Assembly (NCBI RefSeq): GCF_027923585.1
Contig: NZ_BRPL01000002.1
Coordinates: 1,054,001 to 1,118,000, forward strand
Reading direction: 5' to 3'
DNA from: Philodulcilactobacillus myokonensis
Lineage (GTDB): Bacteria > Bacillota > Bacilli > Lactobacillales > Lactobacillaceae
DNA: 64,000 bases
Under the pieces are notes generated by a model. The model made no database searches and was not told where the DNA came from. It saw only the letters and a program-made list of their open reading frames with translations. Made by a program: the position numbers and the translations under genes. This document shows, one piece after another, positions 1 through 64,000 of this stretch; within the stretch, counting starts at the first letter, position 1; each line of letters opens with the position of its first letter.

Positions 1-115
1 TAGTAAACTTAGGTGTGTCCGCAATCACTTCTGGATCACTAATTAATTCGTTTAATTCGTTATAACGATCCACAACTGAATCTAATTTATCAAATATTTT
101 ATCTAATTTACTCAC
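1..115 (-). CDS. prfA: Peptide chain release factor 1, N-terminal part
   Basis: Only the first 38 codons lie in the window. They begin with a GTG start at 115 and read as a class I release factor N-terminus (KLDKIFDKLDSVVDRYNEL...), the coiled domain 1 of RF1. RF1 recognises UAA and UAG and releases the finished peptide from the ribosome. The gene runs off the left edge. It follows tdk by 9 bases on the same strand, and tdk-prfA is a common Firmicutes operon. The GGQ and PxT motifs lie outside the window, so RF1 rather than RF2 is inferred from the N-terminus and from the separate prfB at 60572-61688. Confidence 0.88.
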   Translation of the reverse strand, partial: MSKLDKIFDKLDSVVDRYNELNELISDPEVIADTPKFT

Positions 116-124
116 GTTTACATC

Positions 125-709
125 TCACTTTCCGATTAAATCATGTGGTGGATTAAAATAGTGCCTTCTACAAACTGGATAATAGGATTCATTACCACCA
201 ACTTGAATCTGTTCACCTTCATATACCGGTTTATGATCATGAAATCGTAAATTCATGATGGCCTTTCGATCACAGAACCAGCAAATGGTTTTCATTTCTT
301 CAATTTTATCAGCATATAAAAGCAAATACTTAGAGCCCTCAAATAAATTATTTTGAAAGTCATTCTTTAAACCAAAAGTCATGACAGGAATATTCAACCC
401 ATCAACCACCTTGGCAAATTCTATGATTTGCTTTTTATTTAAAAATTGAGCTTCATCCACTAAAATACAATGAGCATTTGGATTGACCTTTTTAACTACC
501 TTTAATACATCCGTCTGATCGTAAATTGGGTAAGCAGAACGGCTTAAACCAATCCTTGATGTAATTGTACCAGGTTTTTCTCTAGTGTCCTTAGCGCTTG
601 TCATAATAATAACTGGTTTGCCTTGTTCTTCATAATTATGTGCTACCTTAATAATATCAATTGTTTTACCACTATTCATTGCTCCATAGCGAAAAAATAA
701 TTGAGCCAT
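125..709 (-). CDS. tdk: Thymidine kinase
   Basis: Type II thymidine kinase, which phosphorylates thymidine to dTMP in the salvage pathway. The P-loop GAMNSGKT is at residues 9-16, the Walker B/catalytic stretch ILVDEAQF has the acidic pair near residues 85-86, and a structural zinc site is formed by CWFC (143-146) and CRRH (180-183). The frame is open for 22 more codons upstream, but I chose ATG 709 because AGGAGGG sits about 11 bases before it and because the family starts just before the P-loop; this gives 194 residues, the usual size. It is followed closely by prfA. A TATAAT-like -10 lies near 745 on this strand. Confidence 0.95.
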
Positions 710-750
710 ATTCAAATCATCCCTCCTGGAAACTCTATTTCTAATTATAG

Positions 751-765
751 TCGATTTAAAATCGA
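751..765. promoter_or_regulatory. Inverted repeat in the tdk promoter region
   Basis: TCGATTTAAAATCGA is an inverted repeat with 7-base arms around a single base. It lies directly upstream of the leftward TATAAT of tdk, where the -35/-10 spacer would be, so it could be an operator. No regulator is identified. Confidence 0.3.
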
Positions 766-865
766 ATTTCGACATGTAAAGGAATGGTTTTAATAATATC
801 TAAATGGAAACAAGCATGATTAGAACTATTCAGCTTAAATTATGGTAAAATTTTTTTGTTATCTT

Positions 866-874
866 TGATATAAT
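866..874 (+). promoter_or_regulatory. Extended -10 promoter of murT-gatD
   Basis: TGATATAAT matches an extended -10 element (TGnTATAAT). A good -35 is not visible, which is normal for extended -10 promoters. The murT start codon is 47 bases downstream. Confidence 0.5.
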
Positions 875-920
875 GTTCATTTAATGTAATGTTATTCTAA
901 CGGATGAAGGAGGAAATAGG

Positions 921-2267
921 ATGTCATTTAGAAGTTCACTTGCAGAAGTTGCGGGTAAATCTTCATATTGGATTTTACACAATTTTTTTCATGGTGGTAG
1001 CTCCTTTCCAGGAAAAATCACCACTCAAATTGACCCAAAGGTATTAAAGCATTTAGGCGCTAATTACAGGGTTATCATCGTCACAGGAACCAATGGCAAA
1101 ACATTAACAACAGCCATTACAACCCAGGTGTTAAAAAAGAAATTTAATCAAATCTTAACTAATCCGTCAGGCTCCAATATGGAACAGGGAATTGTAACCA
1201 CCTTTTTAGAGGCTAAGAAGCCTAAGACTCAAAAACCAGTGGCAGTACTTGAAGTCGATGAAGCTAACGTTGTTAAGGTCACCAAATATATTAAACCCAT
1301 TGCATTCGTTTTAACCAATATTTTTAGGGATCAAATGGATCGTTATGGTGAAATTTATACCACCTATAAAAAAATCATCAACGGAATTAAATTAGCACCG
1401 AAAGCAACCATTATTGCTAATGGCGATGCATCAATCTTTAATTCAGTTAAGCTTCCTAATCCTAAAATTTACTATGGATTTAAGAACCACGATGAATCAC
1501 AAGATATGAAGGCAAAGCCAAATACTGACGGTGTCATTTGTCCAAACTGTCATAATATTTTGCATTATCATTATATTTCGTACAGTAATCTTGGTGATTA
1601 TTTCTGCCCTCATTGTGGATATCATCGTCCCGAATTAAATTACCACCTAGATCAAATTGATCATTTAACCCCGACTTCATCCACGTTTGAAATTGACGGT
1701 CATCAATTAACAATCGATATTGGCGGAGTTTACAATATCTATAATGCGTTAGCTGCATATACAGTTGGTCGTTTTATGGGGGTTGAACCGGAAGCAATTC
1801 AACAAGCATTTCAAAGTAATGAACATGTCTTCGGTCGTCAGGAAGAGATTAATGTTAATGGTAAAAAAGTTACTATTATTTTAGTTAAAAATCCCGTTGG
1901 CCTAAATCAAGTCATTGATATGATATCAACTGATAAGGAACCATTTTCATTCATTGGATTATTAAATGCTAACTATGCTGATGGAATTGACACCAGCTGG
2001 ATTTGGGATGGTGATTTTGAACGATTGCCACATATGAATATTAAGAAATACATTACTGGTGGTGAACGATACCGAGACATTACTTTCAGGTTGAAAGTTG
2101 CTGGGGTTAATGAAAATATCCATACGGTGCAACCAGATCTAGAAAAAGTCGTTGATGGTATTCCTAGTTTACCAACAAAACGTGTATACATCCTTGCCAC
2201 TTACACTGCAATGTTACAAGTTAGAAAGCATCTTGCTGAAAAGGGATATATCAAAGGAGGCTTTTAA
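921..2267 (+). CDS. murT: Lipid II isoglutaminyl synthase, MurT subunit
   Basis: MurT works with GatD to amidate the D-glutamate of lipid II to D-isoglutamine, which is needed for efficient peptidoglycan cross-linking. It is a Mur-ligase-like protein of 448 residues: ATP-binding GTNGKT at 56-61, a central ligase region with TNIFRDQMDRYGE (132-144), two CxxC pairs (C207/C210 and C229/C232) of the MurT zinc ribbon inserted in the central domain, and the C-terminal DUF1727 domain. The ATG at 921 follows AAGGAGG. gatD begins 1 base after the stop, the conserved two-gene operon, and the pair ends at a clear terminator at 3006-3039. Confidence 0.96.
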   Translation: MSFRSSLAEVAGKSSYWILHNFFHGGSSFPGKITTQIDPKVLKHLGANYRVIIVTGTNGKTLTTAITTQVLKKKFNQILTNPSGSNMEQGIVTTFLEAKKPKTQKPVAVLEVDEANVVKVTKYIKPIAFVLTNIFRDQMDRYGEIYTTYKKIINGIKLAPKATIIANGDASIFNSVKLPNPKIYYGFKNHDESQDMKAKPNTDGVICPNCHNILHYHYISYSNLGDYFCPHCGYHRPELNYHLDQIDHLTPTSSTFEIDGHQLTIDIGGVYNIYNALAAYTVGRFMGVEPEAIQQAFQSNEHVFGRQEEINVNGKKVTIILVKNPVGLNQVIDMISTDKEPFSFIGLLNANYADGIDTSWIWDGDFERLPHMNIKKYITGGERYRDITFRLKVAGVNENIHTVQPDLEKVVDGIPSLPTKRVYILATYTAMLQVRKHLAEKGYIKGGF

Positions 2268-2268
2268 A

Positions 2269-2979
2269 ATGAGTGCTAAATATTCACTTAGAATTGCCCA
2301 TTTATATGGTGATTTAATGAACACATATGGTGATTTAGGTAACGTTTTAGTTTTAAAATATTATGGCAAACAAATGGGAGTTGACGTTTCGTCTAACGTC
2401 GTCAGTTTAGATAATGATTTTAAAGCATCCGATTATGATATGGCCGTCTTTGGTGGTGGTCAGGATTTTGAACAAACCATTGTCTCTAAAGATATTCAAA
2501 CCAAAAAAGAAGAAATAAATAAGTTTATTCATGAAGGTAAACCAATGGTTGCTATATGTGGTGGATACCAATTAATTGGCAAATATTATATTGGTGCTAA
2601 AGGTGAAAAGATTCAAGGCACTGGTGCGTTAGATCACTATACTGGCCAACAAGAAAACCATCGATTTATTGGTAATATTGAAATTAAAAATAGTGAAAAT
2701 GGTGAAGTTTACCATGGCTTTGAAAATCATCAGGGAATTACATTTTTGTCTAAAAATGAAAAACCACTTGGTGAAGTTATTAAAGGCCATGGTAACAACG
2801 GTGAAGATGGAACTGAAGGTGCCATTTATAAAAACACCTATTGCACGTACTTTCATGGACCAATTTTAGCCCGCAACGGACAAATTGCTAAGCACATGTT
2901 AATCAGTGCGCTCAAGCAAAAATATCCTGGCCAAGATTTTAGTCAACAAGCAAGTCTTAAAATTCCTGCAACGTTTTAA
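2269..2979 (+). CDS. gatD: Lipid II isoglutaminyl synthase, glutamine amidotransferase subunit GatD
   Basis: Class I glutamine amidotransferase-like subunit that makes ammonia from glutamine for MurT. The nucleophile is C97 in AICGGYQLIG, and the conserved YFHGP segment near residue 200 carries the catalytic His. Length is 236 residues, as in the family. The reading frame extends 39 codons further upstream inside murT, but ATG 2269 is the start: it has AAAGGAGG 8 bases upstream, and the typical N-terminus (LRIAHLYGDLMNTYGD) follows. It is translationally coupled to murT. Confidence 0.96.
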   Translation: MSAKYSLRIAHLYGDLMNTYGDLGNVLVLKYYGKQMGVDVSSNVVSLDNDFKASDYDMAVFGGGQDFEQTIVSKDIQTKKEEINKFIHEGKPMVAICGGYQLIGKYYIGAKGEKIQGTGALDHYTGQQENHRFIGNIEIKNSENGEVYHGFENHQGITFLSKNEKPLGEVIKGHGNNGEDGTEGAIYKNTYCTYFHGPILARNGQIAKHMLISALKQKYPGQDFSQQASLKIPATF

Positions 2980-3005
2980 ATTTAAAATATCAAAAGTTAA
3001 AAAGA

Positions 3006-3039
3006 GCATCCAGTTATGAATTTAACTGGATGCTTTTTT
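3006..3039 (+). terminator. Rho-independent terminator of murT-gatD
   Basis: An 11-base stem (GCATCCAGTTA with TAACTGGATGC) is followed by six T. Confidence 0.9.
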
Positions 3040-3050
3040 GCTGACTATTT

Positions 3051-4055
3051 TTATTTTTCATTTGCAAAAATTCTAACAATTTGATCCCGCAAAGGAATAT
3101 ACTTTTCATTCGGTGCCTTCGGATGAATTCGATTAGATAGGAAAATCATCGAACGATCATGTTGCCGATCAATAATAATGAATGTGCCAGTATAGCCACC
3201 CTGCCAGATATAATTTTCATTCTGATTCTTAATGACTCGCCAGCCCCATGAGCGGCCTAAATTGCCAGTGCTAGTATGGTCAATAAACAATTCATCAATC
3301 GTTTTTTTAGTCAAAATTGGATTTGCATTTGGATGGGCAATACTATGAACAAATTTTGCTAAATCATGAAGGGTACTAAACATCCCCGCCGAACCACAAT
3401 CCGCTCCTAAGATTTGTGCTTTCGGATCATCAACGGTTCCTTGAACTAAACCATGGGACGTATATTGAGTCGGAACGCAACGTTTTTTATCGGTCGGGTT
3501 AAAAGAACTATCATTCATTTTCAACGGTTCAAAAACCATTTCTTTAATTAATTGTTGAATTGGTTTTTTCATAATTCGTTTAGCAATCAATCCCAAAAGA
3601 ATAAAATTATAATCAGAATAGATGACCTTCCGATCAAAATAAGGTCCAACATGCAGGCCCAAAATTGCTTTTAACAGTTTTTTTGCAGGCAACTGATTAC
3701 GATTAGGGATATAACCTTCGATATCAGAAGTATGGGTTAATAAATGTCTGACTAACACCTTCGGATATTTCCATTCTGGTAAATACTTACTAATTGAATC
3801 ACCAGTTTTTAATTTTTGCTGTTGAATTAACTGAAGGATAACATTCGTGGTTCCTACCACCTTTGTTAATGACGCTAAATCATAAATTTGATTTGAATGT
3901 AATTTAATTTTCCTTGGGACTAATTCCTTATTACCAATTACTTCGGAATGAACCTGATCATGATCAATAATTGCATAAGTCGCCCCTGGAATAATGTGAT
4001 TATCAACTAAACTATGCACTGCATTAATTGTTTTCTTAAATTTCAAAATTATCAC
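3051..4055 (-). CDS. Serine hydrolase of the beta-lactamase / class C PBP-like family
   Basis: A 334-residue penicillin-binding-protein-like hydrolase. The SxxK motif is S62-L-T-K65, the second motif is YSD at 146-148 (class C usually has YSN), and the region YIWQGGYTGTF near residue 290 takes the place of the usual H/K-T-G box, with Gln in place of His. There is no signal peptide, so a cytoplasmic esterase or DD-peptidase-like enzyme is as likely as an envelope enzyme; the substrate is unknown. The GTG start at 4055 lies 4 bases after the stop of the VOC gene; TTG 4046, preceded by GGTGAT, is an alternative start. Confidence 0.85.
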   Translation of the reverse strand: MIILKFKKTINAVHSLVDNHIIPGATYAIIDHDQVHSEVIGNKELVPRKIKLHSNQIYDLASLTKVVGTTNVILQLIQQQKLKTGDSISKYLPEWKYPKVLVRHLLTHTSDIEGYIPNRNQLPAKKLLKAILGLHVGPYFDRKVIYSDYNFILLGLIAKRIMKKPIQQLIKEMVFEPLKMNDSSFNPTDKKRCVPTQYTSHGLVQGTVDDPKAQILGADCGSAGMFSTLHDLAKFVHSIAHPNANPILTKKTIDELFIDHTSTGNLGRSWGWRVIKNQNENYIWQGGYTGTFIIIDRQHDRSMIFLSNRIHPKAPNEKYIPLRDQIVRIFANEK

Positions 4056-4059
4056 CAGA

Positions 4060-4914
4060 TTAAATTATTGAAAAACTAACGTTCATATCATCGGGATCTA
4101 TGACAAATAGGAAGCCGTCTTCTTTAATATATTTATACTCATTATTTCCGTTTTCCAAATGGTTAGCAAGCTGAGTTAATTCTAGCGCCGTATTAAATTT
4201 AAAATTAATATAATCTAAGCCTAATACTTCCGTTTTTCTAGGACTCAGGTCATTCTTTTCAGTTAAAACAATTTGGCGGCGTTCATTTTCGGTTGTCAGA
4301 ATAGCTGCTGTCTTATCATGATTAAAACATACTTTTAACCCTAATTGATCATGATAAAATTTAATTGATTTAGAAAGATTGGATACAAAAATATTAATCC
4401 AACCCAGGAACGCAGAACTTGGTAGTAATTTGCTCTTGGCATTAAAATCTTCTAAATAATCATTCAATTTGATTTTCTTAGCATTAATATCAAAAAGATT
4501 AATGTCCTTGACGTCTAAATCTGAATGAAATTTTTTAAATTCTAAAACAATGTGATTCCCTTCAGGGTCAATTAATTTCACAATATCATAATAACCATTC
4601 TGATAAATATCAGAAAGTTTAATTCCTAAATTATTAATATGAACTAAACATTTTTTAAAATCATCATTATCGGGTAAAACAATTGAAAATGATGCCATAC
4701 CAGTCTCATTTTTAACTATTTCTGGATGCTGAACTCGACGCAAGCTAATCAATACTTTATTTGAAGAATCAATTCCTAAGTATGCCTCTCGTTCGGTCCT
4801 CTTTAACAAGGATAATCCAATTACTTTAGTATAAAAATCAATCATTTGGTTCAAATTGTCAATTCTTAAGGCAACCAATCCTACACTAGCATTTACTGGT
4901 ATTTTATATTCCAT
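4060..4914 (-). CDS. Two-domain VOC (glyoxalase/dioxygenase) family protein
   Basis: A 284-residue protein made of two vicinal-oxygen-chelate halves. Each half starts with a pattern of the family (LRIDNLNQMIDFYTKVIGL near residue 18; FVSNLSKSIKFYHDQLGL near residue 178). The layout is that of CatE / catechol 2,3-dioxygenase-like proteins of Bacillus, but I cannot assign a substrate and the metal ligands are not all obvious, so enzymatic activity is unproven. It is followed directly by the serine hydrolase gene and probably co-transcribed with it. The ATG follows an AGGGAGAC ribosome binding site. Confidence 0.85.
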   Translation of the reverse strand: MEYKIPVNASVGLVALRIDNLNQMIDFYTKVIGLSLLKRTEREAYLGIDSSNKVLISLRRVQHPEIVKNETGMASFSIVLPDNDDFKKCLVHINNLGIKLSDIYQNGYYDIVKLIDPEGNHIVLEFKKFHSDLDVKDINLFDINAKKIKLNDYLEDFNAKSKLLPSSAFLGWINIFVSNLSKSIKFYHDQLGLKVCFNHDKTAAILTTENERRQIVLTEKNDLSPRKTEVLGLDYINFKFNTALELTQLANHLENGNNEYKYIKEDGFLFVIDPDDMNVSFSII

Positions 4915-4976
4915 GCATAGTCTCCCTTTAAAAATTTACTTATATTCTTATTTTATCATCTTAACGTCATTTATGT

Positions 4977-5009
4977 ATAAAAAAAGAATAGTTAACCGCT
5001 AACTATCCC
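4977..5009 (-). terminator. Terminator of the ABC exporter operon
   Basis: On the minus strand ATAGTTA and TAACTAT form the stem, followed by TTC and seven T. It lies just after the stop of the second ABC gene. Confidence 0.8.
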
Positions 5010-5017
5010 TTTATTTA

Positions 5018-6823
5018 TTATGCATGACTGAATTGTGAATTATACATGTCAGCATAGAATCCATTCTTCTTCATTAATGATTTATGGGTTCCAGTTTCAA
5101 TAATTGATCCATGATTCATCACAATAATCTTATCAGCATTTTGAATGGTCGATAATCGATGGGCAACAACAAAACTCGTTCGTCCCTGAATTAAACGATC
5201 CATTGCATTTTGAATCAACGTTTCTGTCTTAGTGTCAACGGAACTAGTTGCTTCATCTAAAATCAAAATTTCAGGATTAGAAATAAATGCACGGGCAATT
5301 GTAATTAATTGGCGTTGTCCTTGTGAAACGTTAGAAGCCTCTTCATTCAAAATTGTATGATACCCATCCGGTAGTTGTTTAATAAATTCATCGGCTTGAG
5401 CTTCTTTAGCAGCTTGATAAACATCATCAGGTGTCGCATTTAAATTTCCATATTTAATATTATCATAAATGCTTCCCGTAAATAACCAGCTGTCCTGTAG
5501 AACAATCGAAATATGACTTCTTAATTCTTTCATCGACATATTTCTAATATCCTTACCATCTAATTTAATCGAACCAGATTGAATATTATAAAAACGTTCC
5601 AATAAATTAATAATCGTACTTTTACCAGCACCGGTTGGACCAACAATGGCAACCGTTGAATGTGGTTTAACCTTTAAATTAAAATCTTTAATCAATGGGC
5701 GATCTGGTAGATATTTAAAGTCAACGTGTTGAAAATCAATCTTGCTATCATCCTTAATTGTCGGAATATTAGGATGAATGGGTTGCATTTCCGGTTCATC
5801 TAAAATATTAAAAATTCTTTCAGCAGATGCAATGGTTGATTGAATTGTACTGGTTAAGTTAGCCAATTGTGAAATTGGTTGGTTAAACATATTCGTATAT
5901 TGCAAAAATGCTTGAACATTACCTAATGTAATTGTTCCGTTAATAACTTTAATTCCACCAATAATAGCTACGAAAACATAATCTAAGTTTTTAATAAAAT
6001 TCATTAATGGAAACATGAAACTAGAAATAAATTCAGCCCGCCACGACATGTCATAATATTTTTGATTTTGTTTTTCGAAATCATCAATTTTATCCTGTTC
6101 ACGATTAAACGTTTTAATGATGTTATGACCAGCAAAATCCTCTTCAACCTTACCATTAACAACCCCTAAATAGCGCTGACGTTTACTAAAGTATCGCTGT
6201 GAACGGGGTGCTAAAATGGCAACGACTAAAAGGATTAGTGGAATTGTTGATAAAGCAACCAATGTTAATTGCCAACTAACCGTTAACATCATGTACAAGA
6301 CACCAATAAATGTAAAAACACTATTTATAAATTGATTTAAATTATTTTGCAACATTGTCGAAACGTTATCAATATCATTAATCGCACGTGACATAATATC
6401 ACCATTAGAGTGATTATCATAATAAGCCATTGGTAATTTCTGCATCTTATCTTTTAAATCGCGTCGCAATTTATAGACTACATTTTGTGAAATGTTCGTC
6501 ATAATAAGTTGTTGGGCAATTCCTGATAAAGCAGATAGTAAATAAATAACTGCCACTGTAATTAAGATATGAGAAATCATTGTAAAATCAATTGGAATTG
6601 ACCCAAAATGAATTCCAGATTTTCTTTCAATAATGCCCTTTTTAATGCCATTATAAATTACGGTAGTAGCTTCCCCCAAAATTTTAGGAGCAACGGTTTG
6701 AAAAATAACTGACAATAAAGCAAATAGAACCACAAAAAGCATTCCAATTTTCCAAGGCTTTAAATAGCTTAATAATCGCCACGTTGAATGCCAAAAATTA
6801 TTTGGTTTATTCTTTCTCTTCAT
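5018..6823 (-). CDS. ABC exporter half-transporter, subunit with catalytic Walker B
   Basis: A 601-residue type IV ABC exporter: an N-terminal six-helix membrane domain (about 25-335) and an ATPase domain with Walker A GPTGAGKST at 395-403, Walker B ILILDEATSSVD with the catalytic Glu present, and H-loop VAHRLSTI. The signature is NVSQGQ rather than LSGGQ. This matches the LmrD/BmrD side of heterodimeric multidrug exporters, in which one of the two ATP sites is degenerate. The gene starts 1 base after the stop of its partner, with AAAGGAGGG upstream. Substrates cannot be read from sequence. Confidence 0.93.
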   Translation of the reverse strand: MKRKNKPNNFWHSTWRLLSYLKPWKIGMLFVVLFALLSVIFQTVAPKILGEATTVIYNGIKKGIIERKSGIHFGSIPIDFTMISHILITVAVIYLLSALSGIAQQLIMTNISQNVVYKLRRDLKDKMQKLPMAYYDNHSNGDIMSRAINDIDNVSTMLQNNLNQFINSVFTFIGVLYMMLTVSWQLTLVALSTIPLILLVVAILAPRSQRYFSKRQRYLGVVNGKVEEDFAGHNIIKTFNREQDKIDDFEKQNQKYYDMSWRAEFISSFMFPLMNFIKNLDYVFVAIIGGIKVINGTITLGNVQAFLQYTNMFNQPISQLANLTSTIQSTIASAERIFNILDEPEMQPIHPNIPTIKDDSKIDFQHVDFKYLPDRPLIKDFNLKVKPHSTVAIVGPTGAGKSTIINLLERFYNIQSGSIKLDGKDIRNMSMKELRSHISIVLQDSWLFTGSIYDNIKYGNLNATPDDVYQAAKEAQADEFIKQLPDGYHTILNEEASNVSQGQRQLITIARAFISNPEILILDEATSSVDTKTETLIQNAMDRLIQGRTSFVVAHRLSTIQNADKIIVMNHGSIIETGTHKSLMKKNGFYADMYNSQFSHA

Positions 6824-6824
6824 C

Positions 6825-8549
6825 CTATTTTCCCTCCTTTTTCAATTGAGAGTTCAAAATAGATTGATAATAAGGATTATGATCCTTCAATTCTTGATTA
6901 GTTCCACGACCAACAATTTTACCATGGTCTAAAATGATAATCATATCAGCGTTAGCAATGGTTGAAACTCTTTGGGCAACAATTACTAAAACTGCTTTTT
7001 GAATTAATGAATCATGCCTTAACTTATCCCTTAATTTTGCATCGGTTTTAAAATCTAAGGCTGAGAACGAATCATCAAAAATGTAAATTGATGCTTTTTT
7101 AATAATGGTTCTAGCAATTGCTAACCGTTGCTTTTGTCCACCTGAGAAATTATCACCATTTTGATCAACTTTAGCACCTAGCCCACCGGCTTCTTTAACA
7201 AATTCACTAGCTTCAGCAAGATCTAAAGCATGCCAAATATCATCATCAGATGCATTTTCATTTCCCATTTTCATATTACTTCTTACCGTTCCAGTAAATA
7301 GAACTGCTTTTTGCTGGGTAATTGAAATATGTTGATGTAATTCAGACTGTGTCATTTTTTTGATGGGGGTACCATCAACATCGATTTCACCACTTGTAAC
7401 ATCATATAGCCGTGGAATTAAGTTAATTAAACTAGATTTTCCTGATCCAGTGCTACCAATAATAGCAACCGTTTGACCAGCTTTAGCATGAAAATTAATA
7501 TTTTGCAGAGCCATCGGTTCATCATTTGAATACCTAAAATTAACATCCTTAAATTGTAATTCAGCATTGGAAAAATTTTGCTCTGCTGATTTCTGGGGAT
7601 CAAGAATCGAATTATCAACGTCTAGAACATCTTTAATTCTGGATGCAGATGCGGCAGCCCTCGGAATGAAGACAAAAATCATTGCAAGCATCATAAAACT
7701 CATTAAAATTTGAGTTGAATAAGTCATGAAAGCAACTAGATTTCCAACAACTAATGTTGAATGAGAAATCATTTTACCACCAAACCAAACAATTCCGATG
7801 TTAGTACCATCAAGGATAAACGTCATAATAGGAAATAGTAGTGACACTAACATGAAAACTTTAATTCCTAATGAACGATAGCCTAAATTATTTTGATTAA
7901 ACCTTTTTTGCTCATATGGATCACGATTAAAAGCTCTAATCACCCTTACACCGGTTAGCCCTTCTCTAAAAGTCAAATTAATCTTATCAGTTTGTTTTTG
8001 TAATTTTCTAAATAGCGGAACTGCATACCGCATGATTGCAACTACGATCACTGCTAAAATCAGCAATGCAACGAGAAAAACAATTGTTAACCGAGGACTC
8101 TTAGTATATGCAAGGAAGATTGCACCAATTAACATAATGGGCGCCATAAACATCATTCTTAATACACTGATCATTACGTATTGAATTTGAACAACATCAT
8201 TCGTTGATCTAGTTATTAATGATGCATCACCAAATTGATCCAAATCCTGGTCAGCAAAGTATAAAACTTTTCTATACATAGCAGAACGAATTTTTCGACC
8301 CATTTTTTGTGACTGGGTAGCAGCAAAGAAAATATTACCGCCGGCAGCAATAATACCGATAAATGAAACTCCAAGCATTTTAATCCCCTGAGTCCAAATA
8401 TAACTCAAGTTGCCCTTTGCAATTCCACTATCAATAATACTAGCTGTCATGGTTGGTAAATAAAGATCACAAGATACTTGAATAATTAAAAAAGCGACAG
8501 CTAAAACGACTGCCCACCAAACCAAATAACGTTTACAAAGACTTAGCAT
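6825..8549 (-). CDS. ABC exporter half-transporter, subunit with degenerate Walker B
   Basis: A 574-residue type IV ABC exporter and the partner of the adjacent downstream gene. After six membrane helices the ATPase domain has Walker A GSTGSGKSS, a canonical signature FSGGQKQR, but Walker B reads IFDDSFSALD (Asp in place of the catalytic Glu) and the H-loop reads VAQRVSTI (Gln for His). This is the LmrC/BmrC pattern. Together the two subunits would form one working ATP site and one degenerate site. The operon ends at the terminator at 4977-5009. Confidence 0.93.
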   Translation of the reverse strand: MLSLCKRYLVWWAVVLAVAFLIIQVSCDLYLPTMTASIIDSGIAKGNLSYIWTQGIKMLGVSFIGIIAAGGNIFFAATQSQKMGRKIRSAMYRKVLYFADQDLDQFGDASLITRSTNDVVQIQYVMISVLRMMFMAPIMLIGAIFLAYTKSPRLTIVFLVALLILAVIVVAIMRYAVPLFRKLQKQTDKINLTFREGLTGVRVIRAFNRDPYEQKRFNQNNLGYRSLGIKVFMLVSLLFPIMTFILDGTNIGIVWFGGKMISHSTLVVGNLVAFMTYSTQILMSFMMLAMIFVFIPRAAASASRIKDVLDVDNSILDPQKSAEQNFSNAELQFKDVNFRYSNDEPMALQNINFHAKAGQTVAIIGSTGSGKSSLINLIPRLYDVTSGEIDVDGTPIKKMTQSELHQHISITQQKAVLFTGTVRSNMKMGNENASDDDIWHALDLAEASEFVKEAGGLGAKVDQNGDNFSGGQKQRLAIARTIIKKASIYIFDDSFSALDFKTDAKLRDKLRHDSLIQKAVLVIVAQRVSTIANADMIIILDHGKIVGRGTNQELKDHNPYYQSILNSQLKKEGK

Positions 8550-8581
8550 GACCTCACTTCACTTCCTATTTAGTTTAATAT

Positions 8582-8612
8582 AAAAAAACGCCGTTGCTAA
8601 GATTAGCAACGA
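8582..8612 (-). terminator. Terminator of the tRNA-Gln transcript
   Basis: On the minus strand GTTGCTAA and TTAGCAAC pair around a 2-base loop, then GGCG and seven T follow. It sits 19 bases after the tRNA. Confidence 0.7.
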
Positions 8613-8629
8613 CTTTCAATTCTAATTGA

Positions 8630-8702
8630 TTGGGCATACTGGGTTCGAACCAGTACATTGCGGATCCAGGGTCCGCCGCCTTACCAATTTGGCGAATGCC
8701 CA
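8630..8702 (-). tRNA. tRNA-Gln (anticodon CTG), atypical anticodon loop
   Basis: A full cloverleaf can be drawn: acceptor TGGGCAT/ATGCCCA with the U1-A72 pair that is typical of bacterial tRNA-Gln, D stem GCC/GGC, anticodon stem GCGGA/TCCGC, and T arm ACTGG-TTCGAAC-CCAGT. The anticodon loop is CCCTGGA, so the anticodon is CTG, but position 33 is C instead of the near-invariant U and position 37 is G instead of A. The discriminator base is A rather than the usual G. CCA is not encoded. It could be a weakly working or decaying copy reading the rare codon CAG. Confidence 0.8.
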
Positions 8703-8721
8703 ATAACTAACGACAAATATT

Positions 8722-8750
8722 ATTTTAACTTTTATTAATTCAACTGTCAA
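8722..8750 (-). promoter_or_regulatory. Promoter of tRNA-Gln
   Basis: On the minus strand TTGACA and TAAAAT are separated by exactly 17 bases, ending 20 bases before the tRNA. Confidence 0.8.
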
Positions 8751-8775
8751 TAAAAATGATAAGAATCAAGCCAAG

Positions 8776-8804
8776 TTGACATTCAGATGCTAATTCCCTA
8801 TAAT
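8776..8804 (+). promoter_or_regulatory. Consensus promoter of tRNA-Glu
   Basis: TTGACA and TATAAT, both perfect, are separated by 17 bases; the tRNA begins 20 bases later. It is divergent from the tRNA-Gln promoter. Confidence 0.88.
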
Positions 8805-8823
8805 ATTAAGAGTTAGATATCAT

Positions 8824-8897
8824 TGTCCGTTGGTCAAACTGGTTTAAGACGTCGCCCTCTCAAGGCGGAGCTACGGGTTCGAGCCCCGTACGGACTA
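8824..8897 (+). tRNA. tRNA-Glu (anticodon CTC)
   Basis: Cloverleaf with D stem GTC/GAC, anticodon stem TCGCC/GGCGG, loop CTCTCAA (U33 and A37 present) and T arm ACGGG-TTCGAGC-CCCGT. The anticodon CTC reads GAG. The acceptor stem is TGTCCGT/ACGGACT, in which the first and last bases form a U-U mismatch instead of a G-U or G-C pair; this is odd for tRNA-Glu. CCA is not encoded. It has its own consensus promoter and terminator and is a single-gene unit. Confidence 0.85.
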
Positions 8898-8910
8898 TCA
8901 ACAAGAATCA

Positions 8911-8946
8911 AAAAGCTTTCCTATAATAATTAGGAAAGCTTTTTTA
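8911..8946 (+). terminator. Bidirectional terminator between tRNA-Glu and the C39-like gene
   Basis: AAAAGCTTTCCTA and TAGGAAAGCTTTTTT pair over 12 bases around a short AT loop. T runs on both strands let it also end the leftward gene at 8944. Confidence 0.88.
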
Positions 8947-9639
8947 ATAGCTAATCGCAAATGAACCAGCTTTTTTCCACATTCGATTTAAATGAACCCG
9001 ACTAATTAAATTAAAATTTCCGTTTCGTGGATCGTTATAAAAAAAGGTTCGATGATTAAATCCAATTAATACAATTGGACATTGATCTCCATTCAATAAT
9101 GAAATCCACATTATAACGGGATGACATCTCAACAATTGATGGGTAATGCGTCTGAAAGTCTTTTTAGTTAAATCCTCAAAAGAACCGGTTTCATTGACGA
9201 AAATCTCAAATAAATCATTTGGTTTGAAATGAAGGTCAATGGGATGATTAATTTGATTTATCAATTGGTGATAAGACACTGGCGCTCCATAGTACTGAAA
9301 AACCATTCTAATGGCTGCTAAATCCTCATCCAAAAAACATTCTTGTTCCCGCTTAATTGGAACTACATCCAATCGACAGTAATTTCTTCTAAAAAGCTTA
9401 TAATGAATCCAGCCTTTACTTTGATCAGTCGTCATCGTTTCAAAATGATACCAAACATGTTTTTTAAAAAAAGCAATCGAATCAATTTTAAATTCACGCT
9501 TAACAAGTTCTTTCGGAATCTTTCGCTTAGCTAATGGTTTCATTTTTAAATCTGGTAAATACCAGGCATCAATTGCTGATTTTTTTAATTTAACATAAAA
9601 AACAGGTGTTTTTTCACTTGCAATCGTATTCGATTTCAT
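8944..9639 (-). CDS. C39-like peptidase-fold protein, probably catalytically inactive
   Basis: A 231-residue protein with no signal peptide or membrane helix. Residues 1-90 resemble a single SH3/GW-type module (WYLPDLK..., SKGWIHYKLF). Residues 100-231 follow the plan of the C39_2 papain-like family: a helix with AAIRMVFQYYG, HPVIMWISL, and a final VLIGFNHRTFFYNDPRNG strand pair. By my alignment the nucleophilic Cys position holds Glu (in CFLDEDLAAI) and the catalytic His position before the GFN strand holds Cys. If right, this is a binding protein rather than a protease. The ATG follows GAGGTG. It stands alone with its own terminator. Confidence 0.6.
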   Translation of the reverse strand: MKSNTIASEKTPVFYVKLKKSAIDAWYLPDLKMKPLAKRKIPKELVKREFKIDSIAFFKKHVWYHFETMTTDQSKGWIHYKLFRRNYCRLDVVPIKREQECFLDEDLAAIRMVFQYYGAPVSYHQLINQINHPIDLHFKPNDLFEIFVNETGSFEDLTKKTFRRITHQLLRCHPVIMWISLLNGDQCPIVLIGFNHRTFFYNDPRNGNFNLISRVHLNRMWKKAGSFAISY

Positions 9640-9700
9640 GTTTTCACCTCAGTGTATAAGGCATATTATAAGACAAATCGAATGTTTTAATCAATCCCCG

Positions 9701-10624
9701 TTATTTTCGCTTGCATAGTGTATCAATTCGATCATAAAATGCTTTTGCATCAACGCTAGTAACCATAGTCAAATCACGGCCTCGATCAGTAATAAATGTT
9801 CTACCCTGTTCCTTACCGGTTGTTTTAACGTCAGCTTTAATATGTTTATAATTAGCAATTTCTGGAAATGCACTTAATACCATTGTTAAATCATCCCATA
9901 GATAATAAGTAGCACCAAATGAATGCATTAATGCAAAACCACTGCCTAACAGTTCTAATGCAGGATATTTTCTACCCTTAGCCCAATGTTGTCTAACTTC
10001 ATCAGTCAATGGAACTTGCTTAGTACTATCCAAGCTAACAATTGTAATTTTGATCTTAGTGTCAAAAACTGTTTTAACGGCTTCTGAATCCCAATAAGAA
10101 TTCCATTCTTGGGTTCCATCAGCTTCCGGCTCCATGACATTTCCTTCATTATTCATGGATCCACCCATCCAATAAATTCGATCAATTTTATTTTCAATTG
10201 AAGGATCAACTTTTAAAGCACGGGCTAAATCACTCATGGGTCCAGTCATAACCATTGTAACTTTTCCATCAGCATGATTTAACTTATCAACAATATCTAA
10301 ATGAGCAGGTTTTGATGCTAATTTTGCTTTTGGTTCGCCACCATTTTCATGTAACATTGGCATATCATCAAATGAAAATGATCCTAATCGCCACTCCTTA
10401 GGGAATTCGTGCATTGGCCTTGAATTAGACTTAGCAACTGATAAATCTTTGTTCTTAGAAAATAGATCAACAATTCTTCTTGAAGCGTCAACCGCTGGTG
10501 TAACGTATGAATCAGCACCCATAGCACCAACCCCTAAAACGTTAACATCGTTCATTTTCATTAATAACAATAAGGAAGTTAAATCATCAACATTACCATC
10601 ATGACTGTAGTAAACATTATGCAT
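9701..10624 (-). CDS. Inosine/uridine-preferring nucleoside hydrolase
   Basis: A 307-residue ribonucleoside hydrolase that splits the N-glycosidic bond of nucleosides to ribose and base in the cytoplasm. The calcium-binding N-terminal motif is present in the form HDGNVDDL (D9, D13, D14), slightly different from the usual DPGxDDA. Further family segments are TMVMTGPMSDLA and the EADGTQEWN stretch that matches the ExNxxxD-type substrate loop. Substrate preference cannot be read. It is a single gene; RBS AAAGGAG is 9 bases before the ATG. Confidence 0.88.
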   Translation of the reverse strand: MHNVYYSHDGNVDDLTSLLLLMKMNDVNVLGVGAMGADSYVTPAVDASRRIVDLFSKNKDLSVAKSNSRPMHEFPKEWRLGSFSFDDMPMLHENGGEPKAKLASKPAHLDIVDKLNHADGKVTMVMTGPMSDLARALKVDPSIENKIDRIYWMGGSMNNEGNVMEPEADGTQEWNSYWDSEAVKTVFDTKIKITIVSLDSTKQVPLTDEVRQHWAKGRKYPALELLGSGFALMHSFGATYYLWDDLTMVLSAFPEIANYKHIKADVKTTGKEQGRTFITDRGRDLTMVTSVDAKAFYDRIDTLCKRK

Positions 10625-10751
10625 TAAAAAAGACTCCTTTAAATATTTATTATTTGTATTATATCACTAATCATTGTTAAATCATTGCATGATAATAATT
10701 TCATTTCAAAAATAAGTATGTTATTATGTTTTATGTATTATTATTAATTTT

Positions 10752-11117
10752 GGGGTCGTTAAGGATTCGACTGGTATAGTTCGAGCCTGAATTGCGTTCC
10801 GTAGCAACGCTACGTAAAAAACGATTCAGTTTTTAACTGCAAATAATAATAATTCTTACGCTGTAGCTGCTTAAATAAAGTTAGCTCTGCGTGATCCGCT
10901 CAGCTTGGCCTAGAAGCTGGATACGGGTTTTATATATTATAGGATACGCTAGTCACTCCGACCTGAAGTAACTAGAAGAGATCAATCAGGATAGTCAGCC
11001 AATGAAAACCTTGAGATGCGGTGTTTTTGGTTGGCGAATTTCTAAATAGTATCGCTATGAGCGTAGAGACTCGGGTGGCGATATGCTAGGACGCGGGTTC
11101 GACTCCCGCCGACTCCA
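10752..11117 (+). ncRNA. ssrA: tmRNA (ssrA)
   Basis: The 5' end GGGGTCG pairs with CGACTCC at the 3' end, closing the tRNA-like domain with T arm GGGTTCGACTCCC. The tag reading frame runs from GCA 10839 to TAA 10872-10874 and encodes ANNNNSYAVAA. The tRNA-Ala-like ends, the Asn-rich tag and the pseudoknot-rich middle identify transfer-messenger RNA, which rescues stalled ribosomes with SmpB (gene at 35474-35950). The final CCA is not encoded; A11117 is the discriminator. The tag ends in AVAA where ALAA is usual. Confidence 0.96.
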
Positions 11118-11126
11118 TAAATAAAA

Positions 11127-11159
11127 GCAACTGGTGATTTAATTACCAGTTGCTTTTTT
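11127..11159 (+). terminator. Terminator of ssrA
   Basis: GCAACTGGT and ACCAGTTGC pair perfectly around a 9-base loop, followed by six T. It overlaps the stop codon of the leftward SDR pseudogene and may serve both strands. Confidence 0.85.
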
Positions 11160-12032
11160 AATTTAAAAATGGTTCGACAACTTTCATACAATAGTTCCAT
11201 AATTTTAATTCATTTTCTTCAGAATAGTGCCGCTTGGGTGAATCAATCATTTTTCTTTTATTATTAAAATATTTTCCAGAAACACCCTTAATTTGATTGG
11301 AAGTTGCCAAGTAAAAATTAGTTGAAGCCCCTTGTTCTGGCGAAGACATCAAATGTGATTTTAAGGCAACCTTATAAATTAAATTGTTCCAAAAACCATT
11401 ATCACTATTTTGGCCAAAATTAGTGGCAACCGCTCCCGGATGAGAAACATTTACAGTAACATTATGAACGTTTTGATTTTTTAATAGTTTAGCTAAATGT
11501 TGAGTATTCCAAATCACAAATAATTTACTGATTCCATAACGTTTTTGACCAGACGGTTCGTTCTTAAAATTCAAATCATTCATATCAGGATTTACCATGT
11601 TAGCAGTTGAAGATGCCATATTAATAACCCTGCCGTCCGTACTTTTCTTAAGGTTAGGCAATAATAACTGGGTTAAGAAGAACGGTGCAACCACGTTCCC
11701 ACGTTCAATTGCATCGTCAATTCGATTCCATCACTAGTTTCCTTCCTTTGGTCATTCAATACTGCACCGGCGTTATTAATTAAAACGTCCAAGTGATCAT
11801 ATCTAGAATTGAATTCAGTTACCATTTGTTTAATTGATGGTAACGATAGTAAATCAGCAATTAAATAATGGATGTTCTGATTATGACTTTTATCTTTAAT
11901 TTGTTCTACAATGTGTTCTGCTTTGTTTTCATTTCGACCGTGAATAATAACATTATACCCGTTTTGAGCTAATTCCAATGCGGCTGTTTTGCCAATCCCA
12001 CTAGTTGCTCCTGTAATTAAAATTGTTTTCAT
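11158..12032 (-). pseudogene. Short-chain dehydrogenase broken by an 8-bp tandem duplication
   Basis: Two frames together give one complete SDR. The first part (12032 to about 11700) has the cofactor motif TGATSGIG near residue 7 and NNAG near residue 88, and ends at ...ELTMQLNV. The second part (to 11158) resumes with VAPFFLTQLLLP and carries the YGISK catalytic motif (Tyr and Lys) and the HPGAVATNF segment. The break is a perfect duplication of GAACGTGG on the coding strand (11691-11698 and 11699-11706); removing one copy restores ...LNVVAPFFLTQ in one frame. The intact protein would be an NADP-dependent oxidoreductase like WW-domain oxidoreductase/retinol dehydrogenase homologues. It lies downstream of a tetR gene with matching operators. 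Confidence 0.9.
11691..11706. repeat. Perfect 8-bp tandem duplication causing the SDR frameshift
   Basis: CCACGTTC occurs twice in a row on the plus strand (11691-11698, 11699-11706). The 8-base gain shifts the frame and is the kind of event produced by replication slippage. Confidence 0.95.
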
Positions 12033-12051
12033 TATTTATTCTCTCCCTTTT

Positions 12052-12068
12052 ATAACTGAACAGTTAGT
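12052..12068 (+). promoter_or_regulatory. Probable TetR operator upstream of the SDR gene
   Basis: ATAACTGAACAGTTAGT contains the near-perfect palindrome TAACTGAACAGTTA. It lies 20 bases before the SDR start and matches the site upstream of tetR (12667-12683) at 16 of 17 positions. Confidence 0.7.
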
Positions 12069-12092
12069 CTTTAATAATTAAAAATATAAATG

Positions 12093-12653
12093 CTACTTTT
12101 TAATAGCATTTATTACCATCGTACTTACTTGATTAATCCGATCATTTCCAAGTTTGTGGTTCCTTTCGACAATCAATAATGGAATCGAAAAGAACACATC
12201 TAAAATTTCTTGTGGAGCATCTACATATTCATTTGAATCATGAATTTTTTGAAACAAATGAATCAGTGTTGGATTAAGCTGTTGATCAAAATTGATGGCT
12301 TTTTGATCCAATAATTTTTTATTGTTCCAAAGAACTTGAACAAAATTAAATTCCTTTGGATATTTTTGATATTGATTAATACTAAAATTAATTACTTTCT
12401 TCATTTGTAGATCAATCGAATCATTATCGTTAATAACTTTATCAACGCCTCTTTGTAACTTACTCTTCACCTCTTCATATAGGCGACTCAATAGATCTTT
12501 TTTATCATGATAATGAAGATAAATGGTAGCAGGACTAACGCCGGCATTTTTAGCAATTTTAGCCGTTGTCATGTTAAAAATGCCGTAGTTCTCACATGAA
12601 TCAATAACTGATTTTTTAATTGCATTTAATTTATTAAGATTTGTTTTTCGCAT
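12093..12653 (-). CDS. TetR-family transcriptional regulator
   Basis: A 186-residue regulator. The N-terminal TetR helix-turn-helix is recognisable at about residues 22-65 (GIFNMTTAKIAKNAGVSPA followed by TIYLHYHDKKDLL). The C-terminal ligand domain is diverse and gives no clue to the inducer. It lies directly upstream of the broken SDR gene on the same strand, and nearly identical 17-base palindromes precede both genes, so it very likely represses itself and the SDR. Confidence 0.92.
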   Translation of the reverse strand: MRKTNLNKLNAIKKSVIDSCENYGIFNMTTAKIAKNAGVSPATIYLHYHDKKDLLSRLYEEVKSKLQRGVDKVINDNDSIDLQMKKVINFSINQYQKYPKEFNFVQVLWNNKKLLDQKAINFDQQLNPTLIHLFQKIHDSNEYVDAPQEILDVFFSIPLLIVERNHKLGNDRINQVSTMVINAIKK

Positions 12654-12666
12654 ATCTATTATAATA

Positions 12667-12683
12667 ACTAACTATTCAGTTAT
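12667..12683 (-). promoter_or_regulatory. Probable TetR autoregulatory operator
   Basis: On the minus strand ATAACTGAATAGTTAGT, differing in one base from the site at 12052-12068. It ends 14 bases upstream of the tetR start codon. Confidence 0.7.
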
Positions 12684-12715
12684 TATCAAGTAAAAACATA
12701 AATAATGATCATAAT

Positions 12716-13390
12716 TTATGTTAAATATGATTTAATAACTTTAGGTCTAATCATAAAAGCTGCAAATATAATTAGAAAAATATAAAACACAATAACACCA
12801 GTCGAATTAGAATCAATCGTCGTATATGTTACACCAGCTAAGAAATCATAAATAATATGACTTAATATTGGAAAAATAATATTTCTGGTTCTTAAATAAA
12901 CCGTTGACATGACGATCCCAAATATTAATGCATTTAGTGCTTGAAAAGAAGTAGAACTTATATTCTGCGAATTAATTATATTTAAAGAATGAATTAATCC
13001 AAATAAAAAACTACTAAAAAGTATTGAAATCAAAATTCCCTTATAGTTCTTTTTAAACTTATTTAAAAATGCTTTAAAAATAACTCCTCTAAAAACATAT
13101 TCTTCAAAAATACCAGGTCCGATAGAAAAACAAATGCTATCAGCTAATGGTTGACTTAAATCACTCAATCTAAACCCATAAAAATTAACAATTAATAAAA
13201 AAAGTATAATTAAATATGAAGAAATTTGTTTATAAAATGGAATATTATGAAATCCAATTTCTATCTTTTGTTTCAGCCAATATTTATTCATTAACATAAC
13301 TAAAATTAGTGAAATTATATATCTTATTCCAACCGATAAATATTCATTTTTAGGGAATAAATAATATGATATTAAAGCAGAAGCAAACAA
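12716..13390 (-). CDS. CPBP-family intramembrane metalloprotease; 5' end possibly frameshifted
   Basis: A multi-span membrane protein of the CAAX protease/bacteriocin-processing (CPBP, Abi) family. It shows the family motifs FEEYVFRG (EExxxR) near residue 97, FGLIHSLN and HIIYDF. Such proteins act on prenylated or membrane substrates, or in bacteriocin immunity, but no bacteriocin gene is next to it. The only ordinary in-frame start is TTG 13390, which lacks a ribosome binding site and cuts into the first helix. The frame is open further upstream (ELIILF precedes FASALIS), and ATG 13429-13431 would join it if one T were added to the run near 13404-13407. Confidence 0.82.
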   Translation of the reverse strand: MFASALISYYLFPKNEYLSVGIRYIISLILVMLMNKYWLKQKIEIGFHNIPFYKQISSYLIILFLLIVNFYGFRLSDLSQPLADSICFSIGPGIFEEYVFRGVIFKAFLNKFKKNYKGILISILFSSFLFGLIHSLNIINSQNISSTSFQALNALIFGIVMSTVYLRTRNIIFPILSHIIYDFLAGVTYTTIDSNSTGVIVFYIFLIIFAAFMIRPKVIKSYLT

Positions 13391-13560
13391 AATGATTAAT
13401 TCTAAAATATAAAAAGAGAAAATACTAACATATGAGTTTCTTTTAATTTAAATCATATCCTTATATTAAGATTTAAATATATTATAATAATATATACTTA
13501 TTTAAATCAATAGTTTCTTTTAATGAATAAATCACTTACTTATAATTTAATTAGAAAGAA

Positions 13561-14058
13561 GTGGTCAAAATTTCAACAGTAATTTTAATCAGAGGTAATT
13601 CAGGTAGTGGTAAAACGACAGTCGCTAACCAATTACATCGTATTCTTGGTAGTGGCACCCTACTAGTTTCCCAAGATTATATCAGAAGACAAATGTTAAT
13701 GGTAAAAGATAAACCAAATAACTTAGAAATTGGATTGATTGAGACAATTATTGATTATGGAATTAAACATTGCAGATTTATTATCATTGAAGGCATTCTG
13801 CCAAGTCAAAAATACGGAAAAATGTTAAAACAAGTTTTAAAGCAATCTAAAAGAATAGTTTCTTATTACTATGATTTATCATTTGATGAAACATTAAAAA
13901 GAAACCACACTAAAGTAGCTAAAAATTTTTCTAAAGAACAAATGCAATCATGGTTTATTCCAAAAAATTTTCTTGGTATTAGAGGAGAAAAGGCCATCAA
14001 TAAAAATGTAACCCAAAGAAAAATGATTCAAATTATTTTAAACGATATCAAATTATAA
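13561..14058 (+). CDS. Small P-loop kinase-like protein
   Basis: A 165-residue single-domain P-loop protein. Walker A GNSGSGKTT is at residues 12-20, the lid-like region holds DYIRRQMLM, and FIIIEGIL near residue 80 looks like the Walker B strand. It fits the AAA_33 / zeta-toxin-like / nucleoside kinase group found alone in many lactobacilli. The substrate is unknown, and no antitoxin-like partner is next to it, so I do not call it a toxin. The start is GTG 13561 with only a weak GAAAG upstream. It converges with the ASCH-domain gene 8 bases downstream. Confidence 0.75.
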   Translation: MVKISTVILIRGNSGSGKTTVANQLHRILGSGTLLVSQDYIRRQMLMVKDKPNNLEIGLIETIIDYGIKHCRFIIIEGILPSQKYGKMLKQVLKQSKRIVSYYYDLSFDETLKRNHTKVAKNFSKEQMQSWFIPKNFLGIRGEKAINKNVTQRKMIQIILNDIKL

Positions 14059-14066
14059 TTTTACTG

Positions 14067-14585
14067 TTATTTTAAAATTTCATTAATTTCTTTATATTTT
14101 TCATTCCACTGGTTATCTTCCACTCTCACACACTCATCATTCTTCAAATAACCTAGAATGTTCTTCTTATCGGCTCGATTTAAAAATAAATAGGATTGTG
14201 GTGCACTAAAGTTTTTGAAATGACTAAAAAGATAATTTTTTGAAATTTTCTTCAAACTAATTGCTTTTAAAATGGGAATGATAACGCCCTGATTCTTTTT
14301 GATGAAATACTGATACGTTTCTTGATAATTATCATTCTGAATTTTCTGACCAATTCGAGCCATTAACTTAGCCTCCCCGATGATTGGTTGCCCACATTTA
14401 ATAAACAATTCAATCCCACCATGTTTACCAGTCGTATACACAAACGCCTGAAATGGATGTTTAAAGAATGATTTGCGGTATTCAATCACTTTAGTACCAT
14501 TTTCAATTTGTTTTACGTACGGCGGATGAAGTGAAATTAATAGTGTTTTACGAAGTGGATCAATGAATGTTTTAATTTTCAACAT
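14067..14585 (-). CDS. ASCH-domain (PUA-like) protein
   Basis: A 172-residue protein whose first half has the ASCH pattern: LLISLHPPYVKQIENGTKVIE, then YRKSFF, a YTT strand and GEAKL. ASCH domains are PUA-related folds that bind RNA or modified nucleotides; some are nucleases or coactivators. The second half is basic and has no known motif. It is convergent with the P-loop kinase gene. GGGGG lies 9 bases before the ATG. A precise function is not known. Confidence 0.78.
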   Translation of the reverse strand: MLKIKTFIDPLRKTLLISLHPPYVKQIENGTKVIEYRKSFFKHPFQAFVYTTGKHGGIELFIKCGQPIIGEAKLMARIGQKIQNDNYQETYQYFIKKNQGVIIPILKAISLKKISKNYLFSHFKNFSAPQSYLFLNRADKKNILGYLKNDECVRVEDNQWNEKYKEINEILK

Positions 14586-14644
14586 TTAAGTTTTCCCCCT
14601 TTTTATTTAAAATACCGATATATAGCTCATTTTACATGATTAAA

Positions 14645-14673
14645 TTGTAAAAAAATGATGTTAGTGTTATTAT
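14645..14673 (+). promoter_or_regulatory. Promoter of the asnS T-box transcript
   Basis: TTGTAA and TATTAT are separated by 17 bases. The T-box leader starts about 10-25 bases downstream. Confidence 0.65.
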
Positions 14674-14699
14674 ACATATGAAATAAATTAAACTAAAAA

Positions 14700-14937
14700 T
14701 ACTATTTAAGCGGATCAGTATTAAGCAATTATTTTCAAAGCGAGCTAATGTTAGTGAGAGTTTAGCAACCCTGTTGTTTAAGAATAACACCGTTAATAAT
14801 TTCATTTTGAACTAAAAGTAGGAATGGACGCTTAACATTCGTTACATGTTAGAGTGGCTTTATAAAATTATAAAGCATTTTAGGTGGTACCGCGGAAAGA
14901 TCTTTCGTCCTTGATTGGATGAAGGATCTTTTTTTAT
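14700..14937 (+). promoter_or_regulatory. T-box riboswitch for asnS, with terminator
   Basis: The leader has the conserved T-box sequence AGGTGGTACCGCG at 14882-14894, followed by a terminator hairpin (AAGATCTTTCGTCC with GGATGAAGGATCTT and a T run ending at 14937). In the stem I region, GAACTA at 14809-14814 places AAC, an Asn codon, at the expected specifier position. Uncharged tRNA-Asn would pair with both sites and stabilise the antiterminator. This agrees with the downstream gene. Confidence 0.92.
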
Positions 14938-14964
14938 TAGTATTCAGAAAGGTGAGTGAATTCA

Positions 14965-16356
14965 TTGCAAAAACCAACTGTTAGAGATTTATATACCCGG
15001 GAAAGTTACCCGGAAGAAAGCATTGAAATGGAAGGATGGGTTAGAACCATCCGAAGCTCCAAAAAGATTGCTTTTATTGAAATGAATGATGGAACCTTCT
15101 TAAAGAATGCTCAAATCATTGTTAAAAGCGCCAACACTCCTAATTTTAAGGACATCACTAAAATTCCAATTTCAGCAACCATTAAAGTTACTGGAAAGGT
15201 TATTGAAACACCGGATGCACCACAACCATTCGAAATCCATGCTGATTCATTAAAGGAAATCGGTGGTTCCAATAGTGATTATCCACTTCAAAAGAAAGCC
15301 CACTCATATGAATTCTTAAGAAAGATTGCCCATTTACGTCCAAGGACTAATACTTTCTATTCTGTTTTTAAGATTAGATCATTAGCCGCATTTGCAATTC
15401 ATCAATATTTGCAATCAAAGGGATTTGTTTACGTCAACACACCAATTATTACAAGTAGTGATACTGAAGGTGCCGGTCAAATGTTCAGAGTTACAACTAT
15501 GGACATGAACAATCTTCCTAAAACCAAGGATGGTAAAGTTGATGATTCTAAAGATTTCTTTGGTCAAGAAACTAATTTAACCGTAAGTGGTCAACTTCCT
15601 GGTGAAGCATACACCTTGGCATTTAAAGATAGTTATACTTTTGGTCCTACTTTTAGAGCCGAAAATTCCCATACTTCTCGCCATGCTTCAGAATTCTGGA
15701 TGATCGAACCAGATATGGCATTCGCTAATTTGCAAGATATTATTGATGTTCAAGAAGGTATCGTTAAATACGTTATCAAGTACTTGTTTGACCATGCTGA
15801 AGAAGAGCTTAAATTTTTGGATGAAAATGTTAACCATGGTTTAATCAAACGTTTAATGCATACTAAAAACGAAAAATTTGCCGTCGTTACTTATACTAAA
15901 GCCATTAAATTACTAGAAGATTCAGGTGCTGATTTCAAAGCTCCCGTTAAGTGGGGAATTGACTTACAGTCTGAACATGAACGCTACTTAAGTGAACAAA
16001 TTTTTAAGAAGCCCGTCTTTGTCACTGATTATCCTAAAGGCATCAAAGCATTCTACATGCGTGATAATGAAGACGGCAAGACCGTTGCCGCCGTTGATAT
16101 GCTAATGCCAACCATTGGTGAAATGTCCGGTGGAAGTGAGCGTGAAGAACGTTACAATGAATTAAAGAAAAAGATTCATGATTTCAACCTCCCACCAGAA
16201 GAATATCAATGGTACCTTGAATTAAGAAAATATGGTGAAACTAAGCATTCTGGTTTTGGAATTGGATTTGAAAGATTGTTGATGTACGTCACTGGAATGG
16301 AAAATATCAGAGATGTCATCCCATTCCCTAGAGAACCAGGCAATGCTCCATTTTAA
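14965..16356 (+). CDS. asnS: Asparaginyl-tRNA synthetase
   Basis: Class IIb aminoacyl-tRNA synthetase that charges tRNA-Asn. The N-terminal OB-fold anticodon domain ([13 protein letters not shown] type) is followed by the class II core with motif 2 ([19 protein letters not shown]) and motif 3 ([15 protein letters not shown]), ending [13 protein letters not shown] prefer TTG 14965 as start: AAAGGTGA lies 9 bases upstream of it, whereas GTG 14956 is only 3 bases from the same site. Expression is controlled by the T-box. The gene is followed by its own terminator. Confidence 0.95.
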
Positions 16357-16370
16357 AATTTAATCAATTC

Positions 16371-16406
16371 AAAAGCATTCCCTCAAATTGAAGGAATGCT
16401 TTTTTA
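16371..16406 (+). terminator. Terminator of asnS
   Basis: AAAAGCATTCC and GGAATGCTTTTTT form a hairpin with T run. Confidence 0.88.
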
Positions 16407-16421
16407 ATGCCAATACAAAAA

Positions 16422-16452
16422 TAAAACCAGATTCGATATTAAGAATCTGGTT
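16422..16452 (-). terminator. Terminator of the 109-residue gene
   Basis: ACCAGATTC and GAATCTGGT pair perfectly; on the minus strand TTTTATTTTT follows. Confidence 0.75.
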
Positions 16453-16471
16453 TCTTTATTTCATTAATAAT

Positions 16472-16801
16472 TTATTTTTTACTTTCAATATGTTTATCAA
16501 TAAAATCTAAGATTTCGTATGCAATTTGAGCTCTTCTAGCGAACTTATTTAATTGCTTATCACGAACTCGGCTTCCAATTGCAACATCAAATGCTGCACT
16601 ATAATTAATTGTGTCATCAGGAATATTAACCGGCTTTCGAATCCGATCAGTAAAATCACTTTCGCTTTGCTTATAAGCTTTTTTTACATCTTGGATACTA
16701 CTCTTAAGATCCATTCCTAAAATATTAAGAGCATAATCCCGTTCACTTCCCTTATAAGTTGCGTAAATGAACATTGCAATATCAATCATATTTGTGTCCA
16801 T
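16472..16801 (-). CDS. Hypothetical protein with J-domain-like helices but no HPD
   Basis: A soluble 109-residue protein that I do not recognise as a named family. Residues 22-47 (DYALNILGMDLKSSIQDVKK, then AYKQ) strongly resemble helix I-II of a DnaJ domain (DYYxILGV...IKKAYR), and residues 90-105 (RRAQIAYEILDFIDK) resemble helix III (INEAYEVLSD). The HPD signature that contacts Hsp70 is absent, and the linker between the helices is longer than normal. It could be a J-like protein without Hsp70 function or a chance similarity. RBS AGGAGATGG precedes the ATG. It is a single gene with terminator. Confidence 0.6.
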   Translation of the reverse strand: MDTNMIDIAMFIYATYKGSERDYALNILGMDLKSSIQDVKKAYKQSESDFTDRIRKPVNIPDDTINYSAAFDVAIGSRVRDKQLNKFARRAQIAYEILDFIDKHIESKK

Positions 16802-16945
16802 ATAATTTCCATCTCCTAAAGTCTTATTTAAAACGAGCCAATTAAAGTCTTTTCATTTCAGATTTATAGCTATTTTAAATTACCCATTACTTACATAATA
16901 CATTGTTAAGCTTATATTTTGAAATAATATACGTTAATTCAGAGT

Positions 16946-17050
16946 TTATTTTCGATGATGCCTTCGATTCCACTTAAATCCAAATATAAAGGAAGCGATA
17001 AATAATAATATTAAAATAATAATAAAAATGATAATAGCGACTAAATTCAA
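16946..17050 (-). CDS. Putative 34-residue single-span membrane peptide
   Basis: A TTG-started frame with AAGGGA 11 bases upstream encodes one strongly hydrophobic helix (about residues 3-25, almost all I/L/F/V) followed by a short basic tail (KWNRRHHRK). The positive-inside rule predicts an outside N-terminus. It lies downstream of the SDR gene terminator. No homologue is known to me. The base composition alone makes such Ile/Phe runs common in AT-rich DNA, so confidence is limited. Confidence 0.4.
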   Translation of the reverse strand: MNLVAIIIFIIILILLFIASFIFGFKWNRRHHRK

Positions 17051-17089
17051 AGCTTTACAATCCCTTCATTAATAATTTCAATTATTCAA

Positions 17090-17127
17090 CAAAAATGGAA
17101 TTAACCTATTAACAAGATTAATTCCAA
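17090..17127 (-). terminator. Terminator of the SDR gene
   Basis: On the minus strand TGGAATTAA and TTAATTCCA pair, followed by TTTTTG. Confidence 0.8.
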
Positions 17128-17149
17128 ATTGATTATTTAGTTATTAATT

Positions 17150-18229
<1,080 letters not shown>

Positions 18230-20311
18230 ATGAAAGTTAGTTATGATAAGATTTCCTTTGCTGGAATGCTTATTACATTAGGGATCGTATATGGTGATAT
18301 CGGTACCTCTCCTCTATATGTTATGAATGCTATTATTGGTGACGCTGGGAGAATGGGTGCCATCCGGCAAGATTATATTATAGGAGTCATTTCATTAATT
18401 TTTTGGACATTAATGATTATTACCACCATTAAGTATGTGTTGATTACAATGCAAGCTGATAATAACCACGAAGGTGGTATTTTTGCATTGTATGCACTAG
18501 TAAGAAGAAACGGTAAATGGCTAGTTTGGCCAGCATTAATTGGTGGTGCTGCTTTACTTGCTGATGGTACTTTAACTCCAGCAGTTACTGTAACATCCGC
18601 GATCGAAGGGTTAAAAGGCCAAACGGTTGGCGCACTGCATTTCAATAATTCACAATTTGATGTTTTAATCATTACCACCATTGTTTTGCTATCACTGTTC
18701 ATGATTCAAAAATTTGGGACAGGTGTAATTGGAAAATCATTTGGACCCGTTATGTTAGTATGGTTCGCCTTTTTAGCAATTGTTGGATTATTTAATCTTA
18801 ATCCAATCATGTTAAAAGCACTATCACCATACTATGCAATTCATGTTTTATTTAGCCCAGAAAACAAAATTGGTATTTTTATTTTGGGAAGTGTATTCCT
18901 AGCCACTACTGGTGCTGAAGCATTATATTCTGATATGGGTCACGTTGGTAAAAAGAACATTTATGGAACCTGGCCATTTGTATATGCTGCATTGTTTCTA
19001 AACTACTTAGGTCAAGGATCATGGATGCTATCACATGCTCAAGATCCAATGTACCGTAATTTAGTGAATATTAATCCATTTTATGAAATGCTACCTGGAT
19101 TTTGGAAACCATTTGCAGTTGTTATATCTGCTTTAGCTGCCATTATTGCTTCACAAGCATTAATTACTGGTTCATATACCTTAGTTGATGAAGCAATTGG
19201 TTTAAAATTTCTACCAAGAATGATCGTTAAACATCCTAGTAACGTTAGAAGTCAAATTTATATTTCAGGAATCAATTGGTTCCTGTGTGCTGTAACATTA
19301 TTCGTTGTTTGGTTCTTTAGAAGCTCTCAACATATGGAAGCCGCATATGGTTTAGCAATTACAATTACGATGCTCATGACGACCGTTTTGCTATTTGAAT
19401 TTTTATCAGGCAAAATTAAGCGTATTTTTGCATTTTGTATTGCTCTATTCTTCGGTATGATTGAAACGGTATTCTTCCTAGCCAGTTTAGTTAAATTTAT
19501 TCACGGTGGATACATTACCTTCTTAATTATGTTATTAATTCTTTATGTCATGGTTGTTTGGTACTTTGGTAATAAACGCCGTGATCATTATGAAAAGGAA
19601 AGTGAATATGTATCACTTCTGGACTACCGCGATCAATTAGAAGAATTAAGTAATGATAATTCAATTCCACTTTACACATCTAACTTAGTCTACATGACCA
19701 GAATTAAGAATAACTATCAAATTAAGCGTAATGCCATGTATTCAATCTTAGATAAAGAGCCAAAGAGAGCTCGTGTTTACTGGTTTGTTACCGTTAATGA
19801 AACTAGTGTTCCTTACGAAAGTACTTACACTGTTGATATGTTAAACACAAAGAATGTCGTTGATGTTCAACTTTACTTAGGATTTAGGAAATCGCAAAGC
19901 GTTAGTGTTTATTTACACCAAATTGTTGATTATCTAATCAAACAAGGGGTCTTAAATAAGCAGGATCAAAAGTATTCAACTATTAAGCACAGAAAAATTG
20001 GTGATTTTAAGTTCGTTATTATTAATGAACGTCCATCCGATTTAACAATGAATACTGAAATTAATGCATTTGATAAACAATTAATTAGTGGAAGAATTTT
20101 CTTACAAAACGTTACTGCTTCACCTGTATCATGGTACGGATTAGAATTTAGTAATGTAATTGAAGAAGCATCACCACTATTTATCACAATGCAACATGAT
20201 CAATACCTAGTTCAAAGAAAGATCTATCATTCAATCCATCACTCTACTAACAGAGGGCCCGAAAGTGGAATTAAGAATAATAAATTAAATAATAACAATA
20301 AAATGAATTAA
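18230..20311 (+). CDS. kup: Kup-type potassium uptake protein
   Basis: KUP/HAK/KT family K+ importer, probably a K+/H+ symporter, in the cytoplasmic membrane. At 693 residues it has the full family plan: 12 membrane helices (about 10-430) starting with [15 protein letters not shown], the conserved Asp/Glu-containing helices ([33 protein letters not shown]), and a long cytoplasmic C-terminal domain. In lactic acid bacteria Kup proteins can be inhibited by c-di-AMP; cdaA lies at 29475-30320. GGAGGATC precedes the ATG. It is a single gene with terminator. Confidence 0.96.
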
Positions 20312-20324
20312 GTAAGTTTTACCA

Positions 20325-20370
20325 AAAAGGCTGAGTTATGATGTTTAATCATGACTTAGCTTTTTTTTTT
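20325..20370 (+). terminator. Terminator of kup
   Basis: AAGGCTGAGTTATGAT pairs with ATCATGACTTAGC(TT), followed by ten T. It overlaps the end of the convergent antiporter gene. Confidence 0.85.
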
Positions 20371-21514
20371 GAATTAAAATTCCCTTTCTTAAAATTAATG
20401 GTGAAATTAACGTTGTCATAATAATGGCACTAACCGCTAATGAATATAAATTATTATTAATTAAATGATTTGATAGTCCCATTTGAGCAATGATTAAAGC
20501 AACTTCTCCCCTAGAAATCATTCCAGCACCGATCATAAATGAATTTGAAATTGAAAATCCGCTTAAATATCCTCCAATTCCAGCACCCAATAGTTTATTG
20601 ACAACGGATAAAATTGTTAAAACTAAGAAAAAGAATAAATTATTTTCAATCCCGTTTAAATTAATTTCTAGGCCAACACTAATAAAGAAAAACGGAATCA
20701 AAAAATCATACCCAATTATCGTTAATGATTGGTCAACTATTTTTCTTTGGTTGGTTTGAGCAATTGCAATTCCGGCAAAAAATGCCCCTGTAATGGAACT
20801 AATCCCAATTAATTCGGCTGCATATGCAAATGAGAAACAAATAATTAATGCCAAAATAACGACTGAAGATTCAAATTGATAATGTTTAAGCAAACTAAAT
20901 ACCCAAGGAACAATCCATTTAATCATTAATACCAATGCAACAAAATATGCAATTTGAATGACTATCATTAGTAACAAATGATTTGAAAATAAATTATTAC
21001 CACCGGTTCCTAATAAGCTTGATACGACGCTCAATAAGATAATCCCAATTACATCGTCAGCAACGGCTGCACCTAAGATTGTAATGCCACCACTACTATT
21101 TAAAGCATGCATCTCCTTTAATATTTCTGCTGAAATTGACACAGAAGTCGAAACAAAAATAATGGATAAAAATATTGATGAACTAAAATTCAAATTAAAG
21201 AATCGGCCAATCCAATACGTACTTAATAATGGAAGTAATACACCAATTACAGCAACAGTTAAACTGGGTTTCATATATTTTTTCAATAATTTTAAATTAC
21301 TTTCTAGCCCAGCAATAAACATCAAAATAATCACACCCAAATCGGAAAATATATAAATTAAATCATTAGGATGAAGCCAGTTTAATATTGCCGGTCCTAA
21401 TAATACTCCAGACAAAAGTTCGCCAACAACTGGTGGCATGTTAATAGCATGGCTAATTTTTCCAAAAATAGTAGTTGATAGCAATACTAGACAAATAATC
21501 AATAAATTATCCAT
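20345..21514 (-). CDS. Monovalent cation:proton antiporter, CPA2 family
   Basis: A 389-residue polytopic membrane protein of the CPA2/KefB-NapA group: helices PPVVGELLSGVLLGPAIL at the N-terminus, the ion-binding region AAVADDVIGIILLSV with the DD pair expected for electrogenic Na+/H+ exchange, and ISRGEVALIIAQMG near the C-terminus. There is no C-terminal TrkA-N domain, so it is NapA/GerN-like rather than full KefB. It would move Na+ or K+ out against protons. It ends inside the kup terminator and is convergent with kup, so two cation transporters lie side by side. Confidence 0.92.
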   Translation of the reverse strand: MDNLLIICLVLLSTTIFGKISHAINMPPVVGELLSGVLLGPAILNWLHPNDLIYIFSDLGVIILMFIAGLESNLKLLKKYMKPSLTVAVIGVLLPLLSTYWIGRFFNLNFSSSIFLSIIFVSTSVSISAEILKEMHALNSSGGITILGAAVADDVIGIILLSVVSSLLGTGGNNLFSNHLLLMIVIQIAYFVALVLMIKWIVPWVFSLLKHYQFESSVVILALIICFSFAYAAELIGISSITGAFFAGIAIAQTNQRKIVDQSLTIIGYDFLIPFFFISVGLEINLNGIENNLFFFLVLTILSVVNKLLGAGIGGYLSGFSISNSFMIGAGMISRGEVALIIAQMGLSNHLINNNLYSLAVSAIIMTTLISPLILRKGILIQKKKLSHD

Positions 21515-21539
21515 AAATTTAATTATCTCCTTTAAAGAT

Positions 21540-21605
21540 ATAAAAAAGCACCTACTTTAAGAATGCTTTAAGCAACCCAAACTTAAAACAAATTCTTGAA
21601 AGTAA
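21540..21605 (-). terminator. Imperfect terminator downstream of the 104-residue gene
   Basis: On the minus strand ACTTACTTTCAAGAAT and ATTCTTAAAGTAGGTGC form a long but imperfect stem with a large loop, followed by six T. Confidence 0.5.
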
Positions 21606-21638
21606 GTACTCCAACCAAAAATATTTAATTTTATTCAT

Positions 21639-21953
21639 CTAACTAATATGATTTTCTCTTAAAATCTTTTTAACTTCTTGTTCCATTTCAGGAGTACGTT
21701 TCCATTCTTGAAAACGATCAAAATTTTCACTCGGCATCGTATAATGAGTATTAATATAATGTTCATACTTAGCAACGTGCTCCGTATGTGCAATATTCAG
21801 TTGAATAATCCGCACCTGTTTAATCATACCACGCTCAGCGGCTAATTCAGCACGACCATTCTGAACCATATTACTAATTTCCATATACTTACTGCCATCA
21901 AGCCTTGTAATTTCTTCAATTAAAGTAAAAACTTCATGACTTTTCATTGCCAA
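21639..21953 (-). CDS. Hypothetical soluble protein
   Basis: A 104-residue, mostly helical, charged protein. I do not recognise the family. The sequence has no membrane helix, Cys or known motif; the middle (AELAAERGMIKQVRIIQLNI) looks like an amphipathic helix. It starts with TTG 21953 (GGGGATG 9 bases upstream) or ATG 21947, only 25 bases after tagH, so it is probably co-transcribed with tagH. A tie to cell-wall export is possible only by position. Confidence 0.65.
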   Translation of the reverse strand: MAMKSHEVFTLIEEITRLDGSKYMEISNMVQNGRAELAAERGMIKQVRIIQLNIAHTEHVAKYEHYINTHYTMPSENFDRFQEWKRTPEMEQEVKKILRENHIS

Positions 21954-21978
21954 TTAAATCATCCCCGAATATTCATAG

Positions 21979-23103
21979 TTATTTCTTATGAATTCCTTTT
22001 TTATGGTGCTTTTGTTTAATAACATTATGGTGAGTCCGATTATTTGGAACATACAACGTCTTTTTAGGATGAAGAATTGATCTTGGATGTGCCAAAACGC
22101 GTGTTACATGGTGCCCTGAAAAATTAACTAGACAGAAGAAAATAATTAAGAGACCAATGAAGCCAGTCAGCAAACGATTGGGAACGGACATTTTTTCACT
22201 GATAACCGATCCATAAAATAATTTTTTAATCTTTGATTGTGCATGTCGATCATCAGGATGCTTTTTAGAATAATCATCAGTAATTTGTTTTTGATATTGA
22301 TTAATATCAAATTCCTTTTGAACATTCTTCTTTTTAGATTCAAAAGCACGCTTTTGCTTTTTTGATAGTGATTTAAACCATTGGGTAAATTCACGATACT
22401 TATTAGTCACTTCTTCAGTTGGACCTAACATTTTTAATTGACCATAATTAATCCAAGCAACTTTATCACAAAGTAATTCAACTTGTCTTAATGCATGACT
22501 GACGAAGATAATGGTCTTACCCTGTTTTTTAAAATCAGAAATTTTATCAACACATTTTTGATAAAAAGTGTCATCGCCAACTGACAATGCTTCATCAATG
22601 ATTAATATATCAGGATTGATATGAACAGCAATTGAAAAACCTAATCTTGATTTCATACCACTAGAATAACTTTTAACCGGTTGATCAACAAAATCACCAA
22701 TATCAGCAAAACTAATGATATCAGGCATCATCTCATCAATTTCTTCGTTCGTTAAACCTTCCATTAATGATTTTAATCGAATATTCTCGCGACCAGTTAA
22801 ATTTTTTCTTAAACCAGCACTAATCGCAACAATTGAAGTATCACCTTTAACATCAACTTTACCAGTTGTTTGTGGAATAATTCCTGAGATGATATTTGAA
22901 ATTGTTGATTTTCCTGATCCATTAACACCAATTAAACCTAACGTTTCACCGGCAGGAACTGTAAATGAAATTCCCATCAATGCCCAAAAATGGGGCACAT
23001 TTTTAGCTGGTAAAAAGAATGATTTTAATTTATCAGATTGCGTTTTAAAAAGATCATACTCTTTAGTTACATTTTGGACTTTTATTTTATAATTCTCAGC
23101 CAT
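21979..23103 (-). CDS. tagH: Teichoic-acid-type ABC exporter ATPase (TagH-like)
   Basis: A 374-residue ATPase: an N-terminal ABC domain (about 1-245) with Walker A GVNGSGKST, a signature of the form SYSSGMKSRLG typical of polysaccharide and teichoic acid exporters, and Walker B LIIDEALSVGD; then a charged linker, one membrane helix near residue 320 (LLTGFIGLLIIFFCLVNF) and a short outside tail rich in His and Lys. This extra C-terminal helix is a TagH trait, but the outside part is far shorter than in Bacillus. It would power wall teichoic acid export with TagG, which is not in this window. Confidence 0.88.
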   Translation of the reverse strand: MAENYKIKVQNVTKEYDLFKTQSDKLKSFFLPAKNVPHFWALMGISFTVPAGETLGLIGVNGSGKSTISNIISGIIPQTTGKVDVKGDTSIVAISAGLRKNLTGRENIRLKSLMEGLTNEEIDEMMPDIISFADIGDFVDQPVKSYSSGMKSRLGFSIAVHINPDILIIDEALSVGDDTFYQKCVDKISDFKKQGKTIIFVSHALRQVELLCDKVAWINYGQLKMLGPTEEVTNKYREFTQWFKSLSKKQKRAFESKKKNVQKEFDINQYQKQITDDYSKKHPDDRHAQSKIKKLFYGSVISEKMSVPNRLLTGFIGLLIIFFCLVNFSGHHVTRVLAHPRSILHPKKTLYVPNNRTHHNVIKQKHHKKGIHKK

Positions 23104-23197
23104 TTTTAAAAACTTCCTAGATTATAATTTCGTTATTTCAAAGACGATTATTATTATACATAATGAAACTTAGGATGTAAACGTCAAGTTAATAATA

Positions 23198-24628
23198 TTA
23201 ATTGAAAGCCTGTTGACTAATCCAATAGTTACGATGATTAATCATAATTCGAACCCAAATACTCTGATAAGCATTTCTGATTGCTAATAAATTAGAATTG
23301 ACGGTATTATTCTTAACTTGATTTCCAACTTCAGCCCATTTAAATGTCTTAATTCGACGACGGGTCCCTGGAATATGCTCATACAAATCATATTCACCAT
23401 AATGATTATTAAGGTTACGTTTAGAACGATCATTAATATATTGAACTCGCTTATTATTAAAAAGATAATTTGCATTGCCCCAACCGTTACGGTGTTTATT
23501 CAAACGAATTCGATACCAGATACTTTCTGAACCATTATCGTTAACAATTGCCATGTAATTGGACATGTATTGATTCTTGCTTAATTTATTCGTATTGGAA
23601 ACTGGTCGGGCCAGTGCTGGATCCCCCATCACATGATTATAAATCACTTCATTATCTTGATGATTAATTAAAAGTGAAGTCTTAATTTTATAATAAGTGA
23701 TTTTAGGTAAATTTAAAGCAGGACGACTAACCCAATATTTTCTAACCCGATTACTATTTTTAAACCGCAATCGATACCAAGTAGTCGTCTTTTTCTTAAA
23801 ATTAGCTTGTGCAATTGCATCGACGTAAACTTTTTGTCCCGCGTAAGAATTATGATTAATCCAAGGACTTTTAACAACTCGTTTTTTAGTATTCGGAATA
23901 TCACGATATAGTTGTTCACGTTGGTAATTAGAAGATAGTGACCATTTTTCTGGATCAACTTCAGTTAATTTAACCTTGGCATAAACAGCTTTTGGATGGT
24001 GCTTCTTTTTATTTTTATGATGCTTTGGATGATTAGCATCATTAACAATCTGATTAATAGTTTGGTCTAAATTAGACCAACCATATTGATTGATCAAATT
24101 GATCAACAAGTTAGCATACTGCGGAGAAGTAGCGTATTTACCGACCAAAGATTTAGCAGCATCTTCAAACGTTGCTGCATTTTCTTTGTGAGAACCAGAA
24201 TAATAATTATTGTCCCAACTAGTCCCGTTTCTTAATAAATTACCATTATCGTCAATTGAATCATAGACGTTCGGATATTTTTTAAAATTAGCGTTAGTAT
24301 AATATAATTGTCCATTTGAATTATATTCAGCCGTTGGCATTGAAATTGATTGGCCATTGTATGATCCTTTCATTCCAAAGTAATTATTAGCCTGCACAGC
24401 TAACTGACTTTGACCCCAATCACTTTCTAATGCTGCTTGGGCCATCATAATGGATGCATATAAATTATATTTTTTTGATACAGACTTAACGATGGGTGAA
24501 AGTTGTTGAATAAAATTAGCTTGAACGGATGAAGAAGTGTCCGCTAGTACTGTTTTACCAGCAAAAAGACCGCATAAAACCATTAACATAATTAGTAATG
24601 ATTTAATCCCAATTTTTATTTTTTTCAT
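23198..24628 (-). CDS. Secreted N-acetylglucosaminidase (GH73) with GW/SH3-like repeats
   Basis: A 476-residue exported autolysin. The signal peptide (KKIKIGIK, hydrophobic core, cleavage near VLA-DT at 29-30) is followed by a GH73 domain (about 35-195) with the catalytic Glu in AALESDWGQS (E68) and the NNYFGMKG motif. A His/Lys-rich linker (about 200-215) leads to four SH3/GW-like repeats (about 220-476) that would hold the enzyme at the wall or teichoic acids. It cuts glycan strands at cell separation. It is a single gene next to tagH. Confidence 0.9.
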   Translation of the reverse strand: MKKIKIGIKSLLIMLMVLCGLFAGKTVLADTSSSVQANFIQQLSPIVKSVSKKYNLYASIMMAQAALESDWGQSQLAVQANNYFGMKGSYNGQSISMPTAEYNSNGQLYYTNANFKKYPNVYDSIDDNGNLLRNGTSWDNNYYSGSHKENAATFEDAAKSLVGKYATSPQYANLLINLINQYGWSNLDQTINQIVNDANHPKHHKNKKKHHPKAVYAKVKLTEVDPEKWSLSSNYQREQLYRDIPNTKKRVVKSPWINHNSYAGQKVYVDAIAQANFKKKTTTWYRLRFKNSNRVRKYWVSRPALNLPKITYYKIKTSLLINHQDNEVIYNHVMGDPALARPVSNTNKLSKNQYMSNYMAIVNDNGSESIWYRIRLNKHRNGWGNANYLFNNKRVQYINDRSKRNLNNHYGEYDLYEHIPGTRRRIKTFKWAEVGNQVKNNTVNSNLLAIRNAYQSIWVRIMINHRNYWISQQAFN

Positions 24629-24816
24629 TACTCCAACTAAACCCTCTCTACAACAGTGATATCATTATTTAGAATAACACATTTTAGAAAAATAATAATA
24701 TGAAATAAATAAAAAACCACTTAAATATTCTATTATATACTGAAGAAATATTAATCTATGAGTATTCATAGAACATTAAGCGGTAATTTAATTTATTATT
24801 AATGAATTATAAGGGA

Positions 24817-24948
24817 CTAGTATTTATTTTTAACGCCACGACGATCAGCATTTAATTCATTTTGTTGATCTTTAAATTTTTTCCAAGTAGCGTCTCTTCT
24901 AGATTGTTGTTGTTTCCGATTAACTCGATGTCTTTTTGTATATTTCAT
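24817..24948 (-). CDS. Small basic protein, 43 residues
   Basis: ATG 24948 follows an excellent ribosome binding site (AAGGGAGGA, 8 bases). The product starts MKYTKRHRVNRKQQQSRRD and ends ADRRGVKNKY; about a third of the residues are Lys or Arg and there is no hydrophobic segment, so it could bind nucleic acid. It stands alone between the autolysin and glmS genes. I know no function. The strong start signal is the main reason for calling it. Confidence 0.7.
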   Translation of the reverse strand: MKYTKRHRVNRKQQQSRRDATWKKFKDQQNELNADRRGVKNKY

Positions 24949-25026
24949 AATTAAATCCTCCCTTCTTAATTGGTTTACTAACTTTATATTATAACAATTT
25001 AATATGTAATTAGCTATTATCTAATA

Positions 25027-25057
25027 CAAAAAAAGACGACATCAATGTCGTCTTTTT
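25027..25057 (-). terminator. Terminator of glmS
   Basis: AAAAGACGACAT and ATGTCGTCTTTTT pair around two bases, with T runs on both strands. Confidence 0.9.
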
Positions 25058-25074
25058 AGTTAAATTAATCGTTA

Positions 25075-26895
25075 TTATTCAACGGTGACACTCTTAGCCA
25101 AGTTTCTTGGACGGTCAACATTGTAACCCTTATTCAAAGTTGTGTAGTATGCAAGTAACTGAGCTGGAATCACACTAACTAATGGTGTTAAAAGTTCACT
25201 CATATCTGGAATAATAAAATCATCCCCAGGCTGAGCTAATGCTTTTCTAACAACTGTTAAGCCTTTTGATCCTCTCGATTCAGTTTCTTCTAAATTACTG
25301 CGGGTTAAAGCAGCAGTTTTCTTTTGGGTAATTAATGCGAAAACGGGGGTACCCTTTTCAATCAAGGCAATGGTTCCATGCTTTAATTCGCCAGAAGCAA
25401 AGCCTTCAGCCTGAATATAAGAAATTTCCTTTAATTTAAGCGCATTTTCTAAGGAAACATAGTAATCTTCTCCACGTCCAATATAGAAAGCACGATTAGC
25501 ATGAACAAAATACTTCTTAGAAATTTGATCAATCCGGTCTTTATCATCAATCACAGCTTGCATTCCATTGGCAGCTAAACTTAATTCACGTTTAACATCA
25601 AAATTTTGAGCAGTCGTTTGTCCAACTGCTTCGCCAAGTGCTTTAGCTAAAATTGCTTCAAGTGCAATTTGTGCAGTGTATGCTTTTGTGGAAGCAACAG
25701 AAATTTCAGGACCTGCATTTAATAGCATTGTATAAGTAGCTTCTCTTGATAGGGTTGAATTTTCAACATTAGTAATTGTTAAACTATCATAATCTTTATT
25801 AATGTTATTTAAAACAACTCGACTGTCAGCTGTTTCACCACTTTGACTTAGGAAAATAAAGAATGGTCTTTGTGATAATAATGCGTCCGAGTATGCAAAT
25901 TCTGAAGAAATATGAACTTCAGTTGGAATATGAACTAATTTTTCAAATAGTGCTTTACCAATTAAGCCAGCATGGTAACTAGTTCCAGCTCCAACAATAT
26001 ATAAGCGATCAGCCTTTTTCATTGCAGAAATAATTTTAGGGTCAACGGTTGGCTTACCATCAACGTCTAAATATTCCTGGGATAATTTTCTCATGATATT
26101 TGGCTGTTCGTTAATTTCTTTTAACATGTAATAAGGGTAAGGTCCCTTGTCAGTAGCACTAGCATCCATGTCAACATGAAATGGTTTTCTTTCAACCCGA
26201 TCACCAGCTAAGTTCTGGATTTCAATTGAATGGGGTTTAACGGTTACAACTTCCCCGTCTTTTAAAGCAATGAAATCGTGGGTAATATTTAACATTGCTA
26301 GAGAATCAGAGCATACAACATTTCCGGTTTTATCATTTCCGACCCCAACTAATAATGGACTCTTATTTTTAGCAACGAATAAGGTATCAGGATGTTCTCG
26401 ATCCATTAATAGAAAACTATATGATGAACCATTAAGTAAATTCAAGGTCTTAAAAAATGCTTGCTTTGTACTTAAATTTTCAGTGGTTGCAAACTTATCA
26501 ACCAATTGAACAACAACTTCAGTATCGGTTTGACTAGTAAATTTAACACCCTTTAAGTACTTGTTCTTTAATTCCTTATAATTTTCGATAACACCATTAT
26601 GAACCAAATAGAAACGGTTATCTTGAGAAAATTGAGGGTGAGCATTCTCAACACTAACCTTACCATTAGTTGCCCAACGGGTATGTCCAATTCCAGTTGA
26701 TCCCTTAACATCTGGACCAACTGCATTAATCAGGTGGGAAATATTTCCCTTTCGCTTAATTAAATAATCTTTTCCGTTCTGATCATTAACGTAGATTCCA
26801 GCAGAGTCATATCCGCGATATTCTAATTTTTTTAAGCCATTTAATAGAATATTAACGGCGTCTTTATTTCCTGTTACTCCCACAATTCCACACAT
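25075..26895 (-). CDS. glmS: Glutamine-fructose-6-phosphate aminotransferase
   Basis: GlmS makes glucosamine-6-phosphate from fructose-6-phosphate and glutamine, the first step to UDP-GlcNAc. It has an N-terminal glutaminase domain that must start with the nucleophile Cys (MCGIVGVTG) and two SIS isomerase domains (GAGTSYHAGL; SQSGETADS). That requirement fixes the start at ATG 26895, 16 codons inside the longest frame, with AAAAAAGGATG upstream; 606 residues. I see no glmS ribozyme. Control is more likely by a GntR-type repressor at the palindrome at 26927-26944. The end is ...DRPRNLAKSVTVE as expected. Confidence 0.97.
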   Translation of the reverse strand: MCGIVGVTGNKDAVNILLNGLKKLEYRGYDSAGIYVNDQNGKDYLIKRKGNISHLINAVGPDVKGSTGIGHTRWATNGKVSVENAHPQFSQDNRFYLVHNGVIENYKELKNKYLKGVKFTSQTDTEVVVQLVDKFATTENLSTKQAFFKTLNLLNGSSYSFLLMDREHPDTLFVAKNKSPLLVGVGNDKTGNVVCSDSLAMLNITHDFIALKDGEVVTVKPHSIEIQNLAGDRVERKPFHVDMDASATDKGPYPYYMLKEINEQPNIMRKLSQEYLDVDGKPTVDPKIISAMKKADRLYIVGAGTSYHAGLIGKALFEKLVHIPTEVHISSEFAYSDALLSQRPFFIFLSQSGETADSRVVLNNINKDYDSLTITNVENSTLSREATYTMLLNAGPEISVASTKAYTAQIALEAILAKALGEAVGQTTAQNFDVKRELSLAANGMQAVIDDKDRIDQISKKYFVHANRAFYIGRGEDYYVSLENALKLKEISYIQAEGFASGELKHGTIALIEKGTPVFALITQKKTAALTRSNLEETESRGSKGLTVVRKALAQPGDDFIIPDMSELLTPLVSVIPAQLLAYYTTLNKGYNVDRPRNLAKSVTVE

Positions 26896-26926
26896 ATTAA
26901 ACATCCTTTTTTCTTTATTATTTAAA

Positions 26927-26944
26927 ATTGGTATATACACCAAT
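26927..26944. promoter_or_regulatory. Probable GntR/NagR-type operator upstream of glmS
   Basis: ATTGGTATATACACCAAT has perfect 6-base arms (ATTGGT, ACCAAT) around ATATAC, like the dre sites bound by NagR/DasR-type amino-sugar regulators. It lies 31 bases upstream of the glmS start codon. Confidence 0.6.
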
Positions 26945-27013
26945 TGTCATTTTTATTACTCAACAATTTACAATTTACAGCAATTAAGGGCACTTGTCAA
27001 CAAAATAATTCAT

Positions 27014-27027
27014 AATTGGTATACATT
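27014..27027. promoter_or_regulatory. Second, half-conserved copy of the glmS operator
   Basis: AATTGGTATACATT shares ATTGGTATA with the site at 26927-26944, but the second arm is not conserved. Confidence 0.35.
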
Positions 27028-27076
27028 TTATTAATTCTAAATTAATTTTTTAAACGATTAATTATAGCACAAAGCT

Positions 27077-27120
27077 AAAATAAAAGTGGAAGATAATAAA
27101 TTTTTATCTCCCACTTTTTA
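27077..27120 (-). terminator. Terminator of the cdaA-cdaR-glmM operon
   Basis: On the minus strand GTGGGAGATAA and TTATCTTCCAC pair, followed by TTTTATTTT. Confidence 0.8.
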
Positions 27121-27138
27121 ATTGCCACATTCTTAATT

Positions 27139-28491
27139 TTAATCTAAACCAATTTCTTTATTAGCAACATCAGCAATCCGTTTAGCATACGAATTAACTT
27201 CATCTTGAGTTGGAGCTTCAGCCATTACTCTTAATAATGGTTCAGTCCCACTTGGTCTTACTAGAACACGGCCATTACCATTCATTTCTTTTTCAACTTG
27301 CTTAATGATCTTTTGAATTTCAGGATTCTTTAATCCATCTTTTTTATGATTAGTCTTAACATTAATTAATTTTTGAGGATAGGTATGAACATCAGCGGCT
27401 AATTCAGAAAGCTTTTTACCAGTGGTCTTCATAATATGCATTAATTGAAGGCTGGTTAACATCCCATCACCGGTTGTATTGAAATCTAAGAAGACAATGT
27501 GGCCTGATTGTTCACCACCTAAGTTGTAGCCACCCCGATTCATTTCTTCAACGACATAGCGGTCACCAACTTGAGTCTGTTTACTATGCAAGCCGTGTGC
27601 TTCCATTGCTTTATACATCCCTAAATTACTCATAACCGTTGTTACAATCGTATCCTTCTTTAAGCGACCATGTTCAGACATGTATTTACCACAAATGTAC
27701 ATGATTTTATCGCCGTTAACAACGTTTCCCTTTTCGTCAACTGCAATACAACGATCGGCATCACCATCGAATGCAAAACCAACCTGAGCTTTTTTATCAA
27801 CGACGAATTTTTGCAATTTTTGCGGATGGACGGCACCAACGCCATCATTAATATTAATTCCATTTGGCATCGTTGCCATTGTATCGAAATCAACCCCAAC
27901 GTCGGCATATAAACGGGAAACTAAGTTACTAGTTGCACCGTTGGAAGCATCAACACAAATCTTCATTCCGGAAAGATCGTCAGGAATTGTTTGTTCTAAG
28001 AATCGAATGTATTTCTGACTACCTTCTGAGTAATCAGCAACGGTACCTAATCCTTTAGCACTGGGTCTCGGTAAGTCATCATTACCCTTCTCTAAAATAT
28101 CCTCAATTTCACTTTCTAGTGAATCAGATAATTTATATCCATCAGAACCAAAGAATTTAATCCCATTAAATTCCGCTGGATTATGTGAGGCGGTAATCAT
28201 AACTCCCGCAGCGGCATCCTGTGTTCTAACTAAGTATGCAACCCCAGGAGTACTAATAACACCCAGATGTAAAACTTCGATGCCAGCTGATAATAAACCG
28301 GCAGTTAAAGCTTCTTCCAGCATTTGGCCAGAAATTCTTGTATCCCTTGCCACTAATACTTGAGGTTGTTTATCAGAATCAGCGTGTTTAGATAAAACAT
28401 ATCCACCTGCTCGACCGCATCTAAACGCTAGTTCCGGTTTTAAATCTCGGTTAGCAACTCCACGAACACCATCAGTTCCAAAATATTTCAT
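27139..28491 (-). CDS. glmM: Phosphoglucosamine mutase
   Basis: Converts glucosamine-6-phosphate to glucosamine-1-phosphate for UDP-GlcNAc synthesis, the step after GlmS. At 450 residues it has the family start [10 protein letters not shown], the active phosphoserine loop [10 protein letters not shown] (S102), the metal-binding loop [10 protein letters not shown] and the C-terminal phosphate-binding [12 protein letters not shown]. It is the last gene of the conserved cdaA-cdaR-glmM operon; in several Firmicutes GlmM binds CdaA and lowers c-di-AMP synthesis. Confidence 0.98.
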
Positions 28492-28515
28492 ATTTATACT
28501 TCCCCATTTCTCAAA

Positions 28516-29475
28516 TTATTCATTAACGATTTTAATTTTAATGTGATCAGGATTAAATCCTGAAACATTGTTTAAACTTTTATCCAGCTGAATTGTTTTT
28601 TCATGACCAGATGATATTTCAGAAGCATTAACGTTCACAGTGACTTTCTTTATCTTGGCTAATTGTTGTGAACTACCAAAAGCATTAACATTTTTAACAT
28701 TCGAAACTACTTTCGATTTATGACCATTAGAACCCATTAAATGGAAGTTCAATGGAACCTTCTTATTATTGCCACGTGTAATTGGTAAATGAACAGTTGT
28801 AGTTGAAGGTGTTAAAATCACATTTACAATTCGATTCTTAGAATCCAATGCTTCCATTACTGCTTGAGTATCAACAGTTTTACTGGTGTTTTCCGGTAAA
28901 TTAAGTTGAGCAATTACCCGTTTAATTTTAGAAATTTCACTTGATGCACCAGTAACTTTAACATTCGAAATTCCGGCAACTGGTTTGCCAGCGGTGTAAC
29001 CAGGCGATAAGTTGCTGTTATTATATGCAACTTTAATTGGCATCGAAATGGTCCTTCTTGGCTGGACATCAACTTTAATCGTAGACGGCCTCAAATGATA
29101 AGTTAGATCAGAATTCAAGCCTTCTTGAAATAAGCGAACGTTATGTTTACCAACACTCAATTTACTTAAATCAGCGAAAACTTTAAAATTCTGCGTATTA
29201 GAAGTTGTGGTAACTAATGCTGACGGTCCACTAATTTGGACATTCACTTTTTCAGGATACCCAGTTACAAAATATTTACTACTATTTACATTTAATTGTA
29301 ATGGTACTTGAATATTATCAGTTTTAGTTGATGTTAATTGAGTTTGTTGGCCATTACTTGATTGGAAATGATTAGTATATCTAGTTTGAGTTTGTTTAAC
29401 ATATGCAAATATTAAAATTGCAAACAAAAGGGAGATACATCTGAAGAAAAAATTACTGTTAAAAAATTTATTCAT
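28516..29475 (-). CDS. cdaR: CdaR, regulator of diadenylate cyclase (YbbR domains)
   Basis: A 319-residue protein with one N-terminal membrane anchor (about 5-25) and an extracytoplasmic part built of YbbR repeats (three units, about 50-120, 130-215 and 225-310). CdaR modulates the c-di-AMP cyclase CdaA in the membrane. Its start codon overlaps the cdaA stop by one base, and glmM follows 24 bases later. This order is conserved in Firmicutes. Confidence 0.94.
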   Translation of the reverse strand: MNKFFNSNFFFRCISLLFAILIFAYVKQTQTRYTNHFQSSNGQQTQLTSTKTDNIQVPLQLNVNSSKYFVTGYPEKVNVQISGPSALVTTTSNTQNFKVFADLSKLSVGKHNVRLFQEGLNSDLTYHLRPSTIKVDVQPRRTISMPIKVAYNNSNLSPGYTAGKPVAGISNVKVTGASSEISKIKRVIAQLNLPENTSKTVDTQAVMEALDSKNRIVNVILTPSTTTVHLPITRGNNKKVPLNFHLMGSNGHKSKVVSNVKNVNAFGSSQQLAKIKKVTVNVNASEISSGHEKTIQLDKSLNNVSGFNPDHIKIKIVNE

Positions 29476-30320
29476 TATTTCTCCCTCCTCAATAGTTTGT
29501 TAAACCAACGCGTAATTGCACTTAACGAAGGTTTATTATCATCATCATCTTCCTTAAGCAATTGATCATTAAAGAATTTCAGATAATCTTTTCTGGTAAG
29601 GCCACGAATTAATTCGTTATCCTTTGTAATTGATACTTCACCGGTTTCTTCTGAAATGACAATTGTTAAAGCATCGGTTACTTCAGAAATACCAACAGCA
29701 GCACGGTGTCTCGTCCCCAATTCCTTGGGAATCAAATTACTTTGTGATAGCGGAAGATAAGCGGCTGCAACTGCAATTCGCTGATTTCTGATAATTACTG
29801 CACCATCATGAAGCGGCGTATTAGGAATAAAGGTATTAATCAACAATTCACCTGAAATATCAGCATCCAACTTAATCCCGGTTTCAATATAATCTTCCAA
29901 ACCGGTATCCATTTGAATGGTAATAAGCGCCCCGATTCGACGTTTTGACATATATTGAATGGCAGTATCCAATGATGAAATCATGTGCTTGATTTCGATA
30001 CCTTCTTTTTGATTCCGTCTTAAAACAGAACCACGACCTAAATGTTCTAAGCCACGTCTTATTTCTGGTTGGAAAATAACAATAATAGCAATAACGCCCC
30101 AATTAATAACTTGATCCATTAACCAGGAAACAGCGTCTAGTCCTAAATAAACGCTTATAATTTTAATTACTGCTATAATGATAATTCCACGAAATAGCTG
30201 GACAGCTTTAGTGCCCTTCAGTAAAATGATAAGTTCATAAATAATGAACCAGACAACTAAAATGTCCAATAAACTAGTAAAGTGATGGACAGTGAATAAA
30301 TCACTCCAAAATGAGTTCAT
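29475..30320 (-). CDS. cdaA: Diadenylate cyclase CdaA
   Basis: Makes c-di-AMP from two ATP. About 281 residues: three N-terminal membrane helices (to about 90), then the DAC domain with the catalytic motifs LHDGAVII (DGA) and GTRHRAAVG (RHR). The frame begins at ATG 30335, but I chose ATG 30320, which has GGAGG 8 bases upstream and gives the usual short N-terminus (MNSFWSDLF). c-di-AMP controls K+ transport and turgor in this group, which links this gene to kup at 18230-20311. Confidence 0.96.
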   Translation of the reverse strand: MNSFWSDLFTVHHFTSLLDILVVWFIIYELIILLKGTKAVQLFRGIIIIAVIKIISVYLGLDAVSWLMDQVINWGVIAIIVIFQPEIRRGLEHLGRGSVLRRNQKEGIEIKHMISSLDTAIQYMSKRRIGALITIQMDTGLEDYIETGIKLDADISGELLINTFIPNTPLHDGAVIIRNQRIAVAAAYLPLSQSNLIPKELGTRHRAAVGISEVTDALTIVISEETGEVSITKDNELIRGLTRKDYLKFFNDQLLKEDDDDNKPSLSAITRWFNKLLRREK

Positions 30321-30460
30321 TAATAAGTCCTCCATATTTTTATTCCATATTTATTATATCACTTTAGGAATATTTTAACTTTAATGATCAATTTAAATCA
30401 ATAAATCGTATCATTTTCTAATAATTCATGTTTTAATAATAGTCGGGAGCTGAATCAAAC

Positions 30461-31114
30461 ATGATATCCAAACACTGGCAAATTAGAATTATGTTTTTAA
30501 TCATATTAAGTTTTCTCTTTGCCTATATTAAAGTCCCCTTCCGCTTCTTAATTTTAAATACATTCTTAGCATATATTCCGATTGAATTAGGTTTTCAAAT
30601 TTTAAGGAAATCAATTTATAAAACATTTTGGTTATGGCCATTCTTAATTATGTGGCTCCTATTTTACCCAAATGCACCGTATTTATTAACTGATTTGTTT
30701 CATTTAACAATGTTAAATGCTTTTAATTTGGATAGCTCCATGAAATTAGTCCCAATTGAAATCTGGATATACTTTGCTTGTTTAACAATCATTGTTTTTT
30801 TATGTGTTATTATCAGCTCAAGGGGATTAATGAATATCACCCAAATGCTTACTAACAAATATTTTGCAAATGTGCCATCAAAAGTAAAATCGTTTTTAAA
30901 TCAATTATTAATCGTTTTGTTAACTATCATTTCATCCATCGGTATTTTTATTGGCCGATTTTTAAGAATTCATACGATTTTTCTTTTCATATCACCACGA
31001 CTATTCATCAATCCGCTGATTAACATGTGGCACTATCATATGATTATTTTTGTAATAGTATTAACAATTGTTCAATTATCAATTGATTGGGTGATTTCAA
31101 TTCAAAATAAATAA
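30461..31114 (+). CDS. DUF1361 membrane protein
   Basis: A 217-residue protein with about six membrane helices. The signature FYPNAPYLLTDLFHL near residue 68 marks DUF1361, a family of unknown function common in lactobacilli and other Firmicutes. The remaining sequence is hydrophobic with short basic loops. It is divergent from the cdaA operon and convergent with murB, sharing a bidirectional terminator with it. Confidence 0.88.
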   Translation: MISKHWQIRIMFLIILSFLFAYIKVPFRFLILNTFLAYIPIELGFQILRKSIYKTFWLWPFLIMWLLFYPNAPYLLTDLFHLTMLNAFNLDSSMKLVPIEIWIYFACLTIIVFLCVIISSRGLMNITQMLTNKYFANVPSKVKSFLNQLLIVLLTIISSIGIFIGRFLRIHTIFLFISPRLFINPLINMWHYHMIIFVIVLTIVQLSIDWVISIQNK

Positions 31115-31143
31115 AATGCAGCTATCTTTAGCTGCATTTTATT
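31113..31143. terminator. Bidirectional terminator between the DUF1361 gene and murB
   Basis: AATGCAGCTA and TAGCTGCATT pair around a 4-base loop, with A/T-rich tails on both sides. Confidence 0.85.
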
Positions 31144-32026
31144 TATTTCGATTACCAATGATTCTAACTTCTGGATGAAGTTTAACTTGGTTTTGCTCAT
31201 AAACCACCGATTGAACATGGTGAATCACATTTAAATAGTCATCGGCAGTTGCATGATCAACATTGACAATAAAGCCAGCATGTTTTTTGGATACTTCAGC
31301 TCCACCGCTGCGGTAGCCTTGTAAATGAGCATCATGAATTAACTTTCCAGTAAAATATCCAGTTGGGCGCTTAAAAACACTGCCACATGATGGTAATTCT
31401 AAGGGTTGCTTAGACATCCGGAGCGCATTGATATGATCCATGAAAGACTGAATTTGATTAGAATCAGCCGGTTTTAAATTAAACGTTGCTGACAACACAA
31501 CCATCTTTTGATCCTGAATAATGCTATGACGATATCCAAAATTCAGTTGATCACGATTCAATGTTTGAATTTTACCATCTGATAACACATTGACTGAATC
31601 AACAATTGAATCGGTCGAACCGCCATAAGCACCAGCATTCATAAAAATAGCACCGCCAACACTACCTGGAATTCCAGCTGCAAATTCCAATCCTGATAAT
31701 GAATGTTTTTGAGCACAAATTGATGCATCAATAATTGCAGCACCTGCATCTGCTATAATTTGATTACCAACACATCTAATTCGATTTAAATGAATCAAGC
31801 TAATCACTAAGCCGTGAATACCGCCATCCCTAATGATTAAATTGCTAGCCCGACCAATCACTGTAATCGGAAGCCGATCCTTATTTGCTAATTGAACTAA
31901 CATTTCAAGTTCTTTTACATTTTTAGGAAATGCTAATAATTCTGCCGGACCGCCAGTTTTTGTAAACGTGTAATGAGATAGTGGTTCATTTTTTAAAATT
32001 TTGATGTCATTAAGCTTACTTTCCAT
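31139..32026 (-). CDS. murB: UDP-N-acetylenolpyruvoylglucosamine reductase
   Basis: FAD enzyme that reduces UDP-GlcNAc-enolpyruvate to UDP-MurNAc in peptidoglycan synthesis. At 295 residues it is the short type IIb form. FAD-binding segments ITVIGRASNLIIRDGG and GIPGSVGGAIFMNAGAYGG are clear, as is the catalytic Ser region LPSCGSVFKRP and the final Glu in LHPEVRIIG. It is preceded by a 96-base gap from the divergent exonuclease gene. Confidence 0.96.
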   Translation of the reverse strand: MESKLNDIKILKNEPLSHYTFTKTGGPAELLAFPKNVKELEMLVQLANKDRLPITVIGRASNLIIRDGGIHGLVISLIHLNRIRCVGNQIIADAGAAIIDASICAQKHSLSGLEFAAGIPGSVGGAIFMNAGAYGGSTDSIVDSVNVLSDGKIQTLNRDQLNFGYRHSIIQDQKMVVLSATFNLKPADSNQIQSFMDHINALRMSKQPLELPSCGSVFKRPTGYFTGKLIHDAHLQGYRSGGAEVSKKHAGFIVNVDHATADDYLNVIHHVQSVVYEQNQVKLHPEVRIIGNRNK

Positions 32027-32131
32027 AATTCAATTCCCCTAATTTTAAATCTATCTTAATTAATTTTACCACTAAACATCCGATGCTATACTAAAAACAT
32101 CTAATAATTTTTCAAATAAGGAATGATAAAA

Positions 32132-32668
32132 TTGAATTTTATTGCAATTGATTTTGAAACAGCTGCAAGAAAAAGAGCAAGTGCATGTTCTCTAGCAATT
32201 ACAGTCATTAGAAAAGATGAAATTGCAAGCGAATTTTATACTTTAATTAATCCGGAAGTAAAATTTTATTGGCGCAACGTTAAAGTAAACGGTATTCATG
32301 AAAAAGACGTCCAAAATGCTCCTACTTTTCCAGAAATTTGGCCAATGATCAAGTCATTATTCCAAAATAATATGTTGGTCATTGCACACAATAATTCTTT
32401 TGATAACAGTGTTTTAAGAAAAACATTGGAACGTTATCAAATAAATGAGCCTAAATACTTAACACTTGATACTGTAAAAACAAGTCGCCATCTTTTTCCA
32501 AATTTAATCAACTATAAATTAGACACCGTCTGCAGAGATTTAAACATTCCACTTCATCATCACCATAATGCTTTAGATGACAGTTTAGCATGTGCCAATA
32601 TTTTAATTGAACAAAAAAGGCAGTTTGGTGAAGAAGCAATCAAACCGTTTGTTAGAATTTTCAATTAA
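32132..32668 (+). CDS. DEDDh exonuclease, DNA polymerase III epsilon-like
   Basis: A 178-residue 3'-5' exonuclease domain protein. Exo I is AIDFETA, Exo II is VIAHNNSFD, and Exo III is HHNALDD (DEDDh type). Such stand-alone epsilon-like proteins are frequent in lactobacilli, and their role (repair or RNA/DNA end trimming) is not certain. I chose TTG 32132 because AAGGA sits 8 bases before it and the family begins MNFIAIDFETA; ATG 32123 directly abuts that ribosome binding site. Confidence 0.88.
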   Translation: MNFIAIDFETAARKRASACSLAITVIRKDEIASEFYTLINPEVKFYWRNVKVNGIHEKDVQNAPTFPEIWPMIKSLFQNNMLVIAHNNSFDNSVLRKTLERYQINEPKYLTLDTVKTSRHLFPNLINYKLDTVCRDLNIPLHHHHNALDDSLACANILIEQKRQFGEEAIKPFVRIFN

Positions 32669-32676
32669 CCGACTTA

Positions 32677-32716
32677 AAATCCTAGGATGAATTTATTCCA
32701 TCCCAGGATTTTTTAT
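32677..32716 (+). terminator. Terminator of the exonuclease gene
   Basis: AAATCCTAGGATG and CATCCCAGGATTTTTT form a long stem with one mismatch and a T run. Confidence 0.8.
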
Positions 32717-33210
32717 TTTACCTTAATTTTCATTTCAATTGTTGATTGATAGTTGCCCTCACTTTGAATTATTCGATGCTTCATATGGTCTTTAAATCCA
32801 CACTCACGATAAATATGAACGGCGGCATGGTTCCTTTTTTCAACAATTAATAATAATGAATGGAGGTTACTTTGGATTCTTCCCCATCTAATGGCTTCCC
32901 TTACTAATGCTTTACCTAAGCCAAAATTCCAAAATGGTTTCCTAACTGCAACGCCCAATTCGCCATCATCTGAATCAGATAATCGCTGGACAGTTACAAC
33001 TCCAATTAAATCATGTTGATACTCAGCAACAATAATAATATTACCACGGGTTTGATTAATCATTATAAGCTGCCTTGCTTCTTGTTTAACAGATAGTTGG
33101 GCAATTTCTGGATCAACACTAAAAGTATCAGATTCACGGACTAGTTTTTTCATTAAATTTAACAGTGATTCAGCATCATCTGGCTGTGCAACTTTAATCT
33201 CAGCTTCCAT
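32713..33210 (-). CDS. GNAT-family N-acetyltransferase
   Basis: A 165-residue acetyltransferase with the GNAT fold: acetyl-CoA motif A around LGVAVRKPFWNFGLGKALV (about 95-113) and the later VEKRNHAAVHIYRECGFK (helix-strand of motif B). It resembles RimI-like or general GNAT enzymes; the substrate is unknown. The start ATG overlaps the tsaE stop in TAATG, so it is translationally coupled to tsaE. In other lactobacilli a GNAT gene also follows tsaE. Confidence 0.9.
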   Translation of the reverse strand: MEAEIKVAQPDDAESLLNLMKKLVRESDTFSVDPEIAQLSVKQEARQLIMINQTRGNIIIVAEYQHDLIGVVTVQRLSDSDDGELGVAVRKPFWNFGLGKALVREAIRWGRIQSNLHSLLLIVEKRNHAAVHIYRECGFKDHMKHRIIQSEGNYQSTIEMKIKVK

Positions 33211-33677
33211 TATTTTTGGTTCAAGCTTTCTGAAATCATTTTTTTAAAATGGTCTCCAACGGGATTAAATTCCAAAGTTCGATAATTTTCACCTTTAAGA
33301 TCATCACGTTTAAAAATAATTTGTAAATGTTGAGCAGGAAGTTCACTTTTAACATATCTTGACCATTCAACAACACTGACACCATCGCCATCAAAATATT
33401 CATCTAAGCCAAGGTCAGCACCACTGCCATCATCTAAACGATATGCATCCATGTGATAAAGGGGAATTCGACCATCTTTATATTCCTTGATAATTGTAAA
33501 GGTTGGGCTCACAACATAACGTTTAATGCCTAATCCCTTAGCAATTCCCTTTGTAAAAGTAGTCTTTCCAGCACCTAAATCGCCATCTAATACAATGACA
33601 TCCCCTGGTTTCAAATACTTAGCAATCGATTTTCCGATTCCAATTGTTTCCTTTGAATTATTTACTTCTAATTTCAA
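33210..33677 (-). CDS. tsaE: tRNA t6A biosynthesis ATPase TsaE
   Basis: A 155-residue P-loop ATPase, part of the TsaBDE complex that makes t6A at position 37 of ANN-decoding tRNAs. Walker A GDLGAGKT is at residues 32-39, with SPTFTIIKEY (switch region) and the YHMDAYRLDD motif following. It lies 20 bases after pta and overlaps the GNAT gene by one base, the typical ung-pta-tsaE-GNAT order of lactobacilli. Confidence 0.95.
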   Translation of the reverse strand: MKLEVNNSKETIGIGKSIAKYLKPGDVIVLDGDLGAGKTTFTKGIAKGLGIKRYVVSPTFTIIKEYKDGRIPLYHMDAYRLDDGSGADLGLDEYFDGDGVSVVEWSRYVKSELPAQHLQIIFKRDDLKGENYRTLEFNPVGDHFKKMISESLNQK

Positions 33678-33697
33678 ACTTAAAATTCACCTTCATA

Positions 33698-34672
33698 TTA
33701 AAGTGATTGAATTGCATTAATCATTGCAACTTTATAAACATCATCTGAATTACAACCACGTGATAGATCAGAAACGGGTTGATTTAATCCTTGTAAAATT
33801 GGGCCTAATGCCTCAAATCCACCTAACCTTTGTGCAATTTTATAACCAATATTCCCAGATTGTAAATCAGGGAAAACAAAGACGTTGGAATGACCAGCTA
33901 CTTTAGAATTCGGTGCCTTTGTTTTAGCAACTGATGGTACTAAAGCGGCATCAAACTGTAATTCGCCATCAACAGATAAATCAGGTTGCTCTTCACGAAC
34001 TTTTTTAGTTGCTTCGACGACCTTAGTGACCATATCGCCCTTTGCAGATCCCTTGGTTGAAAAACTTAACATTGCAATTTTAGGATCTAAATCAAACATT
34101 TTAGCGGTATTAGCACTTTCAATTGCAACTTCGGCCATTGTATCAGCATCTAAAGTAATATTAATTGCACAATCTGCAAAAATGTAACGTTCACCATGCT
34201 TTTGTAAAATAAAAGCACCACTGACCCTTTTAATACCCGGTTTAGTTTTAATAATTTGTAAAGCAGGCAATACAGTGGCACCAGTAGATTGGGTGGCACC
34301 AGAAACCATCCCATCGGCTAATCCCATATAAACTAGCATGGTTCCAAAGTAATTATAATTTTGAAGCCATTTTTCAGCCCGTTCATGGCTAGTTTTACCA
34401 TTTCTTCTTTTCACCAATGATTCAACCATTTGATTATGTTTATCAACTGGATATTGTTCAGGATCGATAATATTAACGTTTTTTAAATTAACATTATGAT
34501 CATATGCAATTTTTTCAATTTGTTCAGAATTGCCCAAAAGAATGGGTTGAATCAAGTGCTCCTGTCCTAATTTAGCGACAGCCTTAATGATTCTAATGTC
34601 TAATCCTTCTGGAAAAACAATTTTTTTATTTTTACCTTCAATTTTTTGCTTCAATCTATTAAACAAGTTCAT
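33698..34672 (-). CDS. pta: Phosphate acetyltransferase
   Basis: Interconverts acetyl-CoA and acetyl phosphate. A 324-residue short-form enzyme with the whole PTA domain: N-terminal KIVFPEGLD, GMVSGATQSTGATVLPALQ and the C-terminal FPDLQSGNIGYKIAQRLGG, ending ...GPILQGLNQPVSDLSRG. In heterofermentative lactic acid bacteria Pta links phosphoketolase-derived acetyl phosphate to acetyl-CoA and ethanol. It begins 2 bases after ung. Confidence 0.96.
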   Translation of the reverse strand: MNLFNRLKQKIEGKNKKIVFPEGLDIRIIKAVAKLGQEHLIQPILLGNSEQIEKIAYDHNVNLKNVNIIDPEQYPVDKHNQMVESLVKRRNGKTSHERAEKWLQNYNYFGTMLVYMGLADGMVSGATQSTGATVLPALQIIKTKPGIKRVSGAFILQKHGERYIFADCAINITLDADTMAEVAIESANTAKMFDLDPKIAMLSFSTKGSAKGDMVTKVVEATKKVREEQPDLSVDGELQFDAALVPSVAKTKAPNSKVAGHSNVFVFPDLQSGNIGYKIAQRLGGFEALGPILQGLNQPVSDLSRGCNSDDVYKVAMINAIQSL

Positions 34673-34674
34673 GA

Positions 34675-35409
34675 CTATTCTTCCTTTTTGGTATTTGGAT
34701 TTTCATTTTTTTGATCTAAACTAACGTGTTCTGGTAATTGCCAGTCAATTGGCTTCTCGCCTAAAGCCTTTAATGCTTCATTGGTTTTTGAAAATGGCCT
34801 TGAACCAAAGAAACCACGGTTAGCGGACAATGGACTGGGATGGGCTGATTGTAAAACAATGTTAGTTTCAGTATTAATTAGCTTAATTTTATTTCTGGCA
34901 GCCCGCCCCCAAAGAATAAAGACAACCGGTTCTGGACGTTCAGATAATTTTTGAATTGCAACATCAGTTAATCGTTCCCAGCCCTTTCCTTTATGTGAAA
35001 AGGCTTGACCATTCCTAACGGTTAAAACTGAATTAAGCATTAAAACACCTTGTTTAGCCCATTTTTCTAAGTAACCATGATGCACTGGTTTAATCCCTAA
35101 ATCATGATATAGTTCTTTATAAATATTTTTCAAAGATGGTGGAATTTCGACTCCCGGCATAACAGAAAAACTTAATCCGTGAGCCTGATTAGGTTCATGA
35201 TATGGATCTTGTCCCAAAATAACCACCTTAGTTTTACTGAATGGCGTCCATTCAAAAGCTTCAAAAATTTTACTTGCAGCTGGATGAATATAATAATGAT
35301 TATATTCATTTACCAAAAATTTTCGCAAATCTTGATAATAAGCTTTTTCAAATTCTGGCTTTAAAACACCCCACCAATCATTATGAATAAATGGTTTCAA
35401 ATTCAACAC
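34675..35409 (-). CDS. ung: Uracil-DNA glycosylase
   Basis: Family 1 UDG that removes uracil from DNA to begin base excision repair. The water-activating motif GQDPYH is at 66-71 (D68), the substrate-stacking region [11 protein letters not shown] follows, and the [14 protein letters not shown] leucine loop is near residue 200. The 244-residue protein is slightly longer than usual because of a charged tail ([14 protein letters not shown]). First gene of the ung-pta-tsaE-GNAT group. Confidence 0.97.
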
Positions 35410-35437
35410 CTCAATTTAATTTTATCATATTTAGTAC

Positions 35438-35473
35438 AAAAAAAGAGACCTGTTGTTTCATAACAGAATCTCC
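35438..35473 (-). terminator. Terminator of the secG-rnr-smpB group
   Basis: On the minus strand GAGATTCTGTT and AACAGGTCTC form an imperfect stem, followed by seven T. It starts at the smpB stop. Confidence 0.75.
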
Positions 35474-35950
35474 TTAGTAGTTCTTCATATAGCGTGAAAT
35501 TTCACGTTCTTGATCACGACGTTTAATTGCTTCCCGCTTATCATATTGACGACGGCCCTTAGCAACCCCAATCAATACTTTGGCAAAACCATGTTTAATG
35601 TAAACTTTGAGCGGAATTAAAGTGATTCCTTTATTTTGAACATCGTTTCTTAAACGCTTAATTTGCTGCTTATGCAAAAGTAATTTTCGATTTCTTAATG
35701 GATCATGATTAAATTGATTTCCTTCAGCATACTCACTAATATGAACATTTTCTAAATATGCTTCACCATTTCTAATTCGTGCAAAACCATCCTTCAAGTT
35801 TAAACGTCTAGCACGAATCGATTTAATCTCGGTTCCTTTCAATGCCATGCCAGCTTCGACAGTCTTTAAAATATCGTAATCATGTCTGGCACGACGATTT
35901 TGCGCCATTACATTTGAATTATTATTCTGTCGGCGTTTTTTCTTTGACAT
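35474..35950 (-). CDS. smpB: SsrA-binding protein SmpB
   Basis: Binds tmRNA and takes it to stalled ribosomes. At 158 residues it is normal size, with the OB-fold start [18 protein letters not shown], the [10 protein letters not shown] segment and the basic C-terminal tail ([17 protein letters not shown]) that reads the empty mRNA channel. It follows rnr by 14 bases, as in most lactobacilli. Its partner ssrA lies at 10752-11117. Confidence 0.98.
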
Positions 35951-35964
35951 TTAAATCACCCCAA

Positions 35965-38280
35965 TCATTTATGTGAATGGTTAACCTTACCATGATGAGA
36001 ATGATGATTAAAATTACGCTTGCCACTACGATTTGAGCTACCGTGACGGTTATGATAATGATTATGGTTCCCATGGTTAAAATGCTTATGTGGTCGCTTA
36101 GGTAAAATATGGGTAACAGGAGCATCCTTAGGATTAACTAAATCAAAATCAATTTCACTTTGATCAGCATCAACATGAATAACCTTAACTTTAATTGGCT
36201 GACCGATTCGATAAGTTCGACCCGTGTTACGCCCAACTAAACATAAGTACTTATCAACGTATTCATAGTAATCATCTTTCATACGACTAATATGAATAAG
36301 CCCTTCAATTGTGTTTGGTAACTCAACGAACATTCCAAATTTCATAACGGAACTAACGGTTGCATCAAATGTTTCACCAATATGATCAGCCATATACTGA
36401 GCTTCCTTCATGGAAATGGTATCACGTTCAGTATCAACTTCACGACGTTCACAATCAGAGGTATGGGTTCCAATTTCATCTAAAACATTCTTAAACTTAC
36501 CTTTACTCTTAGCATTAATTCCATGATCCATGTAATAATGAATCATTCTATGAACCATCGTATCAGGATAACGCCTGATTGGAGAAGTAAAGTGGGTATA
36601 GTAAGGAGCTGCTAAACCAAAATGACCTAGTGGTTGATCACTATACCGGGCTTGCTTTAAACTTCTTAGCATCATAACAGATACCATTGCTTCTTCTGGT
36701 TTTCCTGCAACCTTCTTCAAAACGTTCTGCATCATGCTTGGCTTCAAATGGTTAACATCACCTTTAACGTTAATTCCAAAAGCAGTTAGCAATTCAAAAA
36801 ACGATTTAACACGGTCAGCATCCGGGGTTTCATGAACACGATATAAGAATGGAACGTGTTTATCATAATAATGCTTGGCAATTGTTTCATTAGCAGCCAA
36901 CATGAATGATTCAACCAATTTTTCTGCTAAACCACGAACACGCAATTGAACATCGATTGGATGACCAGTCTCATCAGTGATAATTTCAGCTTCATGGTCA
37001 TCAAAAGAAATCGCACCACGCTTCATTCGGTGTTTCAATAAAATTCGGTGTAAATCAGCCATATCTTTGAACATTGGAACTAATTTCTTATATTTCTTAA
37101 TTGTCTTCGGATCATCAGATTCTAAAATCTTATTAACATCTGTATAGGTCATTCGCGCAGCTGAGCGCATATAACTAGGATGAATCCGATGTTTAACAAC
37201 TTCACCACGCTGATTGATTTCCATTTCACAACTCATGCAAAGCCTTAATTTACCTTCATTTAATGAACAAATTCCATTAGATAATCGTCTTGGTAACATT
37301 GGAATAACTCGATCAGTCAAATAAACGGATGTCCCACGCTTATAGGCTTCCTTATCAATCAATGAACCTGGTTTAACATAGTGGCTAACATCTGCAATGT
37401 GAACACCTAAGTGATAATTACCATTCGGCAATTTCCATACGGTTCCGGCATCATCTAAATCTTTAGAATCCTCACCATCAATTGTTACTAGTTGTTGATC
37501 AGTGACATCTTCTCTGCCCTTTAATTCATCCTTTGTAACGTGATCAGGAATTGCATCTGCTTCCTGTAAAACGTCTTCCGGAAATTGAGATGGAATTTTA
37601 TGAGCATAGACAATCTGCAAAATATCAATGCCTGGATCATCAATACTACCAATAACTTCCTTTGCAACTCCTACCATCGTATCAGGATGTTTAGCATCTG
37701 GATACCTAGTGATATCAGCAGTAACAACTTCACCTGGAGTTGGTTTTAGGCCAACTTCGTTAACGTAAAATTTAAAGCTAGATAATTTTTTATCCTTTAA
37801 AATCACTTGACCGTAGTAACCCTGGTCATCACCCGTTTGTTGAAATTCACCAACGACCTGGGTGTAACCACGTTCACTAATTTTAATGACTTTTCCTTCG
37901 GGGCCTTTATCACTATCGGCTTTTGCTGGTCTAATAATCTTAAATTGAACGGTATCACCATTCATAGCATTCATTGTATGATCAGGTGCAATGTATGCAT
38001 CTGGTAAATCTTCATCATATCTAACGAAGCCAAAGCCTTTAACATTAGCGTGAAAGCTACCCTCTAGAATTACATCGGCTGGGTTAATTTTAAAATTACC
38101 CTTAGATGTGACAATTACTTTTTTGTCACGTTCTAATTGAGCTAATTCCTGAACAATAACTTTAAAAGCTGTTGAACCATGGTAACCTAATTCAGAAGAT
38201 ATTTTTTCAACTGTAAAACTTTGATCTGAATTGGCCCTTAAAACACTTTCAATTTGATCTCTTAAATTTGTATCTTTCAA
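35965..38280 (-). CDS. rnr: Ribonuclease R with His-rich C-terminal tail
   Basis: A 771-residue 3'-5' exoribonuclease of the RNB family that degrades structured RNA and helps clear non-stop mRNA with tmRNA. Domain order: helix-turn-helix/cold-shock RNA-binding part (1-220), RNB catalytic domain with TIDGEDSKDLDDAGTV (metal-binding Asp cluster) and ISFDDHEAEI, then the S1 domain near 625-710. The tail after the S1 domain (about 720-771) is unusual: rich in His, Asn and Ser (HFNHGNHNHYHNRHG...) rather than only Lys-rich. rnr-smpB coupling is conserved. Confidence 0.96.
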   Translation of the reverse strand: MKDTNLRDQIESVLRANSDQSFTVEKISSELGYHGSTAFKVIVQELAQLERDKKVIVTSKGNFKINPADVILEGSFHANVKGFGFVRYDEDLPDAYIAPDHTMNAMNGDTVQFKIIRPAKADSDKGPEGKVIKISERGYTQVVGEFQQTGDDQGYYGQVILKDKKLSSFKFYVNEVGLKPTPGEVVTADITRYPDAKHPDTMVGVAKEVIGSIDDPGIDILQIVYAHKIPSQFPEDVLQEADAIPDHVTKDELKGREDVTDQQLVTIDGEDSKDLDDAGTVWKLPNGNYHLGVHIADVSHYVKPGSLIDKEAYKRGTSVYLTDRVIPMLPRRLSNGICSLNEGKLRLCMSCEMEINQRGEVVKHRIHPSYMRSAARMTYTDVNKILESDDPKTIKKYKKLVPMFKDMADLHRILLKHRMKRGAISFDDHEAEIITDETGHPIDVQLRVRGLAEKLVESFMLAANETIAKHYYDKHVPFLYRVHETPDADRVKSFFELLTAFGINVKGDVNHLKPSMMQNVLKKVAGKPEEAMVSVMMLRSLKQARYSDQPLGHFGLAAPYYTHFTSPIRRYPDTMVHRMIHYYMDHGINAKSKGKFKNVLDEIGTHTSDCERREVDTERDTISMKEAQYMADHIGETFDATVSSVMKFGMFVELPNTIEGLIHISRMKDDYYEYVDKYLCLVGRNTGRTYRIGQPIKVKVIHVDADQSEIDFDLVNPKDAPVTHILPKRPHKHFNHGNHNHYHNRHGSSNRSGKRNFNHHSHHGKVNHSHK

Positions 38281-38378
38281 TATTAATTCCTCATTAATTT
38301 AATATATTTGTATGCTAATTACTATTATTATTTTAACATTAATTTATTTGCTTATATATCCAAACGGATTTAATACAA

Positions 38379-38405
38379 AAAAATCCTCTGTTAAACAACA
38401 GAGGA
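38379..38405 (-). terminator. Terminator of secG
   Basis: CCTCTGTT and AACAGAGG pair around four bases; on the minus strand ATTTTTTTG follows. Confidence 0.8.
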
Positions 38406-38412
38406 CAATTAT

Positions 38413-38649
38413 TTAATGTGATGACATCCAAACTAATAGAATTGAAACAACAAAGAAAATAATCCCCAATACAACGGTTACTTTTTGCATAAATGCTTCA
38501 AATCCACGTGCTTTAGAATGTGCAAATAAATCATTTGCGCCACCTGTCAAAGATGACATGGCACTTTCTGTTTTAGCTGGTTGCATTAAAACAGCAAGAA
38601 TAATTAAAATGCTATCAATCCATAATAAAATCATTAAAAAATTACTCAA
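38413..38649 (-). CDS. secG: Preprotein translocase subunit SecG
   Basis: A 78-residue membrane protein of the SecYEG channel, with two helices (about 3-22 and 55-75) and the conserved linker SAMSSLTGGANDLFAHSKARG. secG-rnr-smpB is the normal order in Firmicutes; here secG has its own terminator before rnr. RBS region is GGGGGCAATTC just before the ATG. Confidence 0.96.
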   Translation of the reverse strand: MSNFLMILLWIDSILIILAVLMQPAKTESAMSSLTGGANDLFAHSKARGFEAFMQKVTVVLGIIFFVVSILLVWMSSH

Positions 38650-38732
38650 TGAATTGCCCCCTATCTATTAAAGACAATAAATATACATATTAATTAAATG
38701 TTATCATATTTAATCTTGTTTTTCCAATTGAT

Positions 38733-40028
38733 TTATTTTTTGTAGATTGATTTAAAATGACAATCTGTTATTTGTTTTAACATAATATCATATAACGGTC
38801 CATTCCCTAAGATGTCAGCAATTAAATAGGCAATTACAGTCACAAAGGCGAGTGCCATTAAATGCTGAAGCGTTCCTACCATTTCAGTAATTAAAATGAT
38901 ACTCGTAAATGGAGTTTGGCTAATGCTTGCAAAAAATCCAACCATTCCAATGATAATAATATTAGATAAATAAATTGGATTTAATAATCCAAGATCAATA
39001 AACAATTGGCCACAGAGGTCGCCAATTAAAGCACCAATTACTAACATTGGAACTAAAATTCCACCGGGGGCTTTTGTACTCATTGATAATTCTGATAGTA
39101 GAAATCTTAAAATCAAATATAATAAAATTGCGCCAATTGAAAATTTAAAACGGGTAATCTTAATAATAAGATTACTACCACTTCCTAATATTATAGGTAA
39201 ATCCATTCCAAATGGAATGACTAATATTAATGGGATCAAAACGTTAAAATTACTGGGCAATCCTTTAATATGAAATTGAATCGAATTTACCTTTAAAGTA
39301 ATTTGCTGGTAAAAATAACCAGCAATTCCAATGACAACCCCTAAAATAATTAACAATCCATAATCATGGAGTGGATACATATGAAGATCCGCGAGGTGAA
39401 AAATTGGAATTTCACCAAATAAAACGGTTGAAATAAAATTAGCAATAATAGCAGATGTTAAAGCGGTTAAACTAACCAAAATTGAAAAATCACGATAAAC
39501 ACCTTCTAGAACAAATAAAGTACTTGCAATCGGAGCATTAAAAATAGTTGCTAATCCAGAAGCAACCCCGCCGGCCATCATTGTTCGGCGTTTTTCAGGA
39601 TCATCAGTTCTTAAGATTGAAATCCCCTGTGCTGCTGATGCACCAATTTGAATTGCGGGTCCTTCTGGCCCCATAAAGATTCCACTACCAACGGTTAAAA
39701 TACTGCCAATAAATTTATGCCACAGAGTTTTAAACCATGGATATTTTAAAACCCCGGTAATCTGGCCCTGTGATTGTGGAATTCCGGAACCTTTAATGTC
39801 AGGATCATCATTAATGATCCATGCAATTAAAATTCCAATTACAATATTAGTTAATCCAATTACAGCTACCCAAGCTAAATTACTTGCTGCCAGTCGATAT
39901 ACGATTCTAATTAACAAAAACAGTCGGTCAATTAATAATCGAAAGCAACTAGTAATAATGCCAACGACAATTCCAATTAAAACACCGTTAACAACTGCAT
40001 TTAACTTATCAAGTTTTAATTTTTTCAA
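38733..40028 (-). CDS. ClC-family chloride channel or Cl-/H+ antiporter
   Basis: A 431-residue polytopic ClC protein without CBS domains. The first selectivity motif GSGIPQ is present, the gating region reads GPEGPAIQIG (the gating Glu is kept, but the usual Lys/Arg before it is Pro), and the third motif is APGGILVPMLV. The conserved Glu suggests a Cl-/H+ exchanger type. Bacterial ClC proteins help in acid resistance, but no partner decarboxylase is near. It is a single gene with a 60-base gap to its neighbours. Confidence 0.9.
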   Translation of the reverse strand: MKKLKLDKLNAVVNGVLIGIVVGIITSCFRLLIDRLFLLIRIVYRLAASNLAWVAVIGLTNIVIGILIAWIINDDPDIKGSGIPQSQGQITGVLKYPWFKTLWHKFIGSILTVGSGIFMGPEGPAIQIGASAAQGISILRTDDPEKRRTMMAGGVASGLATIFNAPIASTLFVLEGVYRDFSILVSLTALTSAIIANFISTVLFGEIPIFHLADLHMYPLHDYGLLIILGVVIGIAGYFYQQITLKVNSIQFHIKGLPSNFNVLIPLILVIPFGMDLPIILGSGSNLIIKITRFKFSIGAILLYLILRFLLSELSMSTKAPGGILVPMLVIGALIGDLCGQLFIDLGLLNPIYLSNIIIIGMVGFFASISQTPFTSIILITEMVGTLQHLMALAFVTVIAYLIADILGNGPLYDIMLKQITDCHFKSIYKK

Positions 40029-40088
40029 TTTTCTCCCCCACTTAATGATCTTACTTTAAATTTTAACATGAAACAGGGAATAATCATT

Positions 40089-41108
40089 TTAAGATTTAAT
40101 TGTTTTCCAAATTAATTTCATTGGTTTTAAATGATGATGTCGCATTTTAATAAAATTATTACGTCTCAAATGTAATTGAAATGGTAATTTAATTTTAACT
40201 GGGATTTCAATCAAATTACCATTCATAAATTGATCTAATTGATGATAATAATCTAAAGTAGCATTCACAAGCGGAACCCAATCATCATTATTATTTTGAA
40301 TTGGTGCATTAGTAGGATTGATTACATTAGGAATTACCGGTATCACTGTCTGTTGATCAGAAGAATTCCCGTGATGTAGTTGATTTTTATTTTTATCAAC
40401 TTGATCAGCAGAACTAGAATGAGAAGTACTGCTATTTTCTTTTGATTGTTGATCAGGTGATTTTTTATCAGGTTGTGGTTCTGGTTTTAAATGTTCATCT
40501 TTAGAATGGGATTGATGATCAGATGGTTGCTTATTCTCACCGTTATTACCAGTAGCTGATGAATTAGATTTTGAATCACTTGAATGCGAATTAGCATCAT
40601 GATTTTGATGATCTTTTTTTAATGATTGATACCTTAATACAATTTGCTCATTTTCATCGTTAATTTTTCCTTCTAATTGATTCGGATCAATTAATTGATA
40701 GTCAGTTTCTTTAAGGCCGTCCAAATGGTAAGCCCCACCAAATGTTGCTTGGGTAATTAATTGATCAGAAGCAATGGAATTACCATCTTGATCAACAAAT
40801 TTAACGGTAAGCTTAGCCGGATTAGCAACATAATCAACCCTCATACTTCCATTTTTTAATTTAATCTGTGAGACATTGGCATGGTAATGCGGATAATGAT
40901 TAGCCAAATCAACAATTTTATTGGCATCACCGGAAATCACTTCAAATTTGGGTGATGTAGTGAATTTAGTCCCATCAGAATTATTACCCTTAAAACTGGA
41001 AATCAAATCAAAAGAAACCATCTTGGCATAAGAATCAGTACTGTTTGCTAAATTTAAGCCAGTAAAAGTAACTAAAGCCATTAAAAATAAAAATACTTTT
41101 AAACGCAA
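40089..41108 (-). CDS. Exported protein with MucBP-like domain and low-complexity linker
   Basis: I chose TTG 41108 because AAGGAAGGG lies about 10 bases upstream and it gives a proper signal peptide (RLKVFLFLMALVTFTG, cleavage after SYA near residue 30). The mature part has a MucBP-like module (about 85-165; LTVKFVDQDGNSIASDQ...), a long Ser/Asp/His/Lys-rich linker (about 165-260), and a basic C-terminus (HHHLKPMKLIWKTIKS). There is no LPXTG motif, so anchoring would need charge or another protein. The natural ligand is unknown. It may also be a shortened form of a longer adhesin. Confidence 0.75.
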   Translation of the reverse strand: MRLKVFLFLMALVTFTGLNLANSTDSYAKMVSFDLISSFKGNNSDGTKFTTSPKFEVISGDANKIVDLANHYPHYHANVSQIKLKNGSMRVDYVANPAKLTVKFVDQDGNSIASDQLITQATFGGAYHLDGLKETDYQLIDPNQLEGKINDENEQIVLRYQSLKKDHQNHDANSHSSDSKSNSSATGNNGENKQPSDHQSHSKDEHLKPEPQPDKKSPDQQSKENSSTSHSSSADQVDKNKNQLHHGNSSDQQTVIPVIPNVINPTNAPIQNNNDDWVPLVNATLDYYHQLDQFMNGNLIEIPVKIKLPFQLHLRRNNFIKMRHHHLKPMKLIWKTIKS

Positions 41109-41192
41109 AATAAAAACACCCTTCCTTAAATTAAGTAACATTTATAGATACGAAATTTAAAGAATGGTGCTTTTTTTATTTTAAATTAAAAT

Positions 41193-42512
41193 TTACTTAT
41201 TCATAATGTTTTCGCGAGCTTCACGACTTAAATTATAGAATGAGTGAATTCCTTTGTATTGAGCAACATCGCCAAGTTGGTCTTCAATTCTCATTAATTG
41301 ATTATACTTAGCAATTCGTTCGCCACGGCTCATGGAACCAGTCTTAATTTGACCAGCGTTTAAGCCAACAACTAAGTCAGCAATGGTTGTATCTTCAGTT
41401 TCACCAGAACGGTGTGAAACAACAGCGGTATAACCAGCTTCTTTAGCCATTTCAACAGCCTTAACTGTTTCGGTTACAGTACCGATTTGGTTAAGCTTGA
41501 TTAAAATAGAGTTAGCAACGCCCATCTTAATTCCCTTAGATAAGAAGTTAGTGTTAGTAACGAATAAATCATCACCAATAATTTGAACCTTTTTACCTAA
41601 ACGGTCAGTAGCAATCTTCCAATCATCCCATTCGTTTTCATCCAATGGATCTTCGATTGAAATAATTGGGTACTTGTCGACTAATTTGTCTAATAAGTCA
41701 ACAAATTCTTCGGCTGAATAAGATTTGCCATCACTTAAGTTATACTTCTTAGTCTTAGCATCATAGAATTCAGATGCAGCACAATCAAAGGCAATGCATA
41801 CATCTTTACCAGGCTTATAGCCGGCTTTCTTAATTGCTTCAACTAAAATTTCAAATGGTTCTGTATTACTGCTTAAATCAGGTGCAAATCCACCTTCATC
41901 ACCAACAGCAGTAGAGAAGCCACGAGCATTTAAAATACTCTTCAAAGCATGGAATGTTTCAGAACCCATTCTAATTGCACCGTGCATTGATTTAGCACCA
42001 ACAGGCATAATTAAGAATTCTTGGAAATCAACCTTACCATTATTGGCATGCTTACCACCATTAATAACGTTCATCATTGGTGTAGGCATTAAGTGGCCAT
42101 AGAAACCACCTAAGTATTGGTATAATGGAAGGCCAACTTCATCAGCAGCTGCACGGGCAGCAGCAATGGAAACACCTAGGATAGCGTTAGCACCTAACTT
42201 AGCTTTGTTAGGAGTACCATCTAAATCAATCATTGCCTTATCAATTGCCATTTGGTCAGTAACGTTCATGCCAACGATTTTCTTAGCAATAATATTGTTA
42301 ACATTGTTAACTGCCTTTAAAACACCTTTACCGCCAAAACGGTTTTTGTCGCCATCACGTAATTCGACAGCTTCGTGTTCACCAGTAGAAGCACCTGAAG
42401 GAACGATTCCACGTCCAAATGCACCTGCTTCAGTATATAATTCTACTTCAACAGTAGGATTACCACGTGAGTCTAAGACTTCACGACCATAAATATCGGA
42501 AATAAGTGACAT
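41193..42512 (-). CDS. eno: Enolase
   Basis: Converts 2-phosphoglycerate to phosphoenolpyruvate. The 439-residue protein has [15 protein letters not shown] at the start, the metal ligand Asp in the AFDCAASEF and SIEDPLDE regions, and the catalytic [10 protein letters not shown] stretch. It is transcribed alone: a strong terminator separates it from pgk and it has its own extended -10 promoter and a palindrome-rich leader of about 135 bases. Confidence 0.98.
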
Positions 42513-42562
42513 TTATATCTCTCCTTAATTAAAGTATACCTTTAGAATCAAGGCCTATTACA

Positions 42563-42618
42563 TTGGTAATAAATACCAAATTTTGGGTAATTAATATTAA
42601 TTACCATGGTTAATTAAA
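42563..42618. repeat. Palindromes in the eno leader
   Basis: Three dyads lie in a row: TTGGTA/TACCAA (42563-42568, 42574-42579), the perfect 20-base palindrome GGTAATTAATATTAATTACC (42586-42605), and TTAATTA/TAATTAA around CCATGGT (42598-42618). All lie between the promoter and the ribosome binding site of eno. Confidence 0.8.
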
Positions 42619-42654
42619 ACCACCATATGAAACAATATCATTCCATATATTATT

Positions 42655-42663
42655 ATTATATCA
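42655..42663 (-). promoter_or_regulatory. Extended -10 promoter of eno
   Basis: On the minus strand TGATATAAT matches TGnTATAAT; a weak TGTTAA lies about 18 bases upstream. Confidence 0.55.
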
Positions 42664-42699
42664 TATCAGTTTTAAAAATTAACAGTGAAATAATTCAAA

Positions 42700-42742
42700 A
42701 ATAAAAAGATGAAATTTATATTGGATTATAAATTTCATCTTT
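42700..42742 (-). terminator. Terminator of pgk
   Basis: A 16-base perfect stem (AAAGATGAAATTTATA with its complement) and a T-rich tail on the minus strand. Confidence 0.92.
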
Positions 42743-42759
42743 AAATGATTAATTAATTT

Positions 42760-43977
42760 TTATTTATCAGAAATGGCTGCGATACCAGGTAATGTCTTAC
42801 CTTCTAAGTATTGTAATGAAGCTCCACCGCCGGTTGAAATGTGGGTAAGCTTGTCAGCAACACCTAATTGTTTAACAGCAGAGGTAGAGTCTCCACCACC
42901 AACAATGGTAGTAGCATCTTTTAATGTACCTAAGAATTTACCAACAGCTAACGTTCCCTTAGCATAGTTAGGCATTTCAAAGACACCCATTGGTCCATTC
43001 CAAACAACTGTTTTAGCGCTCTTTAGAACGTTTTCAAAGGTTTTAATAGAATCAGGACCAATATCTAATGCCATCATACCATCAGGAATATCACCCTTAA
43101 CGGTCTTATGATCAGCATCATTAGCAAATTTGTCAGCAACTACTGAATCAGTAGGAAGAACAATCTTGTCGCCGCCTTTGTCTAAAATCTTTTTGGCAAC
43201 GTCAATCTTATCCTTTTCAACTAATGATTTACCGATCTTAATGCCCTTAGCAGCATAGAAAGTATAAGCCATGCCACCGCCGATAATAATCTTATCAACT
43301 TTGCTTAATAAGTTATCAATGACGCCAATTTTATCAGAAACCTTGGCACCACCTAAGATAGCTACGAATGGACGGCGTGGATTCTTAACAGCATCACCTA
43401 AATATTTAATTTCTTTTTCCATTAAGAAGCCACCTGCAACTGGCTTGCCAGCAGCTTCCATGGCTTTAGAAATACCAACGTTAGATGCGTGGTTACGATG
43501 AGCGGTACCAAAGGCATCGTTAACAAAGCAATCACCTAATGAAGCCCAGTATTGGCCTAATTTAGGATCATTACCGGATTCACGTTTAACATTTTTACCA
43601 TCAACAACATCTTCATAACGAGTATTTTGTACTAATAGTACATCGCCATCTTTCAAGTTATTGATTGCATCTTCTAACTGTTTACCTTCTGTAACTGGAA
43701 CAAAGGTAACCGGTTGGTTTAATAACTTAGATAAATGAGCAGCAACTGGCTTTAGTGACTTGCCCTTTTTATCTTCTTCAGTCTTAATTCTACCAAGGTG
43801 AGCAAAAATAATTGCCTTACCATGGTGTTCAATTACATATTTAATTGTTGGTAAAGCAGCGACCATTCTGTTATCATCGCCAACCTTGCCATCAGCAGTA
43901 ATTGGTACGTTGAAATCTAGACGCATCAATACTTTTTTATCATTTAAGTCTAAGTCTGAAACGATTGTTTTAGCCAT
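42760..43977 (-). CDS. pgk: Phosphoglycerate kinase
   Basis: Makes ATP from 1,3-bisphosphoglycerate. A complete 405-residue enzyme: MRLDFNVPI with the substrate-binding Arg/Asp, AHLGRIK, the [16 protein letters not shown] hinge, and the C-terminal nucleotide region [12 protein letters not shown] with [13 protein letters not shown]. It lies downstream of gap with a weak hairpin between them. No tpiA follows; a strong terminator separates it from eno. Confidence 0.98.
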
Positions 43978-44008
43978 ATTGAATCCCCCTCATTGGAATT
44001 AATTGAAA

Positions 44009-44046
44009 TAAAAAGGCAGAGAAAGTTTCCCTCCTCCACCTTTTTA
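44009..44046 (-). terminator. Hairpin between gap and pgk
   Basis: On the minus strand AAAAGGTGGAG and CTCTGCCTTTT form a stem with two G-U pairs, followed by TATTTC. It is probably a partial terminator or mRNA processing/stability structure. Confidence 0.55.
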
Positions 44047-44065
44047 GATGAAAATTCACTTAAAA

Positions 44066-45082
44066 TTAGTCAGCTAATTTAGCGAAGTGTAACAATGTAC
44101 GAACCATGTTACATGTGAAACCAAATTCGTTATCATACCAAGCAATGATACGTACAATTTGTTCGCCATCATCACCAGAGATAACCTTAGTGAATGCAGG
44201 TTCGAATAATGAACCGTGAGTATCATCTAAGATATCACTTGAAACGATTTGGTCTTCAGTATAACCGAATGCTTCGTTAGCGTGTTTTTCTAATCCCTTG
44301 TTAACGTCTTCGTCAGTAACATGCTTCTTTGGAACGAAGTCTAATTGAGTTACTGAACCATCTGGGGTAGCAACACGTAAAGCATAACCAGTTAACTTAC
44401 CATTTAAACTAGGAACAACTAAACCAATTGCTTTGGCAGCACCAGAAGTATGTGGAATAGTGTTAGCAGCTGCGGCACGGTTATTTTGAACTTTCTTACT
44501 AATAGGACCATCTAATGTAGCTTGAGTAGCGGTGTATGAGTGAGCAGTAACCATGCTACCAACTTTAATACCGAATTCTTTATCAGCCCAGTAAGCCATA
44601 GGTGCTAGGCAACTTGTAGTACAAGAACCAGCAGATACGATCTTATCACCACTGTCTAAAGTATCTAAGTTAACATCAGGAACAACGGTCTTAACATCAC
44701 TACCGGCAGGAGCAGAAACTAATACACGCTTTACACCAGCGTCTAAATGAGCTTGTGCCTTTGCTTTAGAAGTGTAGAAACCAGTACATTCAAGTACAAA
44801 ATCAACACCATTATTCTTAACCCATGGAATCTTAGAAGCATCTGGTTGTGCATATACAGGGTACTTCTTACCATCGACAACGATAGCATCATCAGTAGAA
44901 GTAACCTTACCAGGATATCTACCATGAGTAGTATCATATTTTAATAAATAAGCTAACATTGAAGGTGTAGTTAAATCATTAATAGCAACAACTTCAATAT
45001 CACTAGAATTTAAAGCCTTGATACGTCTAAATGCTAAACGACCAATACGGCCAAAACCGTTAATACCAATCTTTACAGTCAT
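44066..45082 (-). CDS. gap: Glyceraldehyde-3-phosphate dehydrogenase
   Basis: NAD-dependent GAPDH of glycolysis. IGINGFGRIGRLAF NAD site at the N-terminus, the nucleophile Cys in SAGSCTTSC (C154) and YDNEFG near the C-terminus. I chose ATG 45082 because AGGAGG lies 9 bases before it; ATG 45088 is only 3 bases from that site. The next gene is pgk. The regulator gene cggR, often directly upstream in lactobacilli, is not here; tRNA-Arg and clpP are on the other side. Confidence 0.98.
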   Translation of the reverse strand: MTVKIGINGFGRIGRLAFRRIKALNSSDIEVVAINDLTTPSMLAYLLKYDTTHGRYPGKVTSTDDAIVVDGKKYPVYAQPDASKIPWVKNNGVDFVLECTGFYTSKAKAQAHLDAGVKRVLVSAPAGSDVKTVVPDVNLDTLDSGDKIVSAGSCTTSCLAPMAYWADKEFGIKVGSMVTAHSYTATQATLDGPISKKVQNNRAAAANTIPHTSGAAKAIGLVVPSLNGKLTGYALRVATPDGSVTQLDFVPKKHVTDEDVNKGLEKHANEAFGYTEDQIVSSDILDDTHGSLFEPAFTKVISGDDGEQIVRIIAWYDNEFGFTCNMVRTLLHFAKLAD

Positions 45083-45292
45083 AGACATTTTCCTCCTTGG
45101 AAATAAGATATATTACTCAAAAATGGTACATCATTATATTACCACTATTACCAATTTTTGAAAATAATTACATCCAGCTAATATAGCTTGTCATACAGAT
45201 GACCTCAACAATCATCTTACAATTATGAGTATATCAACCCCCTTTTTTATTTTCAAACATTTAACTCATATTATTGTTATAATTGTAATGTC
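45083..45292. other. Gene-free region upstream of gap
   Basis: About 210 AT-rich bases hold the leftward gap promoter region. A candidate -10 is TATAAT at 45134-45139 (minus strand), without a good -35. TATTACCAAT at 45146-45155 repeats the ATTGGTAATA element seen in the eno leader. I see no coding frame with a start signal and no CggR-type operator. Confidence 0.4.
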
Positions 45293-45321
45293 TTGAATTC
45301 AAATTCCTTTTATAATATAGT
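45293..45321 (+). promoter_or_regulatory. Promoter of tRNA-Arg
   Basis: TTGAAT and TATAGT are 17 bases apart; the tRNA starts 17 bases later. An overlapping TATAAT at 45311 has no fitting -35. Confidence 0.55.
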
Positions 45322-45337
45322 TTATTAGTAGATTTAT

Positions 45338-45409
45338 GCATTTATAGTGTAATGGATAGCACATAAGATTCCGGTTCTTAAGATGAGGGTTCGATTCCCT
45401 CTAAATGCA
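45338..45409 (+). tRNA. tRNA-Arg (anticodon CCG)
   Basis: Cloverleaf with acceptor GCATTTA/TAAATGC, D stem GTGT/GCAC, anticodon stem TAAGA/TCTTA, loop TTCCGGT (anticodon CCG, reads CGG) and T arm GAGGG-TTCGATT-CCCTC, discriminator A. CCA is not encoded. A single-gene unit just upstream of clpP. Confidence 0.92.
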
Positions 45410-45415
45410 TTCGAT

Positions 45416-45460
45416 GGTCAAAACTAATTCTTTGACCTTCTTTGACCATTAATATAAAAT
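45416..45460 (+). promoter_or_regulatory. CtsR-controlled promoter of clpP
   Basis: On the minus strand GGTCAAAGAAGGTCAAA (45431-45447) is a perfect CtsR heptad direct repeat; a third GGTCAAA heptad lies on the plus strand at 45416-45422. The box overlaps a promoter with -35 TTGACC (45432-45437) and -10 TAAAAT (45455-45460), 17 bases apart. CtsR would repress clpP until heat or protein stress. Confidence 0.9.
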
Positions 45461-45505
45461 GTTGATAGTTAAAGATAAATGAAATTGATTGGAGGAAATA
45501 TAATT

Positions 45506-46099
45506 ATGAATTTAGTTCCTACTGTTGTTGAAAGAACAGCAAATGGTGAACGTGCATATGATATTTATTCCCGTTTATTAAAGGATCGAATCATCATGCT
45601 ATCAGGTCCGATTGAAGATAATATGGCAAACTCAATTATTGCACAATTACTATTTTTAGACGCTCAGGATTCAGATAAAGATATTTATCTATACATTAAT
45701 TCACCTGGTGGTGTCATTACATCAGGCATGGCAATTTATGATACAATGAAATTTGTTAAATCTGATGTCCAAACCATCGTTATGGGTATGGCTGCTTCAA
45801 TGGCCAGTGTATTAGCTTCTTCCGGTACTAAGGGTAAACGATATGCATTACCTCATTCAGAAGTATTAATTCACCAACCTTCAGGTGGTGCTAAGGGTCA
45901 ACAAACTGAAATTGAAATTGCTGCTGAAGCAATCATGCATGCTAGAAAAATGATCAATAAGATTTTGGCTAAGAATTCCGGTCAACCAATTGAAAGAATT
46001 AATCGAGATACCGAACGTGATCATTACCTAACAGCGCAAGAATCAGTTAAATATGGTTTAATTGATCATATTATGACAAACAGAAGCGAACAAAAATAA
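45506..46099 (+). CDS. clpP: ATP-dependent Clp protease proteolytic subunit
   Basis: Serine protease that forms the tetradecameric Clp chamber and degrades, among others, tmRNA-tagged proteins. Start is ATG 45506 with GGAGG 10 bases upstream (the frame is open from 45479). Catalytic Ser98 in GMAASMAS, His123 in HQPSGG, and the Asp in the later [10 protein letters not shown] region are present; 197 residues. Controlled by the CtsR box at 45431-45447. Confidence 0.98.
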
Positions 46100-46120
46100 T
46101 AAATAAATTTATTTATTAAT

Positions 46121-46165
46121 AAAAAGGTTCCAAATGTTAAAAAGCATTTGGAACCTTTTCTTTTT
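46121..46165. terminator. Bidirectional terminator between clpP and whiA
   Basis: AAAAGGTTCCAAATG and CATTTGGAACCTTTT pair perfectly around eight bases. Confidence 0.92.
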
Positions 46166-46166
46166 A

Positions 46167-47117
46167 TTATTTTTCAACGGCATCGGTTTTCATCAATTTT
46201 TCAGCATATGAATTAATTTTTCTAAGCCGATGGTTAATCCCAGACTTAGAAATTGACCCACTTGGGATCAATTTACCTAATTCTTTTAAACTCATTTCTT
46301 TATGAGCCATTCTAGAAACAGCTACCTCCCTAAGTTTAGGCGGTAATTGATCTAATCCGACAGTATCTGAAATATATTTAATATTATAAATCTGTTTGGT
46401 AGACGCATTCGCAACTTTATTCATATTAGCATTCTCACAGTTAACTAAACGATTAACTGAATTTCGCATATCACGCATGATTCTAATATCTTCAAATCTA
46501 AGCATTGAATTAGTTGCACCGATTAATTGAAGAAAATCACCTATTTTTTCTGATTCCTTTAAATAAGTGATGTAGCCACTTCTTCGATTTGTTGTTCTAG
46601 CATTCAAATGATATCTATTCATCATTTCGGAAATCATCTTATTGTGTTCTTCATATAGTGAATAGATTTCCAGATGATATCTAGATGTCTTAGGGTTATT
46701 AACTGATCCACCTGCCAGAAATGCACCCCTCAAATACGATCTAATTTGAGAATCTTTGCTTAATAAATGCGAACCAATTGGAATCCGTTCATTAATCTGA
46801 TTATCAGCAAATATTCCTAAATCACTTAGGACTACACGTGACTTAGCATCAATTTTAACGATGTATAAATTATTTTTATTTAACTTCATTCTTCTTCTAA
46901 CAACTAACCGACTTTTAATTTGATAAAAGGTTAGAAGTAGTTGATAAATCCTTCTAGCAATTGCTGGATTTTCCGTTTGAATATTTAACACCATATGATG
47001 CATAACAATACTAAGTGACCCGTTCATTCGAATCAATGCTGTTAATTCGGCTTTTGCATTATCACGATGAACTTTTAAAGTTGTTAATTCCTTTTTGACT
47101 TCACTAGCATATGACAT
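46167..47117 (-). CDS. whiA: WhiA-family DNA-binding protein
   Basis: A 316-residue protein with a degenerate LAGLIDADG homing-endonuclease fold (about 20-200; [16 protein letters not shown]) and a C-terminal helix-turn-helix (about 225-310; [17 protein letters not shown], then LGKLIPSG). In Gram-positives it binds DNA and affects cell division and chromosome segregation. Last gene of the conserved rapZ-yvcK-whiA group; the start lies 27 bases after the yvcK stop. Confidence 0.96.
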
Positions 47118-47144
47118 TAAAAAAACCTTCTTATTTACTATTAT

Positions 47145-48122
47145 TTACAGAATATTCAATAGTTTTTTAACAACCTTATCACCATTATGAAAAGCACCAT
47201 GATCATGTAAATCCAGGAAATCATCATAAATAAATTTACATCCATGTTTACGTAATTCATCCGGATCCTTAGTAATTTGTTGGTTGTATTCATCCCACTT
47301 ATTTTGATCAATGTAACCTTTTGGAACTTTTTTATTATTAACAAATACCATGTCAATAAAATGATGTTTTAAATGCTGATTTAATACTTTCACATGATCA
47401 GCATCTGAAAAACCATTGGTTTCACCATTTTGAGCCATAATATTACAAATATAAACCACTTGAGCATTAGCATTAATAATCGCTTTTCCTAAGTTGTTTA
47501 TCATTAATTCAGGTAAAATACTGGTAAATAAGCTCCCGGGTCCTAAAACAATTTGGTCAGCATCATGAATGGCTTTAATAACTGGATCAATTGCCTTCGG
47601 TGCTTTACCATTAGTTGTTGTCACCCAAACCCGTTTAATTTGTCCATGGGCATTAGTAATCTCTGATTCACCATCAACCTGACTGCCGTCTTTAAACTTA
47701 GCATGGAGGACTAATTTTTGCTCAGTTGCTGGATAAACATGTCCGTCGACCTTCATAATTCTTGATAGTTCTTTGACAGCATTAAAAATGCCCCCATTCA
47801 TTTCTGAAAGAGCAGCAATAATTAAATTGCCAATTGGATGACCAGCAAAAAATTGATCTTTACTTTTGAATCGATATTGAAACAAATTTAAATTCACTTT
47901 AGGTAGATTTGATAATGCATCCATAACATTTCTAATATCACCCGGCGGAACCATATCAATATAGTTTCTCAAAATTCCAGAAGATCCACCATCATCAGCA
48001 GTGGTAACGATTGCTGTAATATCAATATTTTTATTTTTTAGACTTTTTAAAATAACTGGTAATCCAGTTCCACCGCCAATCACAACAATTTTAGGCCGTT
48101 TGGAACTATTTTTTTTAATCAT
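47145..48122 (-). CDS. yvcK: YvcK/CofD-like gluconeogenesis factor
   Basis: A 325-residue Rossmann-like protein that binds UDP-sugars and is needed for cell shape and growth on gluconeogenic carbon in Bacillus. The N-terminal [15 protein letters not shown] and TADDGGSSG motifs and [14 protein letters not shown] are clear. The frame opens at 48176, but ATG 48122 is the start: TAGGAGGG lies just before it and the extension would overlap rapZ. It starts 10 bases after the rapZ stop. Confidence 0.95.
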
Positions 48123-48132
48123 ATTTGCCCTC

Positions 48133-49002
48133 CTATACTTTTCGACTTTTCTTTCTAATGTCTCGATTAGTAACATGGACAGAATAGTCTGGTTTTAATG
48201 ATTGATAAAGTCGTTCAGCAATGGCGACCGAACGGTGTTGTCCGCCAGTACAACCAATTGCAATTGTTAAATTTGTTTTTCCTTCTTTTTGATAACCTGG
48301 TAAAGTATTTCTCAATAAAGCAAGGAAGTGATGATAAAAATTAGCGGTTTGCTTTTGATTCATAACATAGTCATAAACATCTTGATCTAAACCAGTTTGA
48401 TTTCGCATGCTTTTAATATAATAGGGATTCGGTAAAAATCTAACATCCATTACAATATCAGCGTCCATTGGCAATCCATACTTAAATCCAAACGACAGAA
48501 TTTCAATATGGAAAAAGCTATCGCTGCCAGAACTAAAATGACTTAAAAGCCTTTGCCTAAGCTGATTCAATGAAAGGTGCGTTGTATCAATGACAACTTG
48601 AGACGATGCTTTTACATTACGAAGTAGCGCCCGCTCTTTTTTAATGCCTGAAAGAAGTCGATGCTGTCTAGATAAGGGATGGGACCTACGACTTTCCTTA
48701 TAACGGGTAATCAATTCTTCATTTGATGCGTCTAAGAAAATTACTTCAGCGCGGTTTTGATTCGACAAATCATCTAACATTTTTACAATCTGTCGATAAA
48801 TCACTTTCGATCTTAAATCAATTACTAATGCCACTTTAGTAATATCCCTGGATGAATTAATTAATTTCACAAATTGAGGTAACAAAGATGGTGGCATGTT
48901 ATCAGTACAAAAGTAACCCAAATCTTCAAAACTTTGGATTGCAATTGTTTTACCAGCACCACTCATCCCAGTAATAATCACTAATTGCCCTTTTAATTTC
49001 AT
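48133..49002 (-). CDS. rapZ: RNase adapter protein RapZ
   Basis: A 289-residue nucleotide-binding protein. Walker A GMSGAGKT is at 12-19, followed by the [13 protein letters not shown] motif, and the C-terminal domain has [14 protein letters not shown]. In E. coli RapZ senses GlcN6P and controls glmS mRNA; in Firmicutes (YvcJ) the role is less clear. Given glmS and glmM in the window, a link to amino-sugar sensing is possible but only inferred. First gene of rapZ-yvcK-whiA. Confidence 0.95.
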
Positions 49003-49066
49003 TTTATATAGCTTCCTTATTTTAATAACATTTGCATTATAACATACCGGGCGTTTCTTTCATAAT

Positions 49067-49098
49067 CATAAAAAAGAGGATGATTTTATCATCCCCTT
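49067..49098 (-). terminator. Terminator of uvrB-uvrA
   Basis: GGGGATGAT and ATCATCCTC (one G-U pair) around three bases, then six T on the minus strand. Confidence 0.85.
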
Positions 49099-49102
49099 TG
49101 AC

Positions 49103-51958
49103 TTATTTTTTAGATTCCTTAGTCCGCTTTGTATCACGTTCCAATACCGGTTTTAAGTATTCACCAGTATAACTGTGTGGATCAGAAGCAACTTTTTCGG
49201 GAGTACCAGTAACTAAAACAGAACCGCCACCGTCACCACCATCTGGTCCTAAGTCAATAATATGATCAGCGGTTTTAATCACGTCTAAGTTATGTTCGAT
49301 AATTAAGACGGTATTACCCTTATCAACTAACTGGTGTAGGACAACTAACAAACGCTTAATATCATCCGTGTGTAAACCAATCGTTGGCTCATCCAAAATA
49401 TATAGATTCTTTCCACGTGATCGTTTATAAAGTTCAGCTGCTAATTTCATTCTCTGAGCTTCACCGCCGGATAAAGTGGTTGCCGATTGTCCCAATTTAA
49501 CATAACCTAGTCCAACGGCATTAATTGTCTTCAGTTTTCTTGTAATCTTTGGAATGGCACTAAAGAATTTTAATGCTTCGCTGACGGTCATATTCAAAAC
49601 GTCGGCAATACTCTTACCCTTATATTTAACTTCTAATGTTTCAGCATTATACCTAGTCCCGTGACAAACTTCACATGGAACATAAACATCTGGTAAGAAG
49701 TTCATTTCAATCTTCAAAATTCCATCACCGTGGCAAGCTTCACAACGTCCGCCCTTAACATTAAAACTAAATCGGCCCTTGCTATATCCCCTTATTTTAG
49801 CTTCATTGGTCTTTGCAAATAGATCCCTGATGTCATCAAAAACATTCGTATAAGTAGCTGGATTACTGCGAGGGGTCCTTCCAATTGGGCTTTGGTCAAT
49901 ATTAATAACTTTGTCGATATTGTTATAACCACTAATTGACTTATATCGACCAGGTTTCTTAGAATTATGGTTTAATTTTTGAGCTAGTGCACGTTGTAAA
50001 ATATCATCAACCAAAGTTGATTTACCAGAACCAGAAACGCCAGTAACAACATCAAATTCACCTAATGGAAAATCAACATTAACGTTTTTTAAGTTATTTT
50101 CGGCAGCACCTTTAATTGAAATTTTCTTACCATTTCCCTTACGACGCTTTAGGGGAACAGGAATAAATTTTTTACCCGATAAATACTCACCAGTAATGGA
50201 TTTTTTATTCCTAGCTACCTGTTTAGGAGTTCCAGTAGCCATAATTTTACCACCACGAACGCCGGCACCAGGACCAACATCAACAATGTAATCAGACGCT
50301 CTCATCGTTCGTTCATCATGTTCAACAACAACTAGTGTGTTGCCTAAATCACGCATTTTTTTCAATGAATTAATTAATCTAGCATCATCACGTTGGTGTA
50401 ATCCAATTGAAGGTTCATCTAAGACGTACAAAACTCCAGAAAGATTGGAACCAATCTGAGTTGCTAAACGAATTCTTTGTGATTCTCCACCAGATAAAGT
50501 TCCGGCAGAACGGGACAAGTTCAAATAACCTAAACCAACGTTCTGTAAGAAAGTTAAACGATCCCTAATTTCCTTCAAAATTGGTTTAGCAACCACGGTA
50601 TCCTGTTCACCAAAATGCAAATCTTTGAAGAAATTCAATTCCTTCGCAATATTTAAATTAGAAATCTCACCAATATGTTTACCATTAATTTTAACGCAAA
50701 GTGCCCTTCGGTTAAGACGATATCCATGACAGGTCTGACATGTTAACTCATTCATGTATTTACGCATTTGTTCTCTGGTAAAACTACTATTTGTATTTCG
50801 ATAGCGGCGATTAATGTTATTAATCACCCCTTCAAATTTAATATCAGCATCCCGAACATGTCCAAAATGACTCTTAAAGTGAATATGGAATGTCTTATCG
50901 CCATTTCCATATAGCAAAATATGTTTCTGACGCTTAGATAAACGAGAATATGGGGTATTCATATTAATTTTGAATTTCTTACAAGCTTGTTTTAATAACG
51001 TTGGATAATATTCGGAACTAATTGGTTTCCATGGATCTAGAGCACCTTGATTTAAAGTTTTACTTTTATCTGGAACCACTAAATCAGCATCCACATCCAA
51101 TTTAATTCCCAATCCATCACAATCGGGGCAAGCTCCCAATGGTGAATTAAATGAAAATAAATTAGGTTCTAACTTGCCAACACTGAATCCACAAATTGGA
51201 CAGGAGTAATGTTCAGAAAAGACCATTGGTTTTCGTTTGCCAAGAAAATCAATCGTAGCATAACCACCACTCAAATGGAGAGCAGATTCTAATGAATCAG
51301 ACAAGCGAGCATTGATTCCTTTTTTCATGATAATTCGGTCAACAATTACATCAATATCATGGTATTGATTTTTATTTAAATCAATTTTTTCGTCAACATC
51401 GTGCTGTTCCCCGTCAATTTGAATTCTGACGTATCCTTCACGCTTAATTCGATTCAAAACGGCCTTATGTTGCCCTTTTTTATGTCTAACAACCGGTGAA
51501 AAAATTTGCATTCTAGTTCGATCCGGCAATTTTTTAATCCGACCAATCATTTGATCAACCGACTGACTAGTAATTTTAGTCCCATCATTAGGGCAAAATG
51601 GCGTTCCAACACGAGCCCACAACAACCGAAAGTAATCATTAATCTCGGTAACCGTTCCAACCGTTGAACGTGGATTTTTAGATGTTGTTTTTTGATCAAT
51701 TGAAATGGCAGGACTCAAGCCATCAATTGAATCAACATCTGGTTTATCCATTTGACCTAAGAATTGCCTAGCATATGAAGACAAACTCTCAACATATCTT
51801 CTCTGCCCTTCTGCATAGAGGGTATCAAATGCTAATGAGCTTTTACCGGATCCTGATAATCCAGTCATAACAGTTAGTTTATTCTTGGGAATCGTAACGT
51901 TAACATCTTTTAAATTATGTTCTCTTGCACCGCGGATAATAATTTTATTATTTTGCAA
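49103..51958 (-). CDS. uvrA: Excinuclease ABC subunit A
   Basis: DNA damage sensor of nucleotide excision repair. A 951-residue double ABC ATPase: first Walker A GLSGSGKSS near residue 33, zinc module CPIC...CPDC (about 257-285), signature LSGGESQR near 485, second Walker A GVSGSGKST near 640, the large zinc finger CEAC...CEVC near 735-760 and signature LSGGEAQR near 825. It follows uvrB by 25 bases, the usual order, and ends in a terminator. Confidence 0.98.
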   Translation of the reverse strand: MQNNKIIIRGAREHNLKDVNVTIPKNKLTVMTGLSGSGKSSLAFDTLYAEGQRRYVESLSSYARQFLGQMDKPDVDSIDGLSPAISIDQKTTSKNPRSTVGTVTEINDYFRLLWARVGTPFCPNDGTKITSQSVDQMIGRIKKLPDRTRMQIFSPVVRHKKGQHKAVLNRIKREGYVRIQIDGEQHDVDEKIDLNKNQYHDIDVIVDRIIMKKGINARLSDSLESALHLSGGYATIDFLGKRKPMVFSEHYSCPICGFSVGKLEPNLFSFNSPLGACPDCDGLGIKLDVDADLVVPDKSKTLNQGALDPWKPISSEYYPTLLKQACKKFKINMNTPYSRLSKRQKHILLYGNGDKTFHIHFKSHFGHVRDADIKFEGVINNINRRYRNTNSSFTREQMRKYMNELTCQTCHGYRLNRRALCVKINGKHIGEISNLNIAKELNFFKDLHFGEQDTVVAKPILKEIRDRLTFLQNVGLGYLNLSRSAGTLSGGESQRIRLATQIGSNLSGVLYVLDEPSIGLHQRDDARLINSLKKMRDLGNTLVVVEHDERTMRASDYIVDVGPGAGVRGGKIMATGTPKQVARNKKSITGEYLSGKKFIPVPLKRRKGNGKKISIKGAAENNLKNVNVDFPLGEFDVVTGVSGSGKSTLVDDILQRALAQKLNHNSKKPGRYKSISGYNNIDKVINIDQSPIGRTPRSNPATYTNVFDDIRDLFAKTNEAKIRGYSKGRFSFNVKGGRCEACHGDGILKIEMNFLPDVYVPCEVCHGTRYNAETLEVKYKGKSIADVLNMTVSEALKFFSAIPKITRKLKTINAVGLGYVKLGQSATTLSGGEAQRMKLAAELYKRSRGKNLYILDEPTIGLHTDDIKRLLVVLHQLVDKGNTVLIIEHNLDVIKTADHIIDLGPDGGDGGGSVLVTGTPEKVASDPHSYTGEYLKPVLERDTKRTKESKK

Positions 51959-51983
51959 ATCAACATCCCCACTTTAATTCATC

Positions 51984-54032
51984 TTAATTATGATTCATAT
52001 GATGCTTTTTAGGATTACCCTTTTGCTTACCTTCTAATTCAAAGATAACATCCCTTAGATTAGCGGCTTGTTCAAAGTCCATTGCCTTGGAAGCATCCTT
52101 CATTTCATCCTTTAATCGATCAAGCATGTCATTTTGATCATCCTGACTCATCTTTTCAAAGTCAGCCTCTACAAAATGATTATCTTTATTATTCTTTTTA
52201 TCTTCTTTATCTTTATATCCACTAGCGTGAATCAATGGTCGAATTGGCTTCTTAATTGTCGTTGGTGTAACGTTATGCTTATGGTTAAATTGAATTTGAA
52301 GCTTTCGACGACGCTTAGTTTGATCAATTGCTTCATGCATTGATTTAGTAATTGTATCAGCATACATAATAACAGAACCATGTGAATTTCTGGATGCACG
52401 GCCAATCGTTTGAATCAATGATCTAGTATTTCTCAAGAAACCTTCTTTATCGGCATCTAAGATTGCAACTAGTGAAACTTCTGGAACATCAATTCCTTCA
52501 CGCAACAAGTTGATTCCAACTAAAACATCAAACTTACCCAAGCGTAAATCGTGGATAATTCTAGTTCTTTCCAGTGTTTTAATTCCACTATGAAGATATC
52601 TAACTTTAATTCCTAAATCTTTCAAATAGTCAGTTAAATCTTCAGCCATTTTTTTAGTCAAAACAGTGATGAAAGTTCGCTCATGATGTTTAACACGCTT
52701 ATTAATTTCACCAACTAAATCATCCATTTGGCCCATACTAGGTCTAACATCAATCGTTGGATCCAATAAACCAGTTGGTCGAATAATTTGTTCAACAACT
52801 CCATCATTGTGAGCTTCTTCATACGGACCAGGAGTTGCAGACATATAAACAACTTGATTAATGTGTTTTTCAAATTCATTCAATTTTAATGGACGGTTAT
52901 CTAATGCACTTGGCAATCTAAAACCATAATCAATCAACTGCTTTTTTCTGGCTTTATCACCATTGAACATCCCGCCAATTTGTGGAATCGTTTGATGCGA
53001 TTCATCGATTACCATTAAGAAATCCTTCGGGAAGAAATCTAAAAGTGTATACGGTGGTTCGCCTGGTTTTCTACCATCCATGTACCTAGAATAATTTTCA
53101 ATTCCATTGGTATAACCCATTTCACGCATCATTTCAATATCATAAGTTGTTCTTTGCTTTAGTCGTTGAGCCTCTAATAACTTACCCTTTGAATGCAAGT
53201 GTTTAACCTGTTGTTTCAGTTCTTGACCGATGCCCTTTAAGGCATGTGACATTACATCAGTAGTGGTTAAGAAATGAGTTGCTGGGAAAATAGCAATACT
53301 ATCATGGTCTGAAATGATCTCGCCAGTTAAAGTATTGACTTCCTTAATTTGATCAATTTCATCACCAAAAAATTCAATCCGGTATGAATCTTGTCCCATG
53401 GAAGATGGAAATACTTCAACAATATCACCACGGACTCTAAAATTACCACGTTGAAAATTAATATCATTACGTTCAAACTGTAAATCAACTAATTGTCTTA
53501 ATAAATCATTCCGGTTAATTTCTTGGCCAACTTTTAAAGAAATAATATGGTCAAAGTATTCTTTCGGACTTCCTAACCCAAAGATAGCTGAAACGGAAGC
53601 AACAACAATCGTGTCATTACGAGTTAACAAAGAAGTGGTCGCAGCATGACGCAATTTATCAATTTCATCATTAATTGATGCATCTTTTTCAATGTAAGTA
53701 TCACTAGATGGAACGTATGCTTCCGGTTGGTAATAGTCATAATAACTAACAAAATATTCAACCTTATTATGTGGAAAAAGTTTCTTAAATTCACTGTATA
53801 ATTGACCAGCCAAAGTCTTGTTATGTGATAAAACCAAAACTGGTTTATTCACATTCTTGATCACATTCGATATTGTGAATGTTTTACCAGTTCCAGTAGC
53901 ACCCCAAAGAATTTGAGCCTTCTTACCATCTTTAACCCCCTGGGTTAATTTGCGAATAGCATTCGGTTGATCACCCGTTGGTTGGTACTTAGAAACCAGA
54001 TCATATTTATGACTTGTATCGCGACGAATCAA
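51984..54032 (-). CDS. uvrB: Excinuclease ABC subunit B
   Basis: Helicase-like damage verifier that loads UvrC. A 682-residue protein with Walker A GATGTGKT at 44-51, the beta-hairpin [11 protein letters not shown] near 95, helicase motifs DESH and the [10 protein letters not shown] domain 2, and a C-terminal UVR motif ([18 protein letters not shown]) that binds UvrC. GGAGGC precedes the ATG. I found no convincing LexA box upstream. Confidence 0.98.
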
Positions 54033-54112
54033 TAAACAAGCCTCCTTTTTTAAACTTATTTTTTCGAATCAGATTTACTTATATGCTAACACATCTACTT
54101 TTATTTCAAGAA

Positions 54113-54150
54113 TAAAAAAGAGCCCAAAATAATTTTTGGCTCTTTTAAAA
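54113..54150 (-). terminator. Terminator of trxB
   Basis: On the minus strand AAAAGAGCCAAAAATTATT pairs with AATTATTTTGGGCTCTTTTTT in part (AAAGAGCC/GGCTCTTTT). Confidence 0.85.
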
Positions 54151-54164
54151 TATCGCTTATATTT

Positions 54165-55085
54165 TTATTTTAAGGTTTGAAGATAACTGAATGCGTTTTG
54201 ACCTGCAATTCCACCGTCACCAGTGGAAGTAACAATTTGTCTCAATTGTTTTTCTCTAACATCACCGGCAGCAAAAATACCAGGAATCTTAGTTTCCATC
54301 TGATCATTGGCCTTAATCCAACCCTTTTCATCGGTAATTGATAAATCTTTAAACTGTTCAGTCATTGGAAGGTTTCCGACATAAATAAAGACACCACTAG
54401 CGTCAATCACATGTTCTTGATTAGTTTTATTATTCAAAACTTTAACGCCAGTTACCTTCATTTGATCGCCAAGAATTTCTTTTACATTTGAATTCCAAAC
54501 AAATTTAATTTTATCATTCTTAAAAGCTTGTTCCTGTAAAATTTTCTGTGCTCTTAATTGATCACGACGGTGAATCACAATTACTTCTGAAGCTAATTGT
54601 GATAGGTAGATACTTTCTTGGATAGCAGAATCACCGCCACCAACTACGACAACCCGCTTGTTCTTAAAGAATGCACCATCACAAACAGCACAGTACGATA
54701 CTCCACGACCACTGTATTCTTTTTCGCCAGGAACACCCAGTTCTTTATTCTTTGAACCAGTTGCAATAATGATTGCACCGGTTTCAAAATCACCATTATC
54801 AGTGTGAACAATCTTAATTTTACCATTATTATCAACTGATTGGACGGTGCCATATGCATATTCTGCATCAAATTTAGTTGCGCTCTTGTACATTTTTTTG
54901 GATAAATCAGGACCTAAAATTGATTCAAAACCAGGGTAGTTTTCAATTGCAGAAGTATTGTTCATCTGGCCACCATAAACACCACGATCAAGTAATAAGA
55001 CTGATAAGTCAGCTCTTGAAGCATAAAGTGCACTGGTCATACCAGCAGGTCCGGCACCAATAACAATTAAATCGTATTTTTTCAT
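54165..55085 (-). CDS. trxB: Thioredoxin reductase
   Basis: Low-Mr NADPH-dependent flavoenzyme that reduces thioredoxin. FAD site VIGAGPAGMTSA at the N-terminus, redox pair CAVC at 132-135, NADPH site VVVVGGGDSAIQE and the C-terminal FAAGDVREK. I chose ATG 55085, which has AGAGGTG 7 bases before it; GTG 55094 lies inside that site. It is followed by a terminator and preceded by galU. Confidence 0.97.
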   Translation of the reverse strand: MKKYDLIVIGAGPAGMTSALYASRADLSVLLLDRGVYGGQMNNTSAIENYPGFESILGPDLSKKMYKSATKFDAEYAYGTVQSVDNNGKIKIVHTDNGDFETGAIIIATGSKNKELGVPGEKEYSGRGVSYCAVCDGAFFKNKRVVVVGGGDSAIQESIYLSQLASEVIVIHRRDQLRAQKILQEQAFKNDKIKFVWNSNVKEILGDQMKVTGVKVLNNKTNQEHVIDASGVFIYVGNLPMTEQFKDLSITDEKGWIKANDQMETKIPGIFAAGDVREKQLRQIVTSTGDGGIAGQNAFSYLQTLK

Positions 55086-55166
55086 TAGAAACACCTCTTT
55101 TATTCATATCCTAAACAACTAGGTCAAATAGTACTATCAAAAAGTAAGTTTGTCTAATATTTAGAA

Positions 55167-56060
55167 CTATTTTTTACGATCTTCTTCAGATAATTTTGCT
55201 CCTAATTGTTCGATATATTTTCTCAAACGAACTTTAACTTCAGGGTGTTGTAATCCAAAACGAATATTAGTCTTTAACCAATCAAATTTATTACCAGTAT
55301 CAAAACGATCACCAGTAAATTCGTGAGCGTAAACTTTTTGGGTTTTATTTAATGTGTTAATGGCGTCAGTTAATTGGATTTCATTTCCTTTACCCGGTTT
55401 AGTATGTTTTAAAACATCAAAAATTTCGGGAGTTAATAAATATCGGCCAATAATTGCTAAATTACTGGGGGCATCTTCTGGATTTGGTTTTTCAACGAAA
55501 CTTGTAACGTCATATAATCCCTTTTTAATTTCCTTAGAAGGATTAATCACACCATATTTAGAAGTATCTTCATGGGGAACTCTTAAAACTGCTAAAGTTG
55601 ATGCACCAGTTTGTTCATAACTATTAATTAATTGTTTAGTTAACGGAACTTTAGCTTTCATTAAATCATCACCAAGCATAACGACAAATGGATCATTACC
55701 AATAAAACTTCTTGCAGTATAAACGGCATCCCCTAAACCACGTGGATGGCTTTGGCGAATGAAATAAATGTTCATATCGTTAGTAGCTTCAACGGCTTTT
55801 AACATCTTCATCTTATGCTTACGTTCTAAATTCATTTCTAGTTCTGGATTAGAATCAAAATGATCTTCAATGGCACGTTTACCCTTGCCAATAACAATAA
55901 TAATGTCTTTAATGCCAGAAGCCTTTGCTTCTTGAACGATCAATTGAATTGTTGGTGTATCAACAATTGGTAGCATTTCCTTTGGCATTGCTTTTGTTTC
56001 TGGTAAAAATCTTGTTCCCAAACCGGCTGCAGGAATAACAGCTTTTGTAATCTTCTTCAT
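55167..56060 (-). CDS. galU: UTP-glucose-1-phosphate uridylyltransferase
   Basis: Makes UDP-glucose for glycolipids, teichoic acid decoration and exopolysaccharide. A 297-residue nucleotidyltransferase with the signature [20 protein letters not shown], catalytic EMLPIVDTP and [10 protein letters not shown] metal site. It is 29 bases after gpsA in the conserved hprK-lgt-gpsA-galU-trxB order. Confidence 0.97.
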
Positions 56061-56089
56061 TTTTTACACTCCTAATAATATTAATAATT

Positions 56090-57109
56090 TTAATTATCTA
56101 ATTCAGATTTTCTATCACGCAACATTAGTTGAGAAATAGCATCTTTAATACCTATTTTACCATATAATACATAGTAAATTGCAGTGGTGATTGGCATCTC
56201 AACACCACGTTTTTTAGCTAAACGATAAGCAACCTTAGTGGTATCGATTCCTTCAATTACCATCCCAATATTTTTAACAACTTGATCTAATGACTTGCCT
56301 TGACCTAATTGGTAGCCAGCCTGCCAATTTCTGGAATCATGACTAGTTGCAGTGACAATAATATCACCAACACCAGATAAACCGGTAAATGTTAATGGAT
56401 TAGCACCGAATGTTGTTCCCAAACGTGAAATTTCAGCTAATCCACGAACCATTAATGCTGCCTTGGCATTATCACCATAACCTAATCCTGATAAAGCGCC
56501 AGCACCCAATGCAATGATATTTTTCAAAGCAGCACCAATTTCAACACCGATCATATCTGTATTAGTATAAACTCTAAAATAATGATTCATAAATAATTTC
56601 TGTGCGTGGGTAGCCGCATTAATATCATCACTTGCTGCCGTTACTAACGTAATATCTTTTCTAGCAACATCTTCAGCTTGACTAGGCCCAGAAATAACCG
56701 AAATTGACTTTCGATGATCAATATGAATTTCTTCAGCTAATACTTGTGAAAGAAGTTCACTAGTAGTGGTTTCAAGTCCCTTACTAACGTGGATAATATT
56801 TGGTTTTAATTTTAGTTGTTCCAATCTATTTTCAACTTTTTTGGCAACTAAACGGATTGATTGTGCGGGAACAGCAAAAACGATACTATCAGCATTTTGA
56901 ATGGCATCGGTTAAATTTGAAGTTGCAACTAATGTTTTTGAATATTTAAAATTAGGTAAATATTTATTATTAGTATGGGCTTGATTAAGTTGCTCCACTT
57001 GTGATTGATTTCTAGACCAGATGGTGACATGATTACCATTTTGATCCAATAAATTAGCAACAATACTGCCCCATGATCCAGCACCAAGAACCGTTACTCT
57101 TTCAGACAT
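56090..57109 (-). CDS. gpsA: NAD(P)-dependent glycerol-3-phosphate dehydrogenase
   Basis: Reduces DHAP to sn-glycerol-3-phosphate for phospholipid and lipoteichoic acid synthesis. A 339-residue enzyme with the nucleotide site VLGAGSWGSIVANLL, catalytic Lys in IGAALKNIIALGAGAL and the substrate-binding RGLAEISRLG. With no tpiA beside the glycolytic genes, the origin of its DHAP substrate is an open point. It lies 28 bases after lgt. Confidence 0.97.
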   Translation of the reverse strand: MSERVTVLGAGSWGSIVANLLDQNGNHVTIWSRNQSQVEQLNQAHTNNKYLPNFKYSKTLVATSNLTDAIQNADSIVFAVPAQSIRLVAKKVENRLEQLKLKPNIIHVSKGLETTTSELLSQVLAEEIHIDHRKSISVISGPSQAEDVARKDITLVTAASDDINAATHAQKLFMNHYFRVYTNTDMIGVEIGAALKNIIALGAGALSGLGYGDNAKAALMVRGLAEISRLGTTFGANPLTFTGLSGVGDIIVTATSHDSRNWQAGYQLGQGKSLDQVVKNIGMVIEGIDTTKVAYRLAKKRGVEMPITTAIYYVLYGKIGIKDAISQLMLRDRKSELDN

Positions 57110-57137
57110 ATTTGCACTCCCTGTTCACTATTTATGA

Positions 57138-57950
57138 TTAATAATACCATGGTAGTTTAGTGTAATGGTATCTTCGATAAACAATTGCTAAAATTGAAGC
57201 AATAAATAAAATGACGGATAAAAACTGTGAAACTCTAATATCACCAAACATCATTAAACTGTCGGTTCGCATTCCTTCGGTAAAAAAGCGGCCAAAAGAA
57301 TACCACATTACATATGTAAAGAATACTTCCCCTTCTTTATAGAAATGAGGCAAATGCCTCAAAGACATTAACAAAATAAATCCTAATAGATCCCACATTG
57401 ATTCATATAAAAAGGTCGGTTGACGGTACACACCCATAATATTCATTTGATTAATAATAAATGTTGGCAAATGAAGGTGCTGTAAAAAAGCAAGGCTGGT
57501 TGCCTGACCAAATGCTTCTTGGTTCATAAAATTACCCCATCTACCAATTGCTTGACCCATAATTACAGTTGGCGAAATCACATCTAACATCAGCCAAAAC
57601 GAAATTAAATGGTAACGACAAAACAAATAAACCACAATTCCGGCCCCAATTAATGAACCGTAAATTGCAATTCCACCGTCCCAAATTTGAACAATTTGAT
57701 CAAGATTATTGCGATAATAGCCCCATTGAAAAATAACATAATATGCTCTGGCAGAAATAATTGCCACCGGAAGAGCATATAAAACCATGTTATAAATATC
57801 ATCGGATTTAATTCCGTGTAAAGCACCTTCTTTAACGGATAAATAAATTGCAATCATCACGGCACTCGCGATAAAAATTCCATACCAATGAACTTTAATG
57901 GATCCTAAGTTAAAAGCAATTGGATTTAACGCTAATTCTTTAAAAATAAT
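57138..57950 (-). CDS. lgt: Prolipoprotein diacylglyceryl transferase, start codon not canonical
   Basis: Transfers diacylglycerol from phosphatidylglycerol to the lipobox Cys of prolipoproteins. A membrane protein with the signature GRWGNFMNQEAFG, plus FLYESMWDLLGF and the late GRFFTEGMRTDSLM. The first ordinary in-frame start (57860) would lose the conserved N-terminus, but the frame is open upstream and encodes LALNPIAFNLGSIKVHWYG, exactly the family start. No ATG, GTG or TTG is in that extension; ATT 57950 or ATT 57947 lies 8-11 bases after AAGGG. Alternatively ATG 57958, overlapping the hprK stop, joins the frame if one T is added to the T5 run near 57942-57946. Confidence 0.9.
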   Translation of the reverse strand: MIFKELALNPIAFNLGSIKVHWYGIFIASAVMIAIYLSVKEGALHGIKSDDIYNMVLYALPVAIISARAYYVIFQWGYYRNNLDQIVQIWDGGIAIYGSLIGAGIVVYLFCRYHLISFWLMLDVISPTVIMGQAIGRWGNFMNQEAFGQATSLAFLQHLHLPTFIINQMNIMGVYRQPTFLYESMWDLLGFILLMSLRHLPHFYKEGEVFFTYVMWYSFGRFFTEGMRTDSLMMFGDIRVSQFLSVILFIASILAIVYRRYHYTKLPWYY

Positions 57951-57954
57951 AGAT

Positions 57955-58971
57955 TCATCCCTTCAAATGTGGATTTTTTTGAATTGCTTTTTTATTATTT
58001 CTTAAAATTTGTTTCTGCTTACTTGTATTATAACTGGCATCTTTTGAATTAGCTTGGATTAATTTCTGTAAATTATTATTAAATGTTGCTGTGACATCAT
58101 AACCCATTTTTCTAGTTCGATAGTTCATTGCAGCTGATTCAATTAAAACCGCTAAATTACGGCCAGTTTTGACTGGGATTGTATTTTGATCAACCTTAAC
58201 ATCGAATATTTTTTTATAAACATTGCCATTTCCTAAACGATCATAAGGAGCATCTTTAGACCAGTTTACAAGATGAATAATTAAATCAACTTTTGTCTTA
58301 CCCCTAACGGCACCGGCACCAAATAAATTCATAACATCAATGATGCCAATCCCTCTAATTTCAAGTAAATTTCTTAAAATTTGGGGAGCTTGGCCAATTA
58401 GTGTATGTTCATCCTGTTGATAAACTTCAACCCGATCGTCAGCAATTAACCGGTGCCCACGCTTAATCAATTCAAGTGCAGTTTCACTCTTTCCAATTCC
58501 AGAATCACCGGTAATTAAGACCCCCAATCCATAAATATCAACTAAGACACCATGGATTGATTTCCGTTCTGCTAATTTTCCTTCCAAGTAATTAGTCATA
58601 TTACTCAAAATTCTAGAAGTCGTTAATTCTGATCCTAATACTGGAATCTTTTCAGTTTTTACCGCCCGAATTAATTCCTTAGGTGGCCTCAATTTAGTTG
58701 AAATAACAAACGCCGGCGTTTCAGGTTGGCACATATGCTCCATCACATGAAAAAGTTGCCCATTAGCCATGCCCTTAGCATACGATGTTTCGGTAATACC
58801 CAATAATTGAATTCGGTTAGCTGGATAATAATTAAAATAGCCGGTAAGTTCTAACCCAGGTCTCGAAATATCACTTGTCGTAATCAAACGATCAAGATAT
58901 TCTTTTCCATAATAAACATTTAAGTTAGTATTCTTAACTAATTCAGCCACACTTACACTATGATTTGTCAA
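57955..58971 (-). CDS. hprK: HPr kinase/phosphorylase
   Basis: Phosphorylates HPr on Ser46 and removes the phosphate, the core sensor of carbon catabolite control in Firmicutes. A 338-residue protein with H140 in KSIHGVLV, Walker A GDSGIGKSE at 155-163, LIADDRVEV and the signature LEIRGIGIIDVMNLFGAGAV (about 207-226). The C-terminus after residue 310 is a longer basic tail than usual (KQKQILRNNKKAIQKNPHLKG). Its stop overlaps or abuts lgt. Confidence 0.97.
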   Translation of the reverse strand: MTNHSVSVAELVKNTNLNVYYGKEYLDRLITTSDISRPGLELTGYFNYYPANRIQLLGITETSYAKGMANGQLFHVMEHMCQPETPAFVISTKLRPPKELIRAVKTEKIPVLGSELTTSRILSNMTNYLEGKLAERKSIHGVLVDIYGLGVLITGDSGIGKSETALELIKRGHRLIADDRVEVYQQDEHTLIGQAPQILRNLLEIRGIGIIDVMNLFGAGAVRGKTKVDLIIHLVNWSKDAPYDRLGNGNVYKKIFDVKVDQNTIPVKTGRNLAVLIESAAMNYRTRKMGYDVTATFNNNLQKLIQANSKDASYNTSKQKQILRNNKKAIQKNPHLKG

Positions 58972-59015
58972 AAAGTTGCCCTCCTTTTTATTTTCTAATT
59001 ATATCAGAATTTGAT

Positions 59016-59318
59016 CTAATGATTGGGATCATCTTCCTCATGAACATCATGTAAAATCTTTCTTCCGCCGTTTGTTGAATCATCATCATTAAAATGATGG
59101 GTAGTTCCATTTTCGCTTGGCATAATAATTGCCATTAATAAGTAAATAACAATGCCAAATCCAAATGCGGTTGCAATCGTAAAAATAGTATAAATAATAC
59201 GAATCAACCATAGATAATTAGTATTTAAATGATAATATTTAGCAAAGCCACCTAGCACACCAAAAATTAATTTGTATTCTGGGTCGGATGCTTTTCTTAA
59301 TTTACGTTCAAATTCCAT
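59016..59318 (-). CDS. PspC-domain membrane protein
   Basis: A 100-residue protein with the PspC domain: LRKASDPEYKLIFGVLGGFA near the start and a membrane helix (about 38-67). The acidic and His-rich C-terminal tail (HFNDDDSTNGGRK...HEEDDPNH) is extra. It is homologous in position to yvlC of Bacillus, just before hprK. Proteins of this type sense or answer to membrane stress in other bacteria; here that is only inferred. Confidence 0.9.
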   Translation of the reverse strand: MEFERKLRKASDPEYKLIFGVLGGFAKYYHLNTNYLWLIRIIYTIFTIATAFGFGIVIYLLMAIIMPSENGTTHHFNDDDSTNGGRKILHDVHEEDDPNH

Positions 59319-59359
59319 ACGATCAAATACCTTCTTATTTTAAAGTTCACTTAAATTAT

Positions 59360-59391
59360 ACAAAAAAAGTGCCATAAAACAAGCACTTCGT
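59360..59391 (-). terminator. Terminator of the prfB-PDZ transcript
   Basis: AAGTGC and GCACTT pair around ten bases, followed on the minus strand by seven T in all. Confidence 0.75.
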
Positions 59392-59393
59392 AA

Positions 59394-60554
59394 TTAATTA
59401 TGGTGATTTTCAAAAATAACAATGCCTAATTCATGGGGTGAATTATTATAAATTGCCGTACTGGTAAGTTTAATCCGATTATTACGGTCTAATACCCTCA
59501 AATGACAATAAGTAGGATGTTTTAATAATGCTTCATAAAATGAATTTTCATTGTTAACTTTTAGATGATTAACATCCAAAATAACATCCCCAATTTCAAT
59601 ATTCATCTTAGATGCTGGTGAATGTGGCTTAATTCCAACAATCCGCACCCCATTGATCACTTCCGAATAAATACTATTGCCAGGATGATTATTGTGCATC
59701 GTATTTAAAATCATAATCCAGTATACCAAGCCAATCAAAATTAACGAATAAATGGTAACAATTGGATAAAAACAACTAATGATTGCTAAAACGACACTAA
59801 AAAAACACAATTTTAAGATTCGTTTACTTAAGGCTTTCATTTCATGTTTTGGAACATCATTAAAAATTGTCAGCTTCAATCCAACAATGACGGGTAAAAA
59901 CATGAAGCTAAATGTATGACCATTAAAATTAAGGATCGGCCAGAAAGGAATCACTAGATGAACCCAAGTTCCAGGAATTAACGTGAACATTGGAATAATA
60001 GATAATTCTTTAAAGGGATACCCGGCAATTCTTACGTTTCGCCGATTTCGATAAATTTTAGGGGTATTATAATTTCCACCGGTAAAATTAAAGAACATCC
60101 AAGTGGCAAATAAAAGTAGGGCAACAAAAAATAAAGCATTGGCTTCATTTGATAATCGCCAGTTCATATTAAATGGTAAATTAATCTTCGTTGTTAGATT
60201 TAAATTTAAATGAAATAAAATAAATCCAATTAACGTTCCGATTGAAATTGTGATTGGAAAAACATTCCACGGAATGATAACCAAACTAACCAACAGAATG
60301 ATTTCATATCCAATTACCCAGCTTAACGGAAGGGTTAATCCAATTACAGCAGATATAATTGATAAGATCATTCCTAAAATAATAAAATTAATTACTAAAT
60401 TTTTTAACTCATAGTGGTGGCTAAAAATAGCCGTCCGGAATTGATTTCTGTTTTGCTTAATTCGATTTTTAGAATTTAGAAAAGTCCGAATAATACCGAT
60501 CCATAAAACTGGTTGCAGAAAAATAAAGCCAAAAGCCGTTAATAATTTCATCAT
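59394..60554 (-). CDS. PDZ-domain membrane protein, MinJ (YvjD)-like
   Basis: A 386-residue protein with about eight membrane helices (about 5-290) and a C-terminal PDZ domain (about 300-375; VRIVGIKPHSPASKMNIEIG, DVILDVNH). Layout and location downstream of prfB match MinJ/YvjD of Bacillus, which bridges DivIVA and MinD at division sites. Sequence likeness to MinJ itself is not proven here. It lies 17 bases after prfB, so both are probably one transcript. The ftsE, ftsX and ctpB genes that separate the two in Bacillus are absent. Confidence 0.8.
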   Translation of the reverse strand: MMKLLTAFGFIFLQPVLWIGIIRTFLNSKNRIKQNRNQFRTAIFSHHYELKNLVINFIILGMILSIISAVIGLTLPLSWVIGYEIILLVSLVIIPWNVFPITISIGTLIGFILFHLNLNLTTKINLPFNMNWRLSNEANALFFVALLLFATWMFFNFTGGNYNTPKIYRNRRNVRIAGYPFKELSIIPMFTLIPGTWVHLVIPFWPILNFNGHTFSFMFLPVIVGLKLTIFNDVPKHEMKALSKRILKLCFFSVVLAIISCFYPIVTIYSLILIGLVYWIMILNTMHNNHPGNSIYSEVINGVRIVGIKPHSPASKMNIEIGDVILDVNHLKVNNENSFYEALLKHPTYCHLRVLDRNNRIKLTSTAIYNNSPHELGIVIFENHHN

Positions 60555-60571
60555 TAATAATAACCTCGATC

Positions 60572-61688
60572 TTAATTAGGATTACGTTGACTTAACTGCC
60601 AACGTAAGTAAGCATCAATAAACGGATCTAAATCACCGTCCATTACTGATTTAACGTCACTCGTATGGTAATTAGTCCGGTGATCTTTAACTAGCGTATA
60701 AGGTTGAAAAACATACGATCTAATTTGAGATCCCCAACCAATTTCCTTTTGTTCGCCATCAATTTTGGCAGCTTTTTCACGTTTCTTTTCTTCTTCCAAT
60801 TCATATAGCTTCGATTTCAGCATATTCATTGCTGTTTGCCGGTTTTGTAATTGTGATCGTTGAGCTTGACTAGAAACAACAATTCCAGTCGGTTCATGGG
60901 TAATTCTAACTGCAGATTCAGTTTTATTAACATGTTGTCCACCAGCACCACTGGAACGAAAGACATCAACCCTTAAATCAGCTGGATTAATATCAACTTT
61001 CACACTATTATCTAACTCTGGCATCACATCAACCGATGCAAACGATGTATGTCGCCGGTTAGCAGCATCAAACGGCGAAATTCTAACCAATCTGTGAATT
61101 CCCTTTTCAGATTTTAAATACCCAAAGGCATTTTTACCAACGACCATAAAAGAAACGGTATCAATCCCGGCAACTTCACCTTCTTGATAGTTCAAAGTTT
61201 CAACCTTGAAATGGTGTTGTTCTGCCCATCGAACGTACATTCGATAAAGCATTGATCCCCAATCATGCGATTCAGTTCCGCCAGCACCAGGATGAATTTC
61301 TAAAATTGCATTATGTGAATCATATTTACCATTCAATAGTAAACTTAACCGGTAATTTTTTAATTCATCTTCAGTATTTTGAAGTTCAGATTCAAAATGA
61401 CTCATCATTTCTGAATCAGATTCATCTTCTAATAACTCAAAATTGACTTTTAAATCATCAAATAGATTAGTTAAACGTTTAAAATGATTATATTTAACCT
61501 TCATTTGATTAGTTTTAGAAATTACCGATTGGGCACTTTTTTGATCATTCCAAAAATCAGGATTAGCCATTTTGGCTTCATTCATTTTGATACTTTCATT
61601 TAACGCATCAAGGTCAAAGTGACCTCCTAAAACCATCAATGGCTTTTTTAATTTGGGTTAATTTTGCTTTTGCTTCACTTAATTCCAT
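60572..61688 (-). CDS. prfB: Peptide chain release factor 2, with programmed +1 frameshift
   Basis: RF2 ends translation at UGA and UAA. The first frame starts at ATG 61688 (AGGAGG upstream) and ends at an in-frame TGA at 61614-61616. The stretch AGG-AGG-TCA-CTT-TGA-C carries an internal Shine-Dalgarno (AGGAGG) just before the CTT-TGA shift site, so ribosomes slip +1 when RF2 is scarce. The rest reads DLDALNES... and holds the GGQ motif (SSGAGGQHVNKTES). Full product is 371 residues. It lies just after secA, the usual order. Confidence 0.96.
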
Positions 61689-61714
61689 TATTTCCTCCTA
61701 AATCCAATGAACTT

Positions 61715-61748
61715 AAAAAGCGAAGAATAAATTCTCCGCCCCTTAAAA
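61715..61748 (-). terminator. Terminator of secA
   Basis: On the minus strand GCGGAGAAT and ATTCTTCGC (one G-U pair) pair around two bases, then TTTTTAAG. It lies between secA and prfB and may only partly stop transcription. Confidence 0.7.
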
Positions 61749-61761
61749 AACATAATATCAA

Positions 61762-64000
61762 TTATCTTTCAATGTTTTGTCTAATTTCTGCTTTCATAAA
61801 TAATTTTGTAACATCATAATCAATGTCAGCAATCATTTCTTCAAACATTTGATATCCCTCACGTTGATATTCAACCAATGGATTTAATTGTCCATATCCA
61901 CGAAGGCCAATCGATTGTCTTAATTGGTCCATTGCATCAATATGATCAGTCCAATGTGAATCAACAACACGCAAAAGAACAACCTTTTCAAATTCTAACA
62001 TTTGAGATGGTTCGTACAATGCTTTTTGTTTATCCTGATAATTTTGATCAACAAACTTCATCAAATAATCTTCAATTTCTTGACCGTTCTTGTTTTCTAA
62101 ATCAGAAAGGCTGATATCATCTGGGCTAACTAATGCACCAACTGCGAAGTCTAAAACTGGTTGTAAATCCCATTTCTTAGGATCACCCTGGGTATGAAGA
62201 CTAACAATTCGATGAATCGTTCGTTTAAAGATTGGCATCAATACCCATTTTAATGATTTATCTTCATCAATGACTTGGAAACGTTCATCATAAATGACTT
62301 CACGTTGTTGTCTCATAACATCATCATATCTCAAAACTTGTTTTCTAGAATCGTAGTTATTACCTTCAACCCGCTTTTGAGCCGATTCAACTTGTTTTGT
62401 AATCATACGACTTCTAATAACGGCATCATCACCGCTAACCTTCATTCGATCTAAGAATGATTTAATTCGGTCAGATCCAAAACGACGCATCAAATCATCT
62501 TCTAATGAAAGGTAGAATTGTGAAAAGCCAGGATCACCTTGTCGACCGGAACGGCCACGTAATTGATTATCAATTCGACGTGATTCGTGTCGTTCAGTCC
62601 CAATAACAGCTAAACCACCACGTTCCACAACACCGGGTCCTAATTTAATATCAGTCCCACGACCGGCCATATTTGTCGCAATGGTTACGGCACCCTTATG
62701 ACCAGCATTGGTAATGATTGAAGCTTCTTTCGCATGATTCTTAGCATTCAAAACAACATGTGGAATATGTTCTTGATCTAAACGCTGTGAAAGGTATTCT
62801 GAAGTTTCAACCGCAACGGTTCCTAGTAAAATTGGTTGCCCCTTATGGTGTAGTTTTTTAACTTCATTAATAACGGCATCAAATTTACTCTTTAAAGTTG
62901 GGTATAAAACATCAGATTTATCGATTCGCATGACCGGTTTATTAGTTGGAATTGTAATAACTTCCATGTTATAAATTTCTCTAAATTCATCTGCTTCAGT
63001 TTTAGCAGTTCCAGTCATTCCGGCTAACTTACTATACATTCTAAATAGATTTTGGTAAGTAATGTTAGCCATGGTTTTACTTTCTTGTTGAATCTTAACG
63101 CCTTCTTTGGCTTCAATTGCTTGATGCAATCCGTCAGAGAAACGACGTCCCTTCATAATTCGACCGGTAAATGAATCAACAATCATAACCTGATTATCTT
63201 GGACAACATAATCCTTATCCCTCATCATAATAAAATTAGCTCTTAAAGCTTCATCCAAATGATGGGTTAAAGCAGTGTTATCAGTATCATAAAGGTTCTT
63301 TAAGTTAAAGTATTTTTCAGCTTTAGCAATTCCTTTGTCGGTTAATGAAACGGTTTTAGTTTCTAAATCAACTTTAAAATCAGTTTTCTTCTTTAGGGTT
63401 TTAGCAAAAGCATCAGTTTGTTGATACAACTTAGATGAACCAGAAGCCTGTCCTGAAATAATCAATGGGGTTCTAGCTTCATCAATTAAAATTGAATCAA
63501 CTTCATCAATAATAGCAAAATTCAATGGACGTTGAACCCGATCACGTTTATAGACAACCATGTTATCCCTTAAGTAATCAAATCCAATTTCACCATTAGT
63601 AGAATAAGTAATATCTGCATTATAAGCATCACGTTTTTCTTCTGGTGACTCATCAGAAGAATTAACGCCAACAGACAAACCTAACCAGTGATATAGTTTA
63701 CCCATTTGGGTAGCATCACGTTTAGATAGGTATTCATTAACGGTAATAACGTGCACACCCTTACCGGATAATGCATTTAAATAAACTGGCATTGTTGCAG
63801 TTAAAGTTTTTCCTTCACCAGTCTTCATTTCAGCAATATTACCTTCGTGGAGAACAATTCCACCCATAATTTGAACATGGAATGGAGTTAATCCAAGGAC
63901 TCTTGTAGCTCCTTCCCTTGCAACAGCAAAGGCTTCAGGGAGTAAATCATCCAATGTTTCCCCATTTTGGTATCGCTTCTTCAATTCAGGGGTTTTAGCT
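61762..64000 (-). CDS. secA: Preprotein translocase ATPase SecA, N-terminus outside the window
   Basis: The motor of Sec export. About 745 residues are visible, running off the right edge; the missing part is roughly the first 40-50 residues. Present are [19 protein letters not shown], Walker A region [11 protein letters not shown], the DEAD-type box [16 protein letters not shown], and [18 protein letters not shown]. The C-terminus ends at [10 protein letters not shown], so the zinc-binding SEC-C tail of many SecA proteins is missing, as in some lactobacilli. prfB is next. Confidence 0.97.

Follow-up and report, generated by a model that had tools for sequence, protein, structure and literature searches.

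Where does translation of lgt begin in Philodulcilactobacillus myokonensis, when none of the usual start codons precedes the conserved N-terminus of its product? The window, that is the whole stretch of 64,000 nucleotides that was analysed, carries this gene downstream of hprK on the same strand:

57138 to 57950, minus strand: lgt (prolipoprotein diacylglyceryl transferase), read from ATT 57950; 270 amino acids and a stop codon
57955 to 58971, minus strand: hprK, the gene upstream of lgt, whose stop overlaps the Shine-Dalgarno (SD) region

Reading frame and conserved N-terminus of lgt

The lgt frame ends at the stop codon 57140-57138 (minus strand) and is closed upstream by an in-frame TGA at 57965-57963 (minus strand). 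The codons that follow this TGA are AGG GAT GAA TCT ATT ATT TTT AAA GAA TTA GCG TTA, the two ATT lying at 57950 and 57947, and the frame then continues with AAT CCA ATT GCT TTT into the conserved stretch LALNPIAF...HWYG. Neither ATG, GTG, TTG nor CTG occurs in frame between the TGA at 57965-57963 and LNPIAF, and the first ordinary in-frame start is GTG 57860, from which a product of 240 amino acids would be made.

Read from ATT 57950, the predicted protein matched PF01790 over positions 1-240 of the 240 in the profile with 254 bits (cut-off 24.9) and TIGR00544 with 241.5 bits (cut-off 118.9), and it was matched by Lgt of E. coli (5azb, E=8e-17). The gene is present as a single copy in the genome. 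Equivalents of the E. coli residues Y26, R143, N146, G154 and R239 are all kept, with HWYG, GRWGNFMNQEAFG and GRFFTEGMR aligned, and a tyrosine stands at the position of H103, a residue described as poorly conserved (PMC13251419). The tyrosine of HWYG corresponds to Y26 of the E. coli enzyme, which touches the phosphatidylglycerol and whose replacement gives an inactive enzyme (PMC4728403, PMC13251419). With GTG 57860 as the start, the PF01790 match begins at profile position 23 and positions 1-22 are lost, HWYG among them. Because HWYG and its essential tyrosine would be dropped, lgt must begin upstream of GTG 57860; this codon, which also lacks an SD, was rejected as the start. The initial annotation had noted that no ATG, GTG or TTG is available for the conserved N-terminus and had placed the beginning of the gene in the extension above the first ordinary start. 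Codon reading of the minus strand bears out the former, and the presence of profile positions 1-22 in that extension agrees with the latter.

Initiation signals ahead of lgt

Four further features of the hprK-lgt junction bear on the start:

57958 to 57964, minus strand: SD-like sequence GAAGGGA, within the 3' end of hprK; its pairing with the 16S tail, the best ahead of lgt, gives -6.4 kcal/mol
57948 to 57950, minus strand: candidate AUU start 1, spacing 5 (6 in the next register)
57945 to 57947, minus strand: candidate AUU start 2, spacing 8 (9 in the next register)
57956 to 57958, minus strand: out-of-frame ATG (MNLLFLKN and a stop), overlapping the hprK stop; not favoured as a start

For SD scoring, every position was paired with the 16S tail and spacing was counted from where the AAGGAGG register ends, with 51 ORFs of the window itself as controls. 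Spacing in these ORFs peaked at 7-8 within a range of 2-12, and lgt was the only one of the 51 to lack an ordinary start supported by an SD. TTG was scored at 12 of the 50 SD-supported starts, and weak starts are therefore common in the window; hprK itself apparently starts at TTG (58969-58971, minus strand; AGGAGGGCAACTTTTTGACAAATC).

The end of hprK reads CAT TTG AAG GGA TGA, with its stop at 57957-57955 (minus strand) and 4 nt before ATT 57950, and an ORF of at least 315 codons stops just ahead of lgt in every relative checked. GAAGGGA is also found in both genomes of genus g33 (L088/L096). The computed spacings of 5 and 8 confirm that the two ATT codons are well placed from AAGGG, as had been proposed, and either of them may serve as the start. 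ATT 57947 has the modal spacing, which it shares with an AUH codon (AUU, AUC or AUA) in genus g33 and in Apilactobacillus L085. Folding revealed no RNA structure that would occlude the lgt start (z 0.89). The out-of-frame ATG 57958 precedes the SD reference point by 2-3 nt, beyond the control range, and normal use of the SD is therefore impossible for it.

We consider it very probable that lgt is intact and functional and that its translation starts at AUU, at 57950 or 57947, by way of GAAGGGA. The SD at the end of hprK would recruit the ribosome to one of these codons, and ribosomes that finish hprK just upstream would probably aid initiation, coupling lgt to its neighbour. Base pairing of AUU with initiator tRNA is imperfect, and codons of this kind are disfavoured by IF3. 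Because of both effects, Lgt synthesis may be held well below the level expected from AUG and may depend on IF3.

Start regions of lgt in related genomes

The best relatives of the window all belong to the Lactobacillaceae. The start region of lgt was read in 197 loci, a few of which are duplicate copies of one gene, with the genus of the window represented by one genome, and the loci whose SD has no ordinary start nearby were listed from this set. In the two genomes of genus g33 the region reads GAAGGGAATGA ATT ATA ATC AAA TTA GCA and GAAGGGAATGA ATT CAA ATT AAA TTA GCA; here a TTG that encodes the L of LNP was rejected as a start, since 23 nt separate it from the SD. Five Apilactobacillus genomes have AUH at the lgt start: the A. 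micheneri group (L005, L086, L114, L115) reads GGAGGAGATCTT ATT TCG, its only TTG lying before the SD, and L085 reads GGAGGAATTT ATT ATT, or at greater length ATGGAGGAATTT ATT ATT TTA, with an ATG before the SD.

AUH is kept in nearly all Levilactobacillus surveyed: L. namurensis (L024) reads AAAGGGGGTAGACA ATC ACG, and in most of the others the SD runs directly into an ATG, with ATC or ATT following at spacing 8. The arrangement AGGGAG-ATG-GGC is found in L014, L018, L019, L023, L025, L028, L031, L040, L108 and L110, and further in L141, L146, L149, L152 and L156. Spacing alone excluded the SD-abutting ATG of most Levilactobacillus and the TTG before the SD in the micheneri group, and Levilactobacillus Lgt N-termini annotated from this ATG (MGVIF or MGDIF) are probably wrong. 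Alignment of L155 (CAATGACGGTAACACC) with L. namurensis L024 (CAATCACGTTAACACC) puts ATG and ATC in the same place; the L155 genome was assigned to genus group g16, together with other loci of the same arrangement. Liquorilactobacillus mali (L027/L032), L157 and L179, which the SD filter had also singled out, were not accepted as AUH starts, an ordinary ATG or TTG being nearby and the SD weak or misplaced.

From these readings, lgt appears to start at AUU, AUC or AUA in three or more other genera as well. The initial annotation had taken ATT in relatives as support for a rare start and a normal in-frame ATG in relatives as evidence against it. Codons of the ATT, ATC or ATA type do recur at an SD-spaced position in g33, Apilactobacillus and Levilactobacillus, in sequences and contexts that are independent of one another, which supports the rare ATT start of lgt. 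An ordinary ATG is nevertheless present in some close relatives (the A. kunkeei group, L006/L117 and L099), and the AUH start is absent from most other genera; the trait is not universal.

Isoleucine codons make up 10-14% of lgt (about 12%), and the chance of finding AUH among two in-frame codons at spacing 4-9 is p ~0.2 per lineage. Over four lineages (the window, g33, Apilactobacillus and Levilactobacillus), which are only reasonably separate, the combined chance is ~0.003, and it is only as this combination that the recurrence appears convincing; a product over seven rows, 3e-5, overstates independence. The in-place replacement of ATG by ATC between L155 and L024 is, as aligned, evidence separate from this estimate. 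The AUH label required 5 changes on the Lgt tree as against 16.2 in shuffles and is thus clustered, with at least four of the five changes forced by well-supported branches. Such a distribution could result from at least two gains, or from gains of greater age combined with losses.

It is conceivable, although we would rather doubt than assert it, that lgt has been selected for an AUU, AUC or AUA start in several genera of Lactobacillaceae and in at least two lineages (Levilactobacillus and the Apilactobacillus-like clade). If so, the selected codon would limit the supply of the enzyme that opens lipoprotein maturation and would tie Lgt output to the level of IF3, to growth rate and to the translation of hprK.

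Alternative explanations

The T5 run at 57946-57942 and the ATG 57958 that overlaps the hprK stop are both as the initial annotation described them, and two other readings had been attached to them, a control by slippage and a sequencing error. The former depends on one further feature:

57938 to 57944, minus strand: heptamer U_UUA_AAG; by no other site could ribosomes plausibly pass from ATG 57958 to the lgt frame (-1)

In a programmed -1 frameshift, translation would start at ATG 57958, read AUG AAU CUA UUA UUU UUA AAG and, after slipping back by one base on U_UUA_AAG, continue in the lgt frame; the product would be MNLLFLKELALNPIAF. The heptamer has the form X_XXY_YYZ, occupies exactly the place between the ATG and the out-of-frame stop TAG and shifts in the required direction; AAGGG stands 14 nt upstream, the predicted N-terminus looks natural, and ribosome FRET experiments have relied on the same heptamer for the shift (PMC5009743). 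A heptamer of this type would nevertheless be met in seven codons by chance in about 5% of cases, folding gave no significant structure downstream (z 0.15), and the spacing of ATG 57958, outside the range of the controls, leaves it with no usable SD. The relatives weaken this reading further: every AUH relative examined lacks the heptamer, the frame relation of the out-of-frame ATG to lgt is not kept, and the nearby ATG in g33 would require a shift of +1 rather than -1. We regard a programmed frameshift as improbable.

A sequencing or assembly error, with the T5 run short of one T and the true start at ATG 57958, is less probable still. A single-base difference would indeed join this ATG to lgt, and the assembly is a draft of 1.67 Mb in 4 contigs. 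However, T5 is a short run, the sole broken gene found in the window gaps that were checked results from an 8-bp tandem duplication and not from a homopolymer, and the restored ATG would remain badly spaced from the SD. An error is unlikely because the independent assemblies of relatives, several of them and with different local sequence, keep AUH at the lgt start and likewise lack an ordinary one.

Recent loss of the start, leaving a pseudogene in the making or a short form made from GTG 57860, would account for the lack of an ordinary start ahead of the conserved N-terminus, yet it is the least credible reading, given a frame open over 270 amino acids with a full-length PF01790 match, the retained equivalents of R143, N146, G154 and R239 in a single-copy gene, the same arrangement in relatives and, for the short form, a GTG without SD whose product would be missing the essential tyrosine.

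Other features of the window

A short-chain dehydrogenase-like gene at 11158-12032 (minus strand) is divided into two frames by the 8-bp tandem duplication GAACGTGG, whose copies lie at 11706-11699 and 11698-11691 (minus strand); it is either a pseudogene or a contingency locus. The window also contains a T-box leader (RF00230, 105 bits) at 14696-14915 (plus strand), a tmRNA at 10752-11120 and three tRNAs.

Comparison with known non-AUG starts

Few bacterial genes are known to have AUU, AUC or AUA as their start codon, and such a start is a known but unusual means of keeping a protein scarce. The type of start is thus familiar, and it is lgt as its bearer, together with the recurrence across genera, that looks new. 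A non-AUG or ATT start of lgt was not found reported in the literature searched, which covered few subscription journals, and this silence is weak evidence of novelty. Gene finders confined to ATG, GTG and TTG wrongly shorten or extend genes with AUH starts, and their annotation of lgt would either omit an essential residue or carry a false N-terminus; databases list Borrelia bbe22, too, in a truncated form without the N-terminus it needs (PMC13398362). The recurrent AUH in lgt, with its natural ATC/ATG pair, offers a comparative set on selection for weak starts.

Frameshifting of the dnaX type shares with the lgt junction a slippery heptamer and an upstream SD-like sequence, but at lgt the heptamer is not conserved, downstream structure is missing and the spacing of the ATG does not suit initiation. 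Initiation at AUU, the reading that we prefer, has closer parallels. Like lgt, infC of E. coli and of Bacilli is an otherwise normal gene in which an AUH codon (AUU or AUA) stands behind an SD; AUU is the start codon of infC and pcnB in E. coli (PMC9410913), and Ribo-Ret places the start of S. aureus infC at AUA (PMC13009471). In the genome studied here, the conserved start of infC (L200, about 1238-1262) reads GGAGGTGA ATC GCT ATA GCA AGA without ATG, GTG or TTG, and four relatives (L201, L202, L204, L205) have ATA GCA behind a strong SD, so that AUA is the likely start. The difference is that infC autoregulates because it codes for the start-discriminating factor itself, whereas lgt would be a target only.

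In S. aureus, ccpN (AUA) and cvfC1 (AUU) resemble lgt as Bacilli genes with a conserved non-canonical start and reduced initiation, which for lgt is predicted (PMC13009471). The AUU and AUA starts of cvfC1, ccpN and citZ gave ~10% of the output of an AUG reporter in poor medium, and that of ccpN up to 30% in rich medium (PMC13009471). These S. aureus starts have extended SD sequences and Ribo-Ret evidence, whereas lgt follows hprK within an operon, its SD is moderate and its start is predicted from sequence. Finally, E. coli pcnB and Borrelia pncA/bbe22 have an AUU start, as is proposed for lgt (PMC13398362), but they are other genes and belong to other phyla, whereas the AUH start of lgt recurs in several genera of one family.
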